This document shows, in pieces, positions 1 through 64,000 of a stretch of DNA of 64,000 nt. The notes under the pieces were generated by a model. That model saw only the letters and a list, made by a program, of their open reading frames with translations, ran no database searches and was not told the DNA's origin. Position numbers and translations under genes: made by a program. The DNA lies in contig NZ_JAEHGE010000001.1 in NCBI RefSeq assembly GCF_016097415.1, positions 3,352,857 to 3,416,856 of the forward strand, in the 5' to 3' direction. Every line of letters starts with the position of its first letter. Position 1 is the stretch's first letter. Source of the DNA: a sulfur-oxidizing endosymbiont of Gigantopelta aegis. Its GTDB lineage: Bacteria > Pseudomonadota > Gammaproteobacteria > GRL18.

Positions 1-70
1 TCATTAATGTGGCTATACTTAACCGGACACACAACTTAAAATAACTAAAAGATAAAAAGTGTGACCTAAA

Positions 71-391
71 ATGAATGATCAAACAAAAAAACCGAATAAA
101 AGCTATACATCAGAATTTAAAGAATCAGCTGTCAAATTAGCTAATGAGACGGATCAACCCGTTTCTCAGACTGCCAGGGAGCTAGGTGTTAATGTAAATA
201 CTCTACATACCTGGATCAGTAAATATTCCAAACCGGTGAAGACGGTAGCCAATAGAAGTGATGAACACATTTATGATGAAGTAAAACGTCTGAAAAAAGA
301 ATTGGCAAAAGTGATTCAGGAGCGTGATTTATTAAAAAGGCCACAGCGTACTTTGCAAGGGAAACTTTGTGAAGTACGCATGGATAACTGA
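71..391 (+). pseudogene. IS3-a orfA, frameshifted
   Basis: This is the helix-turn-helix protein (OrfA) of an IS3-family element. The N-terminal 80 residues look normal, with a transposase helix-turn-helix around residues 15-55 (SEFKESAVKLA, TLHTWISKY) and the start of a leucine-zipper region. After ERDLLK the frame changes in an A-run near 335, where KKATAYFARE would be expected, so the last 20 residues are out of frame. The frame leading into orfB is further broken between 391 and 531. ATG at 71 is the only sensible start. Confidence 0.85.
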
Positions 392-530
392 TCAGGCTAA
401 AGATTACCCGGTAACGATTCTGTGCCGTTTTATGGATGTTTCCGTAGTTGCTATTATGATTGGGTTAGCTCTCCTAAAACGGATAGAGAGAAAGAAAATG
501 AAGCGCTTACTGAGCAGCTAAAAAAACTGT

Positions 531-1232
531 TTGAAGACAGTCGCAAGACTTATGGAACCCGTCGTCTTAAAAAGAAAACTGGCTGAAAAAGGCGTTCATA
601 TAAGCCGCCGGAGAATTGGTCGATTAATGAAAAAAGCCGGTTTGTTTTGTAAAACGAAGAGACGCTTTAAAGCGACGACTAATTCCAAGCATAATAAGCG
701 TATATCTCCAAATTTACTGGAAAGAGAGTTTACTGTCTCTCAACCTGATCGCTACTATGTGGGTGATATTACCTATATTGCCACCAAGGAAGGCTGGTTA
801 TATTTAGCGGTTGTCATTGACTTATTCTCTAGGCAAATTGTTGGCTGGTCGATGGATGAGCGAATGAAAGCCAAGCTAGTCAATGATGCTTTACTGATGG
901 CCATATGGAAGCGTAAACCAATGGATGGATTGCTTTGGCATACTGACCGAGGTAGCAAATATGCCTCTGATAGTCATAGAAAAATATTGTCGGATCATAA
1001 CATAATTCAGTCTATGAGCCGCAAAGGAAATTGCTGGGACAATGCTGTATCAGAGAGCTTCTTTCATAGTTTGAAAACTGAATTGACGCACCATTGTCGA
1101 TTCAAAACCAGAGTAGAAGCAAAGCAGGCAATATTTGAATATATTGAGGTATTTTATAATCGGGAGCGACTTCATTCGGCTAATGATTATTTGTCACCAG
1201 TCGATTATGAAATACAGCAGGAAATAGCTTAA
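531..1232 (+). CDS. IS3-a orfB, DDE transposase (rve integrase core)
   Basis: This is the catalytic half of an IS3-family transposase. The 233-residue reading frame begins at TTG, but in IS3 elements orfB is normally translated as an OrfA-OrfB fusion by frameshifting, so this start is probably nominal. An HTH_21-like segment ([16 protein letters not shown]) is followed by an integrase core with GDITYI for the first Asp, WHTDRGSKY for the second and [14 protein letters not shown] for the Glu. The core is intact, but the upstream part is frameshifted, so a functional fusion is unlikely. The minus-strand copy at 2540-3241 encodes an identical protein. Confidence 0.88.
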
Positions 1233-1522
1233 ATCGATTGATTGAAGAGGGGTAAAAGGCGACATAAATGCCGCCCATTACCGTTGACGGCCATCGGCTC
1301 CTCAGCCTGTGCCGTGAAGATATTGTAACAGGATCATTACCGTTGTGAAAATACCTTGGGTGAATGGAACGGCTCTATCGTTCCAGAGGGCAAAGCCCTT
1401 TCTCTTCATCTGTTTAAAGTTAACATGAGAAACTAAAATGATAGGAAATACAAAATGACAAAAATCACTTGAAACAGCCAAAAAATATTTAGAAAACTGT
1501 CCGGAAAAGTGTTGACACATCA

Positions 1523-1853
1523 CATGCAAGTGATGACCGCAGTCACAGACTTGTTCTGCTTCAGATAACTCATGACGAACAACTTTACGAGGTAGGTCTT
1601 TAGGTAAAGGCTTACGACCGGGCTTTTTACGCTCATAAGTAATGGTTTCACGGACTTCCGGTGCTTCTTCGGCGAACGTTTCTGCCTCATTAAAGAAGTC
1701 GGGGTGAACTTCTTTTTCACTGGAAGTACCAAACCGTTTATGTTGCAACAGACGAAATTGTTCCTCATACCAGTCCACTTTTGACTGGAGTTCAAGCACC
1801 CTGTTTTTGAGCGTTGGTATCTCTTCTGGTAGTATTTTGTCTGTTGAACTCAT
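1523..1853 (-). pseudogene. IS66-B copy 1 tnpC, 5' part cut by IS3-a
   Basis: TnpC is the IS66 transposase. This fragment starts at ATG 1853 and encodes about 110 residues: a coiled-coil start (LPEEIPTLKNRVLELQSKVD) and the HKRFGTSSEK motif typical of IS66 TnpC, then the beginning of the Zn-binding region (CDCGHHLH). It is cut by IS3-a at 1522. The open frame continues into IS3-a to 1302 by chance. It is intact at the position where copy 2 lacks one G (near 9157). Confidence 0.85.
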
Positions 1854-2539
1854 GCGTTATATTATACTAAAAATGAGCGTTAAATGCTTGTATTTATTCT
1901 GTTTAATGCGCATCTAAAGGGACTTTTTTAGTTGTTTTCCAGACCATGAATTTCAGGGTGAGCATGGTGTTGTGTGCAAGATAAACCATCCAGTAACCAC
2001 TGTAATTCTCTCAGTGTTAACGAAAGAGTGGGTTGTTCTTTTTCCATCGGCCACTGGAATTTCCCTTTTTCAAGTGTACGATAGTAAAGCCAGAAACCAT
2101 TACGCTCCCAGTACAGTATTTTAAGTTTATCTCGCTGACGATTACAAAAACAAAGACACTGCCATCAAAGGGATTGTGTTCCAATTGCTCTGAGACAATC
2201 AGTGATAGCCCATTGGTTGCTTTTCTCATATCGGTAACACCAGAAACCTGATGTGTCAACACTTTTCCGGACAGTTTTCTAAATATTTTTTTGGCTGTTT
2301 CAAGTGATTTTTGTCATTTTGTATTTCCTATCATTTTAGTTTCTCATGTTAACTTTAAACAGATGAAGAGAAAGGGCTTTGCCCTCTGGAACGATAGAGC
2401 CGTTCCATTCACCCAAGGTATTTTCACAACGGTAATGATCCTGTTACAATATCTTCACGGCACAGGCTGAGGAGCCGATGGCCGTCAACGGTAATGGGCG
2501 GCATTTATGTCGCCTTTTACCCCTCTTCAATCAATCGAT

Positions 2540-3241
2540 TTAAGCTATTTCCTGCTGTATTTCATAATCGACTGGTGACAAATAATCATTAGCCGAATGA
2601 AGTCGCTCCCGATTATAAAATACCTCAATATATTCAAATATTGCCTGCTTTGCTTCTACTCTGGTTTTGAATCGACAATGGTGCGTCAATTCAGTTTTCA
2701 AACTATGAAAGAAGCTCTCTGATACAGCATTGTCCCAGCAATTTCCTTTGCGGCTCATAGACTGAATTATGTTATGATCCGACAATATTTTTCTATGACT
2801 ATCAGAGGCATATTTGCTACCTCGGTCAGTATGCCAAAGCAATCCATCCATTGGTTTACGCTTCCATATGGCCATCAGTAAAGCATCATTGACTAGCTTG
2901 GCTTTCATTCGCTCATCCATCGACCAGCCAACAATTTGCCTAGAGAATAAGTCAATGACAACCGCTAAATATAACCAGCCTTCCTTGGTGGCAATATAGG
3001 TAATATCACCCACATAGTAGCGATCAGGTTGAGAGACAGTAAACTCTCTTTCCAGTAAATTTGGAGATATACGCTTATTATGCTTGGAATTAGTCGTCGC
3101 TTTAAAGCGTCTCTTCGTTTTACAAAACAAACCGGCTTTTTTCATTAATCGACCAATTCTCCGGCGGCTTATATGAACGCCTTTTTCAGCCAGTTTTCTT
3201 TTTAAGACGACGGGTTCCATAAGTCTTGCGACTGTCTTCAA
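2540..3241 (-). CDS. IS3-a copy 2 orfB, DDE transposase
   Basis: Its 233-residue product is identical to that of copy 1 at 531-1232, with the same DDE core ([26 protein letters not shown]). Because the 178-base deletion removes the orfA 3' end and the natural orfB entry, it can only be made from the nominal TTG start or not at all. The element could still be moved in trans if a complete copy exists elsewhere. Confidence 0.87.
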
Positions 3242-3249
3242 ACAGTTTT

Positions 3250-3522
3250 TTAGCTGCTCAGTAAGCGCTTCATTTTCTTTCTCTCTATCCGTTCTTTTTT
3301 CAGACGTTTTACTTCATCATAAATGTGTTCATCACTTCTATTGGCTACCGTCTTCACCGGTTTGGAATATTTACTGATCCAGGTATGTAGAGTATTTACA
3401 TTAACACCTAGCTCCCTGGCAGTCTGAGAAACGGGTTGATCCGTCTCATTAGCTAATTTGACAGCTGATTCTTTAAATTCTGATGTATAGCTTTTATTCG
3501 GTTTTTTTGTTTGATCATTCAT
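3250..3522 (-). pseudogene. IS3-a copy 2 orfA, 3' end deleted
   Basis: The first 77 residues equal OrfA of copy 1, including the helix-turn-helix. After VKRLKKE the frame runs directly into [12 protein letters not shown] because of the 178-base internal deletion, which removes the zipper and the frameshift region. It ends 9 bases before the orfB frame begins. Confidence 0.85.
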
Positions 3523-3622
3523 TTTAGGTCACACTTTTTATCTTTTAGTTATTTTAAGTTGTGTGTCCGGTTAAGTATAGCCACATTAACCAGATAAACC
3601 TGATTGACTGTGATGCCCGTTA

Positions 3623-3958
3623 TCATGAAACAGTCCTGAGCAAATCCAGAATGGACTTGAGCTGATTCAGGTTCGTATCAGAATTGATTTCCAAACTGAA
3701 ACCATTGGTATGGCTTACTTTAATTGCATTGCTTGTGGGGGAATTGGCCAGTAAATTAATGGGAATGAGTTGATTGTTGGTGTTGACCTGTTTTGATGAG
3801 CTAACATAACCCAACTTCTTTCGATAATAGCTAAAAATATGAGAGGGTATCTTATGTTGTTGACAATAAACTGCCTGGCTTAAGTTACTGGCTTGGCAGG
3901 CCTCTATGTGTTGCTTCATCGAAGCATCTTTTGAATGGTTGCTCATTTGTATCTCCAA
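3623..3958 (-). CDS. IS66-B copy 1 tnpA accessory protein
   Basis: This 111-residue protein is of the IS66 TnpA (Orf1) type. Its signature is an N-terminal SLSQAVYCQQHKIP-type helix-turn-helix (here SNLSQAVYCQQHKIPSHIF) followed by YYRKKLG and a variable C-terminal half. The sequence is identical to the copy at 9815-10150. It overlaps tnpB by ATGA. It is the only intact gene left in this IS66-B copy. TnpA is required for IS66 transposition, but its biochemical role is not settled. Confidence 0.85.
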   Translation of the reverse strand: MEIQMSNHSKDASMKQHIEACQASNLSQAVYCQQHKIPSHIFSYYRKKLGYVSSSKQVNTNNQLIPINLLANSPTSNAIKVSHTNGFSLEINSDTNLNQLKSILDLLRTVS

Positions 3959-4029
3959 ATTACGAATTGAAGATCATAGTTTGAGCTAACTGAAGCTTAT
4001 TGTGAACGTGGGTTTTAATTGACGTTTAC

Positions 4030-4049
4030 GCTGTTCGTTAAGCGCTTAC
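4030..4049 (+). repeat. Isolated 3' end (20 bp) of IS66-A
   Basis: GCTGTTCGTTAAGCGCTTAC equals the right terminus of IS66-A as seen in the intact-ended copy at 55847-58220 (on the other strand). Its first eight bases, GCTGTTCG, also occur at 7822-7829 just before the left end of IS66-B copy 2. Those two 8-mers are the target duplication made when IS66-B entered IS66-A, now separated by 3.8 kb. The end also supplies the stop codon of the truncated wzz-like gene. Confidence 0.9.
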
Positions 4050-5293
4050 AATTGTTCTGCTTTTCTATTGTGTTTCAGTAGTGCTAGTTTTTTTTCTAAA
4101 CCACGTAGCTCCGTAATAAAAGGGTCGTCATTAGTACGATTTTTGAGTTGTTCTACTTTTCTATTGTATTTAAGCAATTTCAGTTTTTCTTCCAGACCTC
4201 TTAACTCTTTGATAAAAGGATTATCATTTGTTCGCTTTGTGAGAGAGACTATTTCCGCTTCTAATGCTTCATAGCCTCGGGTGTACAGTTGTGGTGTATT
4301 ACTTGAGATGTCCGTCATGATTTGAGATTTGATGTTGGCTGACTTACTAATTTTCTTCAATTTATAAGCAATAGGCTCTTTGAGCCCCATTGAATGGGCA
4401 ATTTCACTGGCCTCGACTAGTTTTTTGATACGATCTAGGCGCTTGCCTTTTGCAGAGCCCTTCAAGGTATTTATTCTATCTGTGAGTTTTTTTCGTTCTA
4501 ATAAATTTGCCGTTTCTAGGCGATCAATTTCATCCAAGCGTTGTTTTTTGGCTAATTCCCTGAGACTTTTTATTTGATCTTCAATTTTTTTCCGCCCTAG
4601 AGAGTCAGCTGTTTCAAGTCGTACGGCTTCATCCAAGCGTTGTTTTTTGGTTTTCTCTAACAATAAGTTCATTTCGAGTTTAAGTTGTTTTTTTTGTTCG
4701 ACCAGCCTAGCATTTATATCAGCAATCAATTCTGTTTTGGTTGTCAGCTCAGCCTGTGTTGCAAAACTATTGAGAATATCGGCAATCAGTACGGGGTCTC
4801 TTCCTTCTAACGAGAAGATGCTCGTTGGGAGTGAATAACCCCCTTTTTTGGGGTTAGGAATGGTTAACTTAAAATATTCATTAAATTGATTAAAAATTTC
4901 ATTCACATTAGTATCTTTGTTGCGGTTAGGCTCAAAGTGATCAACCAAGTTCATTTGTTCAAACAATTGTTTTCTAATCGAAATTGAGCCTAAATTCTCT
5001 CGAAACATTGCATACACGGTTTCTGCTTTAACACTTGAAACACCCTCAATATTCAAGGATTGTATGTCATTGTTTGCTGGTGGCAGAAATATTATTTCTG
5101 CTTTATAGATTGGCGTGGTAAAAAGAGCATAAAGCAGCGCTAAGAGGGTGACAATGGCTATTGTTGATAAGATTGCTTTTTTCTGTTTGACCAATGCTTG
5201 CCAAAGGTCATAAAGGTTAATTTCATTTTCATCCTGAATTGGATATTGGGGGTAAACCAGGACTTGCTGTGGAGGTGTATTCTTATCAGTCAT
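4046..5293 (-). pseudogene. Wzz-type chain-length / polysaccharide co-polymerase, 3'-truncated by IS66-A
   Basis: Inner-membrane Wzz proteins set O-antigen or exopolysaccharide chain length. The 415-residue frame has the Wzz N-terminus: a cytosolic lead (NEINLYDLWQALVKQKK), a transmembrane helix at about residues 38-60 (ILSTIAIVTLLALLYALF), then the periplasmic start IYKAEIIFLPP. A long charged coiled coil follows, with a repeated KKQRLDE..RLETA segment and a 32-residue unit (RTND.PFI.ELRGLE) repeated at the C-terminus. The second, C-terminal membrane helix expected in this family is absent. The stop TAA (4046-4048) lies in the IS66-A terminus, so the 3' end has been lost. Upstream 5294-5463 shows a weak AGGAGG-like site (5297-5302 on the plus strand reads AAGGAGG) but no other gene. 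Confidence 0.75.
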
Positions 5294-5547
5294 AGAAGGA
5301 GGTCTTATTGCTCATTTTTTTAGATGACAGGAATTCTAGCACTTTTTATCAGAATTGTTTATTTTATTACTGTATTTATTTTTTTATCCATGATATTTGC
5401 AGTTATTTCTAAAATCATGGGATAAAATTGAGCAATTTCTGCTTGCTGCTGGATAGGATAAGGGTAAGCGCTTAACCATCTAGCGTTATTCAAAAAATAT
5501 CTCCCCTGCCTCATAATCAATCCATCGATTAATTATGAGGCACATCA

Positions 5548-5877
5548 ATGAAACCAGAAACCCAAGCCAACTCAAAACAATTTTGGCAAGACCACGTTAA
5601 TCAATGGAATGAAAACAGTATCAGCCAGGCATCCTATTGTCAGGAACATGGGCTACCCATCAAACGTTTTGGCTATTACAAGCGTAAGTTGCTGGGTGCA
5701 ACAACGCAAACCAGTGCGATGACAAAGGGGAATGGTTTTATTCAACTATCCTCCCCGAAACACTATTCAGCCCGCACCTCAGCATTAATTGTAGAATTAC
5801 CCAATCAGCTACGCATTGAAGGGGTGACTGCCGATAATGTACAGCTGGTAAAACAATTAGCAGGACTGTTCCAATGA
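5548..5877 (+). CDS. IS66-A copy 1 tnpA accessory protein
   Basis: This 109-residue IS66 TnpA has the helix-turn-helix segment SISQASYCQEHGLPIKRF followed by GYYKRKLLG. It differs from the copy at 57807-58136 by a single residue (LP against LS) and from IS66-B TnpA throughout, showing two distinct IS66 elements. It is intact and overlaps tnpB by ATGA at 5874-5877. Confidence 0.87.
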   Translation: MKPETQANSKQFWQDHVNQWNENSISQASYCQEHGLPIKRFGYYKRKLLGATTQTSAMTKGNGFIQLSSPKHYSARTSALIVELPNQLRIEGVTADNVQLVKQLAGLFQ

Positions 5878-6239
5878 AGTCAGCCATACGTCCATCACTC
5901 AGCCTGCCACAGGTGTATCTCTATCTGAAGCCTGTTGATTTTCGTAAAAGTTTTATTGGCCTCAGTGCCATTGTTGAATGTGAATTAGGTCATAATCCTT
6001 TTGCAGGCCATCTGTATGCCTTTACCAATCGTCAGCGTAATAAAATTAAATGCCTCTTCTGGGATAATACCGGTTTTGTACTCTATTACAAAAGTCTCTC
6101 AGAAGAAAAGTTCAAATGGCCAAAGGGTGAAGATGACCTGATGAATATCACCGGACAACAAATCAACTGGCTATTAGACGGCTATGATATCAGTGTCATG
6201 AAACCGCATAAGAAATTGCATTATGAGTCTGTATTTTAA
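5874..6239 (+). CDS. IS66-A copy 1 tnpB accessory protein
   Basis: This 121-residue IS66 TnpB (Orf2) carries the family pattern: VYLYLKPVDFRKSFIGLSAIV, then HNPFAGHLYAFTNRQRNKIK and WDNTGFVLYYKSL, ending with QQINWLLDGYD. It is complete, whereas the copy at 57446-57810 has a one-base deletion at FKWPKG. It is translationally coupled to tnpA. It is required for IS66 transposition, but its molecular activity is not known. Confidence 0.88.
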   Translation: MKSAIRPSLSLPQVYLYLKPVDFRKSFIGLSAIVECELGHNPFAGHLYAFTNRQRNKIKCLFWDNTGFVLYYKSLSEEKFKWPKGEDDLMNITGQQINWLLDGYDISVMKPHKKLHYESVF

Positions 6240-6273
6240 GTACTTTTAGTCTATTTTTTGTTATAATAAAGCC

Positions 6274-7884
6274 ATGCAAAACAAGGCTGAATCCACAAAA
6301 AACGACTCTATATTTTCCGCTTTTTCACACGCGGACAAGAATGAATTGTTGAGTGTCATTGAACAGAAAAACCACCGTATAAAAATACTGGAAGAAGCCC
6401 TTCGTCTGGCTCGTAGTAAACGCTTTGCACCCAGCAGTGAAAAAAGTGATGGTCAGGAACGCTTATTTGATGAAGCTGAGCAGGCGGCTGACGATGAGGG
6501 GCTCCCTGAACCTAAAACCACTTCGCCTAAGAAGAAAGAAAAAACAGGCAGGAAGCCTTTCTCAAAGACTATTCCAAGAGTCCCTGTCTTCATCGATCTG
6601 ACAGATGAAGAAAAAGCCGGTGCCATTGAGGTTTTTACACTAAAGTCAGAGAAGAGCTGGATATCATTCCAGCTAAAGTCCAAATACTGGAATACTTCCA
6701 GGAAAAAGCCGTCTTTGCAGGCACCAATGACACAGACAGTCGTTCAATGAAAGCTGCGGTCATGCCAAAACATCCATTACCTAAATCAATGGGCAGTATT
6801 CACCTGATGGCACACATCATTATCTCAAAATATGCCGATGGTTTGCCTCTGTATCGAATGGAAGGCATATTATCACGCTATGGCGGCGATATAACCCGAG
6901 CCACCATGGCCAATTGGGCTATTAAACTGGCTCATCAGTTCCAGCCGCTCATCAACCTCATGCGAGAACATCAACTGTCGGGTGACATCATCCAAATGGA
7001 TGAAACGGTGCTCAAAGTATTAAAAGAGCCGGGACTCAGTGCTCATTCGAACAAATACATGTGGGTCAGTCGTGGCGGGCCACCTGGACAACCCAGTGTG
7101 CTGTTTGAATACGATCCTTCTCGTAAGAAGGAAGTACCACTGCGCCTGCTTGATGGCTTTAGCGGCTATCTGCAAACCGATGGCTATGCCGGTTACAATG
7201 CCGTGTGCACAAAATAATGCCACATCGGTCGGCTGCTGGGATCACACTCGCCGTAAATTCAAAGATTCTCAGACGGCACAACCAAAGAAAAAGAGCAATC
7301 AAAAGCCTACAAAAGCCGATGTGGCACTGGCCCATATCAATAAGCTGTATTTAATTGAGCGTGAGATAAAAGAAGCCAGTGTTAATGAAAAATTTAAGGT
7401 TCGTCAGAAACAGAGCCTGCCGCTTCTTGAGAAAATAAGAACATGGGTCGATAACACCCTGGGCAAAGTGCCGAACGACAGCTTGACAGGAAAAGCACTC
7501 ACCTATATTAATAATCAATGGCCTAAGCTGACTGTTTATTGTGAAGATGGTCGGTTGAATATCAGTAATGTGCTGGCAGAAAATGCTATCCGTCCATTCT
7601 GCGTGGGTAGAAAGGCCTGGTTATTTTCAGATACGCCAAAGGGTGCACATGCCAGTGCAGTTCATTATAGTTTTATTGAAACCGCTAAGGCCAATGATAT
7701 TGAGCCATATGCGTATATGGTCTATGTATTAACCCAATTACCTTATGCGGATACGGTTGAAAAGCTGGAAGCATTGCTTCCCTGGAATTTTAAAAAATCA
7801 GAATTGGAAAAGGTAAAGAACGCTGTTCGGTATACGTCAAAACTTCCCACGTTGACGTATCATTCCACTTTATTTAAAGGCTGA
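6274..7884 (+). pseudogene. IS66-A copy 1 tnpC transposase, two frameshifts and read-through end
   Basis: TnpC is the DDE transposase of IS66. Frame 1 (6274-6750) gives the coiled coil and the RSKRFAPSSEKS motif, then shifts at the TTTTTAC run near 6636. Frame 2 (6747-7217) covers PKHPLPKSMGSIHLMAHIIISKYADGLPLYR and the catalytic IIQMDETVLKVL. A missing GT at about 7203, compared with copy 2, shifts it again. Frame 3 covers CWDHTRRKF to the end. The native stop in the terminus was lost when IS66-B inserted, so the last frame runs on to 7884. The first lesion is shared with copy 2. Confidence 0.88.
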
Positions 7885-9388
7885 ATTTTTTCAGTCAAAT
7901 TCCATGGCAACAATTGCTCTAAAGCCTCATCATCATAATGCCTGCCCAGCTTAGGTAACTCAGTCAGAATGTGTGTTAAAAAGGCAAAGGGCTCTAGGTT
8001 GTTTGCTTTCGCTGTTTGCACGATTGAATATAAAATAGCACTGGCCTCAGCACCACGAGGATTTTGGTTCATGACCCAGTTTTTGCGCCCAATCACAAAG
8101 GGTTTGATCCGCCGCTCTGCCATATTATTATCAATCTGGAGGTTGCCCTCTTCAAGATAGACAGTCAGATACTTCCATTGATTGATCACATAACGAATAG
8201 CGACACCCAACTTACTGTCTTTTGTTGTTTTAGTCACTTTATCATCACACCACTTTTTAAAGTCATCCAGTGTGGTTTGCTTTTTTCCTGACGGATCAGG
8301 TAACGTTGTTCAGCATTGAGCGGTTTGATTTGTTTTTCAATCGCATACAATTTAGCAATTTTACTGATCGCCATTTGTACCATGCCAGGCTTTTTCTGAC
8401 TGTTCTTGGGTAATGCTTTTAAGGCATCATGGAACTTGCGACGAGCATGTGCCATGCAGCCTAATAAAGTGACTTCACTGTTCTCATTTTCGAATATATG
8501 ATAACCGGGAAAGCCATCCGTTTGCAGGTAACCTGAAAACCCCGTTAAAAAGGTTTTGGCATGTTGGCCTGCACGAGTAGGCTGATACTCATACAAAACA
8601 ATGGGACACTTGGAATGATAGCCGCCACTTTGATAGAGCCACATATAAGATTTAGGGCAATTCTCACGTCCATCATGGATCACTCGCATCGTTGTTTCAT
8701 CGGCCTGGATGATTTTCTGCCTAATGAGATAATACAACAACCGATTATAAAAGGGTTTGAGTAATTCAGCTGATTTTAAGCACCCAGTTGGACATACTGG
8801 CTCTGGAAAGTGTTATCTTATAGCGTTTAAATATCGCTTCCTGTCGATAGAGAGGCAAGCTGTCTAGGAATTTAGAAACAATGATATAGGCCAGCAGGCT
8901 GGGTGATGCAAAACTTCTAGGAATGGGCTGTGCAGGCTTAGGAGCAGTTTTAACGCCTTCCTCACAAGCACGACAGGCATATTTAACCTGAACATGTTCT
9001 ACAACATATACCTGAGCAGGAACAATTTCCAGTTGCTCTGAGGTCTCTTCACCAATTTCATGCAAGTGATGACCGCAGTCACAGACTTGTTCTGCTTCAG
9101 ATAACTCATGACGAACAACTTTACGAGGTAGGTCTTTAGGTAAAGGCTTACGACCGGCTTTTTACGCTCATAAGTAATGGTTTCACGGACTTCCGGTGCT
9201 TCTTCGGCGAACGTTTCTGCCTCATTAAAGAAGTCGGGGTGGGCTTCTTTTTCACTGGAAGTACCAAACCGTTTGTGTTGCAATAGACGAAATTGTTCCT
9301 CATACCAGTCCACTTTTGACTGGAGTTCAAGCACCCTGTTTTTGAGCGTTGGTATCTCTTCTGGTAGTATTTTGTCTGTTGAACTCAT
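7860..9388 (-). pseudogene. IS66-B copy 2 tnpC transposase, at least three frameshifts
   Basis: The coding order from ATG 9388 is a coiled coil with HKRFGTSSEK, then a shift near 9157 where GGG in copy 1 is GG here. Next come CDCGHHLHEIGEETSEQLEI and the CRAC zinc region, IPRSFASPSLLAYIIVSKFLDSLPLYR, and a shift near 8770. QADETTMRVIHDG (first catalytic Asp), GCMAHARRKFHDAL, and another shift near 8236 follow, ending in LEEGNLQIDNNMAERRIKPF (catalytic Glu region) and the TnpC tail to the stop at 7860. All domains are present but no single frame encodes them. Confidence 0.88.
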
Positions 9389-9462
9389 GCGTTATATTAT
9401 ACTAAAAATGAGCGTTAAATGCTTGTATTTATTCTGTTTAATGCGCATCTAAAGGGACTTTT

Positions 9463-9818
9463 TTAGTTGTTTTCCAGACCATGAATTTCAGGGTGAGCAT
9501 GGTGTTGTGTGCAAGATAAACCATCCAGTAACCACTGTAATTCTCTCAGTGTTAACGAAAGAGTGGGTTGTTCTTTTTCCATCGGCCACTGGAATTTCCC
9601 TTTTCAAGTGTACGATAGTAAAGCCAGAAACCATTACGCTCCCAGTACAGTATTTTAAGTTTATCTCGCTGACGATTACAAAAAACAAAGACACTGCCAT
9701 CAAAGGGATTGTATTCCAATTGCTCTGAGACAATCAGTGATAGCCCATTGGTTGCTTTTCTCATATCGGTAACACCAGAAACCAGATAAACCTGATTGAC
9801 TGTGATGCCCGTTATCAT
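9463..9818 (-). pseudogene. IS66-B copy 2 tnpB, one frameshift
   Basis: Starting at ATG 9818, the first 70 residues (VYLVSGVTDMRKATNGL, FVFCNRQRDKLKILYWERNGFWLYYRTLEKG) are a normal IS66 TnpB. One T is missing from the T-run near 9601 compared with copy 1, so the expected FQWPMEKEQP and the C-terminus to HGLENN (stop at 9463) are out of frame. Copy 1 is intact here but broken at another homopolymer. Confidence 0.87.
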
Positions 9819-10150
9819 GAAACAGTCCTGAGCAAATCCAGAATGGACTTGAGCTGATTCAGGTTCGTATCAGAATTGATTTCCAAACTGAAACCATTGG
9901 TATGGCTTACTTTAATTGCATTGCTTGTGGGGGAATTGGCCAGTAAATTAATGGGAATGAGTTGATTGTTGGTGTTGACCTGTTTTGATGAGCTAACATA
10001 ACCCAACTTCTTTCGATAATAGCTAAAAATATGAGAGGGTATCTTATGTTGTTGACAATAAACTGCCTGGCTTAAGTTACTGGCTTGGCAGGCCTCTATG
10101 TGTTGCTTCATCGAAGCATCTTTTGAATGGTTGCTCATTTGTATCTCCAA
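9815..10150 (-). CDS. IS66-B copy 2 tnpA accessory protein
   Basis: This is an IS66 TnpA of 111 residues, identical in sequence to 3623-3958. It is intact, with the helix-turn-helix SNLSQAVYCQQHKIP and YYRKKLG. ATGA overlap couples it to tnpB. The 71 bases between its start and the element end at 10221 presumably hold the IS promoter. Confidence 0.85.
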   Translation of the reverse strand: MEIQMSNHSKDASMKQHIEACQASNLSQAVYCQQHKIPSHIFSYYRKKLGYVSSSKQVNTNNQLIPINLLANSPTSNAIKVSHTNGFSLEINSDTNLNQLKSILDLLRTVS

Positions 10151-10224
10151 ATTACGAATTGAAGATCATAGTTTGAGCTAACTGAAGCTTATTGTGAACG
10201 TGGGTTTTAATTGACGTTTACGGT

Positions 10225-10851
10225 TTATAAAAATTTGCTATAAGCCTTTTCTGTAACAATGCCATTAAGCTTGATGTCCCATGCTTGCGATTCTAGCTGT
10301 GTTACTTTTTGCAGTGCGTGGGCAATACCCATAAAAATGGGTTTTTCAGCTGAATTTGCTTGCATATGTTGTAGCGCGCGGTCATAAAAACCACCCCCCA
10401 TTCCCAAGCGATTACCTAGGTCATCAAAGGCCACCAAGGGCGCTAATACAAGATCTAATTGTTGCGCCGATTTGAGTTGTGAGTCTTGATATTCAGGCTC
10501 AAGTATCCCAAAGTTGTTCTTTTTCAACACTGTTTGTTCACCATAAGCGGCAAAGGCCATCATGCCTTGCGTTTTGTCCAGAATGACTGGTAGATAAGCG
10601 TATTTCCCATCTAATGCTATGTGCCTGAGTAATGGTTCGAGATCAACTTCCCCATCAGCGGATAAATACAAAGCAATGTGCTGAGCATCTTGATACTCTG
10701 TGGAGTCAATGATGGTCTGACAAATGCTTGTGCTATGTTGTTCTTGATCAGAAGCCGTTAATTGACGTCGTTTTTCCCGCAGTGTATTTCGTAGTGCTTT
10801 AGCTGAGGTTTTATTGCTATGCGTTGCAGAGAAATTTTCAGGGGTCATCAT
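10225..10851 (-). CDS. fthC: 5-formyltetrahydrofolate cyclo-ligase
   Basis: This cytosolic enzyme converts 5-formyl-THF to 5,10-methenyl-THF using ATP, returning a storage folate to one-carbon metabolism. The product is about 208 residues, near the E. coli YgfA/Fau length. It shows the family's N-terminal AKALRNTLREKRR, a central YLSADGEVDLEPL and the nucleotide-binding signature GMGGGFYDRAL. The frame is open upstream to 10944, but that part overlaps the 6S RNA and has no family match, so ATG 10851 or 10848 is preferred. As in E. coli, it follows the 6S RNA gene and zapA and is probably processed from the same transcript. IS66-B begins 4 bases after its stop, so the gene is complete but its native downstream context is gone. 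Confidence 0.93.
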   Translation of the reverse strand: MMTPENFSATHSNKTSAKALRNTLREKRRQLTASDQEQHSTSICQTIIDSTEYQDAQHIALYLSADGEVDLEPLLRHIALDGKYAYLPVILDKTQGMMAFAAYGEQTVLKKNNFGILEPEYQDSQLKSAQQLDLVLAPLVAFDDLGNRLGMGGGFYDRALQHMQANSAEKPIFMGIAHALQKVTQLESQAWDIKLNGIVTEKAYSKFL

Positions 10852-10929
10852 ATATTGCCAAGATGGATACGAGTATGTATAGATTAAGAAATTAGAGATG
10901 AAAGTGTTGAGGTAAAAAGAAGAGAGTGG

Positions 10930-11120
10930 AAGAACAATTTGCACCGTCGCAAACTTTCGCTCTTGAACCTATCGGTTCAAGTGGAGATATGACTGATAAA
11001 TTAGGCTTTCTGCTCACTTATAAAATAAGGGCAGGCATGCACACATCATCAGGCGCGCATCCCCGGGGTAAAAGATTACGGCTCAAGAAGTACCCAGTTT
11101 GCTAACCTGTGTAAAGAGAA
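10930..11120 (-). ncRNA. ssrS: 6S RNA
   Basis: 6S RNA binds sigma-70 RNA polymerase in stationary phase. The position between zapA and fthC on their strand is the conserved gammaproteobacterial location. In the minus-strand sequence, AGTTTGCGACGGTGCAAA (10936-10953) pairs with TTTACACAGGTTAGCAAACT (11096-11115) to close a rod of about 190 nt. The 3' arm carries the hairpin CTTGAACCGATAGGTTCAAG, as in E. coli 6S (CTTGAACC...GGTTCAAG). Exact ends are estimates. Confidence 0.87.
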
Positions 11121-11171
11121 CTTCCACAGGCTTAATTATAAACCTCTCTTTCTCAGGATAAAAGCAATTCC

Positions 11172-11483
11172 TTATAATTCCATCTGTTTACTTTCGTTCA
11201 CGGCTCCGTCAATTTTCTCTCTTAACTGTCTAAGTTGTTGTTGTATTTGACTTTCATTGGCAGTTTGATGCTGTTGCTGCAATAAATCATGGGCTAGATT
11301 TAATGCTGCCATCACCGCAATGCGGTCACTACCGATGACTTTGCCGGTGGTGCGTATTTCCAGCATCTTGTCATTTAATAAGGCTGCCGAGTCTTCTAAA
11401 CTCTCTTTATGATTGGGTGCGCAGGCAATGCGGTAGTCTTTTTCCAGTATTTTGACTGTAACGGGTACTGTTTCGCCTTTCAT
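11172..11483 (-). CDS. zapA: Cell division protein ZapA
   Basis: ZapA binds FtsZ and promotes bundling of the Z ring at midcell. The 103-residue protein has the family pattern: VTVKILEKDYRIACAPNHKESLEDSAALLNDKM at the start, then GSDRIAVMAALNLAHDLL and a C-terminal coiled coil (QQLRQLREKIDGAV). The start codon overlaps the stop of the upstream TIGR02449-type gene by 4 bases, so the two are translationally coupled. The 6S RNA follows about 50 bases downstream. Confidence 0.95.
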   Translation of the reverse strand: MKGETVPVTVKILEKDYRIACAPNHKESLEDSAALLNDKMLEIRTTGKVIGSDRIAVMAALNLAHDLLQQQHQTANESQIQQQLRQLREKIDGAVNESKQMEL

Positions 11484-11734
11484 CCGTTACTCTCCATGCC
11501 TTTGAGACGGTTAATGATTGCTTCGACACGGGTGCGAGCGGTTTCGGTTTTTTCCATAAGTCTGGAACGCTCGACCTGTAAAAATTCTTGTTGTGAACGC
11601 AACTGAATATTTTCTTCCTTTAGTTGGTTGATGGTGCCTAGTAGCACATCGACGCTTTCATCCAGTCGCTTGAGTTCGATATCCGTATCGGTGGCGACAT
11701 TTTCGACTATCTTTTGAGCCATAGTTTCAATCAT
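11480..11734 (-). CDS. TIGR02449-type small coiled-coil protein
   Basis: The gene encodes an 84-residue protein, almost all predicted helix, with a leucine-rich coiled coil from about residue 20 to 75 (LKRLDESVDVLLGTINQLKEEN, TRVEAIINRLKGME). Proteins of this family lie directly upstream of zapA across gammaproteobacteria and are annotated as TIGR02449. The size, charge pattern and position resemble ZapB-like division coiled coils, but a division role is inference. An alternative start at the second Met (MAQK, 4 codons in) is possible. Confidence 0.8.
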   Translation of the reverse strand: MIETMAQKIVENVATDTDIELKRLDESVDVLLGTINQLKEENIQLRSQQEFLQVERSRLMEKTETARTRVEAIINRLKGMESNG

Positions 11735-12043
11735 ATTTCTACCCTATTGGCTACTCTGTTGTTTTTGTTTTTATAACGTTTTTATAACAGTGTAGGTATA
11801 CTCATTACTTTTAGTGTCTATAGTAGAATTCATTCCGGCAATGGTCAATGGGAAAACAACAATCTATAAGGGAAATGTTGATTAACTGGGGTATAATTCT
11901 ATTATTTAGAGAATGAATCACATTTTGTTCGCTTTCGAGGCGTAAGGTGTGGTTTTAAATAAGCAACCGTAGGCTTTTTGTCGGTGGCGAGTTTTGTTTT
12001 AATAGATGGATGTCATTTAATAATTGAGTAGTCAGAAGGGTTT
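11735..12043. promoter_or_regulatory. Divergent intergenic region between the zapA unit and ygfB
   Basis: This 309-bp AT-rich stretch separates two divergent transcripts, so it should hold both promoters. TATAAT at 11892-11897 is a candidate -10 box for ygfB, with no good -35 hexamer at the right distance. No gene or long repeat was seen. Confidence 0.4.
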
Positions 12044-12661
12044 ATGTCAGAAGTAAAGGAAATAGCAGTAAATATTGCACAGATCAAAGCTGATCTTGAG
12101 AAACTGGATAGTGAAATGTCGCCATCAGAGGTGCATGGCACTTTGTGTGGTGCGCTATGTGGTAAGCCAGATTTGAATTTACATGACTGGCTATCAATGA
12201 CTTTTTTTACGGCGGATGATGAGAACGTGAACGCGATTACTTCGCGTGGTTTATTATTTGAGGCGATTGCTGATTCGTTTAAAACATTCTTTTTAGAGAC
12301 GGTTAAAGCACTTTCTGATAATAGTTTGAATTTTCACCCGCTTTTACCCGAAGAAGGCAGTGAAAGTATGCGTTTACAAGCCATTGCTGAGTGGGCTCAG
12401 GGTTATTTGATGGGGCTGAGTTTGGCTGGGGTGAAAGGCTTTACAGATTATCCTGGGGAAGTTAAAGAATTTGTCGAGGCCATGGCATCCATTGCAACCG
12501 TAGATGACTATGAATTAGCAGGTGATGATAGCGACGAAGAAGCCATTATCGAGTTTATCGAATTTATTCGCATCGGTGTGTTATTGACCAATGAAGAAAT
12601 GAACCCAATAAGAGTGCCCATAGACATTCCACCCACCGATAACGAAGATACACTTCATTAA
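12044..12661 (+). CDS. ygfB: UPF0149 family protein YgfB
   Basis: This 205-residue protein has family-typical segments: MSPSEVHGTLCGALCG near the start, a middle RLQAIAEWAQGYLMGLSLAGVKG and the acidic C-terminus EEAIIEFIEFIRIGVLLTNEEM. The location immediately before pepP and divergent from zapA is the conserved gammaproteobacterial arrangement. In Pseudomonas a YgfB homologue influences beta-lactam resistance through anti-termination of an ampD-like gene; whether that holds here is unknown. It is probably co-transcribed with pepP, 25 bases downstream. Confidence 0.92.
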   Translation: MSEVKEIAVNIAQIKADLEKLDSEMSPSEVHGTLCGALCGKPDLNLHDWLSMTFFTADDENVNAITSRGLLFEAIADSFKTFFLETVKALSDNSLNFHPLLPEEGSESMRLQAIAEWAQGYLMGLSLAGVKGFTDYPGEVKEFVEAMASIATVDDYELAGDDSDEEAIIEFIEFIRIGVLLTNEEMNPIRVPIDIPPTDNEDTLH

Positions 12662-12686
12662 ACATTAAATACTAAATACTCAAACT

Positions 12687-14144
12687 ATGATAACAACTAA
12701 AGAGTTCACTCGTCGCAGAAAACACCTAATGCAGGACATGGGCAATGATAGCATTGCTATCCTACCCACCGCTGTTGAGCAAGTTAGAAATCGGGATGTG
12801 AATTTTATTTTCCGCCCAGATAGTGACTTTTTGTATCTCACTGGATTTTGGGAGCCTGAAGCCGTATTAGTCTTGATTCCCGGACGCAAGCATGGCGAAT
12901 ACGTTTTGTTTTGTCGGGAAAAAGACGAAACGCAAGAAATCTGGCATGGTCGCCGTGCGGGTCAAGAGGGCGTATTGGAAAAATTCGCGGCGGATGATTC
13001 TTTTCCTATTTCGGACATTGATGAGATTCTGCCGGGGCTGATGGAAAATAAAACCCGGGTATTTTATACCATGGGTATTCATGCCGATTTTGATCAGCGT
13101 TTGACTGGCTGGGTGAACCAGTTGAAGCAAAAAGTGCGTATGGGTGTCAATGCGCCGGGTGAATTCGTTGCGCTGGATCATGCTTTGCACGAAATGCGCT
13201 TGTTCAAATCCGCCAGTGAAATTAAAATGATGAAAAAAGCGGCCAGTGTTTCTTGTCTGGGACATGAGCGTTTAATGAAAATATGCCAGCCGGGCTTATA
13301 CGAATATCAACTGGAAGCAGAATTTATTCATCATTGTATGTTTAATGCCTGTCGAGAACAGGCCTACCCATCCATTGTTGGTGGCGGTGAAAATGGCTGT
13401 ATTTTACATTACACCGAGAATAATATGCCCTTGAAAGCGGGGGATTTAGTCTTAATCGATGCCGGTGGTGAATATCAGGGCTATGCCTCGGATATTACTC
13501 GCACTTATCCAGTGAATGGACGTTTTTCGACTGAGCAAAAAGCGCTTTATGAATTAGTGTTGGAAGCACAATTGGCGGCCATTGAAATGGTTTATCCCGG
13601 CAGTCATTGGAACGCGCCTCATGAAGCGGCAGTAAAAGTCATTACTCGGGGGCTGGTTAAATTAGGCCTGCTCAAAGGGCGTGTAGATAAGCTGATCAAA
13701 GAAGAAGCCTATAAGCCATTTTATATGCATCGTACGGGGCATTGGTTGGGTTTAGATGTGCATGATGTGGGTGATTACAAGATTGATAATGAATGGCGTA
13801 TGTTAGAGCCGGGTATGGTGTTGACGATTGAGCCGGGAATTTATACCGGCGATAATCGTAAAATTGCTAAAAAGTGGCGTAATATAGGGATTCGTATTGA
13901 GGATGATGTGCGTGTTACGCGTACGGGCTATGAGGTCTTGACGGCACGTGCCGCAAAGACTGTGGATGATATCGAAGCCTTGATGGCCAGTGGCAAAGCA
14001 TTAGTGGAAACGCCAAGGCTAATAGTGAAAAAAGCAGCGATAAAAAAGACAATAAAAAGAACGCCAGCAAAAAGAACAGTCGCAGTTAAAAAGAAGGCGA
14101 AAGTTCCGTCTAGTAAGAAAAAAGTAGTAAGAAAAAAGCGGTGA
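12687..14144 (+). CDS. pepP: Xaa-Pro aminopeptidase (PepP), with Lys-rich C-terminal tail
   Basis: PepP removes N-terminal residues that precede proline. It is a cytosolic M24B metallopeptidase with two Mn ions. The N-terminal creatinase-like domain (about 1-170) begins with FTRRRKHLMQDMG. In the catalytic domain the ligands sit in LVLIDAGGEYQGYASDITRTY (two Asp), HRTGHWLGLDVHDVGDY (His), VLTIEPGIY (Glu) and GIRIEDDVRVT (Glu). At 485 residues it is about 45 longer than E. coli PepP. The excess is a basic tail from about residue 440 rich in Lys, Ala and Pro (KRTPAKRTVAVKKKAKVPSS), resembling histone-H1-like linkers. The catalytic part appears intact; the role of the tail is unknown. Confidence 0.95.
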   Translation: MITTKEFTRRRKHLMQDMGNDSIAILPTAVEQVRNRDVNFIFRPDSDFLYLTGFWEPEAVLVLIPGRKHGEYVLFCREKDETQEIWHGRRAGQEGVLEKFAADDSFPISDIDEILPGLMENKTRVFYTMGIHADFDQRLTGWVNQLKQKVRMGVNAPGEFVALDHALHEMRLFKSASEIKMMKKAASVSCLGHERLMKICQPGLYEYQLEAEFIHHCMFNACREQAYPSIVGGGENGCILHYTENNMPLKAGDLVLIDAGGEYQGYASDITRTYPVNGRFSTEQKALYELVLEAQLAAIEMVYPGSHWNAPHEAAVKVITRGLVKLGLLKGRVDKLIKEEAYKPFYMHRTGHWLGLDVHDVGDYKIDNEWRMLEPGMVLTIEPGIYTGDNRKIAKKWRNIGIRIEDDVRVTRTGYEVLTARAAKTVDDIEALMASGKALVETPRLIVKKAAIKKTIKRTPAKRTVAVKKKAKVPSSKKKVVRKKR

Positions 14145-14173
14145 GTCGAGTTCAAGCCAAATAAAACAGCATT

Positions 14174-14262
14174 TGTAGGATGCGGTGAGTGCAACGAACC
14201 ACATCGAAGACGTTTGTTTAAGAAGGTTATTGATGCGGTTCGTTCCTCACCACATCCTACAA
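14174..14262. repeat. Intergenic palindrome, TAGGATG family, copy 1
   Basis: This is a long imperfect inverted repeat: TGTAGGATGCGGTGAG at the left and CTCACCACATCCTACA at the right, with inner GAACCACATC/GATGCGGTTC arms. It matches copies at 31524, 40477 and 63305. It lies between pepP and ubiH and could form a hairpin in RNA or DNA. Confidence 0.9.
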
Positions 14263-14333
14263 TTGAAGTGAGTGTTTCCATTGTTATATTTTCATCTTAA
14301 AATGTGCAACAAATTATAATTAATAGAGTCAGT

Positions 14334-15677
14334 ATGAGCGAAGCAAGCAATAACTTTTTTGATGTCGTTATCGTTGGCGGCGGTTTAGCCGGAGCGAGTA
14401 TGGCGCTGGCCTTAGCGCCTGCCTTGGCAAAATCAAAGCGTCGCATTGCGGTGATTGAAGCGCACCCCTATCAGCAACAGCGTTTGCAACCTAGTTTTGA
14501 TGATCGCTGCCTTGCGCTTGCCTGGAGTTCCAAACAAATCTATCAGTCAATGGGAATTTGGGATGAATTGGCTAAGCATTGTCATGAGGGACAGAGTGAT
14601 GGCTTTGCGGCCATTAAGCAAATTCATATTTCTGAGCGAGGGCATTTAGGTGTGACCCGTTTGGATCAGCAAAAAGAAGCTGTGCCGGCTTTAGGCTCTG
14701 TGGTTGAAAGTCGGGTTTTGGGTGAGGTGCTGGTTGAGCAAATGAAATTGCATGATAATATTCACGTATTTTGTCCTGCGAGCATTGAACAATTGGCAAC
14801 TAATGCTGATGAAGTCAGTATCAGTCTTATAGTTGATCCTGAGACTGAGCTTGAACCTGAACCTGAGTCGGCTCAGGCGCAGAGCAAGCATCAGAAAATC
14901 AAAGCAAGCTTGCTCATTGTTGCAGATGGTGTGAATTCACAAACTCGTGAGTCTTTGGGGATCAAAGTCAATCAAAAAGCGTATGCCCAGACCGCAATCA
15001 TTGCTAATATTGAAACAGCAATGCCGCATAATAATATTGCCTATGAGCGTTTTACCGACTCAGGGCCTTTGGCGGTATTGCCCTTGACTCGCAATCGTAG
15101 TTCATTAGTCTGGACAGTGAAAGATGAGCAATTAGATGACGTGATGGCCATGAATGATGCTGAGTTTAGTCAGGCTTTGCAACAGCGCTTTGGTCATCGC
15201 CTAGGACAGATAAAAAAGGTAGGTCATCGTGCGGCTTATCCATTGATGTTAATGACAATTGATAATGAGACACTTGCCTATCAGCAGCGTGTGGCATTGA
15301 TTGGTAACGCCGCACATGGGGTGCATCCAGTGGCAGGGCAGGGCTTTAATCTAGGTTTGCGTGATATTTCTGCCTTGGCAGAGCTCATTGTAGCTGAAGT
15401 GCAAGCCCATAAAAGCGCTGATCTGGGTAATGATGAGTTATTGTCAAGGTATTGGCAATGGCGACAGGCTGACATTAAACAAGTGACTCGTATTACCAAT
15501 GGCCTGATTAAATTATTTTCCAACCATTCGACTTCTTTGGCAATTTTGAGAAACTCTGGCTTATTCCTGACGGATATTATTTCACCTTTGAAGCATGTGA
15601 TTGCACATGAAGCCATGGGTAATGGCATATTGCAGGGTAGAATGAGTAAGATGGCAGTGGGTCAGTCCTTGCTTTGA
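14334..15677 (+). CDS. ubiH: 2-octaprenyl-6-methoxyphenol hydroxylase (UbiH)
   Basis: This is an FAD-dependent monooxygenase of aerobic ubiquinone synthesis. The product of about 447 residues begins with a Rossmann dinucleotide fold (DVVIVGGGLAGASMALAL). A mid-protein LLIVADGVNSQTRESLG (the DG motif) and a C-terminal FAD ribityl site follow, written LIGNAAHGVHPVAGQGFNLGLRD. GNAA instead of GDAA in that site is characteristic of UbiH against UbiI. A GTG at 14304 in the same frame adds 10 residues; ATG 14334 lies just before the conserved fold and is preferred. It lies between pepP and a second hydroxylase gene, ubiI, as in E. coli. Confidence 0.93.
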   Translation: MSEASNNFFDVVIVGGGLAGASMALALAPALAKSKRRIAVIEAHPYQQQRLQPSFDDRCLALAWSSKQIYQSMGIWDELAKHCHEGQSDGFAAIKQIHISERGHLGVTRLDQQKEAVPALGSVVESRVLGEVLVEQMKLHDNIHVFCPASIEQLATNADEVSISLIVDPETELEPEPESAQAQSKHQKIKASLLIVADGVNSQTRESLGIKVNQKAYAQTAIIANIETAMPHNNIAYERFTDSGPLAVLPLTRNRSSLVWTVKDEQLDDVMAMNDAEFSQALQQRFGHRLGQIKKVGHRAAYPLMLMTIDNETLAYQQRVALIGNAAHGVHPVAGQGFNLGLRDISALAELIVAEVQAHKSADLGNDELLSRYWQWRQADIKQVTRITNGLIKLFSNHSTSLAILRNSGLFLTDIISPLKHVIAHEAMGNGILQGRMSKMAVGQSLL

Positions 15678-15688
15678 TTGGCAGTTAA

Positions 15689-15778
15689 GTAGGGTGGGCA
15701 TAGCTTTATCTGCCCACGCTGACTCAATACTTTGTATAGTGACCGTAGGATGCTGCTGAGGAACGAAGCGCATCATCA
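15689..15778. repeat. Chimeric palindrome (GTAGGGTGGGCA half joined to GTAGGATG half)
   Basis: The first 50 bases (GTAGGGTGGGCA...CTGCCCACGCTGA) belong to the family at 29295 and 36275. The second part (GTAGGATGCTGCTGAGGAACG) resembles the TAGGATG family, with changes. It lies between ubiH and ubiI. Confidence 0.75.
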
Positions 15779-15854
15779 ATAGCAAAATATACATAAAAAA
15801 TTTAATTATTAACCAGTCCTAGAGTCAGCAACACATAACCCAATAGAACAAACC

Positions 15855-17111
15855 ATGACACAAAAACAAAAACAAGATAAAGCACAAATAAATAAACCGA
15901 AGCATTACGACATTGTCATCGTCGGTGGCGGCATGGTGGGTGCAACATTAGCCTGTGCATTAGGCAATAGCTCACTCAAAGTTGCCGTCATTGAAGCCTA
16001 TCAAAGTGACTTTAACTGGCCAAAAAATTCCCATGACATCCGTGTCAGTGCCATCACTCATGCTAGTCAGCATATTTTTGAAAATCTGGGTGTTTGGGAT
16101 AGTATGCAACAGGATGGCGTGGCCGCTTACACTAAAATGCATGTCTGGGATGCAACAGGTCAGGGGCAAATTCATTTTGACAGTGTCGAGGTCGGACAGG
16201 CTGATCTGGGTCACATTATAGAAAACCGTATTATTCAAAAAGCAGTACAAAATAAATTGGCTGATTTTGATAATATCGAATTATTAATGCCCTTACAATT
16301 ACAGTCATTACAGATGTATGATTCAGGTGTTGAATTGATTAGTACCGATGGTCAAAAAATAACAACCGATCTTTTGGTGGGTGCAGATGGTGCTAATTCA
16401 TGGGTGCGAAAACAAACGGAAATCAGCCTGACGACCTGGGCTTATGAACAGAGTGCAGTGGTCTGTAATGTCAGTACCTCAGAAGCCAATCAAAGTGCTT
16501 GCTGGCAGCAGTTTATGCCCACGGGGCCATTAGCTTTTTTACCCCTTGAAGATGGCCAAAGCTCCATCGTCTGGTCAACGACTGAGGAGCAGGCTCAGGC
16601 ATTGGTCGCGATGGATAAACAAGCCTTTAATCAAGAATTACAGATGACCTTTGGTAGTTCTTTGGGGCGCATTCAATTAACGTCCGAACGTGCCAGTTTT
16701 CCTTTGCGACTCAGACATGCGAATCAATATGTACAAGAACACCTGGCCTTAATTGGTGATGCCGCACATACGGTACATCCTTTGGCGGGTCAGGGTGTGA
16801 ATTTGGGCTTATTGGATGCTGCGGTGCTAGCAGAAGAGATTTTACGCGCCCATGAACAACAGCGAGTACTGGGTGGCTTGGCAACACTGCGTCGCTATGA
16901 ACGTCGTCGTAAGGGCGAAAATATTGCTATGTTAGCAGCAATGGATGGCTTTAAACGTTTGTTCAGCAATGATATTACTCCCTTTAAATTATTGCGCAAT
17001 TCCGGGCTGAACCTTGCAGATAAACTCAGCCCAGTGAAAAATCTATTGATCAAACGTGCGATGGGTTTGTTGGGTGAGCAAACACCTCTTTTAGCGCGAC
17101 TCAAATTATAA
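15855..17111 (+). CDS. ubiI: UbiH/UbiI-family FAD hydroxylase, probably UbiI
   Basis: It encodes 418 residues. UbiI (VisC) hydroxylates C5 of the ubiquinone ring precursor. The N-terminal FAD fold reads DIVIVGGGMVGATLACALG, the middle carries LLVGADGANSWVRKQ, and the C-terminal FAD site is LIGDAAHTVHPLAGQGVNLGLLDAA. GDAAHTVHPLAGQGVNLG matches UbiI rather than UbiH, supporting assignment of the pair. ATG at 15855 is followed by a Lys/Gln-rich lead of about 18 residues before the fold. The gene ends 8 bases before the convergent fbpC stop, with no clear terminator between them. Confidence 0.9.
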   Translation: MTQKQKQDKAQINKPKHYDIVIVGGGMVGATLACALGNSSLKVAVIEAYQSDFNWPKNSHDIRVSAITHASQHIFENLGVWDSMQQDGVAAYTKMHVWDATGQGQIHFDSVEVGQADLGHIIENRIIQKAVQNKLADFDNIELLMPLQLQSLQMYDSGVELISTDGQKITTDLLVGADGANSWVRKQTEISLTTWAYEQSAVVCNVSTSEANQSACWQQFMPTGPLAFLPLEDGQSSIVWSTTEEQAQALVAMDKQAFNQELQMTFGSSLGRIQLTSERASFPLRLRHANQYVQEHLALIGDAAHTVHPLAGQGVNLGLLDAAVLAEEILRAHEQQRVLGGLATLRRYERRRKGENIAMLAAMDGFKRLFSNDITPFKLLRNSGLNLADKLSPVKNLLIKRAMGLLGEQTPLLARLKL

Positions 17112-17119
17112 AACACCGA

Positions 17120-18172
17120 TTATTTCTGGCGTTTAAAAACCACAATATGGCTCACATCTAAGGTAATACCTAAGAGGCTACCTAAGGGATGGTTGTGATG
17201 ACTCGGGGTGATACATAAAACATTGTTATTGGCGTTGACTTTTAATGTATATAAAAATTCAGCGCCACGAAATACTTTGTCAATGATTCTTAATTGGTTG
17301 GGGCTATTATCATCATGAATAATATCATCAGGGCGAATCAATAGTTCTAGTTGACAGCCTTTGCGGCAGCCTTCAGGTATCTTGCCATGAATATTGCCCA
17401 AGTCAGTTTTAATGGTGCGATTGCCAATGACTTCACCGGGAAGCATTACCCCCTGACCAATAAAGTTGGCTGCATATTGACTCTGTGGTTCATGGTATAA
17501 GTCGTAGGGACTATCCCATTGAATGATCTTACCCTGATGCAATAAACCAACTTTATCAGCCATGGCAAAGGCCTCATGTTGGTCATGAGTGACCAGTATA
17601 GCCGTAATCCCTTCTTGCTTAATGATTTTTCCTACTTCAGTGGCTAATTGCTCTCGTAGTTCTACGTCTAAACTGGAAAAAGGTTCATCTAATAAAAGTA
17701 GGTCAGGTTTTGGTGCTAAGGCACGGGCAAGTGCCACTCTTTGCTGTTGGCCACCGGAAAGTTGGTGCGGGTATTTATCCCCCGAACCTTCAAGGCCGAT
17801 CATGGATAATAATTCATTCACCCGTTTTGCTGTGTCAGCGACATTGAGTGCACCGAGGCCAAAGGCAATGTTTTTATTGACGCTGAGGTGTGGAAAAAGA
17901 GCAAAATCTTGAAACACCATACCAATATTACGTTGCTCAGGTGGGGTATGGGTGCAATTATCATTGACGACTTTATCACGAATACGTATTTCACCTGTAT
18001 TGGGTTTCTCAAAGCCCGCGATACTGCGTAATAAGGTGGTTTTTCCGCAGCCGCTTGAGCCGAGCAGACAGCCAATTTCACCTTCTTGTAAGTGCAGATT
18101 AATGGCTTGGATCACGGGATGTTTGCCATAGCTAAGACAGACATCGCTAATATTTAAAAGAGGCTTAGTCAT
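17120..18172 (-). CDS. fbpC: Ferric iron ABC transporter ATP-binding protein
   Basis: This is the cytosolic ATPase subunit that drives periplasmic Fe(III) import. The 350-residue product has Walker A GSSGCGKTT at about residue 37, Q-loop VFQDFALFPHLSV, signature LSGGQQQRVALARAL, Walker B LLLLDEPFSSLD and an H-loop LVTHDQHEA. A C-terminal TOBE-like domain starts around residue 240. Length and C-terminal domain fit the FbpC/CysA/PotA type. Before an ISKra4-family insertion, the fbpB stop overlapped this ATG (ATGACTAAG contains TAA), so it was the distal gene of fbpABC. It is now 1.68 kb from fbpB and transcription from the fbpA promoter may not reach it. Confidence 0.92.
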   Translation of the reverse strand: MTKPLLNISDVCLSYGKHPVIQAINLHLQEGEIGCLLGSSGCGKTTLLRSIAGFEKPNTGEIRIRDKVVNDNCTHTPPEQRNIGMVFQDFALFPHLSVNKNIAFGLGALNVADTAKRVNELLSMIGLEGSGDKYPHQLSGGQQQRVALARALAPKPDLLLLDEPFSSLDVELREQLATEVGKIIKQEGITAILVTHDQHEAFAMADKVGLLHQGKIIQWDSPYDLYHEPQSQYAANFIGQGVMLPGEVIGNRTIKTDLGNIHGKIPEGCRKGCQLELLIRPDDIIHDDNSPNQLRIIDKVFRGAEFLYTLKVNANNNVLCITPSHHNHPLGSLLGITLDVSHIVVFKRQK

Positions 18173-18186
18173 GTTTAACAGGCTCG

Positions 18187-18195
18187 TATTGATTT
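18187..18195. repeat. 9-bp target duplication of the ISKra4-type element, left
   Basis: TATTGATTT at 18187-18195 is repeated exactly at 19854-19862, immediately outside the element ends. Confidence 0.9.
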
Positions 18196-19853
18196 GGGTG
18201 CAGATCTTCTAAAACGATGAAAATAAACAATAAATTCAATAGTTAATGCTTGAAAAATGAAAAGAGAAAGATCAAAATATTGTTTTATAAGCTTCTTAGT
18301 TTCATAACCCAATAAAAAGACCTCTCTCATGAACATAGCATACCTAAATTCAAACGATTATTCATTCTTTTTTGGTGCTCAGGATCAACTTGAACAGTTG
18401 ATTAAACAATTACAAACAGATAAACATAAAAATTGTGAACATGGTGACATAGAAGATTTTATTAACAAGGAAGGTCAGGAAATTTTAAGACGACTACTGC
18501 AGGGCTGGCTAGATTTAAAAGCCGCCAACGAGGAAAAAAGAAGCTGTGTTAACACCGTTTCAGGAGACAAGCTGAATTATGTCCGTACAAACACCCATCG
18601 TTCGCTGAATAGTTTGTTTGGTCAGGTCACTGCCACCAGAAATGGTTATAGTCAAAGAAATAAAGACAGTTTATTTCCTATTGATGCTGAACTGAATTTA
18701 TCAACTAACAGTTACAGTGATGGTATTTATTTCAGAGTGTCTAAAGAAGCCATTCGAGGTTCATTCGATGATGTCGTTGAAAGTATTGATAGTACAACTG
18801 CTGGTCATGTGCCCAAAAGACAGTGCCTCAATATAGTGAGAGATGTTGCTCAGGATTTTGAAGGTTTTTATAAGAAAAAACGATTTATTGAACCCGAAAA
18901 AACATCAGATTTTCTGGTCTTAACCTTTGATGGAAAAGGGATAGTTATGCGACCTGAAGGTTTAAGAGAATGCACAAAGAAAAATGCCCAGAAGAATAAG
19001 AAGCTCAAAAGTCGTCTGAGTCAGGGAGAGAAAAAAGACCGAAAACGTATGGCACAAGTGGCTGCCGTTTATACCGTACAATCTCATATTCGTGCTGCTG
19101 AATCTATTATGAAAGTAGCAGAAGATGATAATGTCGTTCCTTTTCGAACCCCATTAGAAATAAGCGGGTTTGGGCGAGTGTTGAGCGAGAGGCAGAAACT
19201 GTTATTGAGGAAGCATTTCAGGAAGCACTACAAAGAGATCCAAAACAAAAGAGGGAATGGGTTATTTTAATTGATGGTTTACCTCACCAGATCAAACTCA
19301 TCAAAAAAAAGTGATGAAGAAACTGAGCATCAAAGCAACTATTGTAATGGACTTTATCCATGTCTTGGAATATCTCTGGAAAGCAGCTTGGTGCTTCTTT
19401 GATAAAGGTGACGAAGCGGTTGAGGAATGGATAGCTGAAAGAGCAGTCAAAATACTTAATGGCCATTGTTCACAAGTAGCCAAAGGGATCAGACTCAGTG
19501 CCACAAGACGGAAAATAGAAAGTAGAGAAAATATTGATAAATGTGCTGATTATTTACTAAAAATAAAGAGCGGTTGCAGTATGGCATCGCATTAAAAGCG
19601 GGTTATCCTATTGCCAGTGGCGTTATTGAAGGTGCATGCCGTCACCTCATTAATGACCGACTTGATATAACCGGTGCTCGTTGGAGTCTGCAGGGAGCAG
19701 AAGCAGTATTGAAATTACGCTCACTAAAATCCAGTGGTGACTTTGAAATGTATTGGAAGTTTTATAAGAAAATGTCAAAAAAAAGAAATTATGATTTTTT
19801 AGAGGTTAACAACTTTGGGCAATGAATTTTGTCGTTTTAAAGGAACTACACCC
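18196..19853 (+). mobile_element. ISKra4-family insertion sequence (1658 bp)
   Basis: The terminal inverted repeats are GGGTGCAGATCTTCTAAAACG at the left and the complement of GGGTGTAGTTCCTTTAAAACG at the right, flanked by a perfect 9-bp duplication TATTGATTT. It carries one transposase gene, broken by frameshifts. It sits precisely at the fbpB/fbpC boundary and replaces the last codons of fbpB. Its orientation is opposite to the fbp operon. Confidence 0.92.
18329..19825 (+). pseudogene. ISKra4-family transposase, three frameshifts
   Basis: The first 280 residues (18329 to about 19165) are in one frame, with TTAGHVPKRQ and LVLTFDGKGIVMRPE (first catalytic Asp). The frame then shifts and continues as VWASVEREAETVIEEAFQEAL and WVILIDGLPHQIKLIKKK. 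It shifts at an A8 run (19303-19310), continues as TIVMDFIHVLEYLWKAAWCF, and shifts again near 19580. It ends YPIASGVIEGACRHLINDRLDITGARWSLQGAEAVLKLRSL. The family is identified from the DFIHVLEYLWKAA and GACRHL motifs. No functional protein is expected. Confidence 0.9.
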
Positions 19854-21490
19854 TATTGATTTTTGGTAATGGCCAGACTGAGCAAGATGACCGGGATAAT
19901 GCCGGTCATCACAATCATGATAGCAGCACTGGATGCATCGGCAAGGCGTTCATCGGCGGCTAATTCATAGGCGTGTACGGCAAGGGTATTGAAGTTAAAG
20001 GGTCGTAGCAAGAGCGTTGCCGGGAGTTCTTTTAACACATCAACAAATACCAGCAAAATAGCAGTGAGCAAAGTGGTTCTCATGATGGGAATATGGACTT
20101 TTTTGAGTACTTGAAATGGAGTAAAGCCCATGGAGCGAGCCGCATCATCCATTGAGGGTTTTATTTTCCCAAGTGATGATTCAACTGAGCCGACGGACAC
20201 CGCTAAAAAACGCACTAGATAGGAAAAAACTAGGGCAAATAAAGTCCCGGAGAATATCAGTCCTGTGGAAAAATCAAACTGGCTTCTAGACCAGTCATCA
20301 ACGGTATTATCCAACCAGGCAAAGGGGATGACCACACCAATGGCGATGACAGTACCGGGAATGGCATAGCCCATAGAAGCGATACGCACCATTAAACGAA
20401 TAAAGGGGGTGTTTTTTAAGCGCTGGCCATAGCCCATAAACAATGCCAGCATTAAGGCCAGTAATGATGTCACTAAGGCTAAGGAAAGGCTATTGGCGAC
20501 CAGAGCATAAAAGTCACTATTGATCATTTCATCAGCCGTTTCTATGGTCCAGATCAGTAATTGAGTAAAAGGTAGGCCAAAACCCAGTATCAGTGGAATC
20601 GCACAGGCAGTCGAAGCTAACCAGGCTTGTTTAGGTGAAAGTTTAATGCGTCGGGCATGTGCTTGGCGACCAATTTGTTGATGATATTGTGCCTGACGAC
20701 GAGAAAAGCGTTCCATCAGAATCAGTATAAAGACAAATACCAATAGTGTTGAAGCCAGTTGCGAGGCAGCAGCGGTATCGCCCAGACCAAACCAGGTGCG
20801 AAAAATTCCCGTGGTAAAGGTGGCAACACCAAAATATTCAACCGTGCCAAAGTCGGCTAAGGTTTCCATTAATGCCAAAGATAGGCCAGTGATAATAGCT
20901 GGTCGTGCCATCGGCAAGGCAATGGCAAAAAAACTTTTCCAGGGCCCCATGCCCAAGGAACGACTGGCTTCTAGGGTAGTGCTAGATTGTTCCAGAAAAG
21001 CTGCCCGAGTGAGTAGATAAACATAAGGATAAAGTACCAGCGACAGCATCATCATAGCCCCGCCCAAAGAACGTATTTCGGGAAACCAATAATCCCTAGG
21101 CCCCCAGCCAAATAACTCTCTGAGAAATGTTTGCAAAGGTCCGGAAAAATCTAACATGCCGGTATAGGTATAAGCAATAATATAGGCGGGTACGGCCAAG
21201 GGGAGCAATAGTGCCCATTGAAAGAATTTACGCCCGGGGAACTCACAAATACTGGTGAGCCAGGCGGTGGTGATGCCAATGCTTAAGGTGCCAACACTGA
21301 CGCCGAGCATTAATAATAATGAATTACTGACATAATCAGCCAGTACCGTATCAACTAGGTGTTGCCAGACATCATTGCTGCCCTGAAAGACAAAACTGGT
21401 GACGGTGATAACGGGGATAGCAAATAGCAGGCTAATAAAAATTATCCCGAGTTGCCAACGATCAAAGAAGTGCTTGATTAAGTTTTTCAA
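19853..21490 (-). CDS. fbpB: Ferric iron ABC transporter permease, C-terminus altered by IS insertion
   Basis: This inner-membrane subunit of the Fe(III) importer has 545 residues with about 12 hydrophobic helices in two homologous halves. Each half carries an EAA-type loop for FbpC contact (EASRSLGMGPWKSFFAIALPMARPA and DAARSMGFTPFQVLKKVHIPIMR). The stop TAG is created by the ISKra4 terminus: restoring the target site makes the protein end KNQYEPVKHD, with TAA overlapping the fbpC start. Only the last seven residues are lost, so the permease itself may still work. The gene is 13 bases downstream of fbpA. Confidence 0.92.
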   Translation of the reverse strand: MKNLIKHFFDRWQLGIIFISLLFAIPVITVTSFVFQGSNDVWQHLVDTVLADYVSNSLLLMLGVSVGTLSIGITTAWLTSICEFPGRKFFQWALLLPLAVPAYIIAYTYTGMLDFSGPLQTFLRELFGWGPRDYWFPEIRSLGGAMMMLSLVLYPYVYLLTRAAFLEQSSTTLEASRSLGMGPWKSFFAIALPMARPAIITGLSLALMETLADFGTVEYFGVATFTTGIFRTWFGLGDTAAASQLASTLLVFVFILILMERFSRRQAQYHQQIGRQAHARRIKLSPKQAWLASTACAIPLILGFGLPFTQLLIWTIETADEMINSDFYALVANSLSLALVTSLLALMLALFMGYGQRLKNTPFIRLMVRIASMGYAIPGTVIAIGVVIPFAWLDNTVDDWSRSQFDFSTGLIFSGTLFALVFSYLVRFLAVSVGSVESSLGKIKPSMDDAARSMGFTPFQVLKKVHIPIMRTTLLTAILLVFVDVLKELPATLLLRPFNFNTLAVHAYELAADERLADASSAAIMIVMTGIIPVILLSLAITKNQ

Positions 21491-21503
21491 AGTCGTCTAT
21501 GAG

Positions 21504-22553
21504 TTACTTCCAGCCTGCACGATCCATAATCTTAACCGCTTCGGCATTATTCACACCTAATTGATTTAAATTAATGGTATCGGCTTTAAATTCCCCCCAA
21601 CTTTGCAGTAATTCACTGGCAGGCACGTCCTTGCGTATGGGGTATTCGAAATTGGCATCAGCATACCAGCGTTGTGATGCTTTACTGGCGAGAAACTCAA
21701 TGAGTTTTTGTGCATTGGCAGCGTTTTTAGCATATTTGGTGACGGCTGCACCGCTGACATTGACGTGAGCGCCACGATCATTTTGGTTGGGCCAGAAAAT
21801 CGCCATGGCGGCAGCAGCTTTTTTCTGATCGGCTTTTTTCCCCTTGATCATTTTGCCAAAATAATAGGTATTGGCAATGGCAATATCACATTGACCGGAA
21901 GCTGCACCTTTTATCTGGTCTCGATCACCACCCTTGGGCTTGCGGGCAAAGTTAGCAACGAACCCATTGGCCCATTGCTGCGTTTTTTCCGCACCATCTG
22001 CTGCTAGCATTGAAGCGACTAAGGATTGGTTGTAAATATTGTTGGATGAACGGATACAGATACGATCTTTAAATTGTGGTTCTGCAAGGGCTTCATAAGT
22101 GGATAGTTCTTTAGGATCTACGATGCCTTTAACATAAAAAATAGGTCGAGCACGCATGGACAGGCCATACCAATAGCCTTCGGGATCACGTAAATTGGCT
22201 GGGATAGCCTGATTTAATGTCTCAGATTGAATGGCTTGTAGAACACCCGCTGCTTTAGCGCGGTATAAACGTCCGGCATCGGTGGTGATAAATACATCGG
22301 CATGGGTATTTTTGCCCTCAGATTTAATGCGTTGCAATAAAGCATCAGCCTTGCCGGTGATTAAATTCACCTTAATGCCGGTTTGTTGGCTAAAAATATC
22401 TACGATGGGTTTAATTAAGGCTTCTTTGCGAGCTGAATATAAATTAACCTCGGCTGTTTGCGCCCCGGCATTTTGCACAAAGAGTGCTTGAGAAAATGTG
22501 CTGATGCTTGCCAGTAATAAGATGTTGATCGTTTTTTTGCTAATGGAAAACAT
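21504..22553 (-). CDS. fbpA: Fe(III) ABC transporter substrate-binding protein
   Basis: This periplasmic iron-binding protein delivers Fe(III) to FbpBC. The 349-residue product has a signal peptide at about 1-31 (NILLLASISTFSQALF, cleavage near AGAQTA). The mature start AEVNLYSARKEALIKPIVDIFSQQTGIKVNLI is typical of the FbpA/FutA family, as is the double-Tyr loop AIANTYYFGKM, where tyrosines usually ligate iron. It is the first gene of the operon, with a Fur-box palindrome about 60 bases upstream of the start. Confidence 0.93.
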   Translation of the reverse strand: MFSISKKTINILLLASISTFSQALFVQNAGAQTAEVNLYSARKEALIKPIVDIFSQQTGIKVNLITGKADALLQRIKSEGKNTHADVFITTDAGRLYRAKAAGVLQAIQSETLNQAIPANLRDPEGYWYGLSMRARPIFYVKGIVDPKELSTYEALAEPQFKDRICIRSSNNIYNQSLVASMLAADGAEKTQQWANGFVANFARKPKGGDRDQIKGAASGQCDIAIANTYYFGKMIKGKKADQKKAAAAMAIFWPNQNDRGAHVNVSGAAVTKYAKNAANAQKLIEFLASKASQRWYADANFEYPIRKDVPASELLQSWGEFKADTINLNQLGVNNAEAVKIMDRAGWK

Positions 22554-22609
22554 AATATCGAACCTGCTTCTAAAATAAATGATCGAATTTTATACAAACA
22601 GGCATCTAA

Positions 22610-22638
22610 TTGCAAATGATAATGTTTATCGTTTGCAA
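22610..22638. promoter_or_regulatory. Fur box upstream of fbpA
   Basis: A 29-bp near-perfect palindrome has the core TGATAATGTTTATCG, in line with the gammaproteobacterial Fur consensus of GATAAT-type half sites. It extends outward to TTGCAAA/TTTGCAA. The location is 57-85 bases upstream of fbpA, so iron-dependent repression of fbpABC is likely. It could also act on the divergent arfB side, about 110 bases away. Confidence 0.85.
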
Positions 22639-22749
22639 TTACTTTGATCTAAATCAAATTAGGGGGGATTTCTATTTCTTATAATCGTAAACTAGTGACT
22701 TTCTACGCTTATGCTGTAAATTTGATACAAAAAGAGAGCAAATGAGAAC

Positions 22750-23184
22750 ATGAATGATGTGCCGTCTTCTACGCTGGTCATTTCCAATACCGTGACCCTG
22801 TCAAATAATGAAATTGAAATGAATTGCATTCGAGCTCAGGGTGCAGGGGGGCAACATGTTAATAAAGTCTCAACTGCTGTGCATCTGCGCTTTGATATTC
22901 GTGCCTCTTCCTTGCCTGAAATATATAAAGAAAAATTACTGGCCTATAAAGATCATCATATTACAGCGGATGGAGTGATTATTATTAAGGCGCAACGCTT
23001 TCGTTCACAGGATAAAAACAAAGAAGATGCTCGACAGCGTTTGCTTGAAATTATCAAAAAAGCCATGAAAACAGAGAAAAAAAGACGTCCCACCAAGGCC
23101 ACACGAGGCTCGAAATTGCGTCGAATGGACAAGAAAACAAAGCAGGGTCAACAGAAAAAGTTACGCCGTAAAGTGGCTTATTAA
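22750..23184 (+). CDS. arfB: Alternative ribosome-rescue factor ArfB (peptidyl-tRNA hydrolase)
   Basis: ArfB (YaeJ) frees ribosomes stalled on non-stop mRNA by hydrolysing peptidyl-tRNA. The 144-residue protein has the RF-1-type GGQ motif at residues 33-35 within RAQGAGGQHVNKVSTAVHLRF. A long basic C-terminal tail (KKRRPTKATRGSKLRRMDKKTKQGQQKKLRRKV) inserts into the empty mRNA channel in the family. Length and both features fit ArfB rather than a release factor. It appears to be a single-gene unit between the Fur-box region and the glycine riboswitch. Confidence 0.93.
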   Translation: MNDVPSSTLVISNTVTLSNNEIEMNCIRAQGAGGQHVNKVSTAVHLRFDIRASSLPEIYKEKLLAYKDHHITADGVIIIKAQRFRSQDKNKEDARQRLLEIIKKAMKTEKKRRPTKATRGSKLRRMDKKTKQGQQKKLRRKVAY

Positions 23185-23261
23185 GTAAAAAAGTGAGCAA
23201 AAAAAATGAGTTGCTCGGTTTTGCAAAAAACGGTATCATGTGCGCTCGACGCATAGTCCAT

Positions 23262-23476
23262 ATGGGAGAGAATGATGTTTAGCTAAGCAATTGCTCGCTA
23301 AATCAGTCATCACCGAAGGCGCAACTCACCCGGAAACGCTCAGGTTTCAGAACTGTATGGCTTAGGTATATATGCCTATGATTATCATAGATATATATAC
23401 CTCGTTGACTCTGGAGAGAGATGGTTCTTAATCCACCGAAGGGGCTCAAGCTCTCAGGTAATTGGACAGAGGGGTG
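23262..23476 (+). promoter_or_regulatory. Tandem glycine riboswitch
   Basis: Two glycine aptamers lie in series. The first is about 23262-23362 (GGGAGAGA, CACCGAAGGCGCAACT, CGCTCAGGTTTCAGAACTG). The second is about 23411-23476 and shows the classic conserved stretches TGGAGAGAG, CCACCGAAGGGG, CTCTCAGGTAA and GGACAGAGGGG. A short linker hairpin (GGTATATATGCC region) separates them. The genes downstream are lipA and the glycine cleavage operon, the usual targets, for which glycine normally switches expression on. Confidence 0.93.
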
Positions 23477-23520
23477 CTTTTTTAGCGCTGATTTTGCAAT
23501 CGCACGCGGTAAAAAATAGG

Positions 23521-23565
23521 TCACGTATTTTACACTCACGTATTTTACACTCACGTATTTTACAC
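23521..23565. repeat. Three perfect 15-bp tandem repeats
   Basis: TCACGTATTTTACAC is repeated three times without a gap, between the riboswitch and lipA. Confidence 0.92.
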
Positions 23566-23566
23566 A

Positions 23567-23593
23567 TTGATACGCTATGATGCGCATTATAAT
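23567..23593 (+). promoter_or_regulatory. Candidate promoter between riboswitch and lipA
   Basis: TTGATA (23567-23572) and TATAAT (23588-23593) are separated by 15 bases. It would start transcription downstream of the riboswitch. The short spacer makes it uncertain. Confidence 0.35.
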
Positions 23594-23676
23594 ACAAACA
23601 GTGACCTTAAAAAGCACCTGAGTAAAATTCAGTTTAGAATTAATACTCTATTTTCAGTCAATAGGCCGGGCTAGTA

Positions 23677-24684
23677 ATGACAAACGATCCACAACTTAAA
23701 AATAACATCACCAAGCCACACCAAGCCAAGCTTCACCAGCAAGGCACGGTCACACCTGCACAGCGTTTTATCCCTATTTTTGATCATTCCGATAAGCCAA
23801 ATGGCTCTCGTATGCCTAGCTATATTCGTCAGGCACTCACGAGTAAAACTAATTTTTCCTCAACGGCTGCCAGCGTTCATGAAAACAAACTAGTGACCGT
23901 GTGCGAAGAAGCGCATTGTCCTAATATGAATGAATGTTGGAATCGCGGCACTGCAACCTTTATGTTGCTTGGCGACACCTGTACTCGTGCCTGTGGCTTT
24001 TGTGCGGTAAAAACCGGCAAGCCGGATAAGGTCGATCAGACCGAACCGGCTCGTATTGCGCAGGCGGTGGCTGAAATGGCCTTGGATTTTGTGGTACTGA
24101 CTTCCGTGAACCGTGATGAACTGTCTGATGGCGGGGCGACTATTTTTGCTGAAACACTGACTGAATTGCGTAAAATGGATGACGCAATCGGGGTAGAGTT
24201 TCTGACCCCTGACTTTAGAAACTGTCAGGAAAAAGCCGTTGATATTATTACGCAAGCCCTAGAAACAGCCCCTTATTCACCTGATGGCACTCATACAAAA
24301 GATACCCGCTTAATCTGGGGACACAATATAGAAACCGTGCCTTCATTGTATAAAGAAGTACGTAAGGGCAGTAAATATCAGCGCTCCTTAGATATGTTGC
24401 GCTTAGCCGCTGAGGTGGCGCGAGTAGAAACCAAATCCTCAATTATTTTGGGCTTGGGTGAAAGCGAAGATGAAGTGTATCAGGTGATGCAGGATTTACG
24501 GGCTAATCAGGTGAGTCGTATTGCTTTGGGACAATATTTACGTCCCACGCGATATCATTTGCCGGTGAAAAAATATTTACCTCTAGAACAATTTGCTACT
24601 TATGAAGTCATGGCTAAGGAGCTAGGCTTTAGCTGGGTAAAATCCGGCCCAATGGTACGCTCTTCTTACCATGCGGAAGATTAG
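23677..24684 (+). CDS. lipA: Lipoyl synthase
   Basis: LipA is a radical-SAM enzyme that inserts two sulfurs into protein-bound octanoyl groups, here most likely on GcvH encoded downstream. The 335-residue protein has the auxiliary cluster motif CEEAHCPNMNEC, the radical-SAM motif CTRACGFC and the C-terminal RSSYHAED with its conserved serine. The first 45 residues are poorly conserved, so the start is less certain. It is the first gene after the glycine riboswitch, 70 bases before gcvT, which suggests co-regulation of lipoylation with glycine cleavage. No lipB is present in the window. Confidence 0.95.
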   Translation: MTNDPQLKNNITKPHQAKLHQQGTVTPAQRFIPIFDHSDKPNGSRMPSYIRQALTSKTNFSSTAASVHENKLVTVCEEAHCPNMNECWNRGTATFMLLGDTCTRACGFCAVKTGKPDKVDQTEPARIAQAVAEMALDFVVLTSVNRDELSDGGATIFAETLTELRKMDDAIGVEFLTPDFRNCQEKAVDIITQALETAPYSPDGTHTKDTRLIWGHNIETVPSLYKEVRKGSKYQRSLDMLRLAAEVARVETKSSIILGLGESEDEVYQVMQDLRANQVSRIALGQYLRPTRYHLPVKKYLPLEQFATYEVMAKELGFSWVKSGPMVRSSYHAED

Positions 24685-24754
24685 CCGTTTCTACGGTACT
24701 ATTTGAATGAATATAATAATTAACTAAACAACCAAAGAAAGCGAAGACCAAACT

Positions 24755-25885
24755 ATGACTGATTCTACTGCGCAAGAGACACTGAAAGAAACGCCGATTA
24801 TCAAGGCGCACCAAGATATGGGTGCTAAGCTGGTTGATTTTGGCGGCTGGAATATGCCCATTCATTATGGTTCACAAATTGATGAACATCATCAGGTGCG
24901 TCAGGATGCCGGTATGTTTGATGTTTGTCACATGACCATTGTTGACTTACGTGGCTGTGAAGTTGTGGCCTATTTGGCGAAATTATTAGCCAATGATGTG
25001 GCTAAAATTGCCGATAAACCCGGCAAGGCACTCTATAGTTGTATGCTCAATAATAACGGTGGGGTGATTGATGACCTTATCATTTACTCAATGGATACCG
25101 CCTGGGTAAGAGTCATTGTTAACTCATCTACCCGTGTTAAGGATCTCGCCTGGATGCGTACTCAAATTGGTAACATGGCGGTTGATTTAGAAGAACGTCA
25201 TGATCTGGCAATGATTGCTGTGCAGGGGCCTAATGCTCGTGCACTCGCAGGCAAAGCGCTGGGCGATGATATTGCTGGTGGTGAAGCTTTAAAACCGTTC
25301 AATGCCTTATTAATTAATGCCGGTGCAGACAATGAACGCTTTGTTGCACGTACGGGCTATACCGGTGAAGACGGTTATGAAATTGTTTGCCCTAACGATC
25401 AAGCAGAAGCCATGTGGCGTCAACTCGAAGCCGTAGGCATCAAGCCCTGTGGCTTGGGCGCCAGAGATACCTTACGCTTGGAAGCGGGGATGAATTTATA
25501 TGGCAATGATATGGATGAAACTCAGTCACCACTGGAAAGCGGACTGAGTTGGACGGTTGACTTTAGCAATGAATCCCGTCAATTTATTGGTCGTGCAGCC
25601 TTGGAAAAGCAAAAACAGCAGGGTATAAAATATAAATTTGTTGGCCTGATTTTGCAAGACAAAGGCGTGTTACGTGCACATCAGGAAGTTATCGTTGATG
25701 GCACTGATTTAAGAGGTGAATTGACCAGTGGCAGCTTCTCACCTACCATGCAAAAAGCCATTGGCTTTGCTCGCGTACCACTGGAAGCGAAGGAAACCTG
25801 TCAGGTAGCGATTCGTAAAAAACAACTGAATGCACAAATCGTGAAACTACCCTTTGTGCGTAACGGTAAAATATTAGTAAGCTAA
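24755..25885 (+). CDS. gcvT: Aminomethyltransferase, glycine cleavage T protein
   Basis: GcvT transfers the methylene unit of glycine from lipoyl-GcvH to tetrahydrofolate, releasing ammonia. The protein has 376 residues. Diagnostic segments are GAKLVDFGGWNMPIHYG and the folate-binding DAGMFDVCHM near residue 50. The central RTGYTGEDGYEI and late GLGARDTLRLEAGMNLYGNDMDE are also diagnostic, as is LTSGSFSPTMQKAIGFARV in the C-terminal barrel. It carries a 13-residue acidic lead not present in E. coli GcvT. It is part of lipA-gcvT-gcvH-gcvPA-gcvPB. Confidence 0.96.
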   Translation: MTDSTAQETLKETPIIKAHQDMGAKLVDFGGWNMPIHYGSQIDEHHQVRQDAGMFDVCHMTIVDLRGCEVVAYLAKLLANDVAKIADKPGKALYSCMLNNNGGVIDDLIIYSMDTAWVRVIVNSSTRVKDLAWMRTQIGNMAVDLEERHDLAMIAVQGPNARALAGKALGDDIAGGEALKPFNALLINAGADNERFVARTGYTGEDGYEIVCPNDQAEAMWRQLEAVGIKPCGLGARDTLRLEAGMNLYGNDMDETQSPLESGLSWTVDFSNESRQFIGRAALEKQKQQGIKYKFVGLILQDKGVLRAHQEVIVDGTDLRGELTSGSFSPTMQKAIGFARVPLEAKETCQVAIRKKQLNAQIVKLPFVRNGKILVS

Positions 25886-25942
25886 ACTTACGCTATATAA
25901 AAATAGACAATAGTAATAACAACCAGAGAAAGGTAAATAACA

Positions 25943-26338
25943 ATGAGTGATATCCCACAAGAATTAAAATATACAAAATCTCATGAATGGGTTCGTACTG
26001 AAGATGATGGCACATTAACTATTGGCATTACCGAACACGCACAGGGCTTGTTAGGTGATATGGTTTTTGTTGAACTGCCTGATATCGGTGATGAATTTGA
26101 AGCTGAGCAGGATTGTGCTGTGGTTGAATCAGTCAAAGCGGCATCGGATATTTATTGCCCTATCGAAGGCGAAGTGGTTGCAGTGAATGAAGAGCTAGAA
26201 GATTCACCTGAGCAAATCAATGTCAATTCTTATCATGAAGGTTGGTTGTTCCGTATTAGACCTTTTAATGAAAGTCATATCGATAATTTGATGGATCCGG
26301 ATGCTTATGCAGAACTGGTTGAGTCAGAAGAACACTAG
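25943..26338 (+). CDS. gcvH: Glycine cleavage system H protein
   Basis: GcvH is the lipoylated carrier that shuttles the aminomethyl group between GcvP, GcvT and the L protein. The 131-residue length is normal. The motif [20 protein letters not shown] contains the lipoyl-accepting Lys. The N-terminus [16 protein letters not shown] and middle [21 protein letters not shown] are typical. Good ribosome binding sequence (GAGAAAGG) precedes ATG 25943. Confidence 0.97.
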
Positions 26339-26382
26339 TTTTTAGAGATAGCTTTTAAGCAATAAATATTTGAGATAAAACG

Positions 26383-27798
26383 ATGCCATATATACCCCAT
26401 ACCCCCGACGAAGTGAAGCAAATGCTGGCGACAATTGGTGCGGATTCCATTAATGACTTATTTGATGAAATTCCTCAAGCATTGCGTACCGGCGATGATA
26501 CCGGACTGGATGCGGTCCCAAAGGGAAAGTCCGAAATGTTGGTGCAACGCTTGTTGTCAGAAAAAGCCATGTTAGACGGCACACCGTTGTGCTTTGCCGG
26601 AGGTGGGGCTTATGAACATCATATACCCGCCGCATTATGGGAAATTGCCACCCGGGGTGAATTTTATTCAGCCTACACACCCTATCAGGCCGAAGCCAGT
26701 CAGGGCACTTTACAAGTAGTGTATGAATTCCAAAGTATGATGGCCAGTTTGACAGCAATGGATGTCTCTAATGCCTCCTTATACGATGGCGCATCCGGTT
26801 TGGCCGAAGCGGTCTTAATGTCGGTGCGTGCTAATCGTAAGGCAAAGTCTAAACGTATCCTAATGCCTAAAAATGTGTCACCGGTATATCGTCAAGTGGT
26901 GGAAACCATTGTCAGCAATCAGGGCATTACCCTGGAATTAATTGATTTTGATAGCAGTACCGGCACTATTGATATGAGCAAATTAACAGCACAAAGCGAA
27001 CCTTTTGCTGCCCTAGTTATTCCTCAGCCAAACTATCTGGGACATCTTGAAGATGTACATACTTTGACCGACTGGGCGCATGAAAATGGTGGCCTGGTCA
27101 TTGCCCAAGTCAACCCAATCGCATTGGCTTTATTAGAAGCGCCGGGTAATTGGGGTGAGAAGGGCGCTGATATTGCCATTGGAGAAGCACAGCCTTTGGG
27201 CGTGCCCTTGGCATCAGGTGGCCCCTATATCGGCTTTATTACCTGTAAGCAAAAACTGGTACGTCAATTACCGGGTCGTATTGTGGGACGCACAGTAGAC
27301 TTGGATGGCAAGCCAGGTTTTTCTTTGACCCTGCAAGCCCGTGAGCAGCATATTCGTCGCTCCAAAGCGACTTCAAATATTTGTACTAACCAAGGTTTGA
27401 TGGCCACAGCAGCGACGCTCTATGTTGCTTTTCTTGGTACGGACGGCCTGCAAAAAGTGGCGGCTTCCTGCATCGCTAATACCCAGAGTTTGCTCACCCA
27501 AGTGGAAAAAATTAAGGGTGTGACTTTGCCCTTTAGTAGTAGTGTCTTCCATGAGTTTGTTATCTCTCTCGATGTGGATGTTGATAAGGTGCTGGAATAT
27601 CTGGCAGAAGAAGACATTGTCGGTGGTATTAATGTCTCGAAAGATTTTGCGGCTGATGCCGGTGCAGATAATTTATTACTGATTTGTGTGACTGAAACTA
27701 AAACTGCGGAAGAGTTAAGTCTTTTTGCTGAATCCTTAGCGCACGTGATGAACAGTCTCAGAGAGTTGGCTGCTATAGGGGGGAACAATAATGACTAA
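26383..27798 (+). CDS. gcvPA: Glycine dehydrogenase (decarboxylating) subunit 1
   Basis: GcvPA is the N-terminal half of split P protein, which with GcvPB decarboxylates glycine and loads the aminomethyl group on GcvH. The 471-residue protein begins [19 protein letters not shown]. It contains [32 protein letters not shown] and [11 protein letters not shown], all typical of the two-subunit type. The two-gene form differs from the fused GcvP of E. coli. Its 3' end overlaps gcvPB by 8 bases, which suggests translational coupling of the heterodimer. Confidence 0.96.
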
Positions 27799-29284
27799 AC
27801 GTATCGTTGAACAGCAGGGCGAACCACTTATTTTTGAACGCTCTGATGAAAATCGTCGTAGTTCTTCACTGGCACCGAATGTTGATGTGGCTGAAATTTG
27901 TAAAAGCCTGCCTGCACATTTGCAAAGAAAGCAAAAACTACAACTGCCTCAAGTGGGTGAGTTGCAAGTCGTGCGTCACTATACGCGCTTATCACAAAAG
28001 AACTTCTCCATTGATACGCACTTCTATCCATTAGGCTCTTGTACCATGAAGTATAATCCTCGTGCCTGTAATACTCTGGCGCAATTGCCGGGTATTATTG
28101 GTCGTCATCCCATGGCACATCCTTCCCTGAGTCAGGGCATTATGAGCTGTATGTATGACTTGCAAAATATGCTGATGGAAGCCACCGGCATGAAGCAGGT
28201 TTCCCTGACCCCGATGGCGGGTGCGCAAGGTGAATTTGCCGGTGTCGCCATGATACGCGCCTATCATGATCATAATAAAGATACTGAACGCTGTGAAATT
28301 ATTGTGCCTGATGCGGCGCATGGCACTAATCCAGCCACAGCGGTCATGTGTGGTTACAAGGTGAGGGAAATTCCCACCAATGATCAGGGTGATATTGATA
28401 TTGCAGCATTGGAAAAAATCATTGGCCCACAAACAGCAGGTATCATGCTGACCAATCCTTCCACTTTGGGTGTTTTTGAACGAAAAATTAAGCTTATTGC
28501 CGACATGATCCACAAGGCCGGTGGCCTATTGTATTATGATGGTGCTAACTTAAATGCCATTTTAGGTAAGGTGAAGCCCGGTGATATGGGCTTTGATGTG
28601 ATTCACATGAATCTGCATAAAACCTTTTCTACACCGCATGGTGGTGGTGGTCCCGGTGCCGGTCCAGTAGGTGTTAGTGAGCGCTTACAACCTTTCTTAC
28701 CTGTACCAATGGTGGCTCATGATGATAAAAAAGGCTATTATTGGGTCACAGAAAAAGAATTGCCTCTGACCATTGGCCACCTTTCAGCCTGGATGGGGAA
28801 TATCGGTGTACTGTTACGTGCCTATATTTATGCCTTGTTATTAGGCCGTGATGGCATGGAGCGGGTTTCAGAATATGCGACTTTAAATGCTAACTATTTA
28901 TTAAAACGTCTTGCCGATGCAGGCTTTGAAATTGCCTTCCCTGAACGCCGGGCAAGTCATGAATTTATCTTGACATTACGCAAGGAAACCAAAGAATATG
29001 GTACCAATGCCATGGACTTTGCTAAGCGTTTATTAGATTATGGTTATCATGCGCCGACGACTTATTTTCCATTATTAGTACCAGAATGTTTCTTAATTGA
29101 ACCAACAGAAACAGAAAGTCGTGATGATTTGGATGCCTTTGTCGAAACGATGATAAAAATTAAAGCAGAGGCAATGGAATCGCCTAATTTGTTAAAAGAA
29201 GCTCCCTTTGAGCTACCTGTACGACGTTTAGATGATGTCAAAGCAGCCAGAGAGCTGGACTTAAACTTTTATTACCAAGAATAA
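27791..29284 (+). CDS. gcvPB: Glycine dehydrogenase (decarboxylating) subunit 2
   Basis: This is the C-terminal, PLP-binding half of the split P protein. In the 497-residue sequence, the PLP lysine lies in [22 protein letters not shown], and [14 protein letters not shown] and [19 protein letters not shown] are hallmark motifs. It is the last gene of the riboswitch-controlled operon. A palindromic repeat at 29295 follows 11 bases after the stop and may end transcription. Confidence 0.96.
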
Positions 29285-29294
29285 TTAAGTGACC

Positions 29295-29385
29295 GTAGGG
29301 TGGGCACGCTTTTTGTGCCCACGCTGAAAGAGTGCATACAAGGTATGGCGTCTGCGTGGGCAGATAAAGCCATGCCCACCCTACT
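29295..29385. repeat. Intergenic palindrome, GTAGGGTGGGC family
   Basis: An inverted repeat of about 90 bp runs from GTAGGGTGGGCACGCTTTTT to GCCATGCCCACCCTAC, with inner GTGCCCACGCTGA and GCGTGGGCAGATAAAGC. It is near-identical to the copy at 36275. It lies between gcvPB and dgkA and is a plausible terminator-like hairpin. Confidence 0.9.
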
Positions 29386-29419
29386 GTTTTATATTGTTAA
29401 AAATTAGGTATCGACCAAA

Positions 29420-29782
29420 ATGAAACCAGGTAAAACCGGGATTGCTCGCATCATTGATGCGGGTGGCTATTCAATGCAGGGATTTGCAGCAGCGTTTAAA
29501 CATGAAGCGGCATTTCGTGAAGAATTATTTCTTTGCATTGTGTTATTACCCCTAGCAATCTGGCTGGGTGATAGTGGCCTAGAATCAGCGCTAATGATTG
29601 CGAGTTTGTTCATTGTCTTAATTGTTGAAATTTTAAATTCAGCCATTGAAGCCGTAGTGGATCGGGTTGGCTCAGAAATGCATGAACTCTCTGGCCGCGC
29701 CAAAGACATGGGCTCGGCAGCGGTCTTTTTAGCCCTAAGCAATGTCGTTGTTGTTTGGGGACTGATTTTATTTTTTAATTGA
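29420..29782 (+). CDS. dgkA: Diacylglycerol kinase
   Basis: DgkA is an inner-membrane enzyme that phosphorylates diacylglycerol for lipid recycling. The 120-residue protein has three hydrophobic helices. The signature IEILNSAIEAVVDRVGSEMHELSGRAKDMGSAAVF carries the catalytic Glu and metal-binding residues. The N-terminal amphipathic segment GYSMQGFAAAFKHEAAFREELFL is typical. PfkB kinase gene follows after 37 bases. Confidence 0.96.
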   Translation: MKPGKTGIARIIDAGGYSMQGFAAAFKHEAAFREELFLCIVLLPLAIWLGDSGLESALMIASLFIVLIVEILNSAIEAVVDRVGSEMHELSGRAKDMGSAAVFLALSNVVVVWGLILFFN

Positions 29783-29819
29783 TATATTGTAACTATTTAA
29801 TAAGTTTATAAGGAATTTT

Positions 29820-30752
29820 ATGACAGCTCTAATTTGTGGCTCGTATGCATTTGATCATATTATGGTTTTCCCCGATCGTTTTAAAAATCATATTTTACCA
29901 GACAAAATTCACATGCTCAATGTGTCTTTTTTAGTGCCGGATATGCGTCGTGAATTTGGTGGCTGTGCGGGGAACATTGCTTATACACTTAATTTACTCG
30001 GTGGTGATGTGACACCGATGGCCACTATCGGTTCTGACTTCGCCCCCTATGCTGCCTGGATGGATAAGTGCGGTATCACGCGTGAATATGTGACTGAAAT
30101 CGAAACCAGTTATACGGGGCAGGCTTTTATTACCACCGATCAGGATGATAACCAGATCACTGCTTTTCATCCTGGTGCAATGAGTGATTCACACAACAAC
30201 AAAGTCACTGATGCCAAGGGAGTAAGCATCGGTATTGTTTCTCCGGATGGCCGTGATGGCATGATTGAACATGCGCGTCAGTTTAAAGAAGCTGGCATTC
30301 CTTTTATTTTCGATCCCGGTCAGGGCATGCCAATGTTTGGTGAAGATGATCTTAAGCTGTTTTTAGAGCAGGCAACCTGGCTGACGGTCAATGATTATGA
30401 AATGCAAATGTTTTTAGACAAAACCGGTATGTCACCTGCAGAAGTGGCAGCTCAGGTTGAAGCATTGATAATTACTCGTGGTGGGGAAGGTGCTGAAATC
30501 GTCACTAAAGATAAGAATATAATGATTCCTGTCGTTATCGCTAAGGAAATTAAGGATCCGACGGGTTGTGGTGATGCTTTTCGCAGTGGTCTTTTATATG
30601 GTTTGATGAATGATTTAGACTGGGAAATAACCGGGCGTATCGCTAGTTTATTAGGTTCAATTAAAATTGAACAGCATGGCACACAGAATCATAATTTTAC
30701 CATGGATGAATTTAAAACACGTTTTCAGTCTGAGTTTAATATGAATTTTTAA
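29820..30752 (+). CDS. PfkB-family kinase, probably adenosine kinase-like
   Basis: This 310-residue ribokinase-fold protein has the N-terminal substrate motif FGGCAGNIAYTLNLLGGDV and the C-terminal PfkB signature DPTGCGDAFRSGLLYG with its catalytic Asp. Proteins with the start ALICGSYAFDHIMVFPDRFKNHILPDKIHMLNVSF are usually annotated as carbohydrate or adenosine kinases. Substrate cannot be decided from sequence alone, although adenosine salvage is the likeliest. A Rho-independent terminator follows about 80 bases downstream. Confidence 0.85.
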   Translation: MTALICGSYAFDHIMVFPDRFKNHILPDKIHMLNVSFLVPDMRREFGGCAGNIAYTLNLLGGDVTPMATIGSDFAPYAAWMDKCGITREYVTEIETSYTGQAFITTDQDDNQITAFHPGAMSDSHNNKVTDAKGVSIGIVSPDGRDGMIEHARQFKEAGIPFIFDPGQGMPMFGEDDLKLFLEQATWLTVNDYEMQMFLDKTGMSPAEVAAQVEALIITRGGEGAEIVTKDKNIMIPVVIAKEIKDPTGCGDAFRSGLLYGLMNDLDWEITGRIASLLGSIKIEQHGTQNHNFTMDEFKTRFQSEFNMNF

Positions 30753-30833
30753 GTGTTGCCAGGGGTTAATCCGTTAATAAAAGGCTTTCTTTTTCTTGAT
30801 ATGCTTCATGAATTTTCTTTGAAAGAATACTGG

Positions 30834-30862
30834 AAAACCCGAATTTATTTCGGGTTTTTTAG
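30834..30862 (+). terminator. Rho-independent terminator after the PfkB kinase gene
   Basis: The stem AAACCCG / CGGGTTT encloses a 9-base loop and is followed directly by a T-run ending at 30860. Confidence 0.88.
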
Positions 30863-31150
30863 TATTTCATTTTGTATTTTTATTGCTATAACGCTTTATA
30901 TATAGCACATAATTCAATCACTCTCTTTTTGTAACGCTTTATTTATGACTTTGGTTTTTTGTGATAAAAATCAATAAAAACTGCCTTTTATATTAAAAAT
31001 GTCATACCTGTACTACAAAACTAAAATTAAAATAGCAATTTTTTATTTTTCGTATTGCATAAATAAATTGATAAGCGTATAAATAAAAATTACTAAGCAG
31101 TTGTGTGCTTTGATGTAGTGATGTTATTTGTTGTAGTGAAAGAGTGTAGT

Positions 31151-31183
31151 AAATGACGAGGACGTCATTTAATTGCTGCAATT
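31151..31183 (+). promoter_or_regulatory. Two adjacent palindromes in the cold-shock gene leader
   Basis: AAATGACGAGGACGTCATTT (31151-31170) forms an 8-bp stem with a 4-base loop. AATTGCTGCAATT (31171-31183) follows at once. They lie 54-86 bases upstream of the start codon, in the part of cold-shock mRNAs that often folds in a temperature-dependent way. Confidence 0.55.
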
Positions 31184-31236
31184 ATTACAGTCGTTAAAAT
31201 TAAATACGGTTATTTTTATTTGTAAGGGATCTAAAA

Positions 31237-31458
31237 ATGGAAAAACGTGAAGTAGGAACAGTTAAATGGTTCAATAATGCCAAAGGCTTTGGTTTTATTG
31301 TGCTCGAAGAACATGAGGATATCTTTGTTCATTTTCGCTCGATTCGTGGTGAGGGCTATCGCACTCTGAAACAGGGTTCAGATGTTGAGTTTAGTCTGAC
31401 CACTGGACAAAAAGGCCTACAGGCTGAAGATGTTATTTCTTTGACTGAGTCGCACTAA
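31237..31458 (+). CDS. Cold-shock domain protein (CspA family)
   Basis: This 73-residue single cold-shock domain protein binds single-stranded RNA and DNA. RNP1 reads NAKGFGFIV and RNP2 reads DIFVHFRSI, with an Arg replacing the usual Ser of VHFSAI. The start GTVKWFNNAKGFGFI is canonical. A strong ribosome binding site (TAAGGGAT) and a long AT-rich leader precede it, as in cold-inducible csp genes; actual cold induction is not shown. Confidence 0.95.
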   Translation: MEKREVGTVKWFNNAKGFGFIVLEEHEDIFVHFRSIRGEGYRTLKQGSDVEFSLTTGQKGLQAEDVISLTESH

Positions 31459-31491
31459 ATCCAAAGTAATTTAGCTGTTGGTTGAGCATTT

Positions 31492-31633
31492 GGGACAGAT
31501 CAAATAAGCTATTTATCTTTATTGGTAGGATGTGGTGAGTGCAACGAACCGCATCAAAAACGTCTATTCAAAGCAATTGATGCGGTTCGTTCCTCACCAC
31601 ATCCTACATCTGAAGTGTAAAGCAGGTTGAGCG
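31492..31633. mobile_element. MITE-like unit with TAGGATG palindrome core, copy at 31.5 kb
   Basis: The core palindrome (31524-31608, TAGGATGTGGTGAG to CTCACCACATCCTA) is embedded in conserved arms: GGGACAGATCAAATAAGC on the left and GAAGTGTAAAGCAGGTTGA on the right. The same arms flank the copy at 40447-40596, and the left-type arm also flanks the one at 63272-63422. The outer ends resemble each other as inverted repeats (GGGACAGATCAA against GGGATCGATCAA). It occupies the gap between the csp gene and rlmI. The remaining 31459-31781 holds nothing else recognisable. Confidence 0.7.
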
Positions 31634-31781
31634 TTCTCAGCCTTTTTATCAGAGCTTATTATTTTTTCGTTATTTGAATGCGAGCTCTGATTTCTAAAAT
31701 TTTCAGTCTAGAACCTAAGCTAGCAGTCATATCTGTGCTATCATTAGCCTTTTGAAATTCCCGCCTAAAAGAGCTGATTAT

Positions 31782-32978
31782 ATGAGCAATGAACTCGCTT
31801 CCGTTTACCTGAAAAAAGGTCAGGATCGTCGATTAAACCAAGGCCATCTCTGGGTCTATAGCAATGAAATCGATACCCAGAAAACCTCTCTAAAAAGCTT
31901 TACTGCCGGTGAACAAGTGATTGTTCATAGTCAAACAGGCAAGCCTTTAGGCATTGCTTATATTAATCCCCACTCCTTGATCAGTGCGCGTTTTATCAGT
32001 CGAAATACCTCGGTATTGCTGGATCGCTCTTTGTTTGTGCACCGTATTAAAATAGCCCTGTCTTTACGAGAGCGCTTATTTGCTAAGCCCTATTATCGGC
32101 TAATCTTTGGCGAAAGTGATTTACTGCCCGGTGTGGTGGTGGATCGTTTCAATGATATTCTGGTCGTGCAGATCACTACAGCCGGTGTGGAGCAACAACG
32201 AGAAGCATTAATTGAAGCGCTGGAAAAAGTGCTCAAGCCGAGAGTTATTTTGCTGCGCAATGATGTCAAAATGCGTGAGCTAGAAGGCCTAGAACTTTAT
32301 AATGAAGTGATTGTAGGCAATTTGTCCGGCCTAACAACCATTGAAGAAAATGACACCCTATTTCAAGTAGATATACAAAAAGGCCAAAAAACCGGCTGGT
32401 TTTATGATCATCGTATGAACCGCGCCCGGGTACAGCAATATGCGCAGGGTAAGCGAGTCTTGGACTTATTTTCTTATGTCGGAGCCTGGGGACTTGCTGC
32501 TGCCAAAGCCGGTGCCAGTGAAGTATTTTGTGTTGATGCCTCAGAACAAGCCTTGGATTGGTTAGATGCCAGTGCGGCCATGAATGATTTTAATAATATT
32601 ACCAGTATTCAGGGCAATGTCTTTGATGTCTTGAAACACCTGCGCAATGAAAGAGAAAAATTTGATATCGTCATTGTTGATCCCCCGGCCTTTATTAAAC
32701 GCAAAAAAGATTATAAAGAAGGTTTAAATGCCTATCGCCGGGTGAATCAGATGGCGATGCAACTTTGTACCCGTGATGCCATACTGGTTAGCGCTTCATG
32801 CTCCCATCACTTGCCTGCAGAAACACTGGTGCAACAAATTCAGGGTGCTGCGCGTCATTTAGATCGCTTTGCGCAGATTTTAGAGCAGGGACATCAAAGC
32901 CCCGATCATCCTATTCACCCTGCATTACCTGAAACGGCCTATATTAAATCCTTTCTATCCAGAGTGACGCCCACCTAA
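31782..32978 (+). CDS. RlmI-like 23S rRNA (cytosine) methyltransferase
   Basis: This is a class I SAM-dependent methyltransferase of about 398 residues. The N-terminal PUA-like domain (VYLKKGQDRRLNQGHLWVYSNEI) precedes a Rossmann methylase domain. That domain has VLDLFSYVGAWGLAAAKAGASEVFCVDAS as the SAM motif, FDIVIVDPPAFIKRKK as motif IV and the catalytic Cys in SASCSHHL. This layout matches RlmI (YccW), which methylates C1962 of 23S rRNA; the family has close relatives, so the target is inferred. An in-frame ATG at 31752 adds 10 residues before MSNELASVYL; 31782 is preferred because similarity begins there. The stop shares one base with the lgt start (TAATG). Confidence 0.88.
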   Translation: MSNELASVYLKKGQDRRLNQGHLWVYSNEIDTQKTSLKSFTAGEQVIVHSQTGKPLGIAYINPHSLISARFISRNTSVLLDRSLFVHRIKIALSLRERLFAKPYYRLIFGESDLLPGVVVDRFNDILVVQITTAGVEQQREALIEALEKVLKPRVILLRNDVKMRELEGLELYNEVIVGNLSGLTTIEENDTLFQVDIQKGQKTGWFYDHRMNRARVQQYAQGKRVLDLFSYVGAWGLAAAKAGASEVFCVDASEQALDWLDASAAMNDFNNITSIQGNVFDVLKHLRNEREKFDIVIVDPPAFIKRKKDYKEGLNAYRRVNQMAMQLCTRDAILVSASCSHHLPAETLVQQIQGAARHLDRFAQILEQGHQSPDHPIHPALPETAYIKSFLSRVTPT

Positions 32979-33778
32979 TGATTGCTTATCCAGAAATTGA
33001 TCCGGTTGCTTTAGCTGTCGGGCCATTAAAAATTCATTGGTATGGTATTACCTATTTGGTGGCCTTTGCCGGCTTTTGGTTGTTTGCCCGTCTCAAAAGC
33101 AAGCAAAAGCACGTTAACTGGACTTATGTGCAAATTGACGACTTGTTATTTTATGGCGCTTTAGGTGTGGTGCTCGGTGGGCGTATTGGTTATACCCTAT
33201 TTTATAATTGGGACTATTTTATTCATGATCCACTGATTTTATTTCAGGTACAAAAAGGTGGAATGTCATTCCACGGTGGCTTGTTAGGCGTTTTGGCTGC
33301 CATGTGGTTGTTTGCTCGCAAAAATAACAAAACTTTTTTTACGGTAACGGATTTCATTGCAGTCATGGTGCCCTTTGGCTTGGCTGCAGGACGTATTGGC
33401 AACTTTATTAATGCCGAATTATGGGGCAGACCCACTGATCTGCCCTGGGCGATGATATTCCCAACCGACCCTTTAGGCTTGCCTCGTCATCCCTCAATGT
33501 TGTATGAATTCTTTTTAGAAGGGATTTTATTATTTATTATTCTCTGGTTTTATTCCGCTAAGCCAAGGCCGCGCAGGGCTGTATCGGGTTTATTCTTAGT
33601 GCTTTATAGTCTATTTCGTTCTCTGGTAGAATTTGTCCGCCAGCCTGATGCACACATGGGTGATAAAGGCTTTATTGCCCAGGAATGGCTGACCATGGGT
33701 ATGATTTTATCGTTCCCGATGTTGTTATTAGGCCTGTATTTAATCTGGTCTGCTTATAGAGGGGAGAAAAATGCATAA
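32978..33778 (+). CDS. lgt: Prolipoprotein diacylglyceryl transferase
   Basis: Lgt is an inner-membrane enzyme that attaches diacylglycerol to the lipobox Cys of lipoproteins. The 266-residue product has seven hydrophobic helices and the signature GRIGNFINAELWGRPTDLPWA, preceded by the conserved FHGGLLG (His-Gly-Gly). The start IDPVALAVGPLKIHWYGITY is typical. It overlaps both its neighbours slightly: rlmI-like by 1 base and the DsrE-like gene by 8 bases, so the three genes form one unit. Confidence 0.96.
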   Translation: MIAYPEIDPVALAVGPLKIHWYGITYLVAFAGFWLFARLKSKQKHVNWTYVQIDDLLFYGALGVVLGGRIGYTLFYNWDYFIHDPLILFQVQKGGMSFHGGLLGVLAAMWLFARKNNKTFFTVTDFIAVMVPFGLAAGRIGNFINAELWGRPTDLPWAMIFPTDPLGLPRHPSMLYEFFLEGILLFIILWFYSAKPRPRRAVSGLFLVLYSLFRSLVEFVRQPDAHMGDKGFIAQEWLTMGMILSFPMLLLGLYLIWSAYRGEKNA

Positions 33779-34235
33779 AAAAATGGCGATTATTGCCACT
33801 AAAGGTACTTTGGATTGGGCTTATCCGCCCTTTATTCTCAGTTCAACAGCAGCGGCTCTCGGCTATGATGTAGAAATATTTTTCACCTTTTATGGTTTAA
33901 AATTATTACAAAAGAATTTAGATTTAGAGGTTTCGTCATTAGGTAACCCCGGTATGCCGATGCCATTTCCTTTGCCGGTTTTAGTACAGGCCTTGCCGGG
34001 CATGCAGCATTTTATGACCAGTATGATGAAGAAAAAAATGGAGGATAAGGGCGTCGCACCATTGGATGAATTACGACAACTTTGTCTAGAGGCAGATGTT
34101 AAATTTATTGCTTGTCAGATGACTGTAGATTTATTTGAAATGGATATTAATACGTTTATTGATGAGGCATCTTACGCCGGGGCGGCAGCATTTTTTAGCT
34201 TTGCGGGGGATTCGGATATAGCGCTTTATATCTAA
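33771..34235 (+). CDS. DsrE/DsrF/DrsH-like protein (DsrE2-type), copy 1
   Basis: This 154-residue protein has the DsrE2-type pattern KMAIIATKGTLDWAYPPFILSSTAAALGYDVEIFFTFYGL. A conserved Cys sits in KFIACQMTVDLF around residue 123. Family members occur with rhodanese and TusA genes in sulfur oxidisers and are thought to carry persulfide on that cysteine; no such partner is next to it here. It overlaps the lgt 3' end by 8 bases. A close paralogue lies convergently at 34309-34836. The C-terminus is very hydrophobic (AGAAAFFSFAGDSDIALYI). Confidence 0.85.
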   Translation: MHKKMAIIATKGTLDWAYPPFILSSTAAALGYDVEIFFTFYGLKLLQKNLDLEVSSLGNPGMPMPFPLPVLVQALPGMQHFMTSMMKKKMEDKGVAPLDELRQLCLEADVKFIACQMTVDLFEMDINTFIDEASYAGAAAFFSFAGDSDIALYI

Positions 34236-34255
34236 TGGATTAAAACTTGAATCTA

Positions 34256-34290
34256 TTGTCAAAAATGAGATGAACACTCATTTTTGGCAA
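34256..34290. terminator. Bidirectional terminator between convergent DsrE-like genes
   Basis: A 14-bp stem, TTGTCAAAAATGAG paired with CTCATTTTTGGCAA, encloses a 7-base loop and contains A- and T-runs, so it can serve both directions. Confidence 0.75.
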
Positions 34291-34308
34291 TGTCATTTGG
34301 AGCTTTAC

Positions 34309-34836
34309 TTACATGTACAAAGATTGAGTACAAGTTGAATCGTTAGACTCTTCGAAGTAACTCGCTGCACCAACAAACTCAATACCGTCAATGAAATCAG
34401 CCTGATCAAAGCCAAACAAATCCACTGTCATCTGACAAGCAAGGAATTTAACTTCTGCTTCCTGACATAAATCACGTAACTCTTCTAATGGTGCTACACC
34501 AGTGTTCTTGATGGTTTTCTTCATCATTGTCGTGGCAAAAGTCTCAATGCCAGGAATCTGCCATACGATGTTAGGTATTTTAGGTGCCCAGTCGATGCTT
34601 CTGAACCAGCTTGGTCCCATAGGCATTTTCATTGGCATATCAGGGTTACCAATAGGAGAGACTTTTAATGAACTGGTGTCTTTTAATAAGAGTCTCAGAC
34701 CATAAAAGGTAAAAAAGATTGAGACATCTTTACCTAGCGCTGCTGCAGTACTGGCTAGAATGAAAGGAGGATAACCCCAGTCCAATGTACCTTTAGTTGC
34801 GATAATGGTTAATTTGGTATTCGAATTTTTTGACAT
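34309..34836 (-). CDS. DsrE/DsrF/DrsH-like protein (DsrE2-type), copy 2
   Basis: This 175-residue paralogue of the protein at 33771-34235 shares TIIATKGTLDWGYPPFILASTAAALGKDVSIFFTFYGL, GVAPLEELRDLC and the Cys-containing KFLACQMTVDLF. A longer middle loop (PMKMPMGPSWFRSIDWAPKIPN) distinguishes the two. A GGAG ribosome binding site precedes ATG 34836. Persulfide handling is inferred from the family. As a separate single-gene transcript on the opposite strand, it may be regulated differently from copy 1. Confidence 0.85.
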   Translation of the reverse strand: MSKNSNTKLTIIATKGTLDWGYPPFILASTAAALGKDVSIFFTFYGLRLLLKDTSSLKVSPIGNPDMPMKMPMGPSWFRSIDWAPKIPNIVWQIPGIETFATTMMKKTIKNTGVAPLEELRDLCQEAEVKFLACQMTVDLFGFDQADFIDGIEFVGAASYFEESNDSTCTQSLYM

Positions 34837-35264
34837 CTATATATCTCCAAGGGCAATAAGTATCATATTATAATAAAATAAATCTATAAGTTTCTTATAG
34901 TGGAATACCCCAGTCTACCATTGTTCAAACTCTGTAGCAAAAAAATGGCTTTTTTCATGTATTTTAATTGTTTTTTTCAATAATTTATTCTACGTAAAAT
35001 CTGTTATTTAGTGTTTTCCTGGACTACAATTTATTTGTAACGTGAGGATAGCGTGTGATGGCCAAGAAGTGCGTATGAATGGGATTATTCAAAAGCCCAT
35101 AAAAAAAGAAAAAATAGCCAATATTATGAACATTCTCTTCCCTCAAGCGTAATTTTTCACTATTTTAAGGCAAATAACTGCTTTTCTCTGATCTTCGTCA
35201 ATTCACTTTGCGACTAATTATATTTTAATAACAGTCAGAAAGCGGATTTAAGAGAAAAGACAAT
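34837..35264. promoter_or_regulatory. 428-bp divergent intergenic region
   Basis: This AT-rich region lies between the minus-strand DsrE-like gene and the plus-strand dioxygenase gene and should hold both promoters. No gene, repeat or clear operator was recognised. Confidence 0.4.
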
Positions 35265-36194
35265 ATGCTAAGTCATAAAATAACAAGTTCTATAACAACA
35301 CCTTTTGCTTTGAATGATGATGATTTTTACCAGCATTGGCGTGATAAAAAACTACTAGGCTATCCTGATAACCTAGGTGAATTGATTGTTGAAATCAATG
35401 ATCCTCGACAACTCACTCGGCTTGAGAAGCAAAAACTATTGGCAGTCTGTCAAAAATCCAATATGGTCATTTATGCCGGCAAGACGGCTGATGATCCCGA
35501 TCCGGAAATTCCACTGTCGATGGGTCGAGCCTTCAAGCTCCTTAAATTAGATCATAATTGGTTGGCTGATGAAAGTGGTCTGACCTCATTAACCGTCGTT
35601 GATGATGGTGCGCGGCAAAATTATATCCCCTATAGTAATCGTGCCATCAACTGGCATACTGATGGTTATTACAATAAAGCAGACAAACAAATCCATGGGC
35701 TGAACTTACATTGTGTCATGTCCGCAGCTATAGGCGGTGAAAATCGTTTGCTCGATCACGAAATTGCCTATCTCAAATTGCGCGATGAAAACCCTGATTA
35801 TATTCGAGCCTTGATGGCTGATGATGTGATGACAATACCGGCAAGAATTAGTTCTGATGGTGTTGTTGCGCGTCAAGAAGAAGTCGGACCGGTCTTCTCG
35901 ATCAATGCGATGACGGGTGACTTACACATGCGCTACACTATTCGTACACAAAATGTCATTTGGAAAAATGATCCCCTGACCCAGGCTGCTTTGGCCTTTT
36001 TAGAAGCTTTTCTTGAGAGTGATTCAAAGTACATTTATCAGGGTAAGCTAGAGCCTGGAATGGGGCTGATTAGTAATAATGTGCTACATGATCGCAGTGC
36101 CTTTGAAGACAGTGATCAGCAAAAAAGATTGATTTATCGGGCTCGGTATTATGATCGTTTAGCCAATACGAATGTGCATGATATTTATGGCTAA
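35265..36194 (+). CDS. TauD/TfdA-family Fe(II)/2-oxoglutarate dioxygenase
   Basis: The 309-residue protein has the metal-binding facial triad of this fold: His and Asp in INWHTDGYYN (about residue 127) and the distal His in NNVLHDRSAF (about residue 280). RLIYRARYYDRL supplies the Arg for 2-oxoglutarate. The N-terminal half (PDNLGELIVEINDPRQLTRLEKQ) is typical of TauD-like proteins found in sulfur-oxidising gammaproteobacteria. Substrate is unknown; taurine or another sulfonate is possible but not shown. It appears to be a single gene with a fair ribosome binding site (AAGAGAAAAG). Confidence 0.82.
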   Translation: MLSHKITSSITTPFALNDDDFYQHWRDKKLLGYPDNLGELIVEINDPRQLTRLEKQKLLAVCQKSNMVIYAGKTADDPDPEIPLSMGRAFKLLKLDHNWLADESGLTSLTVVDDGARQNYIPYSNRAINWHTDGYYNKADKQIHGLNLHCVMSAAIGGENRLLDHEIAYLKLRDENPDYIRALMADDVMTIPARISSDGVVARQEEVGPVFSINAMTGDLHMRYTIRTQNVIWKNDPLTQAALAFLEAFLESDSKYIYQGKLEPGMGLISNNVLHDRSAFEDSDQQKRLIYRARYYDRLANTNVHDIYG

Positions 36195-36274
36195 TCGATA
36201 TATTACCGGTGGGGTTGGATGGATACTCACTAGTGTCCATCCGTTTATTCTAGAATTATTTGATAGTTATGACT

Positions 36275-36364
36275 GTAGGGTGGGCATGCTTTTGTGCCCA
36301 CGCTGAAAGTGTACATAATAAGCGCTTGAGTCAGCGTGGGCAGATAAAGCCATGCCCACCCTAC
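36275..36364. repeat. Intergenic palindrome, GTAGGGTGGGC family, copy 2
   Basis: GTAGGGTGGGCATGC to GCCATGCCCACCCTAC is about 90 bp, almost the same as 29295-29385. It lies between the converging ends of the dioxygenase gene and thyA and may terminate both. Confidence 0.9.
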
Positions 36365-36404
36365 GGTTCTTTATATAAAAAACCTATTTACGGATAGGCA
36401 CTCA

Positions 36405-37256
36405 CTAAACAGAAAAAGGATATTTAATTGCCTCGTGATGTTCATAGCCAGTAACTTCAAAATCATCCATTGTTACCCAAGTTTCCAGATCATTTAGTGA
36501 CTTGATATCCGGATTGATTTTCAGTTGTGGCGCAGGGAAGGGCTCACGTTTTAACTGCACATCACGCATTAAATCTAATTGGTCTTCATAAATGTGGGCA
36601 TTAACAATTTTATGATAGGCTTGGCCTGCTTTATTGCCGGTGATTTGTGCCATTAAGGCTAAAAATACGTAGACTTGCACCATATTGAAGTTGAGTCCCA
36701 AGGGTACGTCACATGATCGTTGGGTACTATTGAGATAAAGTGTGCCATCCAGCAATGAAAAATGGTGGCTGTACATACAGGGACGTAAGCAAGCCATGTG
36801 AAATGCGCCGGGATGATAAAAGGTATAGATTTCACCACGATTATCGATGCCCTTGGATAAGTTATCAACAATTTGCCGCAAAATATCCACACTACCCCCA
36901 TCAGGCTTGGGGAAATTACGGCCAATTTTGCCATAAATCAAACCACAATCATCTATCCCTTTACGGTAAGGATTTGCAAGCCAGTCAGGATTTTCATTGG
37001 CATTGGCATCCCAGGTCTTAGTGCCGATTTTGCGAAAATCAGCGGCATTGTCATAACCACGAATATAGCCAATAATCTCCGCAATAGCAGATTTCCAGAA
37101 ACTCTTTCTGGTGGTGACTAAGGGAAATTTAAGACCGGCTACATCATAAGTAAGGTCAGCATTAATGACCGTGAGACAACGTTTTCCCGTTCTCTCATTG
37201 TTTACCCAAACCCCGTCATCAACGATTCTCTGGCATAGTTCAAGGTATTGCTTCAT
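36405..37256 (-). CDS. thyA: Thymidylate synthase
   Basis: ThyA converts dUMP to dTMP with methylene-tetrahydrofolate. The 283-residue protein shows the catalytic Cys region as [16 protein letters not shown], with [16 protein letters not shown] for phosphate and nucleotide binding, and [19 protein letters not shown] near the C-terminus. The catalytic loop ([14 protein letters not shown]) differs from the ALAPCHAFFQF of E. coli, pointing to a divergent ThyA branch. It starts 2 bases after the slt stop, so the two are co-transcribed. Confidence 0.94.
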
Positions 37257-37258
37257 TT

Positions 37259-39265
37259 TTATTTTTTCTTCTTAGGGACATCCGGCATTACCGCGCTTAA
37301 TCGCGTTTGTGGTAGATCCAGACGTTGTTCATAAATAGCGGTATAAGCCAGAATGCTGCTGACATATTCACGAGTTTCTTTAAAAGGAATGCTCTCAATC
37401 CAGCGATCAGCTTTCATGTCCTGTCCATCAGGCAACCAAGCTCTGACTCGATGACCGCCCGCATTATAGGCGGCACTGGCCAGTGCCGGTTGTTTGTAAA
37501 ACTTCTTTAACATCATATTGAGGTATTTGGTGCCAAATTTGACGTTTGTTTCTGGGCTGAGCAATTGATTTTTGCTATTAAATTTCACTTTCAATTTACG
37601 TGCAATGACTTTGCCAGTGGCGGGCATGATTTGCATCAAACCTAATGCGCCTACACGGGAGCGTGCATCCGTTGCAAAGGCACTTTCACGGCGAATAACG
37701 GCCAGTGTATAGGCAGGTTGCAGCTTATGTTTATGGGAGTATTTTATTACCCGTTCTTTTTGCAAAATCGGAAAGCGTAAGTCGATATCATTGCGCTCTT
37801 TGGTGTGTGCCATGGTGATAATAGCACGGTTATGCCAGCCCCAGTGCTGGGCAACTTTGGCGGCAATGGCGCGGTCATCATTGGGCATTTGCTTGCGAGT
37901 GGTGTAATACCATTCCCGTCGGGCTTCAATGGTACGACCTAAGAGATAAAATTCACGGGCGCGTTGAATTCCAGGATGAGTGGCTATACGTTGTAATGAT
38001 TTATTTGTGGTGGCGAGTGGAGTATTATGAAATTCATAGGGCATAGCCATTTTATCGGCGGCTAAAAAGCCATAATAACTGCGGTTTTGAGCTAATTCAG
38101 ACCAGTCAGCTTGGGCGGCTTTTTTATCACCACGCTGTTCTTTGCCTGCCGCTAGCCAATATTGCCAGCGAAAACTTTTTTGTTCTTCTTCGGTCATGCG
38201 ATTAATTGAGCTGGTAATGGCTGGCCAGATGCCCTCGCGAATAGCGCTACGCGCACGCCATTGGCGCACCGTCTCGTCACTATTATTATCACTGATTTTA
38301 TCTAGCCAGAACCAAGCATTATCACCATGTTTATAGGCCAGTTTCATGCCAATGGCGCGGTACATTTGATCTTGTTCAGAGGATGAAAATTGATGCTTTT
38401 TTTCCAAAGCAGATAAAAGTTTTATTGCCGCTTTGGCCTGTCTGCGTGCCATACGTTCCACAGCCTGAACCTGAATAGTGCTTCTCAATAATTGCTTCTG
38501 TTTAGAGGCCGGTGTTTGAGCTAATAGTCGGCTTTTAAGTACCTGTGCGGGCTGACGGTATATTTTACCCCATTCTTTGACCCAGGCTTGATCGGACTTG
38601 TTCAATGAGCGCGCCAGATAAGAGGCTAGGCTGGTACGGCCTTTTTGCATGGCGATATTAATGCGTCCCCAGAGCAGCTCAGGCGTCATTTTTCCCGCTT
38701 GCTTAAAGGCTTTAAAAATTGGGTCACAACTGCGGGGCTGTGATTCACCCACTAGCCAGAGGTTTGGGATTAATTTGTAGGCCTGGGTTTTATGGCCTGT
38801 TTTAAGTAAGGCATTGACTTGATGGCATTGTCGCTGGGTTGATTTTTGTGGCGTATAGGCATTGAGGTATTGCTGCCATTGTTCACGTTTGGCCTGTTTA
38901 TCCAGCCAGGCAGTGCGTAGCCAGCCTTCATAAGGTGTATTTTTATAGTCTTTAAAAAATTGTAGTACTTGTTTTTCGTTTAAACGGGATAATTTATTAC
39001 GGTATTCTTTGTATTTTAAATATGCCTGTAACGGGTAGCCATCAAGTTGCTGATAGTATTTTTTATAGCGACTATGCTGTTGTTTTTTTAGGGCGGTTTC
39101 GGCCTTTAGAAAGAGGCTACGCTGTTTTTTATAGTGATCAGTGAGATCAATTGTCGGGGTGTTATTAGCAAATACTGAAGATGACATGAAAAAGAAAAAA
39201 CAGAACAGTAAAATAGTGGAGCGTTTAATACCAGATTGAGACGATAAGTGGTACGAACATGACAT
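37259..39265 (-). CDS. slt: Soluble lytic murein transglycosylase
   Basis: Slt70-type periplasmic enzyme cleaves peptidoglycan glycan strands to 1,6-anhydro products. The 668-residue product has an N-terminal hydrophobic signal ([18 protein letters not shown], cleavage near residue 33) and a superhelical alpha-rich U/L domain. A C-terminal SLT domain carries the catalytic Glu in [29 protein letters not shown], then [11 protein letters not shown]. The signal start could also be at an internal Met. It leads a two-gene unit with thyA. Confidence 0.94.
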
Positions 39266-39454
39266 GGAGTAATTTTTCCGTTTCTTGCGTTGGTTTCAGG
39301 TGTTGCTAGTTTACCGCGAGTGTTAAAATTATCAGCCTTAATTGGGGTACTAATTTTACAGGCTAAAGTATAGTATTATACGCACTTATTTTACAGAAGT
39401 TATGCTTTTATCAGCTTACTTTTATAATCCTAGAATAACCAAGGGTTTGTCTTA

Positions 39455-40435
39455 ATGTCTCCTAGTAATCCCCGTAGGGTCAGTTTAGCCCCCATGCTCG
39501 ATTGGACTGATCGGCATTTTCGCTATTTATTACGTCTGATTTCCAAAGAAATGTGGTTATACACAGAAATGGTGACGACCGGGGCGATTGTTTATGGCAA
39601 TAATCTTGAGCGTTTCCTCGCTTATAGCGAGACAGAAAACCCTCTAAGCTTACAGCTTGGGGGCAGTGATCCGGTTGATTTGGCACATTGTTGTCGTCAG
39701 GCTGAGCAATATGGCTATGATGAAGTGAATTTGAATGTCGGTTGCCCCAGTGATCGGGTACAAGCCGGTGCTTTTGGTGCTTGTTTAATGGCTAAGCCTG
39801 CTTTGGTTGCTGAATGTATTGGCGCTATGATTGATAGCGTGGATATCCCCATTTCAATCAAAACCCGTATCGGTATTGATCACGAAGATCACTATGAGCA
39901 ACTACAGGATTTAGTCGCGTCGGTTAGCGAAACGGGTTGCCGTTATTTTACTATTCACGCTCGAAAAGCCTGGCTAGAAGGCTTGAGTCCCAAGCAGAAC
40001 CGTGATGTACCTCCGTTACGTTATGATTTTGTTTATCAGCTAAAAAAAGACTTTCCCGATTTACATATCACTATCAATGGCGGTATTAAAACCTTGGCAG
40101 ATATGCAAATGCATCTGGAGCATGTGGATGGGGTTATGATAGGGCGTGAAGCCTATCATAATAGTTATTTAATGGCGCAAGTGGATCAACTCTTTTATGG
40201 CTCTGAACAGGCTGCTCCCAGCAGAAAAACCATTATTCATGCCTATGCTGACTATGTTGAACAGCAAATAACTCAGGGTGTGCCCTTAATTCATCTTACT
40301 CGCCATGTACTAGGACTGATGCACGCTTGTCCGGGAGCAAAACATTTTCGTCGGGTATTAAGCGAAAATGCCTGGAAAAAAGATCAGGGTGCAGACTTGC
40401 TCATCAGGGCAATGGAAGAAGTGGATTGTGATTAG
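39455..40435 (+). CDS. dusA: tRNA-dihydrouridine synthase A
   Basis: DusA is an FMN enzyme that reduces U20/U20a in tRNA D-loops. The 326-residue protein has RRVSLAPMLDWTDRHFRYLLRL at the start, which with YTEMVTTGAIVYG is specific to DusA. The catalytic Cys lies in NLNVGCPSDRVQAGAFGACLM, and HARKAWLEGLSPKQNR is also typical. Length and motifs separate it from DusB and DusC. It is a single gene followed by a palindromic repeat. Confidence 0.95.
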   Translation: MSPSNPRRVSLAPMLDWTDRHFRYLLRLISKEMWLYTEMVTTGAIVYGNNLERFLAYSETENPLSLQLGGSDPVDLAHCCRQAEQYGYDEVNLNVGCPSDRVQAGAFGACLMAKPALVAECIGAMIDSVDIPISIKTRIGIDHEDHYEQLQDLVASVSETGCRYFTIHARKAWLEGLSPKQNRDVPPLRYDFVYQLKKDFPDLHITINGGIKTLADMQMHLEHVDGVMIGREAYHNSYLMAQVDQLFYGSEQAAPSRKTIIHAYADYVEQQITQGVPLIHLTRHVLGLMHACPGAKHFRRVLSENAWKKDQGADLLIRAMEEVDCD

Positions 40436-40446
40436 GGCTATTGTTT

Positions 40447-40596
40447 GGGATCGATCAACCTGCTTTACACTTCAAATGTAGGATGTGGTGAGGAACGAAC
40501 CGCATCAAAGGCTTTAAACAAACATTTTTGATGCGCTTCGTTGCACTCACCACATCCTACAAGTGTAAAGATAAATGGGCTTATTGGGTCAGTCCC
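40447..40596. mobile_element. MITE-like unit with TAGGATG palindrome core, copy at 40.5 kb
   Basis: The ends read GGGATCGATCAACCTG and the complement of GGGACTGACCCAATAAG, so the outer edges are imperfect inverted repeats. The core palindrome is at 40477-40562 (TGTAGGATGTGGTGAG). The inner arms share CTTTACACTT/AAGTGTAAAG with the other copies. It lies between dusA and the antitoxin remnant. Confidence 0.72.
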
Positions 40597-40660
40597 AATT
40601 GTTGATTACTTTTTTCTATTATACTACTAAGTGTAGGTATAATTTAATGAGGCGAATAAT

Positions 40661-40801
40661 ATGAACTCTTTGGGTATAAAGGAATTACAAAACAATCCTG
40701 CTAATTTGACTAAAGCCTTAGATGCGCATGAATACACCTTGATAACAAAGCATAGCAAGCCTATTGGCTTGGCTGTGTCGTTTAATGATGAAATTATCTA
40801 A
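40661..40801 (+). CDS. Short Phd/YefM-like antitoxin, probably truncated
   Basis: The 46-residue frame (ATG 40661, TAA 40799-40801) contains SLGIKELQNNPANLTKALDA and LITKHSKPIGLAVSF. This is the N-terminal DNA-binding pattern of Phd/YefM antitoxins. Family proteins are usually 75-100 residues. A second short frame (40819-40917) follows in another frame and could be the lost C-terminal part. No toxin gene is adjacent. Ribosome binding site GAGG lies upstream. Confidence 0.5.
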   Translation: MNSLGIKELQNNPANLTKALDAHEYTLITKHSKPIGLAVSFNDEII

Positions 40802-40818
40802 AGATCAAAAAAAATTAT

Positions 40819-40917
40819 ATGCAAGAGAATGAAGCGAGAGATTTTTTACAACTTGCTATTGAGCAGGGCTACAGAATTAGTCAAAAATTAATAAATGAGA
40901 TGTTGTCAAAATTATAA
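40819..40917 (+). pseudogene. Possible displaced C-terminal part of the antitoxin
   Basis: Thirty-two codons from ATG 40819 include ARDFLQLAIEQGYRISQKLINEMLSKL, a helical segment like antitoxin C-termini. One indel near 40800 would join it to the preceding frame. It is short and may be chance. The rest of 40436-40951 holds only the MITE-like unit. Confidence 0.35.
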
Positions 40918-40951
40918 TCCTAGAAGAGAAAAATGATTTTAAGACTTGAAT

Positions 40952-41803
40952 TCAGGAAGGTTTAACTAACACCACGCTAATATTATCTTTGCCGCCAGCA
41001 TTGTTGGCGGCATCCACTAATGCTTGAGCCATTTTCTTGAGTGATTGTTTGCGTTGTGCATGGAGGCAGTGACGTATTTCTTGATCAGAAAGCATATCAG
41101 AGAGGCCGTCTGAGCAGAGCAGAAAAATATCATTTTCTTTAATCGTCACTGTATGTTGCTCGGCCACTACTCGACGCCAGGGGCCGATGGCCTTATAAAT
41201 AATATTATGCTTGGGAGGGTCGCCGTCTTTGCCTGTTTCTACCCAGAGTTGATAATGACTATGATCGGTGCTCAGTTGTTTTAATGTACCCTGATTATAA
41301 CAATAAGTACGACTATCCCCGACATTAAAAGCATAGAGCTTTTTCTTAGTGAGGCTTGTTGCGGAATGATTCAGAGCGCTACTCATTGAAGCGATTAAAA
41401 ATCCGGTGACGGTTGTACCCATGCCCCGGCCTTCGGCCAGACCTTTAGCTAAGTTGTAGCAATGGGTTTGATTGTTGGCATCCTCAATAGCATCTTGTAA
41501 TAATTGATGGATGATTTCTGAGCTGCTCTTACTCTTATGCTTTTCTTGAAGAGAAGGCTGTTGAAGCTTGTCGTCCAGTTTTTTGATATGGTTAAAAAGA
41601 GTTTCAATGGCTAATTTACTAGCCACTTCGCCTTCTTCATGCCCGCCCATGCCATCGGCGACAATAAACAAGCCTAACTTTTCATCAATAAGAAAATTAT
41701 CTTCATTGTGATCTCTGCGTTGGCCGACATCGCTTATGCCTGCAGAATAGAGCCGAATGGGATCGGGCTTATAAGTCAGTTTATCGAAAAACTTTTTCAG
41801 CAT
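40952..41803 (-). CDS. PP2C-family serine/threonine protein phosphatase
   Basis: This 283-residue Mn/Mg-dependent phosphatase of the Stp1/PrpC type has the metal-binding motifs DVGQRRDHNEDNFLI, GLFIVADGMGGHEEGEVAS and LCSDGLSDMLSDQEI, ending with AGGKDNISVVLV. An insert of about 30 residues (LDDKLQQPSLQEKHKSKSSS) lies after the first motif. Stp1-type enzymes usually reverse Hanks-type kinases; none is seen in the window. It is the last gene of the coiled-coil/yigZ/syd/PP2C cluster, now separated from the first two genes' transcript by an IS inside syd. Confidence 0.9.
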   Translation of the reverse strand: MLKKFFDKLTYKPDPIRLYSAGISDVGQRRDHNEDNFLIDEKLGLFIVADGMGGHEEGEVASKLAIETLFNHIKKLDDKLQQPSLQEKHKSKSSSEIIHQLLQDAIEDANNQTHCYNLAKGLAEGRGMGTTVTGFLIASMSSALNHSATSLTKKKLYAFNVGDSRTYCYNQGTLKQLSTDHSHYQLWVETGKDGDPPKHNIIYKAIGPWRRVVAEQHTVTIKENDIFLLCSDGLSDMLSDQEIRHCLHAQRKQSLKKMAQALVDAANNAGGKDNISVVLVKPS

Positions 41804-41849
41804 AAAATTGTCTCAGCGCTATTTCAGTGCGATTTTTTTAGGTTGAAGA

Positions 41850-42227
41850 TTAGGCGTGGCGTTTTCCATAGTCCAGTTCATTAATGAATTGGTTCAGGTC
41901 ACTGGCCAGCACTTTTTCTACCGGATAGCCCGGGCGTTCCAGTACCACCTGACCAGAATCATTTTCAACACTGATCATGTAGTCTGAATCAGTACAGGCA
42001 ATAAAAAAAGTTAGAGTTTGTTTATTGCGTAATTTACCCAAGGCATGGCCAATTTGATTTTCAATCAGGCGATCCATATCTGCGCTGTTCCAGACAAATA
42101 AAAGTGTTAAATTACCCTGTTGAAAAATAGTATCAATTTGATCCGACCAGTAATGACTAAAAAATAGTTTAATTTCCGGGCGTATTTCGGTGTCCAAGGC
42201 TTTTTCCAAGCCTCCCAAATTATTATT
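41850..42227 (-). pseudogene. syd: SecY-interacting protein Syd, C-terminal part
   Basis: Syd binds SecY and monitors translocon assembly in E. coli. This part covers LGGLEKALDTEIRPEIKLFF, TLLFVWNSADMDRLIENQIGHALG and SGQVVLERPGYPVEKVLASDLNQFINEL, lining up with the C-terminal two thirds of E. coli Syd. It has lost its start: the IS3-b element lies directly upstream, and the N-terminal part is at 43643-43888. The TTG at 42218 seen as a start is not native. Confidence 0.85.
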
Positions 42228-42294
42228 TATAGTGGACCCCGAAAACTGGACAATAGGTTAAGATATAAGAGCTAACCTAACGGGGAACAAAAAA

Positions 42295-42584
42295 ATGAGC
42301 ACAAAAAGAAAAACATTCAACAACAAATTTAAAGCAAAAGTAGCCATTGAGCTTTGAAAGGTCAAAAACAGTCGCAGAAATTGCGTCAGAATTTGAAGTG
42401 CACACCACCCAGGTCAATAGCTGGAAAAAGCAGATGCTTGATGGTGCAGCCGATACTTTTTCAAAAAAAATTAGAGAATAAAGATGCTGAACATGAAAAG
42501 GAAAAAGAACACCTGTACAGCCAAATAGGTCAACTAAAAGTAGAGGCTGACTGGCTGTCAAAAAAGTTGAAGATGTTCAACTGA
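42295..42584 (+). pseudogene. IS3-b orfA, frameshifted
   Basis: The start MSTKRKTFNNKFKAKVAIEL (ATG 42295) ends at a TGA. The continuing sequence in another frame reads LKGQKTVAEIASEFEVHTTQ and VNSWKKQMLDGAADTF, and after a further shift KDAEHEKEKEHLYSQIGQLKVEADWLSKKL. Together these make the usual helix-turn-helix and zipper of IS3 OrfA. At least two indels break it. Confidence 0.85.
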
Positions 42585-42721
42585 GTAGAGCAGAAAAGCG
42601 GTGTTGCATAGAAAAGAGCACCCTCAGTTGAGCATCAAAAACAATGTGAGCTTATCGGCCTGAACCGTTCAAGCTATTACTATCAACCTAAAAGCCTCTG
42701 CAAAATAAAGATTTAACATTA

Positions 42722-43444
42722 ATGAATTTGATTGATGAGTTGTACATAAAACATCCATTCTATGGCAGTCGTCAAATTCGTAATGCATTAAGATTGAAAT
42801 GTTATAAAATTAATCGTAAAAAGTTCAACGGCTTATGCGGATCATGGGAGGTTTCAGTGGCACCAAAACCCAATACCAGCAAGCCTTGCAAAGTAAATAA
42901 CCTCTATCCATATTTGCTCAAAGGAATTGATATTAATAGGAATAACCAGGTTTGGTGCACAGATATCACGTATTTACGGATGCCACATGGATTTGTCTAC
43001 CTAAGTGCTGTTATGGACTGGAGTAGCCGTTTTGTGCTGTCCTGGGAAGTGTCAACCAGCATGGAAGAAAGCTTTTGTATCAGTAGTCTGGAAACAGCAC
43101 TGCGACGATATGGAAAGCCAGAAATCTTCAATACGGATCAAGGTGCTCAATATACTAGCAGAGCATTTACAGGTGTTCTAAAGGCCAATGATATAAAAAT
43201 CAGCATGGACGGCAAAGGCAGAGCAATGGATAACATTATGATTGAACGACTCTGGCGAAGTGTAAAATATGAGGAAATTTACCTCAAGGATTACCAAAGT
43301 ATTGATGAGCTAAAGAGCTCATTAAAGGAATATTTTGAGTTTTACAACCATGAACGACCACACAGTACACACGGTGGAAAAACGCCTGCAGAGATCTATG
43401 GCGTGATGAAAGAAGTTGTTCCAGACTTAAAACGGGCAGCATGA
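42722..43444 (+). CDS. IS3-b orfB, DDE transposase (240 aa, probably non-functional)
   Basis: This rve-type integrase core has WCTDITYLRMPHGFVYLSAVMDWSSR (first Asp), IFNTDQGAQYTS (second Asp) and MIERLWRSVKYEEIYLKDY (Glu). An N-terminal MNLIDELYIKHPFYGSRQIRNAL segment is the usual HTH_21 region. The 5' part of the normal orfB is missing or out of frame between 42584 and 42722. It is distinct from the IS3-a transposase. Confidence 0.87.
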   Translation: MNLIDELYIKHPFYGSRQIRNALRLKCYKINRKKFNGLCGSWEVSVAPKPNTSKPCKVNNLYPYLLKGIDINRNNQVWCTDITYLRMPHGFVYLSAVMDWSSRFVLSWEVSTSMEESFCISSLETALRRYGKPEIFNTDQGAQYTSRAFTGVLKANDIKISMDGKGRAMDNIMIERLWRSVKYEEIYLKDYQSIDELKSSLKEYFEFYNHERPHSTHGGKTPAEIYGVMKEVVPDLKRAA

Positions 43445-43475
43445 TGAGAGGATAATCAACTTTACTGGCAACCGC

Positions 43476-43567
43476 CTTGTCCACATATCCACAGGCCAAG
43501 CCAGTAGCCCTGAGATATATCGCAAGCGTCTCTGGACTACTGGCAGACCTGTGGATATGTGGATAAG
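43476..43567. repeat. Large hairpin with DnaA-box-like sequences, 3' of IS3-b orfB
   Basis: Arms of about 31 bases at 43476-43507 and 43537-43567 are nearly perfect inverted repeats. The right arm on the minus strand reads CTTATCCACATATCCACAGG, containing TTATCCACA, the E. coli DnaA box consensus, and a second near match. Confidence 0.8.
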
Positions 43568-43642
43568 ACTAATACTATAAATAACCAACAGAATTATATC
43601 TTAATATTTGAGAAAGCTGTCTTGACAATGGGGTCCACTGTA

Positions 43643-43888
43643 ATTGGCTTCTCTTTGAATCGGTAACCAGTGTATCGAATCTTGCATTGTTTCAGAAAGA
43701 AAGGCATCACCTTGCTGGCACTCTGATGGCCAATCAGGCTCATGTTTAGTGATAGGTGATTCGCCTGTTTCTGCATTCACAACATTAATAAAGCGTTTAA
43801 AAAAATTATCCAGGGTGTTATTAAATTTACTTGCCTGTGCTGAAATATCGGTGTTTTTGATGTCTGACATGATTGTATTTGAGTTCAT
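43643..43888 (-). pseudogene. syd: SecY-interacting protein Syd, N-terminal part
   Basis: The open frame starts at ATG 43888, directly after the yigZ stop (TAAATG). It encodes FFKRFINVVNAETGESPITKHEPDWPSECQQGDAF and HWLPIQREAN, matching the N-terminal region of Syd. At 43642 it runs into IS3-b and continues nonsensically to 43601. Joined to 41850-42227 after removal of the IS, it gives a full-length Syd of about 205 residues. Confidence 0.83.
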
Positions 43889-44524
43889 TTATTGATTATG
43901 AACAAATGATACCTCACCTTTACAGATGTTACGAATTTGTTGCTGCATATTCTCAATCAGTGTTTGCTCAATTTGGATTTGAAATATGACCAGTGTTTGA
44001 TATTCTACCTGGGCAAGCTTAACCTCAATTGATTCAAGATAATGCCGGATAGAGGATTCAAAGGAGAAAGAAAATTCTATCTGCCAGTCTTGTAGTTCGA
44101 CAATTTCTTGAACCGATAATTGCTCAAGTGCTGCTTGGGTACTATTGCTATAAGCACGGATCAGGCCGCCTGCGCCTAATTTAATGCCACCAAAATAACG
44201 ACTGACAACACAAATTATTTCGCCATAGTGGCTATGTTGTAGGACATTTAAAATAGGCTTACCAGCCGTGCCGGATGGTTCACCGTCATCACTAAAACGC
44301 ACCGCAGTGGATGATAGAGGAGGGCAGGCAATATAGGCCCAGCAATGATGCCGTGCATCAGGATAGCGCTGTCGGGCTTGTTCGATAATTTGTCGCGCCT
44401 TCTCGCTGCTATCACAATGAGCTATATGAGCAATAAACCGACTACGCTTAATTTCAGTCTCTATTTCAAGCGCTTGCTCTGGAATGAAATAACGCGTTGT
44501 TTCAGCCATTAATGCCTCAGTCAT
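43889..44524 (-). CDS. yigZ: YigZ/IMPACT family protein
   Basis: This 211-residue protein has the conserved IMPACT core: EIKRSRFIAHIAHC, ARHHCWAYI, FSDDGEPSGTAGKPILNVLQ and VVSRYFGGIKLGAGGLIRAYS. The C-terminal ferredoxin-like DUF1949-type domain follows. The family is linked to translation-related regulation in eukaryotes, but its bacterial function is not settled. A second in-frame ATG (44509, MAETTRYFIPEQ) may be the real start. It lies 21 bases after the coiled-coil gene and directly before syd, so the genes form one minus-strand cluster. Confidence 0.92.
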   Translation of the reverse strand: MTEALMAETTRYFIPEQALEIETEIKRSRFIAHIAHCDSSEKARQIIEQARQRYPDARHHCWAYIACPPLSSTAVRFSDDGEPSGTAGKPILNVLQHSHYGEIICVVSRYFGGIKLGAGGLIRAYSNSTQAALEQLSVQEIVELQDWQIEFSFSFESSIRHYLESIEVKLAQVEYQTLVIFQIQIEQTLIENMQQQIRNICKGEVSFVHNQ

Positions 44525-44545
44525 TAAGAAAAACGCCGTGCTGAA

Positions 44546-47500
44546 TTAGACACCACTTTCTTTTTTTATGGAATCATAGACTGCTTTCAGCTCATCATGA
44601 ATTGAGTTTTCCTTGGCTGATGGCTTATTGTCTGCTGGAATGTTTGATGGGGCAACGGATGTTTTTAATACCGGTGGCGCAACTTCTTGTTGTGTGTTGC
44701 CTAATAATTGTTCGCGACGGCGCTTAGCTTCTTCAATGGCTTGTTTCCTTGCTTCATCTTTTGCTCGGAGTAAGGCGTTTTGGCGCTCAATTTCACGGGA
44801 GCGCTGTGATTCAGCTTCCAATTGTACCCGGGCATTATCTGCTTCAGATTGCATGCGATCCAATTCGTTTTGTTGCAGTGCAATTGATTGTTCCTGAAGT
44901 TGTTTGTTGATCTGAATTTGTTCTAATTGTTCTTTGAGTTCAAGTGCTTCTTCTTGCGCCTGCTTTTCTAATTCTAATTTTTGTTTTTGTAATTCATTAA
45001 CTTCCTGCAAGGCACTTTGGCGAGCTGTTTCCAATTGAGTTTTTAATGCTTCAGCTTCTTGTTCTGCAGCTTGCCGATCAGCAGCTAATTGCTGTTTTAA
45101 AGCCTCGGCTTCTTTTGTTGCTTCAAGTTTATCAGCTTCTAACTGCTGTTTTAAAGCCTCAGCTTCTTTGCTTGCTTCGAGCTTATCGGTTTCTAATTGT
45201 TGTTTTAAAGCCTCGGCTTCTTTTGTTGCTTCGAGCTTATCGGTTTCTAATTGTTGTTTTAAAGCCTCGGCTTCTTTTGTTGCTTCAAATTTATCAGCTT
45301 CTAATTGCTGCTTTAAAGCCTCGGCTTCTTTGCTTGCTTCGAGCTTATCGGTTTCTAATTGTTGTTTTAAAACTTCAGCTTCTTTTGTTGCTTCAAGCTT
45401 ATCAGCTTCTAATTGTTGTTTTAAAGCCTCGGCTTCTTTTGTTGCTTCAAGCTTATCAGCTTCTAATTGCTGCTTTAAAGCCTCGGCTTCTTTGCTTGCT
45501 TCGAGCTTATCGGTTTCTAATTGTTGTTTTAAAACTTCAGCTTCTTTTGTTGCTTCAAGCTTATCAGCTTCTAATTGTTGTTTTAAAGCCTCGGCTTCTT
45601 TTGTTGCTTCAAGCTTATCAGTTTCTAATTGCTGCTTTAAAGTCTCAGCTTCTTGCATTGCAACTTGACGGTCAGTTTCTAGCTGCTTTTTCAGTTCTTC
45701 AACTTCTTGGTTGCCATCTTGGCGAGCTGTTTCCAGTTGTTCTTTCAGCTTGCGAGTCTCTTCCTCGGTTTGCTTCATCAGGACATCTTTTTGTGTTCTA
45801 AGCTCTTCAGCTTCGTCAAGTGCTTCTTGTTTTGCTGCTTCAACCTGTTCTTTAAAGGCAAAAATTTCGTGCTGGTATTTTAAAGCTTCATCTTCAAGTT
45901 TTTGAGCTTCTTCTGACAGGGATAATTTTTCGGCTTCCAATTGTTGCCGCTGCTGTAATACTGCAGCTTCGAGTTCTTTGCGTTCGGTGTCAATTTCATG
46001 CGCCATATCTTGACGTAATTTGTCCATGTCAGAACGAGCCTGTGCTGTTTCAGCACGGACTTGTTCTAGTTCATTTTCAAATTCTTCACGGGCTAATTCT
46101 GCGGCTTGCGCACGCTCATTGGCACTATCAATACGTTGTTGTGCTTCGGCTAATTCCTCAGAGCGTAGTTTTTCCTGTTCTTCTCGCTCAAGTTTCTCAG
46201 CCTTCATTTGCTCGGCAAGGCGTTGCATTTCATCTTGTGCGTCAACACGTGCTTGCTCAGCTGTTAAACGCTGACTTTCGTGTTGATCTGCTTCTTGCTG
46301 AGCCTGATTGATTTTTTCTTGTAGTGCATTCTCCTGCTCCATGCTTAAGCGAGCGTATTCTTCAGATAAAGCTTCTTGGGCAGCATCCATTTCGGCTTTA
46401 ATGTTGAGTAACTCGTCTTCAGCAGTGGTTTTTAAATGGTTGCTATGCTGGTCTTGCAAAGAGGCTTGCTCTTGCTGTTGTTTTTCCAGCTCTTTTGCCA
46501 TTTGTTCTTTGGCTTCGAGCATTTCCTGTTTAAGGCGTTCGACTTCAGCTAGTGCGGCCTCTCTGTCCGCATCAATTTTTTCTGCGCGTTCTTTTTCTTC
46601 CTGAGCCTTGATGCGGGCTTCATGAATTTCGGCATGTTGGCGGGCATCGGCATCTTTTCTCAGGCGCTCAATTTCTTCTTTGGCATTGAGCAACTCGGAT
46701 TCTGCTTGAGAAGAGAGTTTGGCGAGATCTTCAGATTGTTGCAAGGCTTGTTCAGCTTCTTCACGCACCCGTTGTGCTTCAGCAATAGCTTCTTCAGCCC
46801 GTTTTGCCTCTTCTTGTGATTGTTTTTGAGCTTCAGCTAAAGCGGCTTCTTTTTCACTGAGTTGTTCCTGACTGGACTGGCGAATGGCTTCTTCAGCATC
46901 TTTTCGAGCTTGTTCTGCCGCTTCGGCACGTTTACCTTCTTCTTCTGCTCGTTTAAGCGCTTGCTCAGACTCTTGTCGGAGACGATTGGCTTCTAATTCA
47001 GCATTTTCTGCTCGTTCAGCTTCAGATTTTGCTTTAGAGAGTGCGTTATTGACTTCATCAGATTTTACCTGCAAGGCTTCTTTGTGTAATTCTTTGGCTG
47101 TTTCTTCCGCTTCTTTTCGCGCCGCTTCTGCTGCTGTTGCCCGTTGTGCTTCTTTTTCAGCTAATTGTCGGGCAGAGTCTGCGTCATCGCGTAACTTCTC
47201 TGCTTCTTTCTCGGCCTTAATGCGTGAGGCTTCGGCTTCGGCTTTGAGGTGTGTTTCTTCTTCTACCTGTTGTTTAATTTGATCGAGTTCGAGTGATGAC
47301 TTGCCTTGCTCTTCTTGTTGTGCTTCAAGTTGTATTGCTTTGAGTTGTGCTGATTTCAGAGCAAGTTCTGCTTGCTGAGCACGCTTGGCTTCTTGCTCGG
47401 CTTTTTTAAGGGCTTCTTGAGCTTCTCCACGTAAATCTGCTGCCATGCCCTCAGCTTCTTTGCGGGCTGTCTCTGCGATATTGAGTTGCTTGGATTGCTC

Positions 47501-48712
47501 TTCGGCTTTTTTTCGTGCGGCTTCAACTTCCGGTGAGGTAATGGTTTCCTGGCGACGTTCGGTAACTGCTGGTGAGGCTTTTACTGGCGCTATGGGCTTA
47601 TTTTGAGAGACAACTGGTTTAGCGGCAGGCCTTACAGCTTCCTTATTAGGGGAAGTGGTGGCAGCACTTTGAGAAATATCGGCTGCGCCAACGCCACCTT
47701 CAATAATAGTACAGTCATAACCCTGCTGAATAAATAAAAATGCCCCAGCAATACTGCGATTCTCGTTGCTGGAATATATAATATAGTGTTTCTCTGCAGA
47801 GAGCTTGCTTAATTGGCTGCGGATTAAATTAATTGGGATATTGATGCTATCAGCTAGGCCATTGGCGGCAAATTCATTTTCATTACGCACGTCAATGAGC
47901 TGAATCTCTGCTTGATTCAGTGCTGCGATCTCACTTTGTTTGATGCGATGTATTAAGGGTGAAACCAGTAGATCAATAAAATCTTTTTTGTCTAGCGAAA
48001 GAATTACGCCATCGGTTTGCATGGTAACGCTCGCACCACGGATACCACCGGTAATGAGTGCTTCTTCACCAAAGCCATCGCCCAGGCGTAATTCTGCTAA
48101 GGTGACTTGGTCGCCAGTGCTGGGATTGGTTTTTGTGACGATGCAACGGCCTTGTTGAATGATGTAGAATTTGTCATCATTGGCATCATTTTCTTTAATG
48201 ACACTGGAACCCATGGCTAGCGGTGTTTCCTGTAAGCGCATCATCAGAGCCTGGATATTGGACGCAGGCAATTGTAAGAAGGCATTGGATTGTAAAAAAC
48301 GCGTCATCCAGTCTTCGTCTTCATCATCCAATTCAGTCACTTCGATACTGGACGGTGCATTCCAATTGAGCAAAATATCTAAGAGATCCCGATCAATAAT
48401 TAAAATGCTAATGTCGGTTTTCGCTTTAGCTGAAGCGGGACGAGGGATAGCGTTGGCAATGGCATTTTTGGCGGCATTGGAATTAGCTTCAATTAATTGT
48501 GCTTTGCTGCCAGACTCTTTAACTTCTACTGTGCCTGAGAGTAGGTATACTGTCCATTTGTCCTTATCACCCTGTTTAAAAAGCATCCGCCCAGCAGGAA
48601 TTTTTTGCACGGCTGACTTTTCAATCACCTCTTGAACTTTATCAAGACTTAGAGAATCTAAGGGTGAAAATTTCTTTATGATGTTTACATCTAGATTAGG
48701 CGCGGCAGCCAT
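44546..48712 (-). CDS. Giant coiled-coil protein with two cNMP-binding-like domains and a rhodanese-like domain
   Basis: The gene encodes 1388 residues and no signal peptide or membrane helix is visible. A first cyclic-nucleotide-binding-like domain lies at about 15-125 (RMLFKQGDKDKWTVYLLSG). A second at about 140-255 is better conserved (SSVIKENDANDDKFYIIQQG, LRLGDGFGEEALITGGIRGA). A rhodanese-like domain lies at about 258-345 (IQLIDVRNENEFAANGLADS), but the active-site loop reads YSSNENRS, with Ser in place of the usual Cys. A Pro-rich linker follows, then about 940 residues of Glu/Ala/Lys/Gln-rich coiled coil. In it, an 18-residue unit KQQLETDKLEATKEAEAL repeats about ten times nearly exactly between residues 1020 and 1220. 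The C-terminus (NSIHDELKAVYDSIKKESGV) is non-coiled. The gene heads the cluster with yigZ, syd and a PP2C phosphatase. Function is unknown; a cytoplasmic scaffold whose assembly responds to a nucleotide is one inference. Confidence 0.9.
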   Translation of the reverse strand: MAAAPNLDVNIIKKFSPLDSLSLDKVQEVIEKSAVQKIPAGRMLFKQGDKDKWTVYLLSGTVEVKESGSKAQLIEANSNAAKNAIANAIPRPASAKAKTDISILIIDRDLLDILLNWNAPSSIEVTELDDEDEDWMTRFLQSNAFLQLPASNIQALMMRLQETPLAMGSSVIKENDANDDKFYIIQQGRCIVTKTNPSTGDQVTLAELRLGDGFGEEALITGGIRGASVTMQTDGVILSLDKKDFIDLLVSPLIHRIKQSEIAALNQAEIQLIDVRNENEFAANGLADSINIPINLIRSQLSKLSAEKHYIIYSSNENRSIAGAFLFIQQGYDCTIIEGGVGAADISQSAATTSPNKEAVRPAAKPVVSQNKPIAPVKASPAVTERRQETITSPEVEAARKKAEEQSKQLNIAETARKEAEGMAADLRGEAQEALKKAEQEAKRAQQAELALKSAQLKAIQLEAQQEEQGKSSLELDQIKQQVEEETHLKAEAEASRIKAEKEAEKLRDDADSARQLAEKEAQRATAAEAARKEAEETAKELHKEALQVKSDEVNNALSKAKSEAERAENAELEANRLRQESEQALKRAEEEGKRAEAAEQARKDAEEAIRQSSQEQLSEKEAALAEAQKQSQEEAKRAEEAIAEAQRVREEAEQALQQSEDLAKLSSQAESELLNAKEEIERLRKDADARQHAEIHEARIKAQEEKERAEKIDADREAALAEVERLKQEMLEAKEQMAKELEKQQQEQASLQDQHSNHLKTTAEDELLNIKAEMDAAQEALSEEYARLSMEQENALQEKINQAQQEADQHESQRLTAEQARVDAQDEMQRLAEQMKAEKLEREEQEKLRSEELAEAQQRIDSANERAQAAELAREEFENELEQVRAETAQARSDMDKLRQDMAHEIDTERKELEAAVLQQRQQLEAEKLSLSEEAQKLEDEALKYQHEIFAFKEQVEAAKQEALDEAEELRTQKDVLMKQTEEETRKLKEQLETARQDGNQEVEELKKQLETDRQVAMQEAETLKQQLETDKLEATKEAEALKQQLEADKLEATKEAEVLKQQLETDKLEASKEAEALKQQLEADKLEATKEAEALKQQLEADKLEATKEAEVLKQQLETDKLEASKEAEALKQQLEADKFEATKEAEALKQQLETDKLEATKEAEALKQQLETDKLEASKEAEALKQQLEADKLEATKEAEALKQQLAADRQAAEQEAEALKTQLETARQSALQEVNELQKQKLELEKQAQEEALELKEQLEQIQINKQLQEQSIALQQNELDRMQSEADNARVQLEAESQRSREIERQNALLRAKDEARKQAIEEAKRRREQLLGNTQQEVAPPVLKTSVAPSNIPADNKPSAKENSIHDELKAVYDSIKKESGV
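45075..45650 (-). repeat. 54-bp tandem repeat array (about 10 units) in the coiled-coil gene
   Basis: Each 54-bp unit encodes the 18-residue module KQQLE-A/T-DKLEA-T/S-KEAE-A/V-L. Flanking units are more diverged (DRQAAEQEAEAL, DRQVAMQEAETL). Variable residues recur with a three-unit (162-bp) period, so the array grew partly by duplication of triplets. Confidence 0.9.
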
Positions 48713-48976
48713 TTAATTACTCCGATTACCAGTTTATCCAGGATGGGCATTCCAATCCTGGGCTTAGTCAAATGTTTATGGATGATAAGCTGGCAGTTAA
48801 ATTGTTACAGTTCATCGATATCTGTGATACTGCTGTTAAATTTTTTCTGTCGTGAGACGTTATCTCTTAATTCTAGCAGAAACACTCAAAAAGCAAACAT
48901 TGAAGTCATAATTTTTTGAACCAGTTCGGTTATAATCATCTTTCAGCTAAAAATAAGTCAAAAAATTATAAAAAAT

Positions 48977-51900
48977 ATGAACCAGAACACATCTCATCAG
49001 GCATTTCAGCAACAGCTTGCCCGTTTACGTGAACAAATTAAGCAATGTTATCTCTTTGACCGTTATCCTTTGAAAAAACAATTGGATAAAGCGTATTTGA
49101 TGCTGAAAAAAATGCCTAAAATAGAGTTTCAACCTGAAGTAGAGTCTCAAAAGGATAGAAAAAGCCCTTCTAAGACCGCTGTCTCGGATGAAAGTTCTAG
49201 TCGTGATAAGCAGAATTCAAAACAGTTAAATTATTTGCTTGATTTGATACTACGATGCGAGAAAAAGATTGCTCAGTCTGTAGCAAAAGTCACACAACGC
49301 AAACAAGCATTGCCCAAGCCTCAATTCCCTGATATTTTGCCGGTATCAAGGAAGTTGCATGAAATTCAACAATTATTGAAAAAACATCAAGTGATTGTGG
49401 TTGCAGGTGAGACGGGCTCTGGAAAAACCACCCAATTACCTAAAATAGCCCTCAGTATTGGTCGGGGTGTGATGGGACAAATTGCCCATACTCAGCCCCG
49501 TCGTTTGGCGGCTCGCAGTGTTGCAGAGCGTATTGCTGATGAGTTGAATACGCCTTTAGGTGAAAAAGTGGGCTTTAAGGTGCGTTTTAGCGATCAAAGT
49601 CGTGAAGAAACTTATGTCAAATTGATGACGGATGGTATTTTATTGGCTGAGACACAAACGGATCGTTTTTTAAATCGCTATGACACCATTATTATTGATG
49701 AAGCTCATGAGCGCAGTTTAAATATTGATTTTTTGCTGGGCTATATCAAGCAACTCCTGCCTAGACGACCTGATTTGAAGGTCATTATTACCTCGGCAAC
49801 CATCGATACGGAACGCTTTTCGCAGTTTTTTAACAATGCCCCAGTAATCGAGGTATCGGGTAGAACCTATCCTGTTGAAGTTCGCTACAATGCGATTGAA
49901 GATGATAGCGATATGATTGATGGTATTTTATTGGCGGTCGATGAATTAGCCACGGAAACCGATGGTGATATTCTGGTGTTTTTGTCCGGTGAAAGAGAAA
50001 TTCGTGAAAGTGCTGAAGCCTTGCGTAAACATCATCCTGATCACACGGAAATATTACCGCTTTATGCCCGCTTATCGCCCGGTGAACAGCGGCGTATTTT
50101 TTCCAGTCATAGTGGCCGACGTATTATCCTGGCGACCAATGTGGCTGAAACATCCCTGACCGTACCGGGAATTCGTTATGTGATTGATACGGGCTTTGCG
50201 CGTATCAGCCGTTATAGTGTGCGCCATAAAATTCAACGCCTACCCATAGAAAAAATATCCCAAGCCTCAGCCCGCCAGCGCAGTGGTCGCTGTGGACGGG
50301 TGAGTGATGGTATTGCCATTCGCCTTTATAGTGAACAGGAACATGATCAACGTCCGGGCTTTACCGAGCCGGAATTGCTCAGAACAAATTTGGCTCAAGT
50401 TATTTTGCAAATGCTGTCCTTACGCTTGGGTGATATAAAAGATTTTTCCTTTTTAGAAAAACCCTCAGACAAACAAATTAATGATGGTTATTTGTTGCTG
50501 GAACAGCTCGGAGCGATTAATTCTGCACGACAATTAACGGCCACTGGACGTTTACTGGCTCGGCTATCGGTTGACCCGAAAATAGGCCGGGTGATTATTG
50601 CCGGACAGCAGCATAAGGTATTGTCTGAGGTGTTGATCATTGCTTCGGCTTTGAGCTGTCAGGAACCCCGTGAACGTCCCGTTGAAAAACAACAGGCTGC
50701 GGATGAAAAACATGCTCAATATGCGAGTCAACGTTCTGACTTTATCACTTTTATCAATTTGTGGCTGAGTTATGAGCAGCAACGCAAACACCTGACACAA
50801 AATAAACTGCGTAAATATTGTAAGGCCAACTTTTTATCCTTTATGCGACTGCGTGAGTGGCGGGAACTGTATCAGCAATTATTGGGGCAATGTAAAGATT
50901 TAGGCTTTCGCTTAAATGACTTGCCTATTTTGAATCATGACCAGCCGCGTGATGATGAAGATAAATTAGATTATGCTGCTATTCATCAAGCCTTATTGAC
51001 GGGCTTTTTGGGTAATATTGGTTTTAAAGAAGATAAAAATACTTATCTGGGCGCACGCAATATGCGTTTTGGTATTTTTCCCGGATCACGCCTCTATAAA
51101 CGTAAGCCAAAATGGTTGATGGCGGCTGAGATTGTGGAAACCTCAGCGGTCTTTGCCCGTACTGTGGCAGGGATTGAGCCGCAATGGTTGGAACAGCAGG
51201 CACAGCATCTGATTAAACAGCATTATTTCGAACCGTTCTGGGAAGAAAAGTCAGGTCAGGTTTCTGCCTGGAGTCGGCTGAGTTTGTATGGCTTGGTGAT
51301 TAATGCGAAAAAGAAAGTCAACTATGGTCCGATTGATCCTGAAATTTCACAGACAATTTTTATTCGTGATGCCTTGGTCAGTGGTGATTATCACGATCAA
51401 AATCGTAAGACACCGCGTTTTATAAAATATAATTTAGCATTGATCAATGAATTGGAACACTTAGAACACAAATCAAGACGCAAAGACTTATTGGTTGATG
51501 AACTGGCTATTTTTGAATTTTACCAGCAACGCATAAAACATGACTTAATGCTTAATAATGACAGTGCTCAGCAGCCATTTATCTATACCCGTGCGGCATT
51601 TGAACAATGGCGTAAGAAAGTAGAGGCCAATGATCCAGAATACCTCTATTTGCAGCAAGCAGACTTGTTAAAAAAAGATGCCGATCATATTTCTGATGAA
51701 CTTTATCCGCCCACCATTATGAATCGAGACTTGCAATTACCGCTGGAATATCATTTTTTACCGGGACACGCACTGGATGGGGTGACACTGGTTTTCCCCT
51801 TGGCGGTGATAAATCAATTGGATGAAGCGGTTTTTGAGTGGTTAGTGCCCGGTCTCATTCGAGAAAAAATCACCTTATTATTGCGTGCTTTACCCAAGGT

Positions 51901-53152
51901 GATACGCAAACAATTTGTGCCTGTCCCCGATACGGTTACAGATTTTTTAGAACAAAAAGCTTATCGTCAGGGTGATTTAATGGCGCAATTACTGGAATTT
52001 CTTAAATCCCGTCTTTCTTATACCCTGTCTAATCAGCTGGATCATGAATTAAGACAGGATGATTCAAGCAATTTTATGAGTAAAATTCCGGATCATTTAA
52101 AAATGAATTTTAAGATCATTGATAAGGATGGTCATGAAATTGATAGTAGTCGAGATCTGTCATTGTTGAAGTTGCAATGGGGTGACAAAGCACTTGCTCA
52201 GTTTGAACAGTCCAGTGAAGGCATGAGTGCGATGGATGATTCTATTGAACGTCAGGGCATTGTGGAATGGGATTTTGATGCCTTGCCCGAAGCCATTGTC
52301 ATGGAACGACATGGTATGACCATGACGCTTTATCCGGCCTTGTGTGATCAGCAGGATAGCGTGGCCATCAAGTTGTATGATCAACATCAAATGGCTCAGG
52401 ATAATCACGGCCAGGGTATTTTTCGTTTAATTCGTCTGAGATTAGCCAAGCCGCTAAAACAATTACAGAAACAATTGCCCTTTATTGATAAGGCCTGTTT
52501 ATTGTTCACGCCTTATGGTACTTGCACATCATTAAAACAGGATATTGTTATTGCGATTCTACTTAATTGTTGGCGTGAAGTGATGACAAAGTCAGCAGTA
52601 AATATCGATGCCATTCGTAATAAATGCGTTTTTGAGCAAGTGGCTTTAGCTGTAGAAAAAACATTAGAAAACGATAAAGTTGATGTTTGTCAGACGGTGC
52701 TCAATGTTTTACAGGCGAATCAAGCATTGGCTAAACAGCTAAAAGGTAATATTCCTTTTAATTTGGTAATTACTTTGGCTGATATTAAAGCCCAGCAAAG
52801 CCATTTGATTTATCCGGGCTTTGTGGCGCAAACGCCTCTTATCTGGCTCAAGCGTTTGCCACGCTATATTAAAGGCATGACGATACGACTGGAAAAGGCC
52901 AAAAGTGATCCCCGTCGAGATGCTTTGAATCAGATGCAGATAACGCCTTTATGGGAACAATATGCACTTAAAATTCAAGCTTCTAAGGAAGATAAAAATA
53001 CCCTAGATGGATTGTTTTTTTCCGATATTGAATTACAAGACTATCGTTGGCTCATTGAAGAGCTGAGAATTTCATTGTTTGCTCAGGAACTAAAAACATC
53101 TCAGCCAGTGTCCGTTAAACGTTTAGAAAAAAAATGGCAGGCTTTATTATAA
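48977..53152 (+). CDS. hrpA: ATP-dependent RNA helicase HrpA
   Basis: HrpA is a DEAH-box helicase acting in mRNA processing and ribosome rescue in E. coli. The 1391-residue protein has motif I VVVAGETGSGKTTQLPK, Ia TQPRRLAARSVAERIADEL, II TIIIDEAHERSLNIDFLLGY, III VIITSATIDTERFS, V ATNVAETSLTVPGIRYVIDTG and VI QRSGRCGRVSDG. HA2, OB and a DUF3418 region follow, ending in LEKKWQALL. At 1391 residues it is about 90 longer than E. coli HrpA, the excess lying in the N-terminal 130 residues (SQKDRKSPSKTAVSDESSSR linker). The frame is uninterrupted over 4.2 kb. It is divergent from the coiled-coil gene, with 264 bases between them. Confidence 0.96.
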   Translation: MNQNTSHQAFQQQLARLREQIKQCYLFDRYPLKKQLDKAYLMLKKMPKIEFQPEVESQKDRKSPSKTAVSDESSSRDKQNSKQLNYLLDLILRCEKKIAQSVAKVTQRKQALPKPQFPDILPVSRKLHEIQQLLKKHQVIVVAGETGSGKTTQLPKIALSIGRGVMGQIAHTQPRRLAARSVAERIADELNTPLGEKVGFKVRFSDQSREETYVKLMTDGILLAETQTDRFLNRYDTIIIDEAHERSLNIDFLLGYIKQLLPRRPDLKVIITSATIDTERFSQFFNNAPVIEVSGRTYPVEVRYNAIEDDSDMIDGILLAVDELATETDGDILVFLSGEREIRESAEALRKHHPDHTEILPLYARLSPGEQRRIFSSHSGRRIILATNVAETSLTVPGIRYVIDTGFARISRYSVRHKIQRLPIEKISQASARQRSGRCGRVSDGIAIRLYSEQEHDQRPGFTEPELLRTNLAQVILQMLSLRLGDIKDFSFLEKPSDKQINDGYLLLEQLGAINSARQLTATGRLLARLSVDPKIGRVIIAGQQHKVLSEVLIIASALSCQEPRERPVEKQQAADEKHAQYASQRSDFITFINLWLSYEQQRKHLTQNKLRKYCKANFLSFMRLREWRELYQQLLGQCKDLGFRLNDLPILNHDQPRDDEDKLDYAAIHQALLTGFLGNIGFKEDKNTYLGARNMRFGIFPGSRLYKRKPKWLMAAEIVETSAVFARTVAGIEPQWLEQQAQHLIKQHYFEPFWEEKSGQVSAWSRLSLYGLVINAKKKVNYGPIDPEISQTIFIRDALVSGDYHDQNRKTPRFIKYNLALINELEHLEHKSRRKDLLVDELAIFEFYQQRIKHDLMLNNDSAQQPFIYTRAAFEQWRKKVEANDPEYLYLQQADLLKKDADHISDELYPPTIMNRDLQLPLEYHFLPGHALDGVTLVFPLAVINQLDEAVFEWLVPGLIREKITLLLRALPKVIRKQFVPVPDTVTDFLEQKAYRQGDLMAQLLEFLKSRLSYTLSNQLDHELRQDDSSNFMSKIPDHLKMNFKIIDKDGHEIDSSRDLSLLKLQWGDKALAQFEQSSEGMSAMDDSIERQGIVEWDFDALPEAIVMERHGMTMTLYPALCDQQDSVAIKLYDQHQMAQDNHGQGIFRLIRLRLAKPLKQLQKQLPFIDKACLLFTPYGTCTSLKQDIVIAILLNCWREVMTKSAVNIDAIRNKCVFEQVALAVEKTLENDKVDVCQTVLNVLQANQALAKQLKGNIPFNLVITLADIKAQQSHLIYPGFVAQTPLIWLKRLPRYIKGMTIRLEKAKSDPRRDALNQMQITPLWEQYALKIQASKEDKNTLDGLFFSDIELQDYRWLIEELRISLFAQELKTSQPVSVKRLEKKWQALL

Positions 53153-53172
53153 GTTGTGAAGTGTTTTTGAAC

Positions 53173-53808
53173 TTATGACTTAAAACGAAATCGAGGTAGA
53201 CTGATTTTGTAATACATTGCTAAGAGACGTGCAATAAAAATGCTTAAGCCAGCAATAATGGCAGCGCTGGCCACCTCTAAATTAAAATAAATCAGTATTA
53301 TAAATAATAATGAGCCTAACCAGGACACTGTGGCATAGAGCGGACTACTAAACACAACAGGTGGTTCGTTACACAGCACGTCACGAAAGATACCCCCCAT
53401 CGTACCGGTTATGACACCCATAAAGCTCGCGACTAAAGGAGGAATGCCAATCATGAGTGAAACCAATGTGCCTGCTATGGCAAAGGTGGCTAAACCTGCA
53501 GCATCAGCGACTAAGAAAAACCGAGGTGGGATGCGTACGAGTCGAGCTAAAATAAAAATAGCGATAGCACTACTCAGCGAGGCAATAAAAAAACTTTGAT
53601 CAATGATCCAAAAAACACCACGATCCAATAACATATCACGTAATGAGCCCCCACCTAATCCAGTGGCTACGGCAATAATAATCACACCAAATAAATCGAA
53701 TTGTTTAAAGCCTGCTTTAAGCACACCTGAAGCAGATGAAACAATCACTGCCAATAAGGTTATCCAGTATAAATTTTGTAATAGTTCGGGGGTTGGATCA
53801 AGATTCAT
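53173..53808 (-). CDS. TRIC-family (YicG/YadS-like) membrane protein
   Basis: The 211-residue integral membrane protein has seven hydrophobic helices arranged as two homologous halves. Each half carries the family's GGG- or GG-containing bend: GLGGGSLRDMLLDRGVFWI and GTMGGIFRDVLCNEPPVVFSS. This is the prokaryotic TRIC (trimeric intracellular cation) channel family, formerly UPF0126. Family members conduct monovalent cations in vitro; the physiological role in bacteria is unclear. ATGA overlap with the upstream SAP-like gene couples the two. Confidence 0.92.
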   Translation of the reverse strand: MNLDPTPELLQNLYWITLLAVIVSSASGVLKAGFKQFDLFGVIIIAVATGLGGGSLRDMLLDRGVFWIIDQSFFIASLSSAIAIFILARLVRIPPRFFLVADAAGLATFAIAGTLVSLMIGIPPLVASFMGVITGTMGGIFRDVLCNEPPVVFSSPLYATVSWLGSLLFIILIYFNLEVASAAIIAGLSIFIARLLAMYYKISLPRFRFKS

Positions 53809-54008
53809 GCGGCTTTTTTTCTGGCCAGGTTAAAGCAGTCTTCTTTCCAGATGCAATTGCTTTGATCGCAATAATCATTGGATGCCGAGCTAAAACAGTC
53901 AAAATTACCTTCGCTGATCTGTATGTGTTTGACCAATAAGGTTTTATTGAGTTTACCACTTCTGAGGCCATTTTTTTTTGCTATTTTTCTGATTTCTTGC
54001 ATTTTCAT
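53805..54008 (-). CDS. Small SAP-domain-like protein
   Basis: The product has 67 residues. The N-terminal half (MQEIRKIAKKNGLRSGKLNKTLLVKHIQ) has the helix-extended-helix pattern of a SAP motif, which often binds nucleic acid. The C-terminal half has four Cys in CFSSASNDYCDQSNCIWKEDC, possibly a metal site. Such proteins are widespread but uncharacterised in gammaproteobacteria. The start may be the second Met (54002). The stop overlaps the TRIC-family start by 4 bases. Confidence 0.75.
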   Translation of the reverse strand: MKMQEIRKIAKKNGLRSGKLNKTLLVKHIQISEGNFDCFSSASNDYCDQSNCIWKEDCFNLARKKAA

Positions 54009-54221
54009 GAGATTAAATTCCTTTGCTTGTATAACTCATTTCCATATCTTTTAAGGATATATTAATAGTTGAGTTGTATTGTTGATAGTGACATAGATAT
54101 TTTTTATTAGTGCGATTTTAGTATAGAATTATTTAAATACAATGACTTTTTAAAAAATGTTATATAAAAATGAGAAATAGGTTTATATTTTTTATCAGAG
54201 AAAAATGGTCGGGTATTTTAA

Positions 54222-54446
54222 ATGAATGAAATTCGTTTTCGCCTTGCGATCAGTGCGCAGGATTATCTGCGTTATTATCAGGGTGAGGTTGATTCGGTCA
54301 CAGTACAGCTTATCGATGGGCGTACGGTGCAGTTTCCGGCCAATGCACTACGACAACATATTGATCAGTCGGGAATAAATGGTAGTTTTAGAATTGTTTT
54401 TGATGAAAATAATAAAATGCTGAGCATGGAAAGGGTGTCTAATTGA
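54222..54446 (+). CDS. DUF2835 family protein
   Basis: A 74-residue protein matching the DUF2835 pattern: an RLAISAQDYLRYYQGEVDSVTVQL start, DGRTVQFPANALRQHI and the end GINGSFRIVFDENNKMLSMERV. Function is unknown. The stop shares one base with the ATG of the following gene, so the two are co-translated. Confidence 0.88.
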   Translation: MNEIRFRLAISAQDYLRYYQGEVDSVTVQLIDGRTVQFPANALRQHIDQSGINGSFRIVFDENNKMLSMERVSN

Positions 54447-54928
54447 TGTCATTGCTACAGTTTTTTTCACCCGCGATTCGTCTGCGTTTTTATCCGCCTT
54501 TTTGGCTGATGCGGATTAGGGTTTTACAGATGGATCCACTGTGGCGAATAGTGCATATCCGTTTGCCTTTAACCTGGTTGTCAAAGAATCCGGGTGGCGC
54601 CATGTTTGGTGGCTTTCAGGCCTCATTAGCTGATCCGATTGCTGTACTGGCTTGTTTGAAATTATTTCCCGGCTGTGAAGTCTGGACGCGCAATTTACAA
54701 GTCAATTTTATTCGTGAAGGACGTACTGATCTGGTTTTGCGCTTTGAAATCTCCGATCAACAAATTACTGAGATCTCTCAGGCAATGGCGCAAAGAGGGC
54801 GAGCCAATCCTGTTTTTGAATATGGATTTTACGATATGGAGGAGCAGCTTTGTACCGTTATTACTTGCCGTGTCGCTATAAGACCCTCAGGATATATTCC
54901 TCGGACTAGGACAATTAAATCTGCATAG
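54446..54928 (+). CDS. DUF4442-type hotdog-fold protein (PaaI-like thioesterase family)
   Basis: This 160-residue protein has a hotdog core: a hydrophobic N-terminal helix FYPPFWLMRIRVLQMDP, then KNPGGAMFGGFQASLADPIAVLACLKLF as the central hotdog helix, and VWTRNLQVNFIREGRTDLVLRF. DUF4442 proteins are related to acyl-CoA thioesterases, but no substrate is known for this branch. An in-frame TTG 3 bases upstream is less likely as start. Confidence 0.83.
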   Translation: MSLLQFFSPAIRLRFYPPFWLMRIRVLQMDPLWRIVHIRLPLTWLSKNPGGAMFGGFQASLADPIAVLACLKLFPGCEVWTRNLQVNFIREGRTDLVLRFEISDQQITEISQAMAQRGRANPVFEYGFYDMEEQLCTVITCRVAIRPSGYIPRTRTIKSA

Positions 54929-54984
54929 GCTATACTTTAAACCCTTGAGGGTGTCGATAAACTTTTTCAATTAGGAATGAAAAA

Positions 54985-55347
54985 ATGAGTAATAAACCAG
55001 TAATTTCAAATGATCCAATGTATCAACTGCTCAGAGAAGGAAAGGTTAAAGAATTTAATATTAAAAAGCAGGCGGGTGAATATTGTAATTTAAAGGCATG
55101 TGATTTCCGTTCGATTGATTTACGTGGAATTGATGCTGTGGGTTTAGATTTCAGAGGCTGCTATTTTAGAATGTCTGATCTGAGAGGGGTGGACTTTAGA
55201 GGCTCGTTATTGGATGGTTGTAGTATCAATGGTGCCAAAATCTCAGGGACTTATTTTCCGCTGGAAATAACGGCACAAGAAGTACTCCTATCCTTTGAGC
55301 ATGGTACACGCTTGCGCGTACCACGCGTAAAAAAAGAAGCAGAGTAG
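54985..55347 (+). CDS. Pentapeptide-repeat protein
   Basis: The middle of this 120-residue protein (about 35-90) is a run of pentapeptide repeats of the A(D/N)LXX type: CDFRSIDLRGIDAVGLDFRG and CYFRMSDLRGVDFRGSLLDG. These form a short right-handed quadrilateral beta-helix. An N-terminal KVKEFNIKKQAGEYCNL and a C-terminal FPLEITAQEVLLSFEHGTRLR flank it. Function is unknown. It appears monocistronic. Confidence 0.88.
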   Translation: MSNKPVISNDPMYQLLREGKVKEFNIKKQAGEYCNLKACDFRSIDLRGIDAVGLDFRGCYFRMSDLRGVDFRGSLLDGCSINGAKISGTYFPLEITAQEVLLSFEHGTRLRVPRVKKEAE

Positions 55348-55392
55348 TTCCTCGGACTTAGCCTGCTGCTACACTATTTGCTTACACTATTG

Positions 55393-55728
55393 CTACATGG
55401 CAATACGTTGTTGAGCTTGGGCGGGTGTTGCATATTGTTGTATGCTGTTGACAATGTTGTGATCCTCTTTGTTTCTGAATATCACTCCAATGCCCTTGTT
55501 GTTGTTGTGAACTATCTTTGCTTTGATATTGATAGGTACTTTTGATAGTTCTGGTAGGGTGAGTGTTAATTCAATTTTAGAGTTATTACAGAGTGACATG
55601 GCGGCGGTTTCGATAAACATGCCGTTATGACTGATATTCACTGCCTTGCCGCGTATTAGACCGAATGCGGGATAGCTGATGACTAAATCTACCGATGATG
55701 GTTTTCTGACATTCCAACGTTTGTTCAT
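55393..55728 (-). CDS. PilZ-domain protein
   Basis: PilZ domains bind cyclic-di-GMP. The 111-residue protein has RWNVR as the RxxxR motif and NISHNGMFIET as the (D/N)xSxxG motif, both needed for c-di-GMP. It ends soon after the domain (STPAQ-like tail), so it is a stand-alone adaptor. The partner is unknown. An IS66-A copy lies 118 bases upstream of its start and may have affected its promoter. Confidence 0.9.
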   Translation of the reverse strand: MNKRWNVRKPSSVDLVISYPAFGLIRGKAVNISHNGMFIETAAMSLCNNSKIELTLTLPELSKVPINIKAKIVHNNNKGIGVIFRNKEDHNIVNSIQQYATPAQAQQRIAM

Positions 55729-55854
55729 GAAAATCCCCCCTCTTTGCTTTAGTGTTACTTTTATTTTTTCTTCTTAATATCCCTGAAATGCATATTGTTT
55801 TTATATTTGAAACGTTAGTTTAGCGAATTAAAAAAATGGATGGAATGTAAGCGC

Positions 55855-57411
55855 TTAACGAACAGCGTTCTTTACCTTTTCCAATTCTGATTTTTTAAAA
55901 TTCCAGGGAAGCAATGCTTCCAGCTTTTCAACCGTATCCGCATAAGGTAATTGGGTTAATACATAGACCATATACGTATATGGCTCAATATCATTGGCCT
56001 TAGCGGTTTCAATAAAACTATAATGAACTGCACTGGCATGTGCACCCTTTGGCGTATCTGAAAATAACCAGGCCTTTCTACCCACGCAGAATGGACGGAT
56101 AGCATTTTCTGCCAGCACATTACTGATATTCAACCGACCATCTTCACAATAAACAGTCAGCTTAGGCCATTGATTATTAATATAGGTGAGTGCTTTTCCT
56201 GTCAAGCTGTCGTTCGGCACTTTGCCCAGGGTGTTATCGACCCATGTTCTTATTTTCTCAAGAAGCGGCAGGCTCTGTTTCTGACGAACCTTAAATTTTT
56301 CATTAACACTGGCTTCTTTTATCTCACGCTCAATTAAATACAGCTTATTGATATGGGCCAGTGCCACATCGGCTTTGTAGGCTTTTGATTGCTCTTTTTC
56401 TTTGGTTGTGCCGTCTGAGAATCTTTGAATTTACGGCGAGTGTGATCCCAGCAGCCGACCGATGTGGCATTATTTTGTGCACACACGGCATTGTAACCGG
56501 CATAGCCATCGGTTTGCAGATAGCCGCTAAAGCCATCAAGCAGGCGCAGTGGTACTTCCTTCTTACGAGAAGGATCGTATTCAAACAGCACACTGGGTTG
56601 TCAGGTGGCCCGCCACGACTGACCCACATGTATTTGTTCGAATGAGCACTGAGTCCCGGCTCTTTTAATACTTTGAGCACCGTTTCATCCATTTGGATGA
56701 TGTCACCCGACAGTTGATGTTCTCGCATGAGGTTGATGAGCGGCTGGAACTGATGAGCCAGTTTAATAGCCCAATTGGCCATGGTGGCTCGGGTTATATC
56801 GCCGCCATAGCGTGATAATATGCCTTCCATTCGATACAGAGGCAAACCATCGGCATATTTTGAGATAATGATGTGTGCCATCAGGTGAATACTGCCCATT
56901 GATTTAGGTAATGGATGTTTTGGCATGACCGCAGCTTTCATTGAACGACTGTCTGTGTCATTGGTGCCTGCAAAGACGGCTTTTTCCTGGAAGTATTCCA
57001 GTATTTGGACTTTAGCTGGAATGATATCCAGCTCTTCTCTGACTTTAGTGTAAAAACCTCAATGGCACCGGCTTTTTCTTCATCTGTCAGATCGATGAAG
57101 ACAGGGACTCTTGGAATAGTCTTTGAGAAAGGCTTCCTGCCTGTTTTTCTTTCTTCTTAGGCGAAGTGGTTTTAGGTTCAGGAGCCCCTCATCGTCAGCC
57201 GCCTGCTCAGCTTCATCAAATAAGCGTTCCTGACCATCACTTTTTTCACTGCTGGGTGCAAAGCGTTTACTACGAGCCAGACAAAGGGCTTCTTCCAGTA
57301 TTTTTATACGGTGGTTTTTCTGTTCAATGACACTCAACAATTCATTCTTGTCCGCGTGTGAAAAAGCGGAAAATATAGAGTCGTTTTTGTGGATTCAGCC
57401 TTGTTTTGCAT
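55855..57411 (-). pseudogene. IS66-A copy 2 tnpC transposase, multiple frameshifts
   Basis: From ATG 57411 the frame is lost at several single-base indels when compared with copy 1. There is one A fewer near 57387, one C fewer near 57184, the shared TTTTTAC shift near 57055, one G fewer near 56602 and one A fewer near 56375. The end, KVKNAVR with TAA at 55855-55857, lies in the element terminus. Domains are as in copy 1, including the IIQMDETVLKVL catalytic segment. Confidence 0.88.
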
Positions 57412-57445
57412 GGCTTTATTATAACAAAAAATAGACTAAAAGTAC

Positions 57446-57810
57446 TTAAAATACAGACTCATAATGCAATTTCTTATGCGGTTTCATGACACTGATATCA
57501 TAGCCGTCTAATAGCCAGTTGATTTGTTGTCCGGTGATATTCATCAGGTCATCTTCACCCTTTGGCCATTGAACTTTTCTTCTGAGAGACTTTTGTAATA
57601 GAGTACAAAACCGGTATTATCCCAGAAGAGGCATTTAATTTTATTACGCTGACGATTGGTAAAGGCATACAGATGGCCTGCAAAAGGATTATGACCTAAT
57701 TCACATTCAACAATGGCACTGAGGCCAATAAAACTTTTACGAAAATCAACAGGCTTCAGATAGAGATACACCTGTGGCAGGCTGAGTGATGGACGTATGG
57801 CTGACTTCAT
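57446..57810 (-). pseudogene. IS66-A copy 2 tnpB, one-base deletion
   Basis: It is identical to the intact tnpB at 5874-6239 up to YYKSLSEEKF. One A is then missing, so the tail reads NGQRVKMT and stops early. Its length of 365 against 366 bases shows a single deletion. Confidence 0.88.
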
Positions 57811-58136
57811 TGGAACAGTCCTGCTAATTGTTTTACCAGCTGTACATTATCGGCAGTCACTCCTTCAATGCGTAGCTGATTGGGTAATTCTACAATTAAT
57901 GCTGAGGTGCGGGCTGAATAGTGTTTCGGGGAGGATAGTTGAATAAAACCATTCCCCTTTGTCATCGCACTGGTTTGCGTTGTTGCACCCAGCAACTTAC
58001 GCTTGTAATAGCCAAAACGTTTGATGGATAGCCCATGTTCCTGACAATAGGATGCCTGGCTGATACTGTTTTCATTCCATTGATTAACGTGGTCTTGCCA
58101 AAATTGTTTTGAGTTGGCTTGGGTTTCTGGTTTCAT
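57807..58136 (-). CDS. IS66-A copy 2 tnpA accessory protein
   Basis: This intact 109-residue TnpA differs from the copy at 5548-5877 by one residue (LSIKRF in place of LPIKRF). It overlaps tnpB by ATGA. It is probably expressed but without a functional TnpB or TnpC in this copy. Confidence 0.87.
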   Translation of the reverse strand: MKPETQANSKQFWQDHVNQWNENSISQASYCQEHGLSIKRFGYYKRKLLGATTQTSAMTKGNGFIQLSSPKHYSARTSALIVELPNQLRIEGVTADNVQLVKQLAGLFQ

Positions 58137-58220
58137 TGATATGTCTCATAATTAATCGATGGATTGATTATGAGGCAGGGGAGATATTTTTTGAATAACG
58201 CTAGATGGTTAAGCGCTTAC

Positions 58221-58561
58221 GATGGAATTGGGATTTTCTTAGAATTTAAGGGGTAAACCCTTGAATATTTATTATCTATTAATAAATACAATGAGATAAA
58301 TGTTGTTCTTAATTTAAAATGTCGGATTTTAAATTATGTGAACTGCATCACAAAATTACAAATATAATGGAATAGTAATACAGTGCTTGAAAAACTGTTT
58401 TTAGTGGAAATGAAGGGGAATTAATTGATGAGTAAAACCTGTTTTTTGCCAGTTTTTAAAAGCCAAAACGAAATGGAATGGGTCAAATATGAATCCATTT
58501 CATTTTGATTGTGAGACATTTGAGATTAGACAATGGTAAATTTTATTGCCGCTTTGAAGGC
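58221..58561. promoter_or_regulatory. 341-bp gap: IS flank and candidate terminator
   Basis: It starts with the right target duplication of IS66-A. The only structure seen is the hairpin at 58464-58507. A 26-codon frame at 58428-58508 overlaps that hairpin and is not supported. Confidence 0.45.
58464..58507 (-). terminator. Candidate terminator downstream of the response-regulator gene
   Basis: A 14-bp stem, CAAAACGAAATGGA paired with TCCATTTCATTTTG, encloses a 16-base loop and lies 55 bases after the regulator stop on its strand. A weak T-run (GGCTTTTAAAA) follows. Confidence 0.5.
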
Positions 58562-59179
58562 TTACAAAATGTTGTTTGCGCTCGCTTGAATAGTCGTTTT
58601 GACCAGTTGTGCAACGGAGCTGGCTTCCATTTTTTCCATCATTCGGGCACGGTGAACTTCCACTGTTTTAATGCTGACATTGAGTTCGTGAGCTATGACT
58701 TTGTTAGGCTTGCCTTCGGTGACTCGCATCATCACTTCATGCTCTCTAGGTGTTAGAGAAGAGATGCGTTTATCAATGGATTCGTTTTGAATGAGTGATT
58801 CCATTGCTTCGCTATTATTTTTCAGGCCTCGTTGAACAGCATCAAGAAGTAACTGATCATTAAAAGGTTTTTCAATAAAATCAAAGGCTCCGCGCTTTAA
58901 GGCACGGACTGCCATCGGTACATCACCATGACCGGTAATGAATATTAGCGGTAATGACATAGCTCTGTTTTTCATTTCTTCCTGGGCTTCTAAGCCGCTC
59001 ATTCCGGGCATGCGTACATCCATGACAATACAGCCGGGCTCATTATTATAGTTTTCCAGAAACTCATCTGCACAGGTAAATGTGGTGACTTTCAGGCCAA
59101 TAGATTCGATCAACCAAGCAGTTGATTGTCGGACAGCTTCATCATCATCTACGATAAAAACGATGGCATCATTGCTCAT
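58562..59179 (-). CDS. FixJ/NarL-type response regulator, TtrR-like
   Basis: The 205-residue protein has an N-terminal receiver domain with the acidic pair in VFIVDDDEAV, the phospho-accepting Asp in GCIVMDVRMPGMSGLEA, and the late Lys in FDFIEKPFND. A C-terminal LuxR-type helix-turn-helix reads SLTPREHEVMMRVTEGKPNKVIAHELNVSIKTVEVHRARMM. This FixJ/TtrR layout pairs with the sensor kinase genes directly upstream, which it overlaps by 11 bases. The target genes are not visible in the window. Confidence 0.92.
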   Translation of the reverse strand: MSNDAIVFIVDDDEAVRQSTAWLIESIGLKVTTFTCADEFLENYNNEPGCIVMDVRMPGMSGLEAQEEMKNRAMSLPLIFITGHGDVPMAVRALKRGAFDFIEKPFNDQLLLDAVQRGLKNNSEAMESLIQNESIDKRISSLTPREHEVMMRVTEGKPNKVIAHELNVSIKTVEVHRARMMEKMEASSVAQLVKTTIQASANNIL

Positions 59180-60235
59180 TAATATTACTTCCTAGTTGTT
59201 CTTCCTGAATAGGCAATGTTAAACAAAATCGCGCGCCCTGTTCGGTATTATTTTCAGCATAGAGTTTGCCATCATGTGCTTCGATGATGGAACTGCTGAT
59301 AGATAAACCCATTCCCATGCCGCTAGTTTTAGTGGTAAAAAACGGATTGAAAATCCGCTTGAGCTTATCTTCACTGATTCCGTGACCACTGTCAATAACG
59401 CACAATTCGATAAATTTGTGATCCGAAAGTCGAGTGGAAACAATTATGCTGGGTTTTTCAATATTGGCCATCGATTCGATACCATTTTTGAGTAAATTGA
59501 TCAGGACTTGTTCTATTTGAATAATATCCGCAAGGACCGGTGGTAGGTCTTCGGTGAGATCTAAAATGAGTTCAACCTGCTTGTTTTTTAGTTGAGTCTC
59601 TAAAAATCCAGTCACCTCATTGACGATTTGGTTGATTTCACTATAGGTTTTATGGGATTCGCCTTTTCTGACAAAACTACGCAGGCGGCGAATGATCCCC
59701 CCGGCTCTATCTGCTTGTTGTGCGGTGAGTTTAAGGGCATTCACAATGGCATCCAAATCAGTATTGCCCATATTGATTCGACGGATACAGCCCTGAACAT
59801 AGGTATTGATTGCTGAGAGGGGTTGGTTCAGTTCATGGGCTAAGCCCGATGCCATTTCCCCCATGGTGCTTAGACGTGCTACGTGGGCTAATTCGGCCTG
59901 GTGAGTCAATGCTTGTTCCTGAGCATGCTGACGTTCTTTAATTTCCTGTAGCAAGGACTCTTTGGAGCTGGTAAGGCGATTATTCAAATCTCTTGACGAT
60001 CTTAGGTATAAAATTAATATGATGACTAGAAAACAGATAATAATGAAGCTGATCCAATATTGCATTTTGCGTGAGGTGTCATTATTTTCGCTGAAGTTGC
60101 TATTACTGGATTTTTTTTCAAGAGAAAATAGCGCATTGAGGGAATGATAATTTTGCGCAATATCCCAATAATATTGTGATTGTTGCGCTGTTGATTGAGT
60201 AAGAGTGAAACTACTTCTCTGGCTGTTTGATTATC
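59169..60235 (-). pseudogene. TtrS-like sensor kinase, C-terminal kinase part (frameshifted from sensor part)
   Basis: The region encodes a transmembrane helix (WISFIIICFLVIILILYL), a coiled linker, the H-box with the phospho-His in MASGLAHELNQPLSAINTYVQG, the N-box LINLLKNGIESM, and GHGIS and GMGMGLSISSSII for ATP binding. An ATG at 60065 could start a 298-residue kinase. However, the frame stays open upstream to about 60231 and there encodes SQYYWDIAQNYHSLNALFSLEKK, the expected end of the sensor domain. So the native gene was one protein with the part at 60195-61090. Without it the kinase could act only as an unsensing fragment. Confidence 0.82.
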
Positions 60236-61090
60236 AGTGAACCATGCTTTGGCCAGAGGCCATTCTGGAATGAGTACTGAGCTATGCAAAAAAGGAGCTT
60301 GCCAACCACGGCGTGGATTAATGAGGCGTAATTGCTCTAAGCTTTCGTGGCTAAAGGTGTTTTCAAGTATGCCGGACTTTGCCACAATGGCATCGAAGCT
60401 ACCGGCATAGAGTTGCGCTAAGGCCTGATTAATATTTTCGATGCGTTTAAGTTGTATGTTGGTGTTATTTATCAGGCCATTATTGGCAAGAAATTTTTCC
60501 AGAAACAGCCATGAGAGAGAGGAGTGGTCATTCACTATACCGAGGTTTTTATTTTTTAAATCTTGCAGGCGGGTGATATCTGAATTGTCATTTAAAGTAT
60601 AAACAGACAAGCCTTCGGTAGTGACATATTGGTCACCATATTGCACTGTGCGAGAGAGTAGGCGTAATAGGCCGTATTTTTTTTCCAGCAAAATATAATT
60701 GATGGCATCAGTGATAATAAAATCAAGTTCATCGACATCTAAGGCGCTGCGAATTTGTTTGGCATCTAAAAATCGTGCACTGAAATGGTATTTTGGATGA
60801 TTGTTTAAGCGTTCAAAGGTGTACTGCCAGGGGGTGTTTTTTATTGAATTCTGTGGGGTTTGGCTAAGAATACCGATGCTGATATTGTATTTTTTGTTTA
60901 CTCTTGATTCTTTGACTTGGACTTGAGGCTGCTCTGAAATGATAAAAGGCGTCTGGCTGGGAATATCGCTGATCGCATAAGCCGGGAGGCTAGCGTTAAG
61001 TAACCCGCTACAGAGAAGAAAACTAAAGGACAGCATGAATTGCTTATTGAAGCCTTTGAAGCGCCTGCTGGATGTCACGATTACAGTCAA
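60026..61090 (-). pseudogene. TtrS-like sensor kinase, N-terminal PhnD-type sensor part
   Basis: A signal peptide (QFMLSFSFLLCSGLLNASLPAYA) is followed by a PhnD/SsuA-type periplasmic binding domain of about 270 residues: ISIGILSQTPQNSI, FITDAINYILLEKKYGL, NKNLGIVNDHSSLSWLFLEKFLANNGL, AKSGILENTF. The frame is normal to TAREVVSLLLNQ at about 60195. It then shifts, so the last 58 residues to 60026 are nonsense. One base added near 60197 would join it to the kinase frame. TtrS of the tetrathionate-sensing system has the same sensor-membrane-kinase order; the ligand here is unknown. Confidence 0.8.
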
Positions 61091-61132
61091 AATTGTTCCT
61101 TACCCGCTATGTCTTATGCCTATCCTATTGTC

Positions 61133-61324
61133 TACATAATCCTAAAAAAATCAGTTGAACCTACTGCGACCGCCTTATGCACTGAATCTTAAGGATTTTC
61201 CAGAACATTTTGACTTCACCCGTAGGGTGACTACGAATAAAGCCAAAATAACCTGTAAAACCCTTAATCTTCAGCACCTAAGTCGCTCTCGCTACGATTC
61301 AACTGATTATTTTAGGATAATGTA
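61133..61324. mobile_element. MITE-like element of about 190 bp with 27-bp inverted repeats
   Basis: The left end starts TACATAATCCTAAAA and the right end is the complement of TACATTATCCTAAAA; both continue to CAGTTGAA with only two mismatches in 27. The interior has no usable gene (a 77-codon frame runs out of the element). A TA at each outer edge could be a 2-bp target duplication. The rest of 61091-61433 holds only the cheV terminator. Confidence 0.75.
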
Positions 61325-61393
61325 TTTCTCCATGCCCTGTTTTTTTGGCTTAAGGATAGATAGCGTTAAGATAACGTGTAATGAATGAAAGGT

Positions 61394-61419
61394 AAAGCCC
61401 TGCTTTGGTTGCGGGCTTT
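61394..61419 (-). terminator. Terminator after cheV
   Basis: The stem AAAGCCC/GGGCTTT encloses a 12-base loop, 15 bases after the cheV stop on the minus strand. Confidence 0.7.
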
Positions 61420-61433
61420 GGTTTCTGGGAGTT

Positions 61434-62402
61434 TTAGGTTAATGCCTTTTTGCTATTATGGTTGAGGATTTCGACTAACTTATTGGATAATTCCTTTGGC
61501 TCAAACTTGGCAACATAGGCATCTGCACCGACACCGCGTCCTAATGACATATTGGCATCAGCGGATAAGGAGGAATGCATAATGACGGGGATGCCTGCAA
61601 AGCGTGGGTCATTTTTAATGTGTTTTGTAAGTACATAACCATCCATTTCCGGCATTTCAACATCAGTTAAAATGGCTTGAATATAATCTTTCACGGGTAG
61701 CCCAGTGGTTTCTGCCCGGGTGGCGATATCTTTGAGCTTTGTCCAGGCTTCAGCGCCATTCATTGCACTGACATGAGCGATACCCATGTGGTTTAGAGTG
61801 CGTTCAATTTGTGAGCGTGCTACGGATGAATCGTCGGCAAACATAATGGTATAACCCTGATCTTCCAGTGTGGCTATATCTTCGTAATAGGAGTCTTCCT
61901 GAGCAAAATGGGCGGTTTCAGCTAGGATTTTCTCCACATCCATAATCATGGCAATGCGCCCGTCTTGTAATTCTGTGACGGCAGTGACCAGACCGCCGAG
62001 CTTATCTTGCATCATTTGTGGTGGTACTTTAATGTCATTCCATTGTAAGCGTAAGATGTTTTCCACTGAATGAACCAGAAAACCCTGCATGTGTTTATTG
62101 TATTCTGTGACGATAAGGATCTGTGGTTCTTCGGAGATGTTGAGGTCACAAAATTTAGATAAATTAACCACCGGTACCATCGTGCCACGTAGACTGGTCA
62201 TGCCCTCAACTGAATTGGGCATATCCGGTGCATGGGTAATGTCCGGTACTTGCATGACTTCACGTACTTTAAATACGTTGATACCATAAACTTCCTGGCG
62301 TGCGGTCGAATCATCCTTACCCAAACTGAATAGCAACACTTCGAGCCGGTTGGTACCGGCTAGATTGGTTCGCTCATCAACAGATTGAATAAAATTAGGC
62401 AT
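61434..62402 (-). CDS. cheV: Chemotaxis coupling protein CheV
   Basis: CheV couples receptors to CheA and adapts by receiver phosphorylation. The 322-residue protein has an N-terminal CheW-like domain (about 1-165: LLFSLG, YGINVFKVREVMQVPDITHAPDMPNSVEGMTSLRGTMVPVVNLS). A C-terminal receiver domain (about 185-315) has MFADDSSVARSQIE, the phospho-accepting Asp in AILTDVEMPEMDGYVL, and a Lys in AYVAKFEPKEL. Domain order and length are standard. It is a single gene with its own terminator. No other chemotaxis gene is nearby. Confidence 0.95.
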   Translation of the reverse strand: MPNFIQSVDERTNLAGTNRLEVLLFSLGKDDSTARQEVYGINVFKVREVMQVPDITHAPDMPNSVEGMTSLRGTMVPVVNLSKFCDLNISEEPQILIVTEYNKHMQGFLVHSVENILRLQWNDIKVPPQMMQDKLGGLVTAVTELQDGRIAMIMDVEKILAETAHFAQEDSYYEDIATLEDQGYTIMFADDSSVARSQIERTLNHMGIAHVSAMNGAEAWTKLKDIATRAETTGLPVKDYIQAILTDVEMPEMDGYVLTKHIKNDPRFAGIPVIMHSSLSADANMSLGRGVGADAYVAKFEPKELSNKLVEILNHNSKKALT

Positions 62403-62788
62403 AGTGGCGTTCTCTTTGTGTTGTATACGTTACTTGGTATTAATTTTATAAAAGTTTCTTTACACGAGATATATCGACAGTAAAAAATATAACTTTAATA
62501 GTTAATGCTATATGCAAAAATTATCTAAGTCCGATAGATACCCGTGATACTCTTCTTTCATAACTTATAGTAGTACAGAAGTTTGTATTTTTCCAAGAAT
62601 AAAATGATACGGATGTGAATAGCTTAATTTCTTGTTTAGAAAATAATGGAATGTTTATATACTTGAAAAAAAATAGAAATTTTTCGATTTTTTCATCAAT
62701 AATAGGTAAGATGTAAAAAAATTATTTTTAAACGCTCAATAACATAGTGTAATTTGAGTATGAATTAAGTAGTAAACAGGATATAAAA
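62403..62788. promoter_or_regulatory. 386-bp AT-rich divergent region between cheV and rsd
   Basis: No gene or repeat was recognised. It should hold the promoters of both genes; no single hexamer pair stands out. Confidence 0.4.
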
Positions 62789-63241
62789 ATGGCTGATACA
62801 ATAACACAAGAGCGCCGCGTTCAATCTCGTTCGATCATTGAATCGTTAATTGATTCGCGCACCGATACATTGGCCCAATACAAGGATGTGATGTCCTATA
62901 AGCCTTTTGAGATGAATGACACTTTGAAGGAGGTTCTGGAAGATTTTTGTGAGTCGATGGTTGATTATAGCGCCAAGGCACACTTTAACCTCTATAATTA
63001 TTTGGAAAACAACACCGAGCGCCGTCAGAGTGTCATTAAGATAGCCGATAGTATTTATCCTGAATTAGTTGATAATACCCAGCAAATTTTAGATTTCCAT
63101 GATAAATATAATAGTGATGTGAATACTTTAGATTGTGAAAAATTGGAAGAATATCTTAATTCAGTGGGAGAGATTCTAGCCGATCGGATTAATCTTGAAG
63201 ATGATGTAATCAGCGCGTTGTTATATGTAGATGGTGCTTAA
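62789..63241 (+). CDS. rsd: Rsd/AlgQ family anti-sigma-70 regulator
   Basis: Rsd (AlgQ) binds sigma-70 region 4 and lowers its activity in stationary phase. The 150-residue all-helical protein contains LKEVLEDFCESMVDYSAKAHFNLYNYL, ELVDNTQQILDFHDKYNS and LEEYLNSVGEILADRINLEDDVISAL. These follow the order and spacing of E. coli Rsd (DDFCQSLVDYLSAGHFSIYE, NTQQIMDYYD, LSDIGEALEARFVLED). The N-terminal 35 residues are less conserved. An AGGAT ribosome binding site precedes ATG 62789. Confidence 0.88.
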   Translation: MADTITQERRVQSRSIIESLIDSRTDTLAQYKDVMSYKPFEMNDTLKEVLEDFCESMVDYSAKAHFNLYNYLENNTERRQSVIKIADSIYPELVDNTQQILDFHDKYNSDVNTLDCEKLEEYLNSVGEILADRINLEDDVISALLYVDGA

Positions 63242-63271
63242 ACCCTTTATTAGAAAATAGTCTTGGCATAC

Positions 63272-63422
63272 ATGACACAGATCAAACCTTGTTTACCAAT
63301 CAGATGTAGGATGTGGTGAGGAACGAACCGCATCAAAGACGTACATTTAAAACCATTGATGCGGTTCGTTCCTCACCACATCCTACCAATGTAAAGATAA
63401 ATTAGCTTATTTGAGCTGTCCC
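63272..63422. mobile_element. MITE-like unit with TAGGATG palindrome core, copy at 63.3 kb
   Basis: The core palindrome (63305-63387: TAGGATGTGGTGAGGAACG to CGTTCCTCACCACATCCTA) is the most symmetric copy. The left arm reads GACACAGATCAAACCTTG and the right arm, complemented, GGGACAGCTCAAATAAGC. The latter matches the left arm of the copy at 31492 in reverse orientation. The rest of 63242-63568 shows nothing else. Confidence 0.72.
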
Positions 63423-63568
63423 GAATGCATTATTTTAAGACTCACTTTAAGTCAGACATCTCTTTCCTCAGATGCCATTCAGCATTAAAATCAGATCAAT
63501 TTAATTCCCCTTATTATTCAAAATAAGCGCTTCATGGGGTAAAATAATCCAAGGATATAAGCTTAATT

Positions 63569-64000
63569 ATGCAACAACTCACTCGCTTACTGGAAATTAT
63601 GACGAAGTTGAGAGATCCCCAAAATGGTTGCCCGTGGGATCTGAAACAAGATTATCAATCGCTGGTGTCCTATACGCTTGAAGAGGCCTATGAAGTTGCA
63701 GAGGCGATTGAATTGGGCGATATGAATGAGCTCAAAAAAGAGCTGGGCGACTTGCTATTTCAGGTGGTTTTTTATGCGCAATTGGCCAAAGAAGAGGGTG
63801 TTTTTGAATTTGAAGATATTGCTCAGGCCATTTCAGATAAAATGATTATGCGTCATCCTCATGTCTTTGCCGGACATCATTATGAAGATGAAGCGGCATT
63901 TCTCAAAGCCTGGGAAGAACAAAAAGAGCTGGAAAAACAGCAGGCACAGACAGATACAAGTTTAGCATCTGAGACTGCCCAGCCTATTAGTTTAATGGCT
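63569..64000 (+). CDS. mazG: Nucleoside triphosphate pyrophosphohydrolase MazG, 5' part
   Basis: MazG hydrolyses NTPs and dNTPs to monophosphates. The first 144 codons are in the window and the gene runs off the end. The start LTRLLEIMTKLRDPQNGCPWDLKQDYQSLVSYTLEEAYEVAEAIE and ELKKELGDLLFQVVFYAQLA give the EExxE plus ExxD metal-binding pattern of the first MazG domain. MRHPHVFAG follows. A Gln/Ala-rich segment (EKQQAQTDTSLASETAQPIS) begins near residue 122 and looks like an interdomain linker. ATG at 63569 fits the family start. Confidence 0.94.
   Translation, partial: MQQLTRLLEIMTKLRDPQNGCPWDLKQDYQSLVSYTLEEAYEVAEAIELGDMNELKKELGDLLFQVVFYAQLAKEEGVFEFEDIAQAISDKMIMRHPHVFAGHHYEDEAAFLKAWEEQKELEKQQAQTDTSLASETAQPISLMA

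Follow-up and report, generated by a model that had tools for sequence, protein, structure and literature searches.

The 1388-residue protein encoded in the 64-kb window (the whole stretch of DNA analysed, 64,000 nucleotides; Table 1) belongs to one branch of a family that is widespread and whose members share a head of two cyclic-nucleotide-binding-like domains (CNB1 and CNB2) followed by a rhodanese-like domain. Using a 23-row profile and a threshold of E ≤ 1e-40, we found this head in 170 of 369 gammaproteobacterial genomes; the 1388-residue protein matched the profile with E = 6.1e-147, the two CNB folds and then the rhodanese lying within its first ~350 residues. An earlier note on this DNA had taken the architecture to be undescribed, and had proposed a search for homologues with the same domain order; the many homologues recovered lead us to reject a unique architecture. 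What is new here is that genomes with the head nearly always encode a cyclase, class I foremost.

Table 1. Positions, in the window, of the gene, its parts and its neighbours.
Feature	Position	Strand	Basis
hrpA, divergent upstream neighbour; linkage kept in the bacterial family	48977..53152	+	Pfam, relatives
CNB1-CNB2-pseudorhodanese-coiled-coil protein, 1388 aa, ATG start	44546..48712	-	ORF and Pfam
CNB1, residues ~11-116, degenerate cassette	48365..48682	-	Pfam and alignment; structure model of low confidence here
CNB2, residues ~140-250, phosphate-binding cassette intact	47963..48295	-	Pfam, alignment, structure model
CNB2 phosphate-binding cassette FGEEALITGGIRGASV, residues 214-229, with E216 and R225	48026..48073	-	alignment
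Rhodanese-like domain, residues ~258-342	47687..47941	-	Pfam and structure model
Codon of Ser314, the residue in place of the catalytic Cys of the rhodanese	47771..47773	-	alignment
Conserved helical rod, residues 400-1000, near indel-free among relatives to residue ~960	45713..47515	-	alignment, periodicity
Tandem array of a 54-bp unit (18 residues), 10.7 copies, which adds length to the rod	45077..45654	-	repeat scan
C-terminal tail SIHDELKAVYDSIKKESGV, conserved; preceded by a variable linker rich in Pro and Ser	44549..44605	-	alignment of relatives
yigZ (IMPACT/UPF0029)	43889..44524	-	Pfam, NCBIfam
syd 5′ (N-terminal) part, cut by the IS	43601..43888	-	Pfam
IS3-type element (rve transposase) within syd	42227..43643	+	ORF, inverted repeats
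syd 3′ (C-terminal) part	41850..42218	-	Pfam
PP2C phosphatase; RxxNED, DGMGGH, GDSR, SDG and DN motifs present	40952..41803	-	Pfam, motifs

The head and its family

Pfam matched the protein to cNMP_binding in two stretches (1.6e-22) and to Rhodanese (2.7e-9), in agreement with the domains that the earlier note had assigned. The closest sequence and fold matches are the CNB domains of PKA and PKG, many of them with bound cAMP or cGMP. As in the PKA regulatory subunit and PKG, the CNBs are in tandem and one cassette is intact; unlike these proteins, however, the 1388-residue protein has neither a kinase domain nor an inhibitor segment, and carries a rhodanese and a rod instead. The Glu and Arg of a CRP/PKA-R type phosphate-binding cassette are present in CNB2 only. 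In an alignment of 79 heads (18 from the same bacterial family as the source of the window, 61 from outside it), E216 was found in 18 of 18 and 59 of 61 sequences, and R225 in 18 of 18 and 60 of 61, respectively; the cassette consensus FGE(E/D)AL...R.A(S/T), to which the 1388-residue protein conforms, is near-invariant across the alignment. CNB1 keeps the Pro-Arg (R91), but the position of its Glu is taken by Lys here, and by Lys or another residue across the family. The doubt raised earlier, that neither N-terminal domain might keep a cassette, is thus removed for CNB2, where it is complete, and stands for CNB1, which lacks the Glu. A CNB cassette can persist without cyclic nucleotide binding. 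The suggested structure prediction of the head (AlphaFold2) was built on a shallow alignment of 10 close sequences, and for that reason was confident for no more than CNB2 and the rhodanese; CNB1, with pLDDT below 50, was unreliable. PADLOC matches, which fall on CNB regions in TIR effectors, are explained by the CNB fold and by nothing more.

A Ser in place of the active-site Cys of the rhodanese, noted previously, was confirmed: the loop reads YSSNENRS here and YCDTGRRS in relatives. The protein departs from the CxxGxR-type active-site loop of catalytic sulfurtransferases at two positions, Ser314 and Glu317. The catalytic position is Ser in 17 of the 18 sequences of the bacterial family and Cys in 59 of the 61 outside it; the loop Gly is replaced by Glu in 17 of 18, and is Gly in 58 of 61 outside. 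One member of the bacterial family (G016) still has both Cys and Gly. Given the prevalence of Cys outside, that of Ser inside and the Cys retained in G016, the dead rhodanese is, on this alignment, a derived and lineage-specific state. Since some sister lineages have Cys at this position and others Ser, the branch offers a natural test of the role of a rhodanese without chemistry.

Among the best 150 listed matches, 85 open reading frames had 500 residues or fewer, 21 had 501-1000 and 44 had more than 1000. Fetched examples took three forms: a short one of ~355 aa without a rod; a soluble coiled-coil one of ~700-1390 aa, often in adjacent pairs; and one of 1300 to ~2000 aa, in which the coiled coil is followed by a transmembrane segment and an FGE-sulfatase domain. 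A quick maximum-likelihood tree placed the 1388-residue protein within a supported clade of its own bacterial family, the sister of which is a pair that has both a rod and a transmembrane segment but lacks an FGE domain. With other gammaproteobacterial CNB-CNB-rhodanese proteins it has in common the domain order, the CNB2 cassette and the degenerate CNB1; its branch differs in the Ser for Cys, the Glu for the loop Gly, the soluble rod and a tail of its own. Proteins tipped with FGE-sulfatase (L059, L062, L071, L116, L121) share the head and the long coiled coil, and nearly all have the rhodanese Cys, whereas in the 1388-residue protein neither an FGE-sulfatase domain nor a transmembrane segment was found (Pfam and hydrophobicity window, respectively).

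The earlier note had also allowed that the protein might fall into an already characterized family. The family is indeed widespread, yet no NCBIfam model matched the full protein and our literature search found no functional study of CNB-CNB-rhodanese proteins (PMC12604733 and PMC12419801 had no bearing on them). Rhodanese is named among the domains joined to bacterial CNBs in Kannan et al. (2007; PMC2246266).

Several features of individual loci are recorded here. In L129, L130, L131, L132 and L133, genes for soluble coiled-coil members lie side by side in divergent or tandem pairs, the two members of which belong to separate subclades; perhaps the paired members form heteromers. A PfkB-type sugar kinase gene follows the gene for the head, rod, transmembrane segment and FGE-sulfatase in six fetched loci (L116, L117, L118, L121, L123 and L135; two by Pfam scan, the rest by similarity). 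In one genome (G007) a long-rod copy (L046) lies between mfd and a helicase gene and the hrpA-linked copy is short (458 aa), a duplication in which head and rod have apparently been divided.

Cyclases in genomes with the head

We searched the same 369 genomes for class III (PF00211) and class I (PF01295) cyclases. Any cyclase was found in 167 of the 170 genomes with the head, against 85 of the 199 without it, and class I adenylate cyclase in 98 of 170 against 10 of 199. The association persisted when each of 155 taxonomic families was represented by one genome: class I was present in 43 of 72 with the head and 2 of 83 without, any cyclase in 71 of 72 and 38 of 83, respectively. Within class-III-positive families, the class I association held both above and below a genome size of 2.5 Mb (p = 7e-6 and 0.002). 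The source genome of the 1388-residue protein encodes one class I and two class III cyclases. This association, with class I above all, makes cAMP the most likely ligand, although it is a correlation in which lifestyle is uncontrolled or only partly controlled, and does not by itself prove a direct link. In one locus (L136:3937-7973, G154), a short CNB-CNB-rhodanese gene and a gene for a class I adenylate cyclase (~927 aa) are convergent and ~100 bp apart; this was the one clear case of a head gene beside a class I cyclase, and other same-contig pairs, compared by eye, lay tens of kb apart.

In textbook gammaproteobacteria, cAMP acts mainly via the transcription factor CRP. A large non-transcriptional family of probable cAMP receptors would, if the above is true, constitute a second, mostly unexamined cAMP output, and it is the CNB-CNB-rhodanese family as a whole, more than this single member, that holds lasting interest.

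Rod, tail and a possible mechanism

The ~940 residues of coiled coil with no membrane anchor described in the earlier note were borne out. Residues 400-1000 have a hydrophobic periodicity of 3.58 residues (power 13.3; 0 of 500 shuffles as high), a single Pro occurs in residues 386-1345, and 0 hydrophobic segments pass a 19-residue window test. The rod is very long, acidic and rich in Glu, Ala, Gln and Leu; Pfam detected no enzymatic domain in the long helical region after the rhodanese, and a match of the protein to suprabasin was rejected as a repeat or low-complexity match. In ten sequences, full-length or nearly so, from the same genera, residues 400-960 are ~80% identical with near-zero indels, residues ~1000-1240 are variable, and the tail motif SIHDELKAxYxSIKKE is kept behind a variable linker. 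Homology of this tail to the tails of other soluble coiled-coil forms was unsupported (hhalign probability 0.8%). Relatives have far fewer copies of the 54-bp repeat, although theirs are mostly fragmented metagenome assemblies in which arrays could be collapsed; in L046 a run of N occupies the region that matches the array. Cytoskeletal coiled-coil proteins of bacteria, such as crescentin, consist of a long soluble coiled coil flanked by short end segments; the 1388-residue protein shares the long soluble helical rod of such filaments and adds a large sensor head.

We propose, with a probability of about one half, that the protein is a cytoplasmic cAMP-switched dimeric rod, the pseudo-rhodanese head and the conserved C-terminal tail of which dock partners. 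Two or more chains would pair through the ~900-residue rod, and cAMP from class I or class III cyclases would bind CNB2 via E216 and R225; CNB1 would have lost ligand binding and would serve a structural role. Binding of cAMP would move the head, including the rhodanese fold, which, with Ser for Cys and sulfur no longer carried, may act as a docking surface. If the tail, at the far end of the length-variable rod, docks a second partner, cAMP would decide whether the two partners stay joined or are kept apart. The rods of sister branches end in a membrane segment plus FGE-sulfatase domain; these tips suggest that the rod carries a signal from head to tip. The comparison further suggests that the family's rods connect a sensor in the cytoplasm with a remote tip, and that in this lineage the tip was swapped or lost, with a short tail in its place. 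Of the nucleotide-responsive scaffold proposed earlier, the soluble rod and a probable nucleotide-sensing head (intact CNB2 cassette, cyclase co-occurrence) stand, but CNB1 is degenerate. A bolder version, which we regard as unlikely, is that these proteins are a widespread class of cAMP-gated cytoplasmic scaffolds, in which pseudo-rhodanese head and rod assemble into filaments or tethers of a length tuned by the 18-residue repeat; cAMP would then be a direct organizer of cell architecture, beyond transcription.

Neighbouring genes and other readings

The earlier note had placed the gene at the head of a yigZ-syd-PP2C cluster. The three genes do follow in that order on the same strand, yigZ beginning 21 bp downstream of the 1388-residue frame, but the IS3-type element (terminal inverted repeats 42227-42240 and 43630-43643), which the earlier note had put after the cluster, splits syd and leaves PP2C beyond it. 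As the element lies inside it, syd is probably not functional in this genome. A scan for promoters and terminators gave no excess over shuffled sequence. The neighbourhood survey that had been suggested showed the order hrpA, CNB-rhodanese-rod gene, yigZ, syd, PP2C in most contigs covering it in two related genera (g1 and g3), with a syd-PP2C gap of often 9 bp; the exceptions are G015, without yigZ, and G007, where a condensin-like operon replaces yigZ. Elsewhere, profiles of the three neighbours found 0 yigZ, 0 syd and 1 PP2C in 40 loci (from other bacterial families or from distant paralogues of this one); the single PP2C lies two genes downstream of a distant short form (L068). The linkage is, by these gene orders, real, young and confined to this bacterial family, and its youth makes it a weak argument that the genes share a mechanism.

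This bears on a reading in which the protein serves the linked PP2C as substrate or adaptor, Ser/Thr phosphorylation of its head or tail setting activity and the four genes forming one signalling operon. The conserved order in two genera, the short syd-PP2C gap, the intact PP2C motifs and the PP2C near L068 all favour it; however, the near absence of these neighbours from the 40 loci, the loss or displacement of yigZ in G015 and G007 and the broken syd of this genome make it quite improbable. A DNA-organizing or cell-cycle rod, to which the conserved hrpA linkage and the condensin-like genes next to the short copy in two relatives would point, we consider very improbable, since such genes occur in only two genomes and are absent from the others, and this part of the chromosome may be no more than a place where insertions occur. 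The remaining reading draws on the rod itself: a structural, crescentin-like filament or polar scaffold, with the CNB fold as a nucleotide-insensitive head for oligomerization or anchoring. The great length and acidic composition of the rod, its length-variable 18-residue repeats and the lost CNB1 cassette are in keeping with such a filament, but a CNB2 cassette near-invariant family-wide, the tracking of cyclases by the family and the existence of short forms without a rod speak against it, and we judge it unlikely.

The G007 operon lies between the CNB-rhodanese gene and syd-PP2C (L047:5901-11675) and encodes a JetD_C-like protein, an SMC-like ATPase (1013 aa), a 464-aa protein and MksE; to judge from these sequences, it is a divergent MksBEF/Wadjet-type condensin, barely seen by PADLOC models. 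Genes matching it in size and order extend to the contig end in G001 (L048:6396-10697). Elsewhere in the window, a 20-nt inverted repeat (CTTGTCCACATATCCACAGG; 43476-43567) lies near the right end of the IS3-type element and nowhere else in the 64 kb, and the C-terminal part of an IS66-family transposase remains at 55855-56367 (-). A sensor kinase with a phosphonate-binding sensor and HisKA/HATPase (59169-61090, -) is in two overlapping frames here and is a single 670-aa protein in L035; the LuxR-type response regulator beside it is ~97% identical between species.
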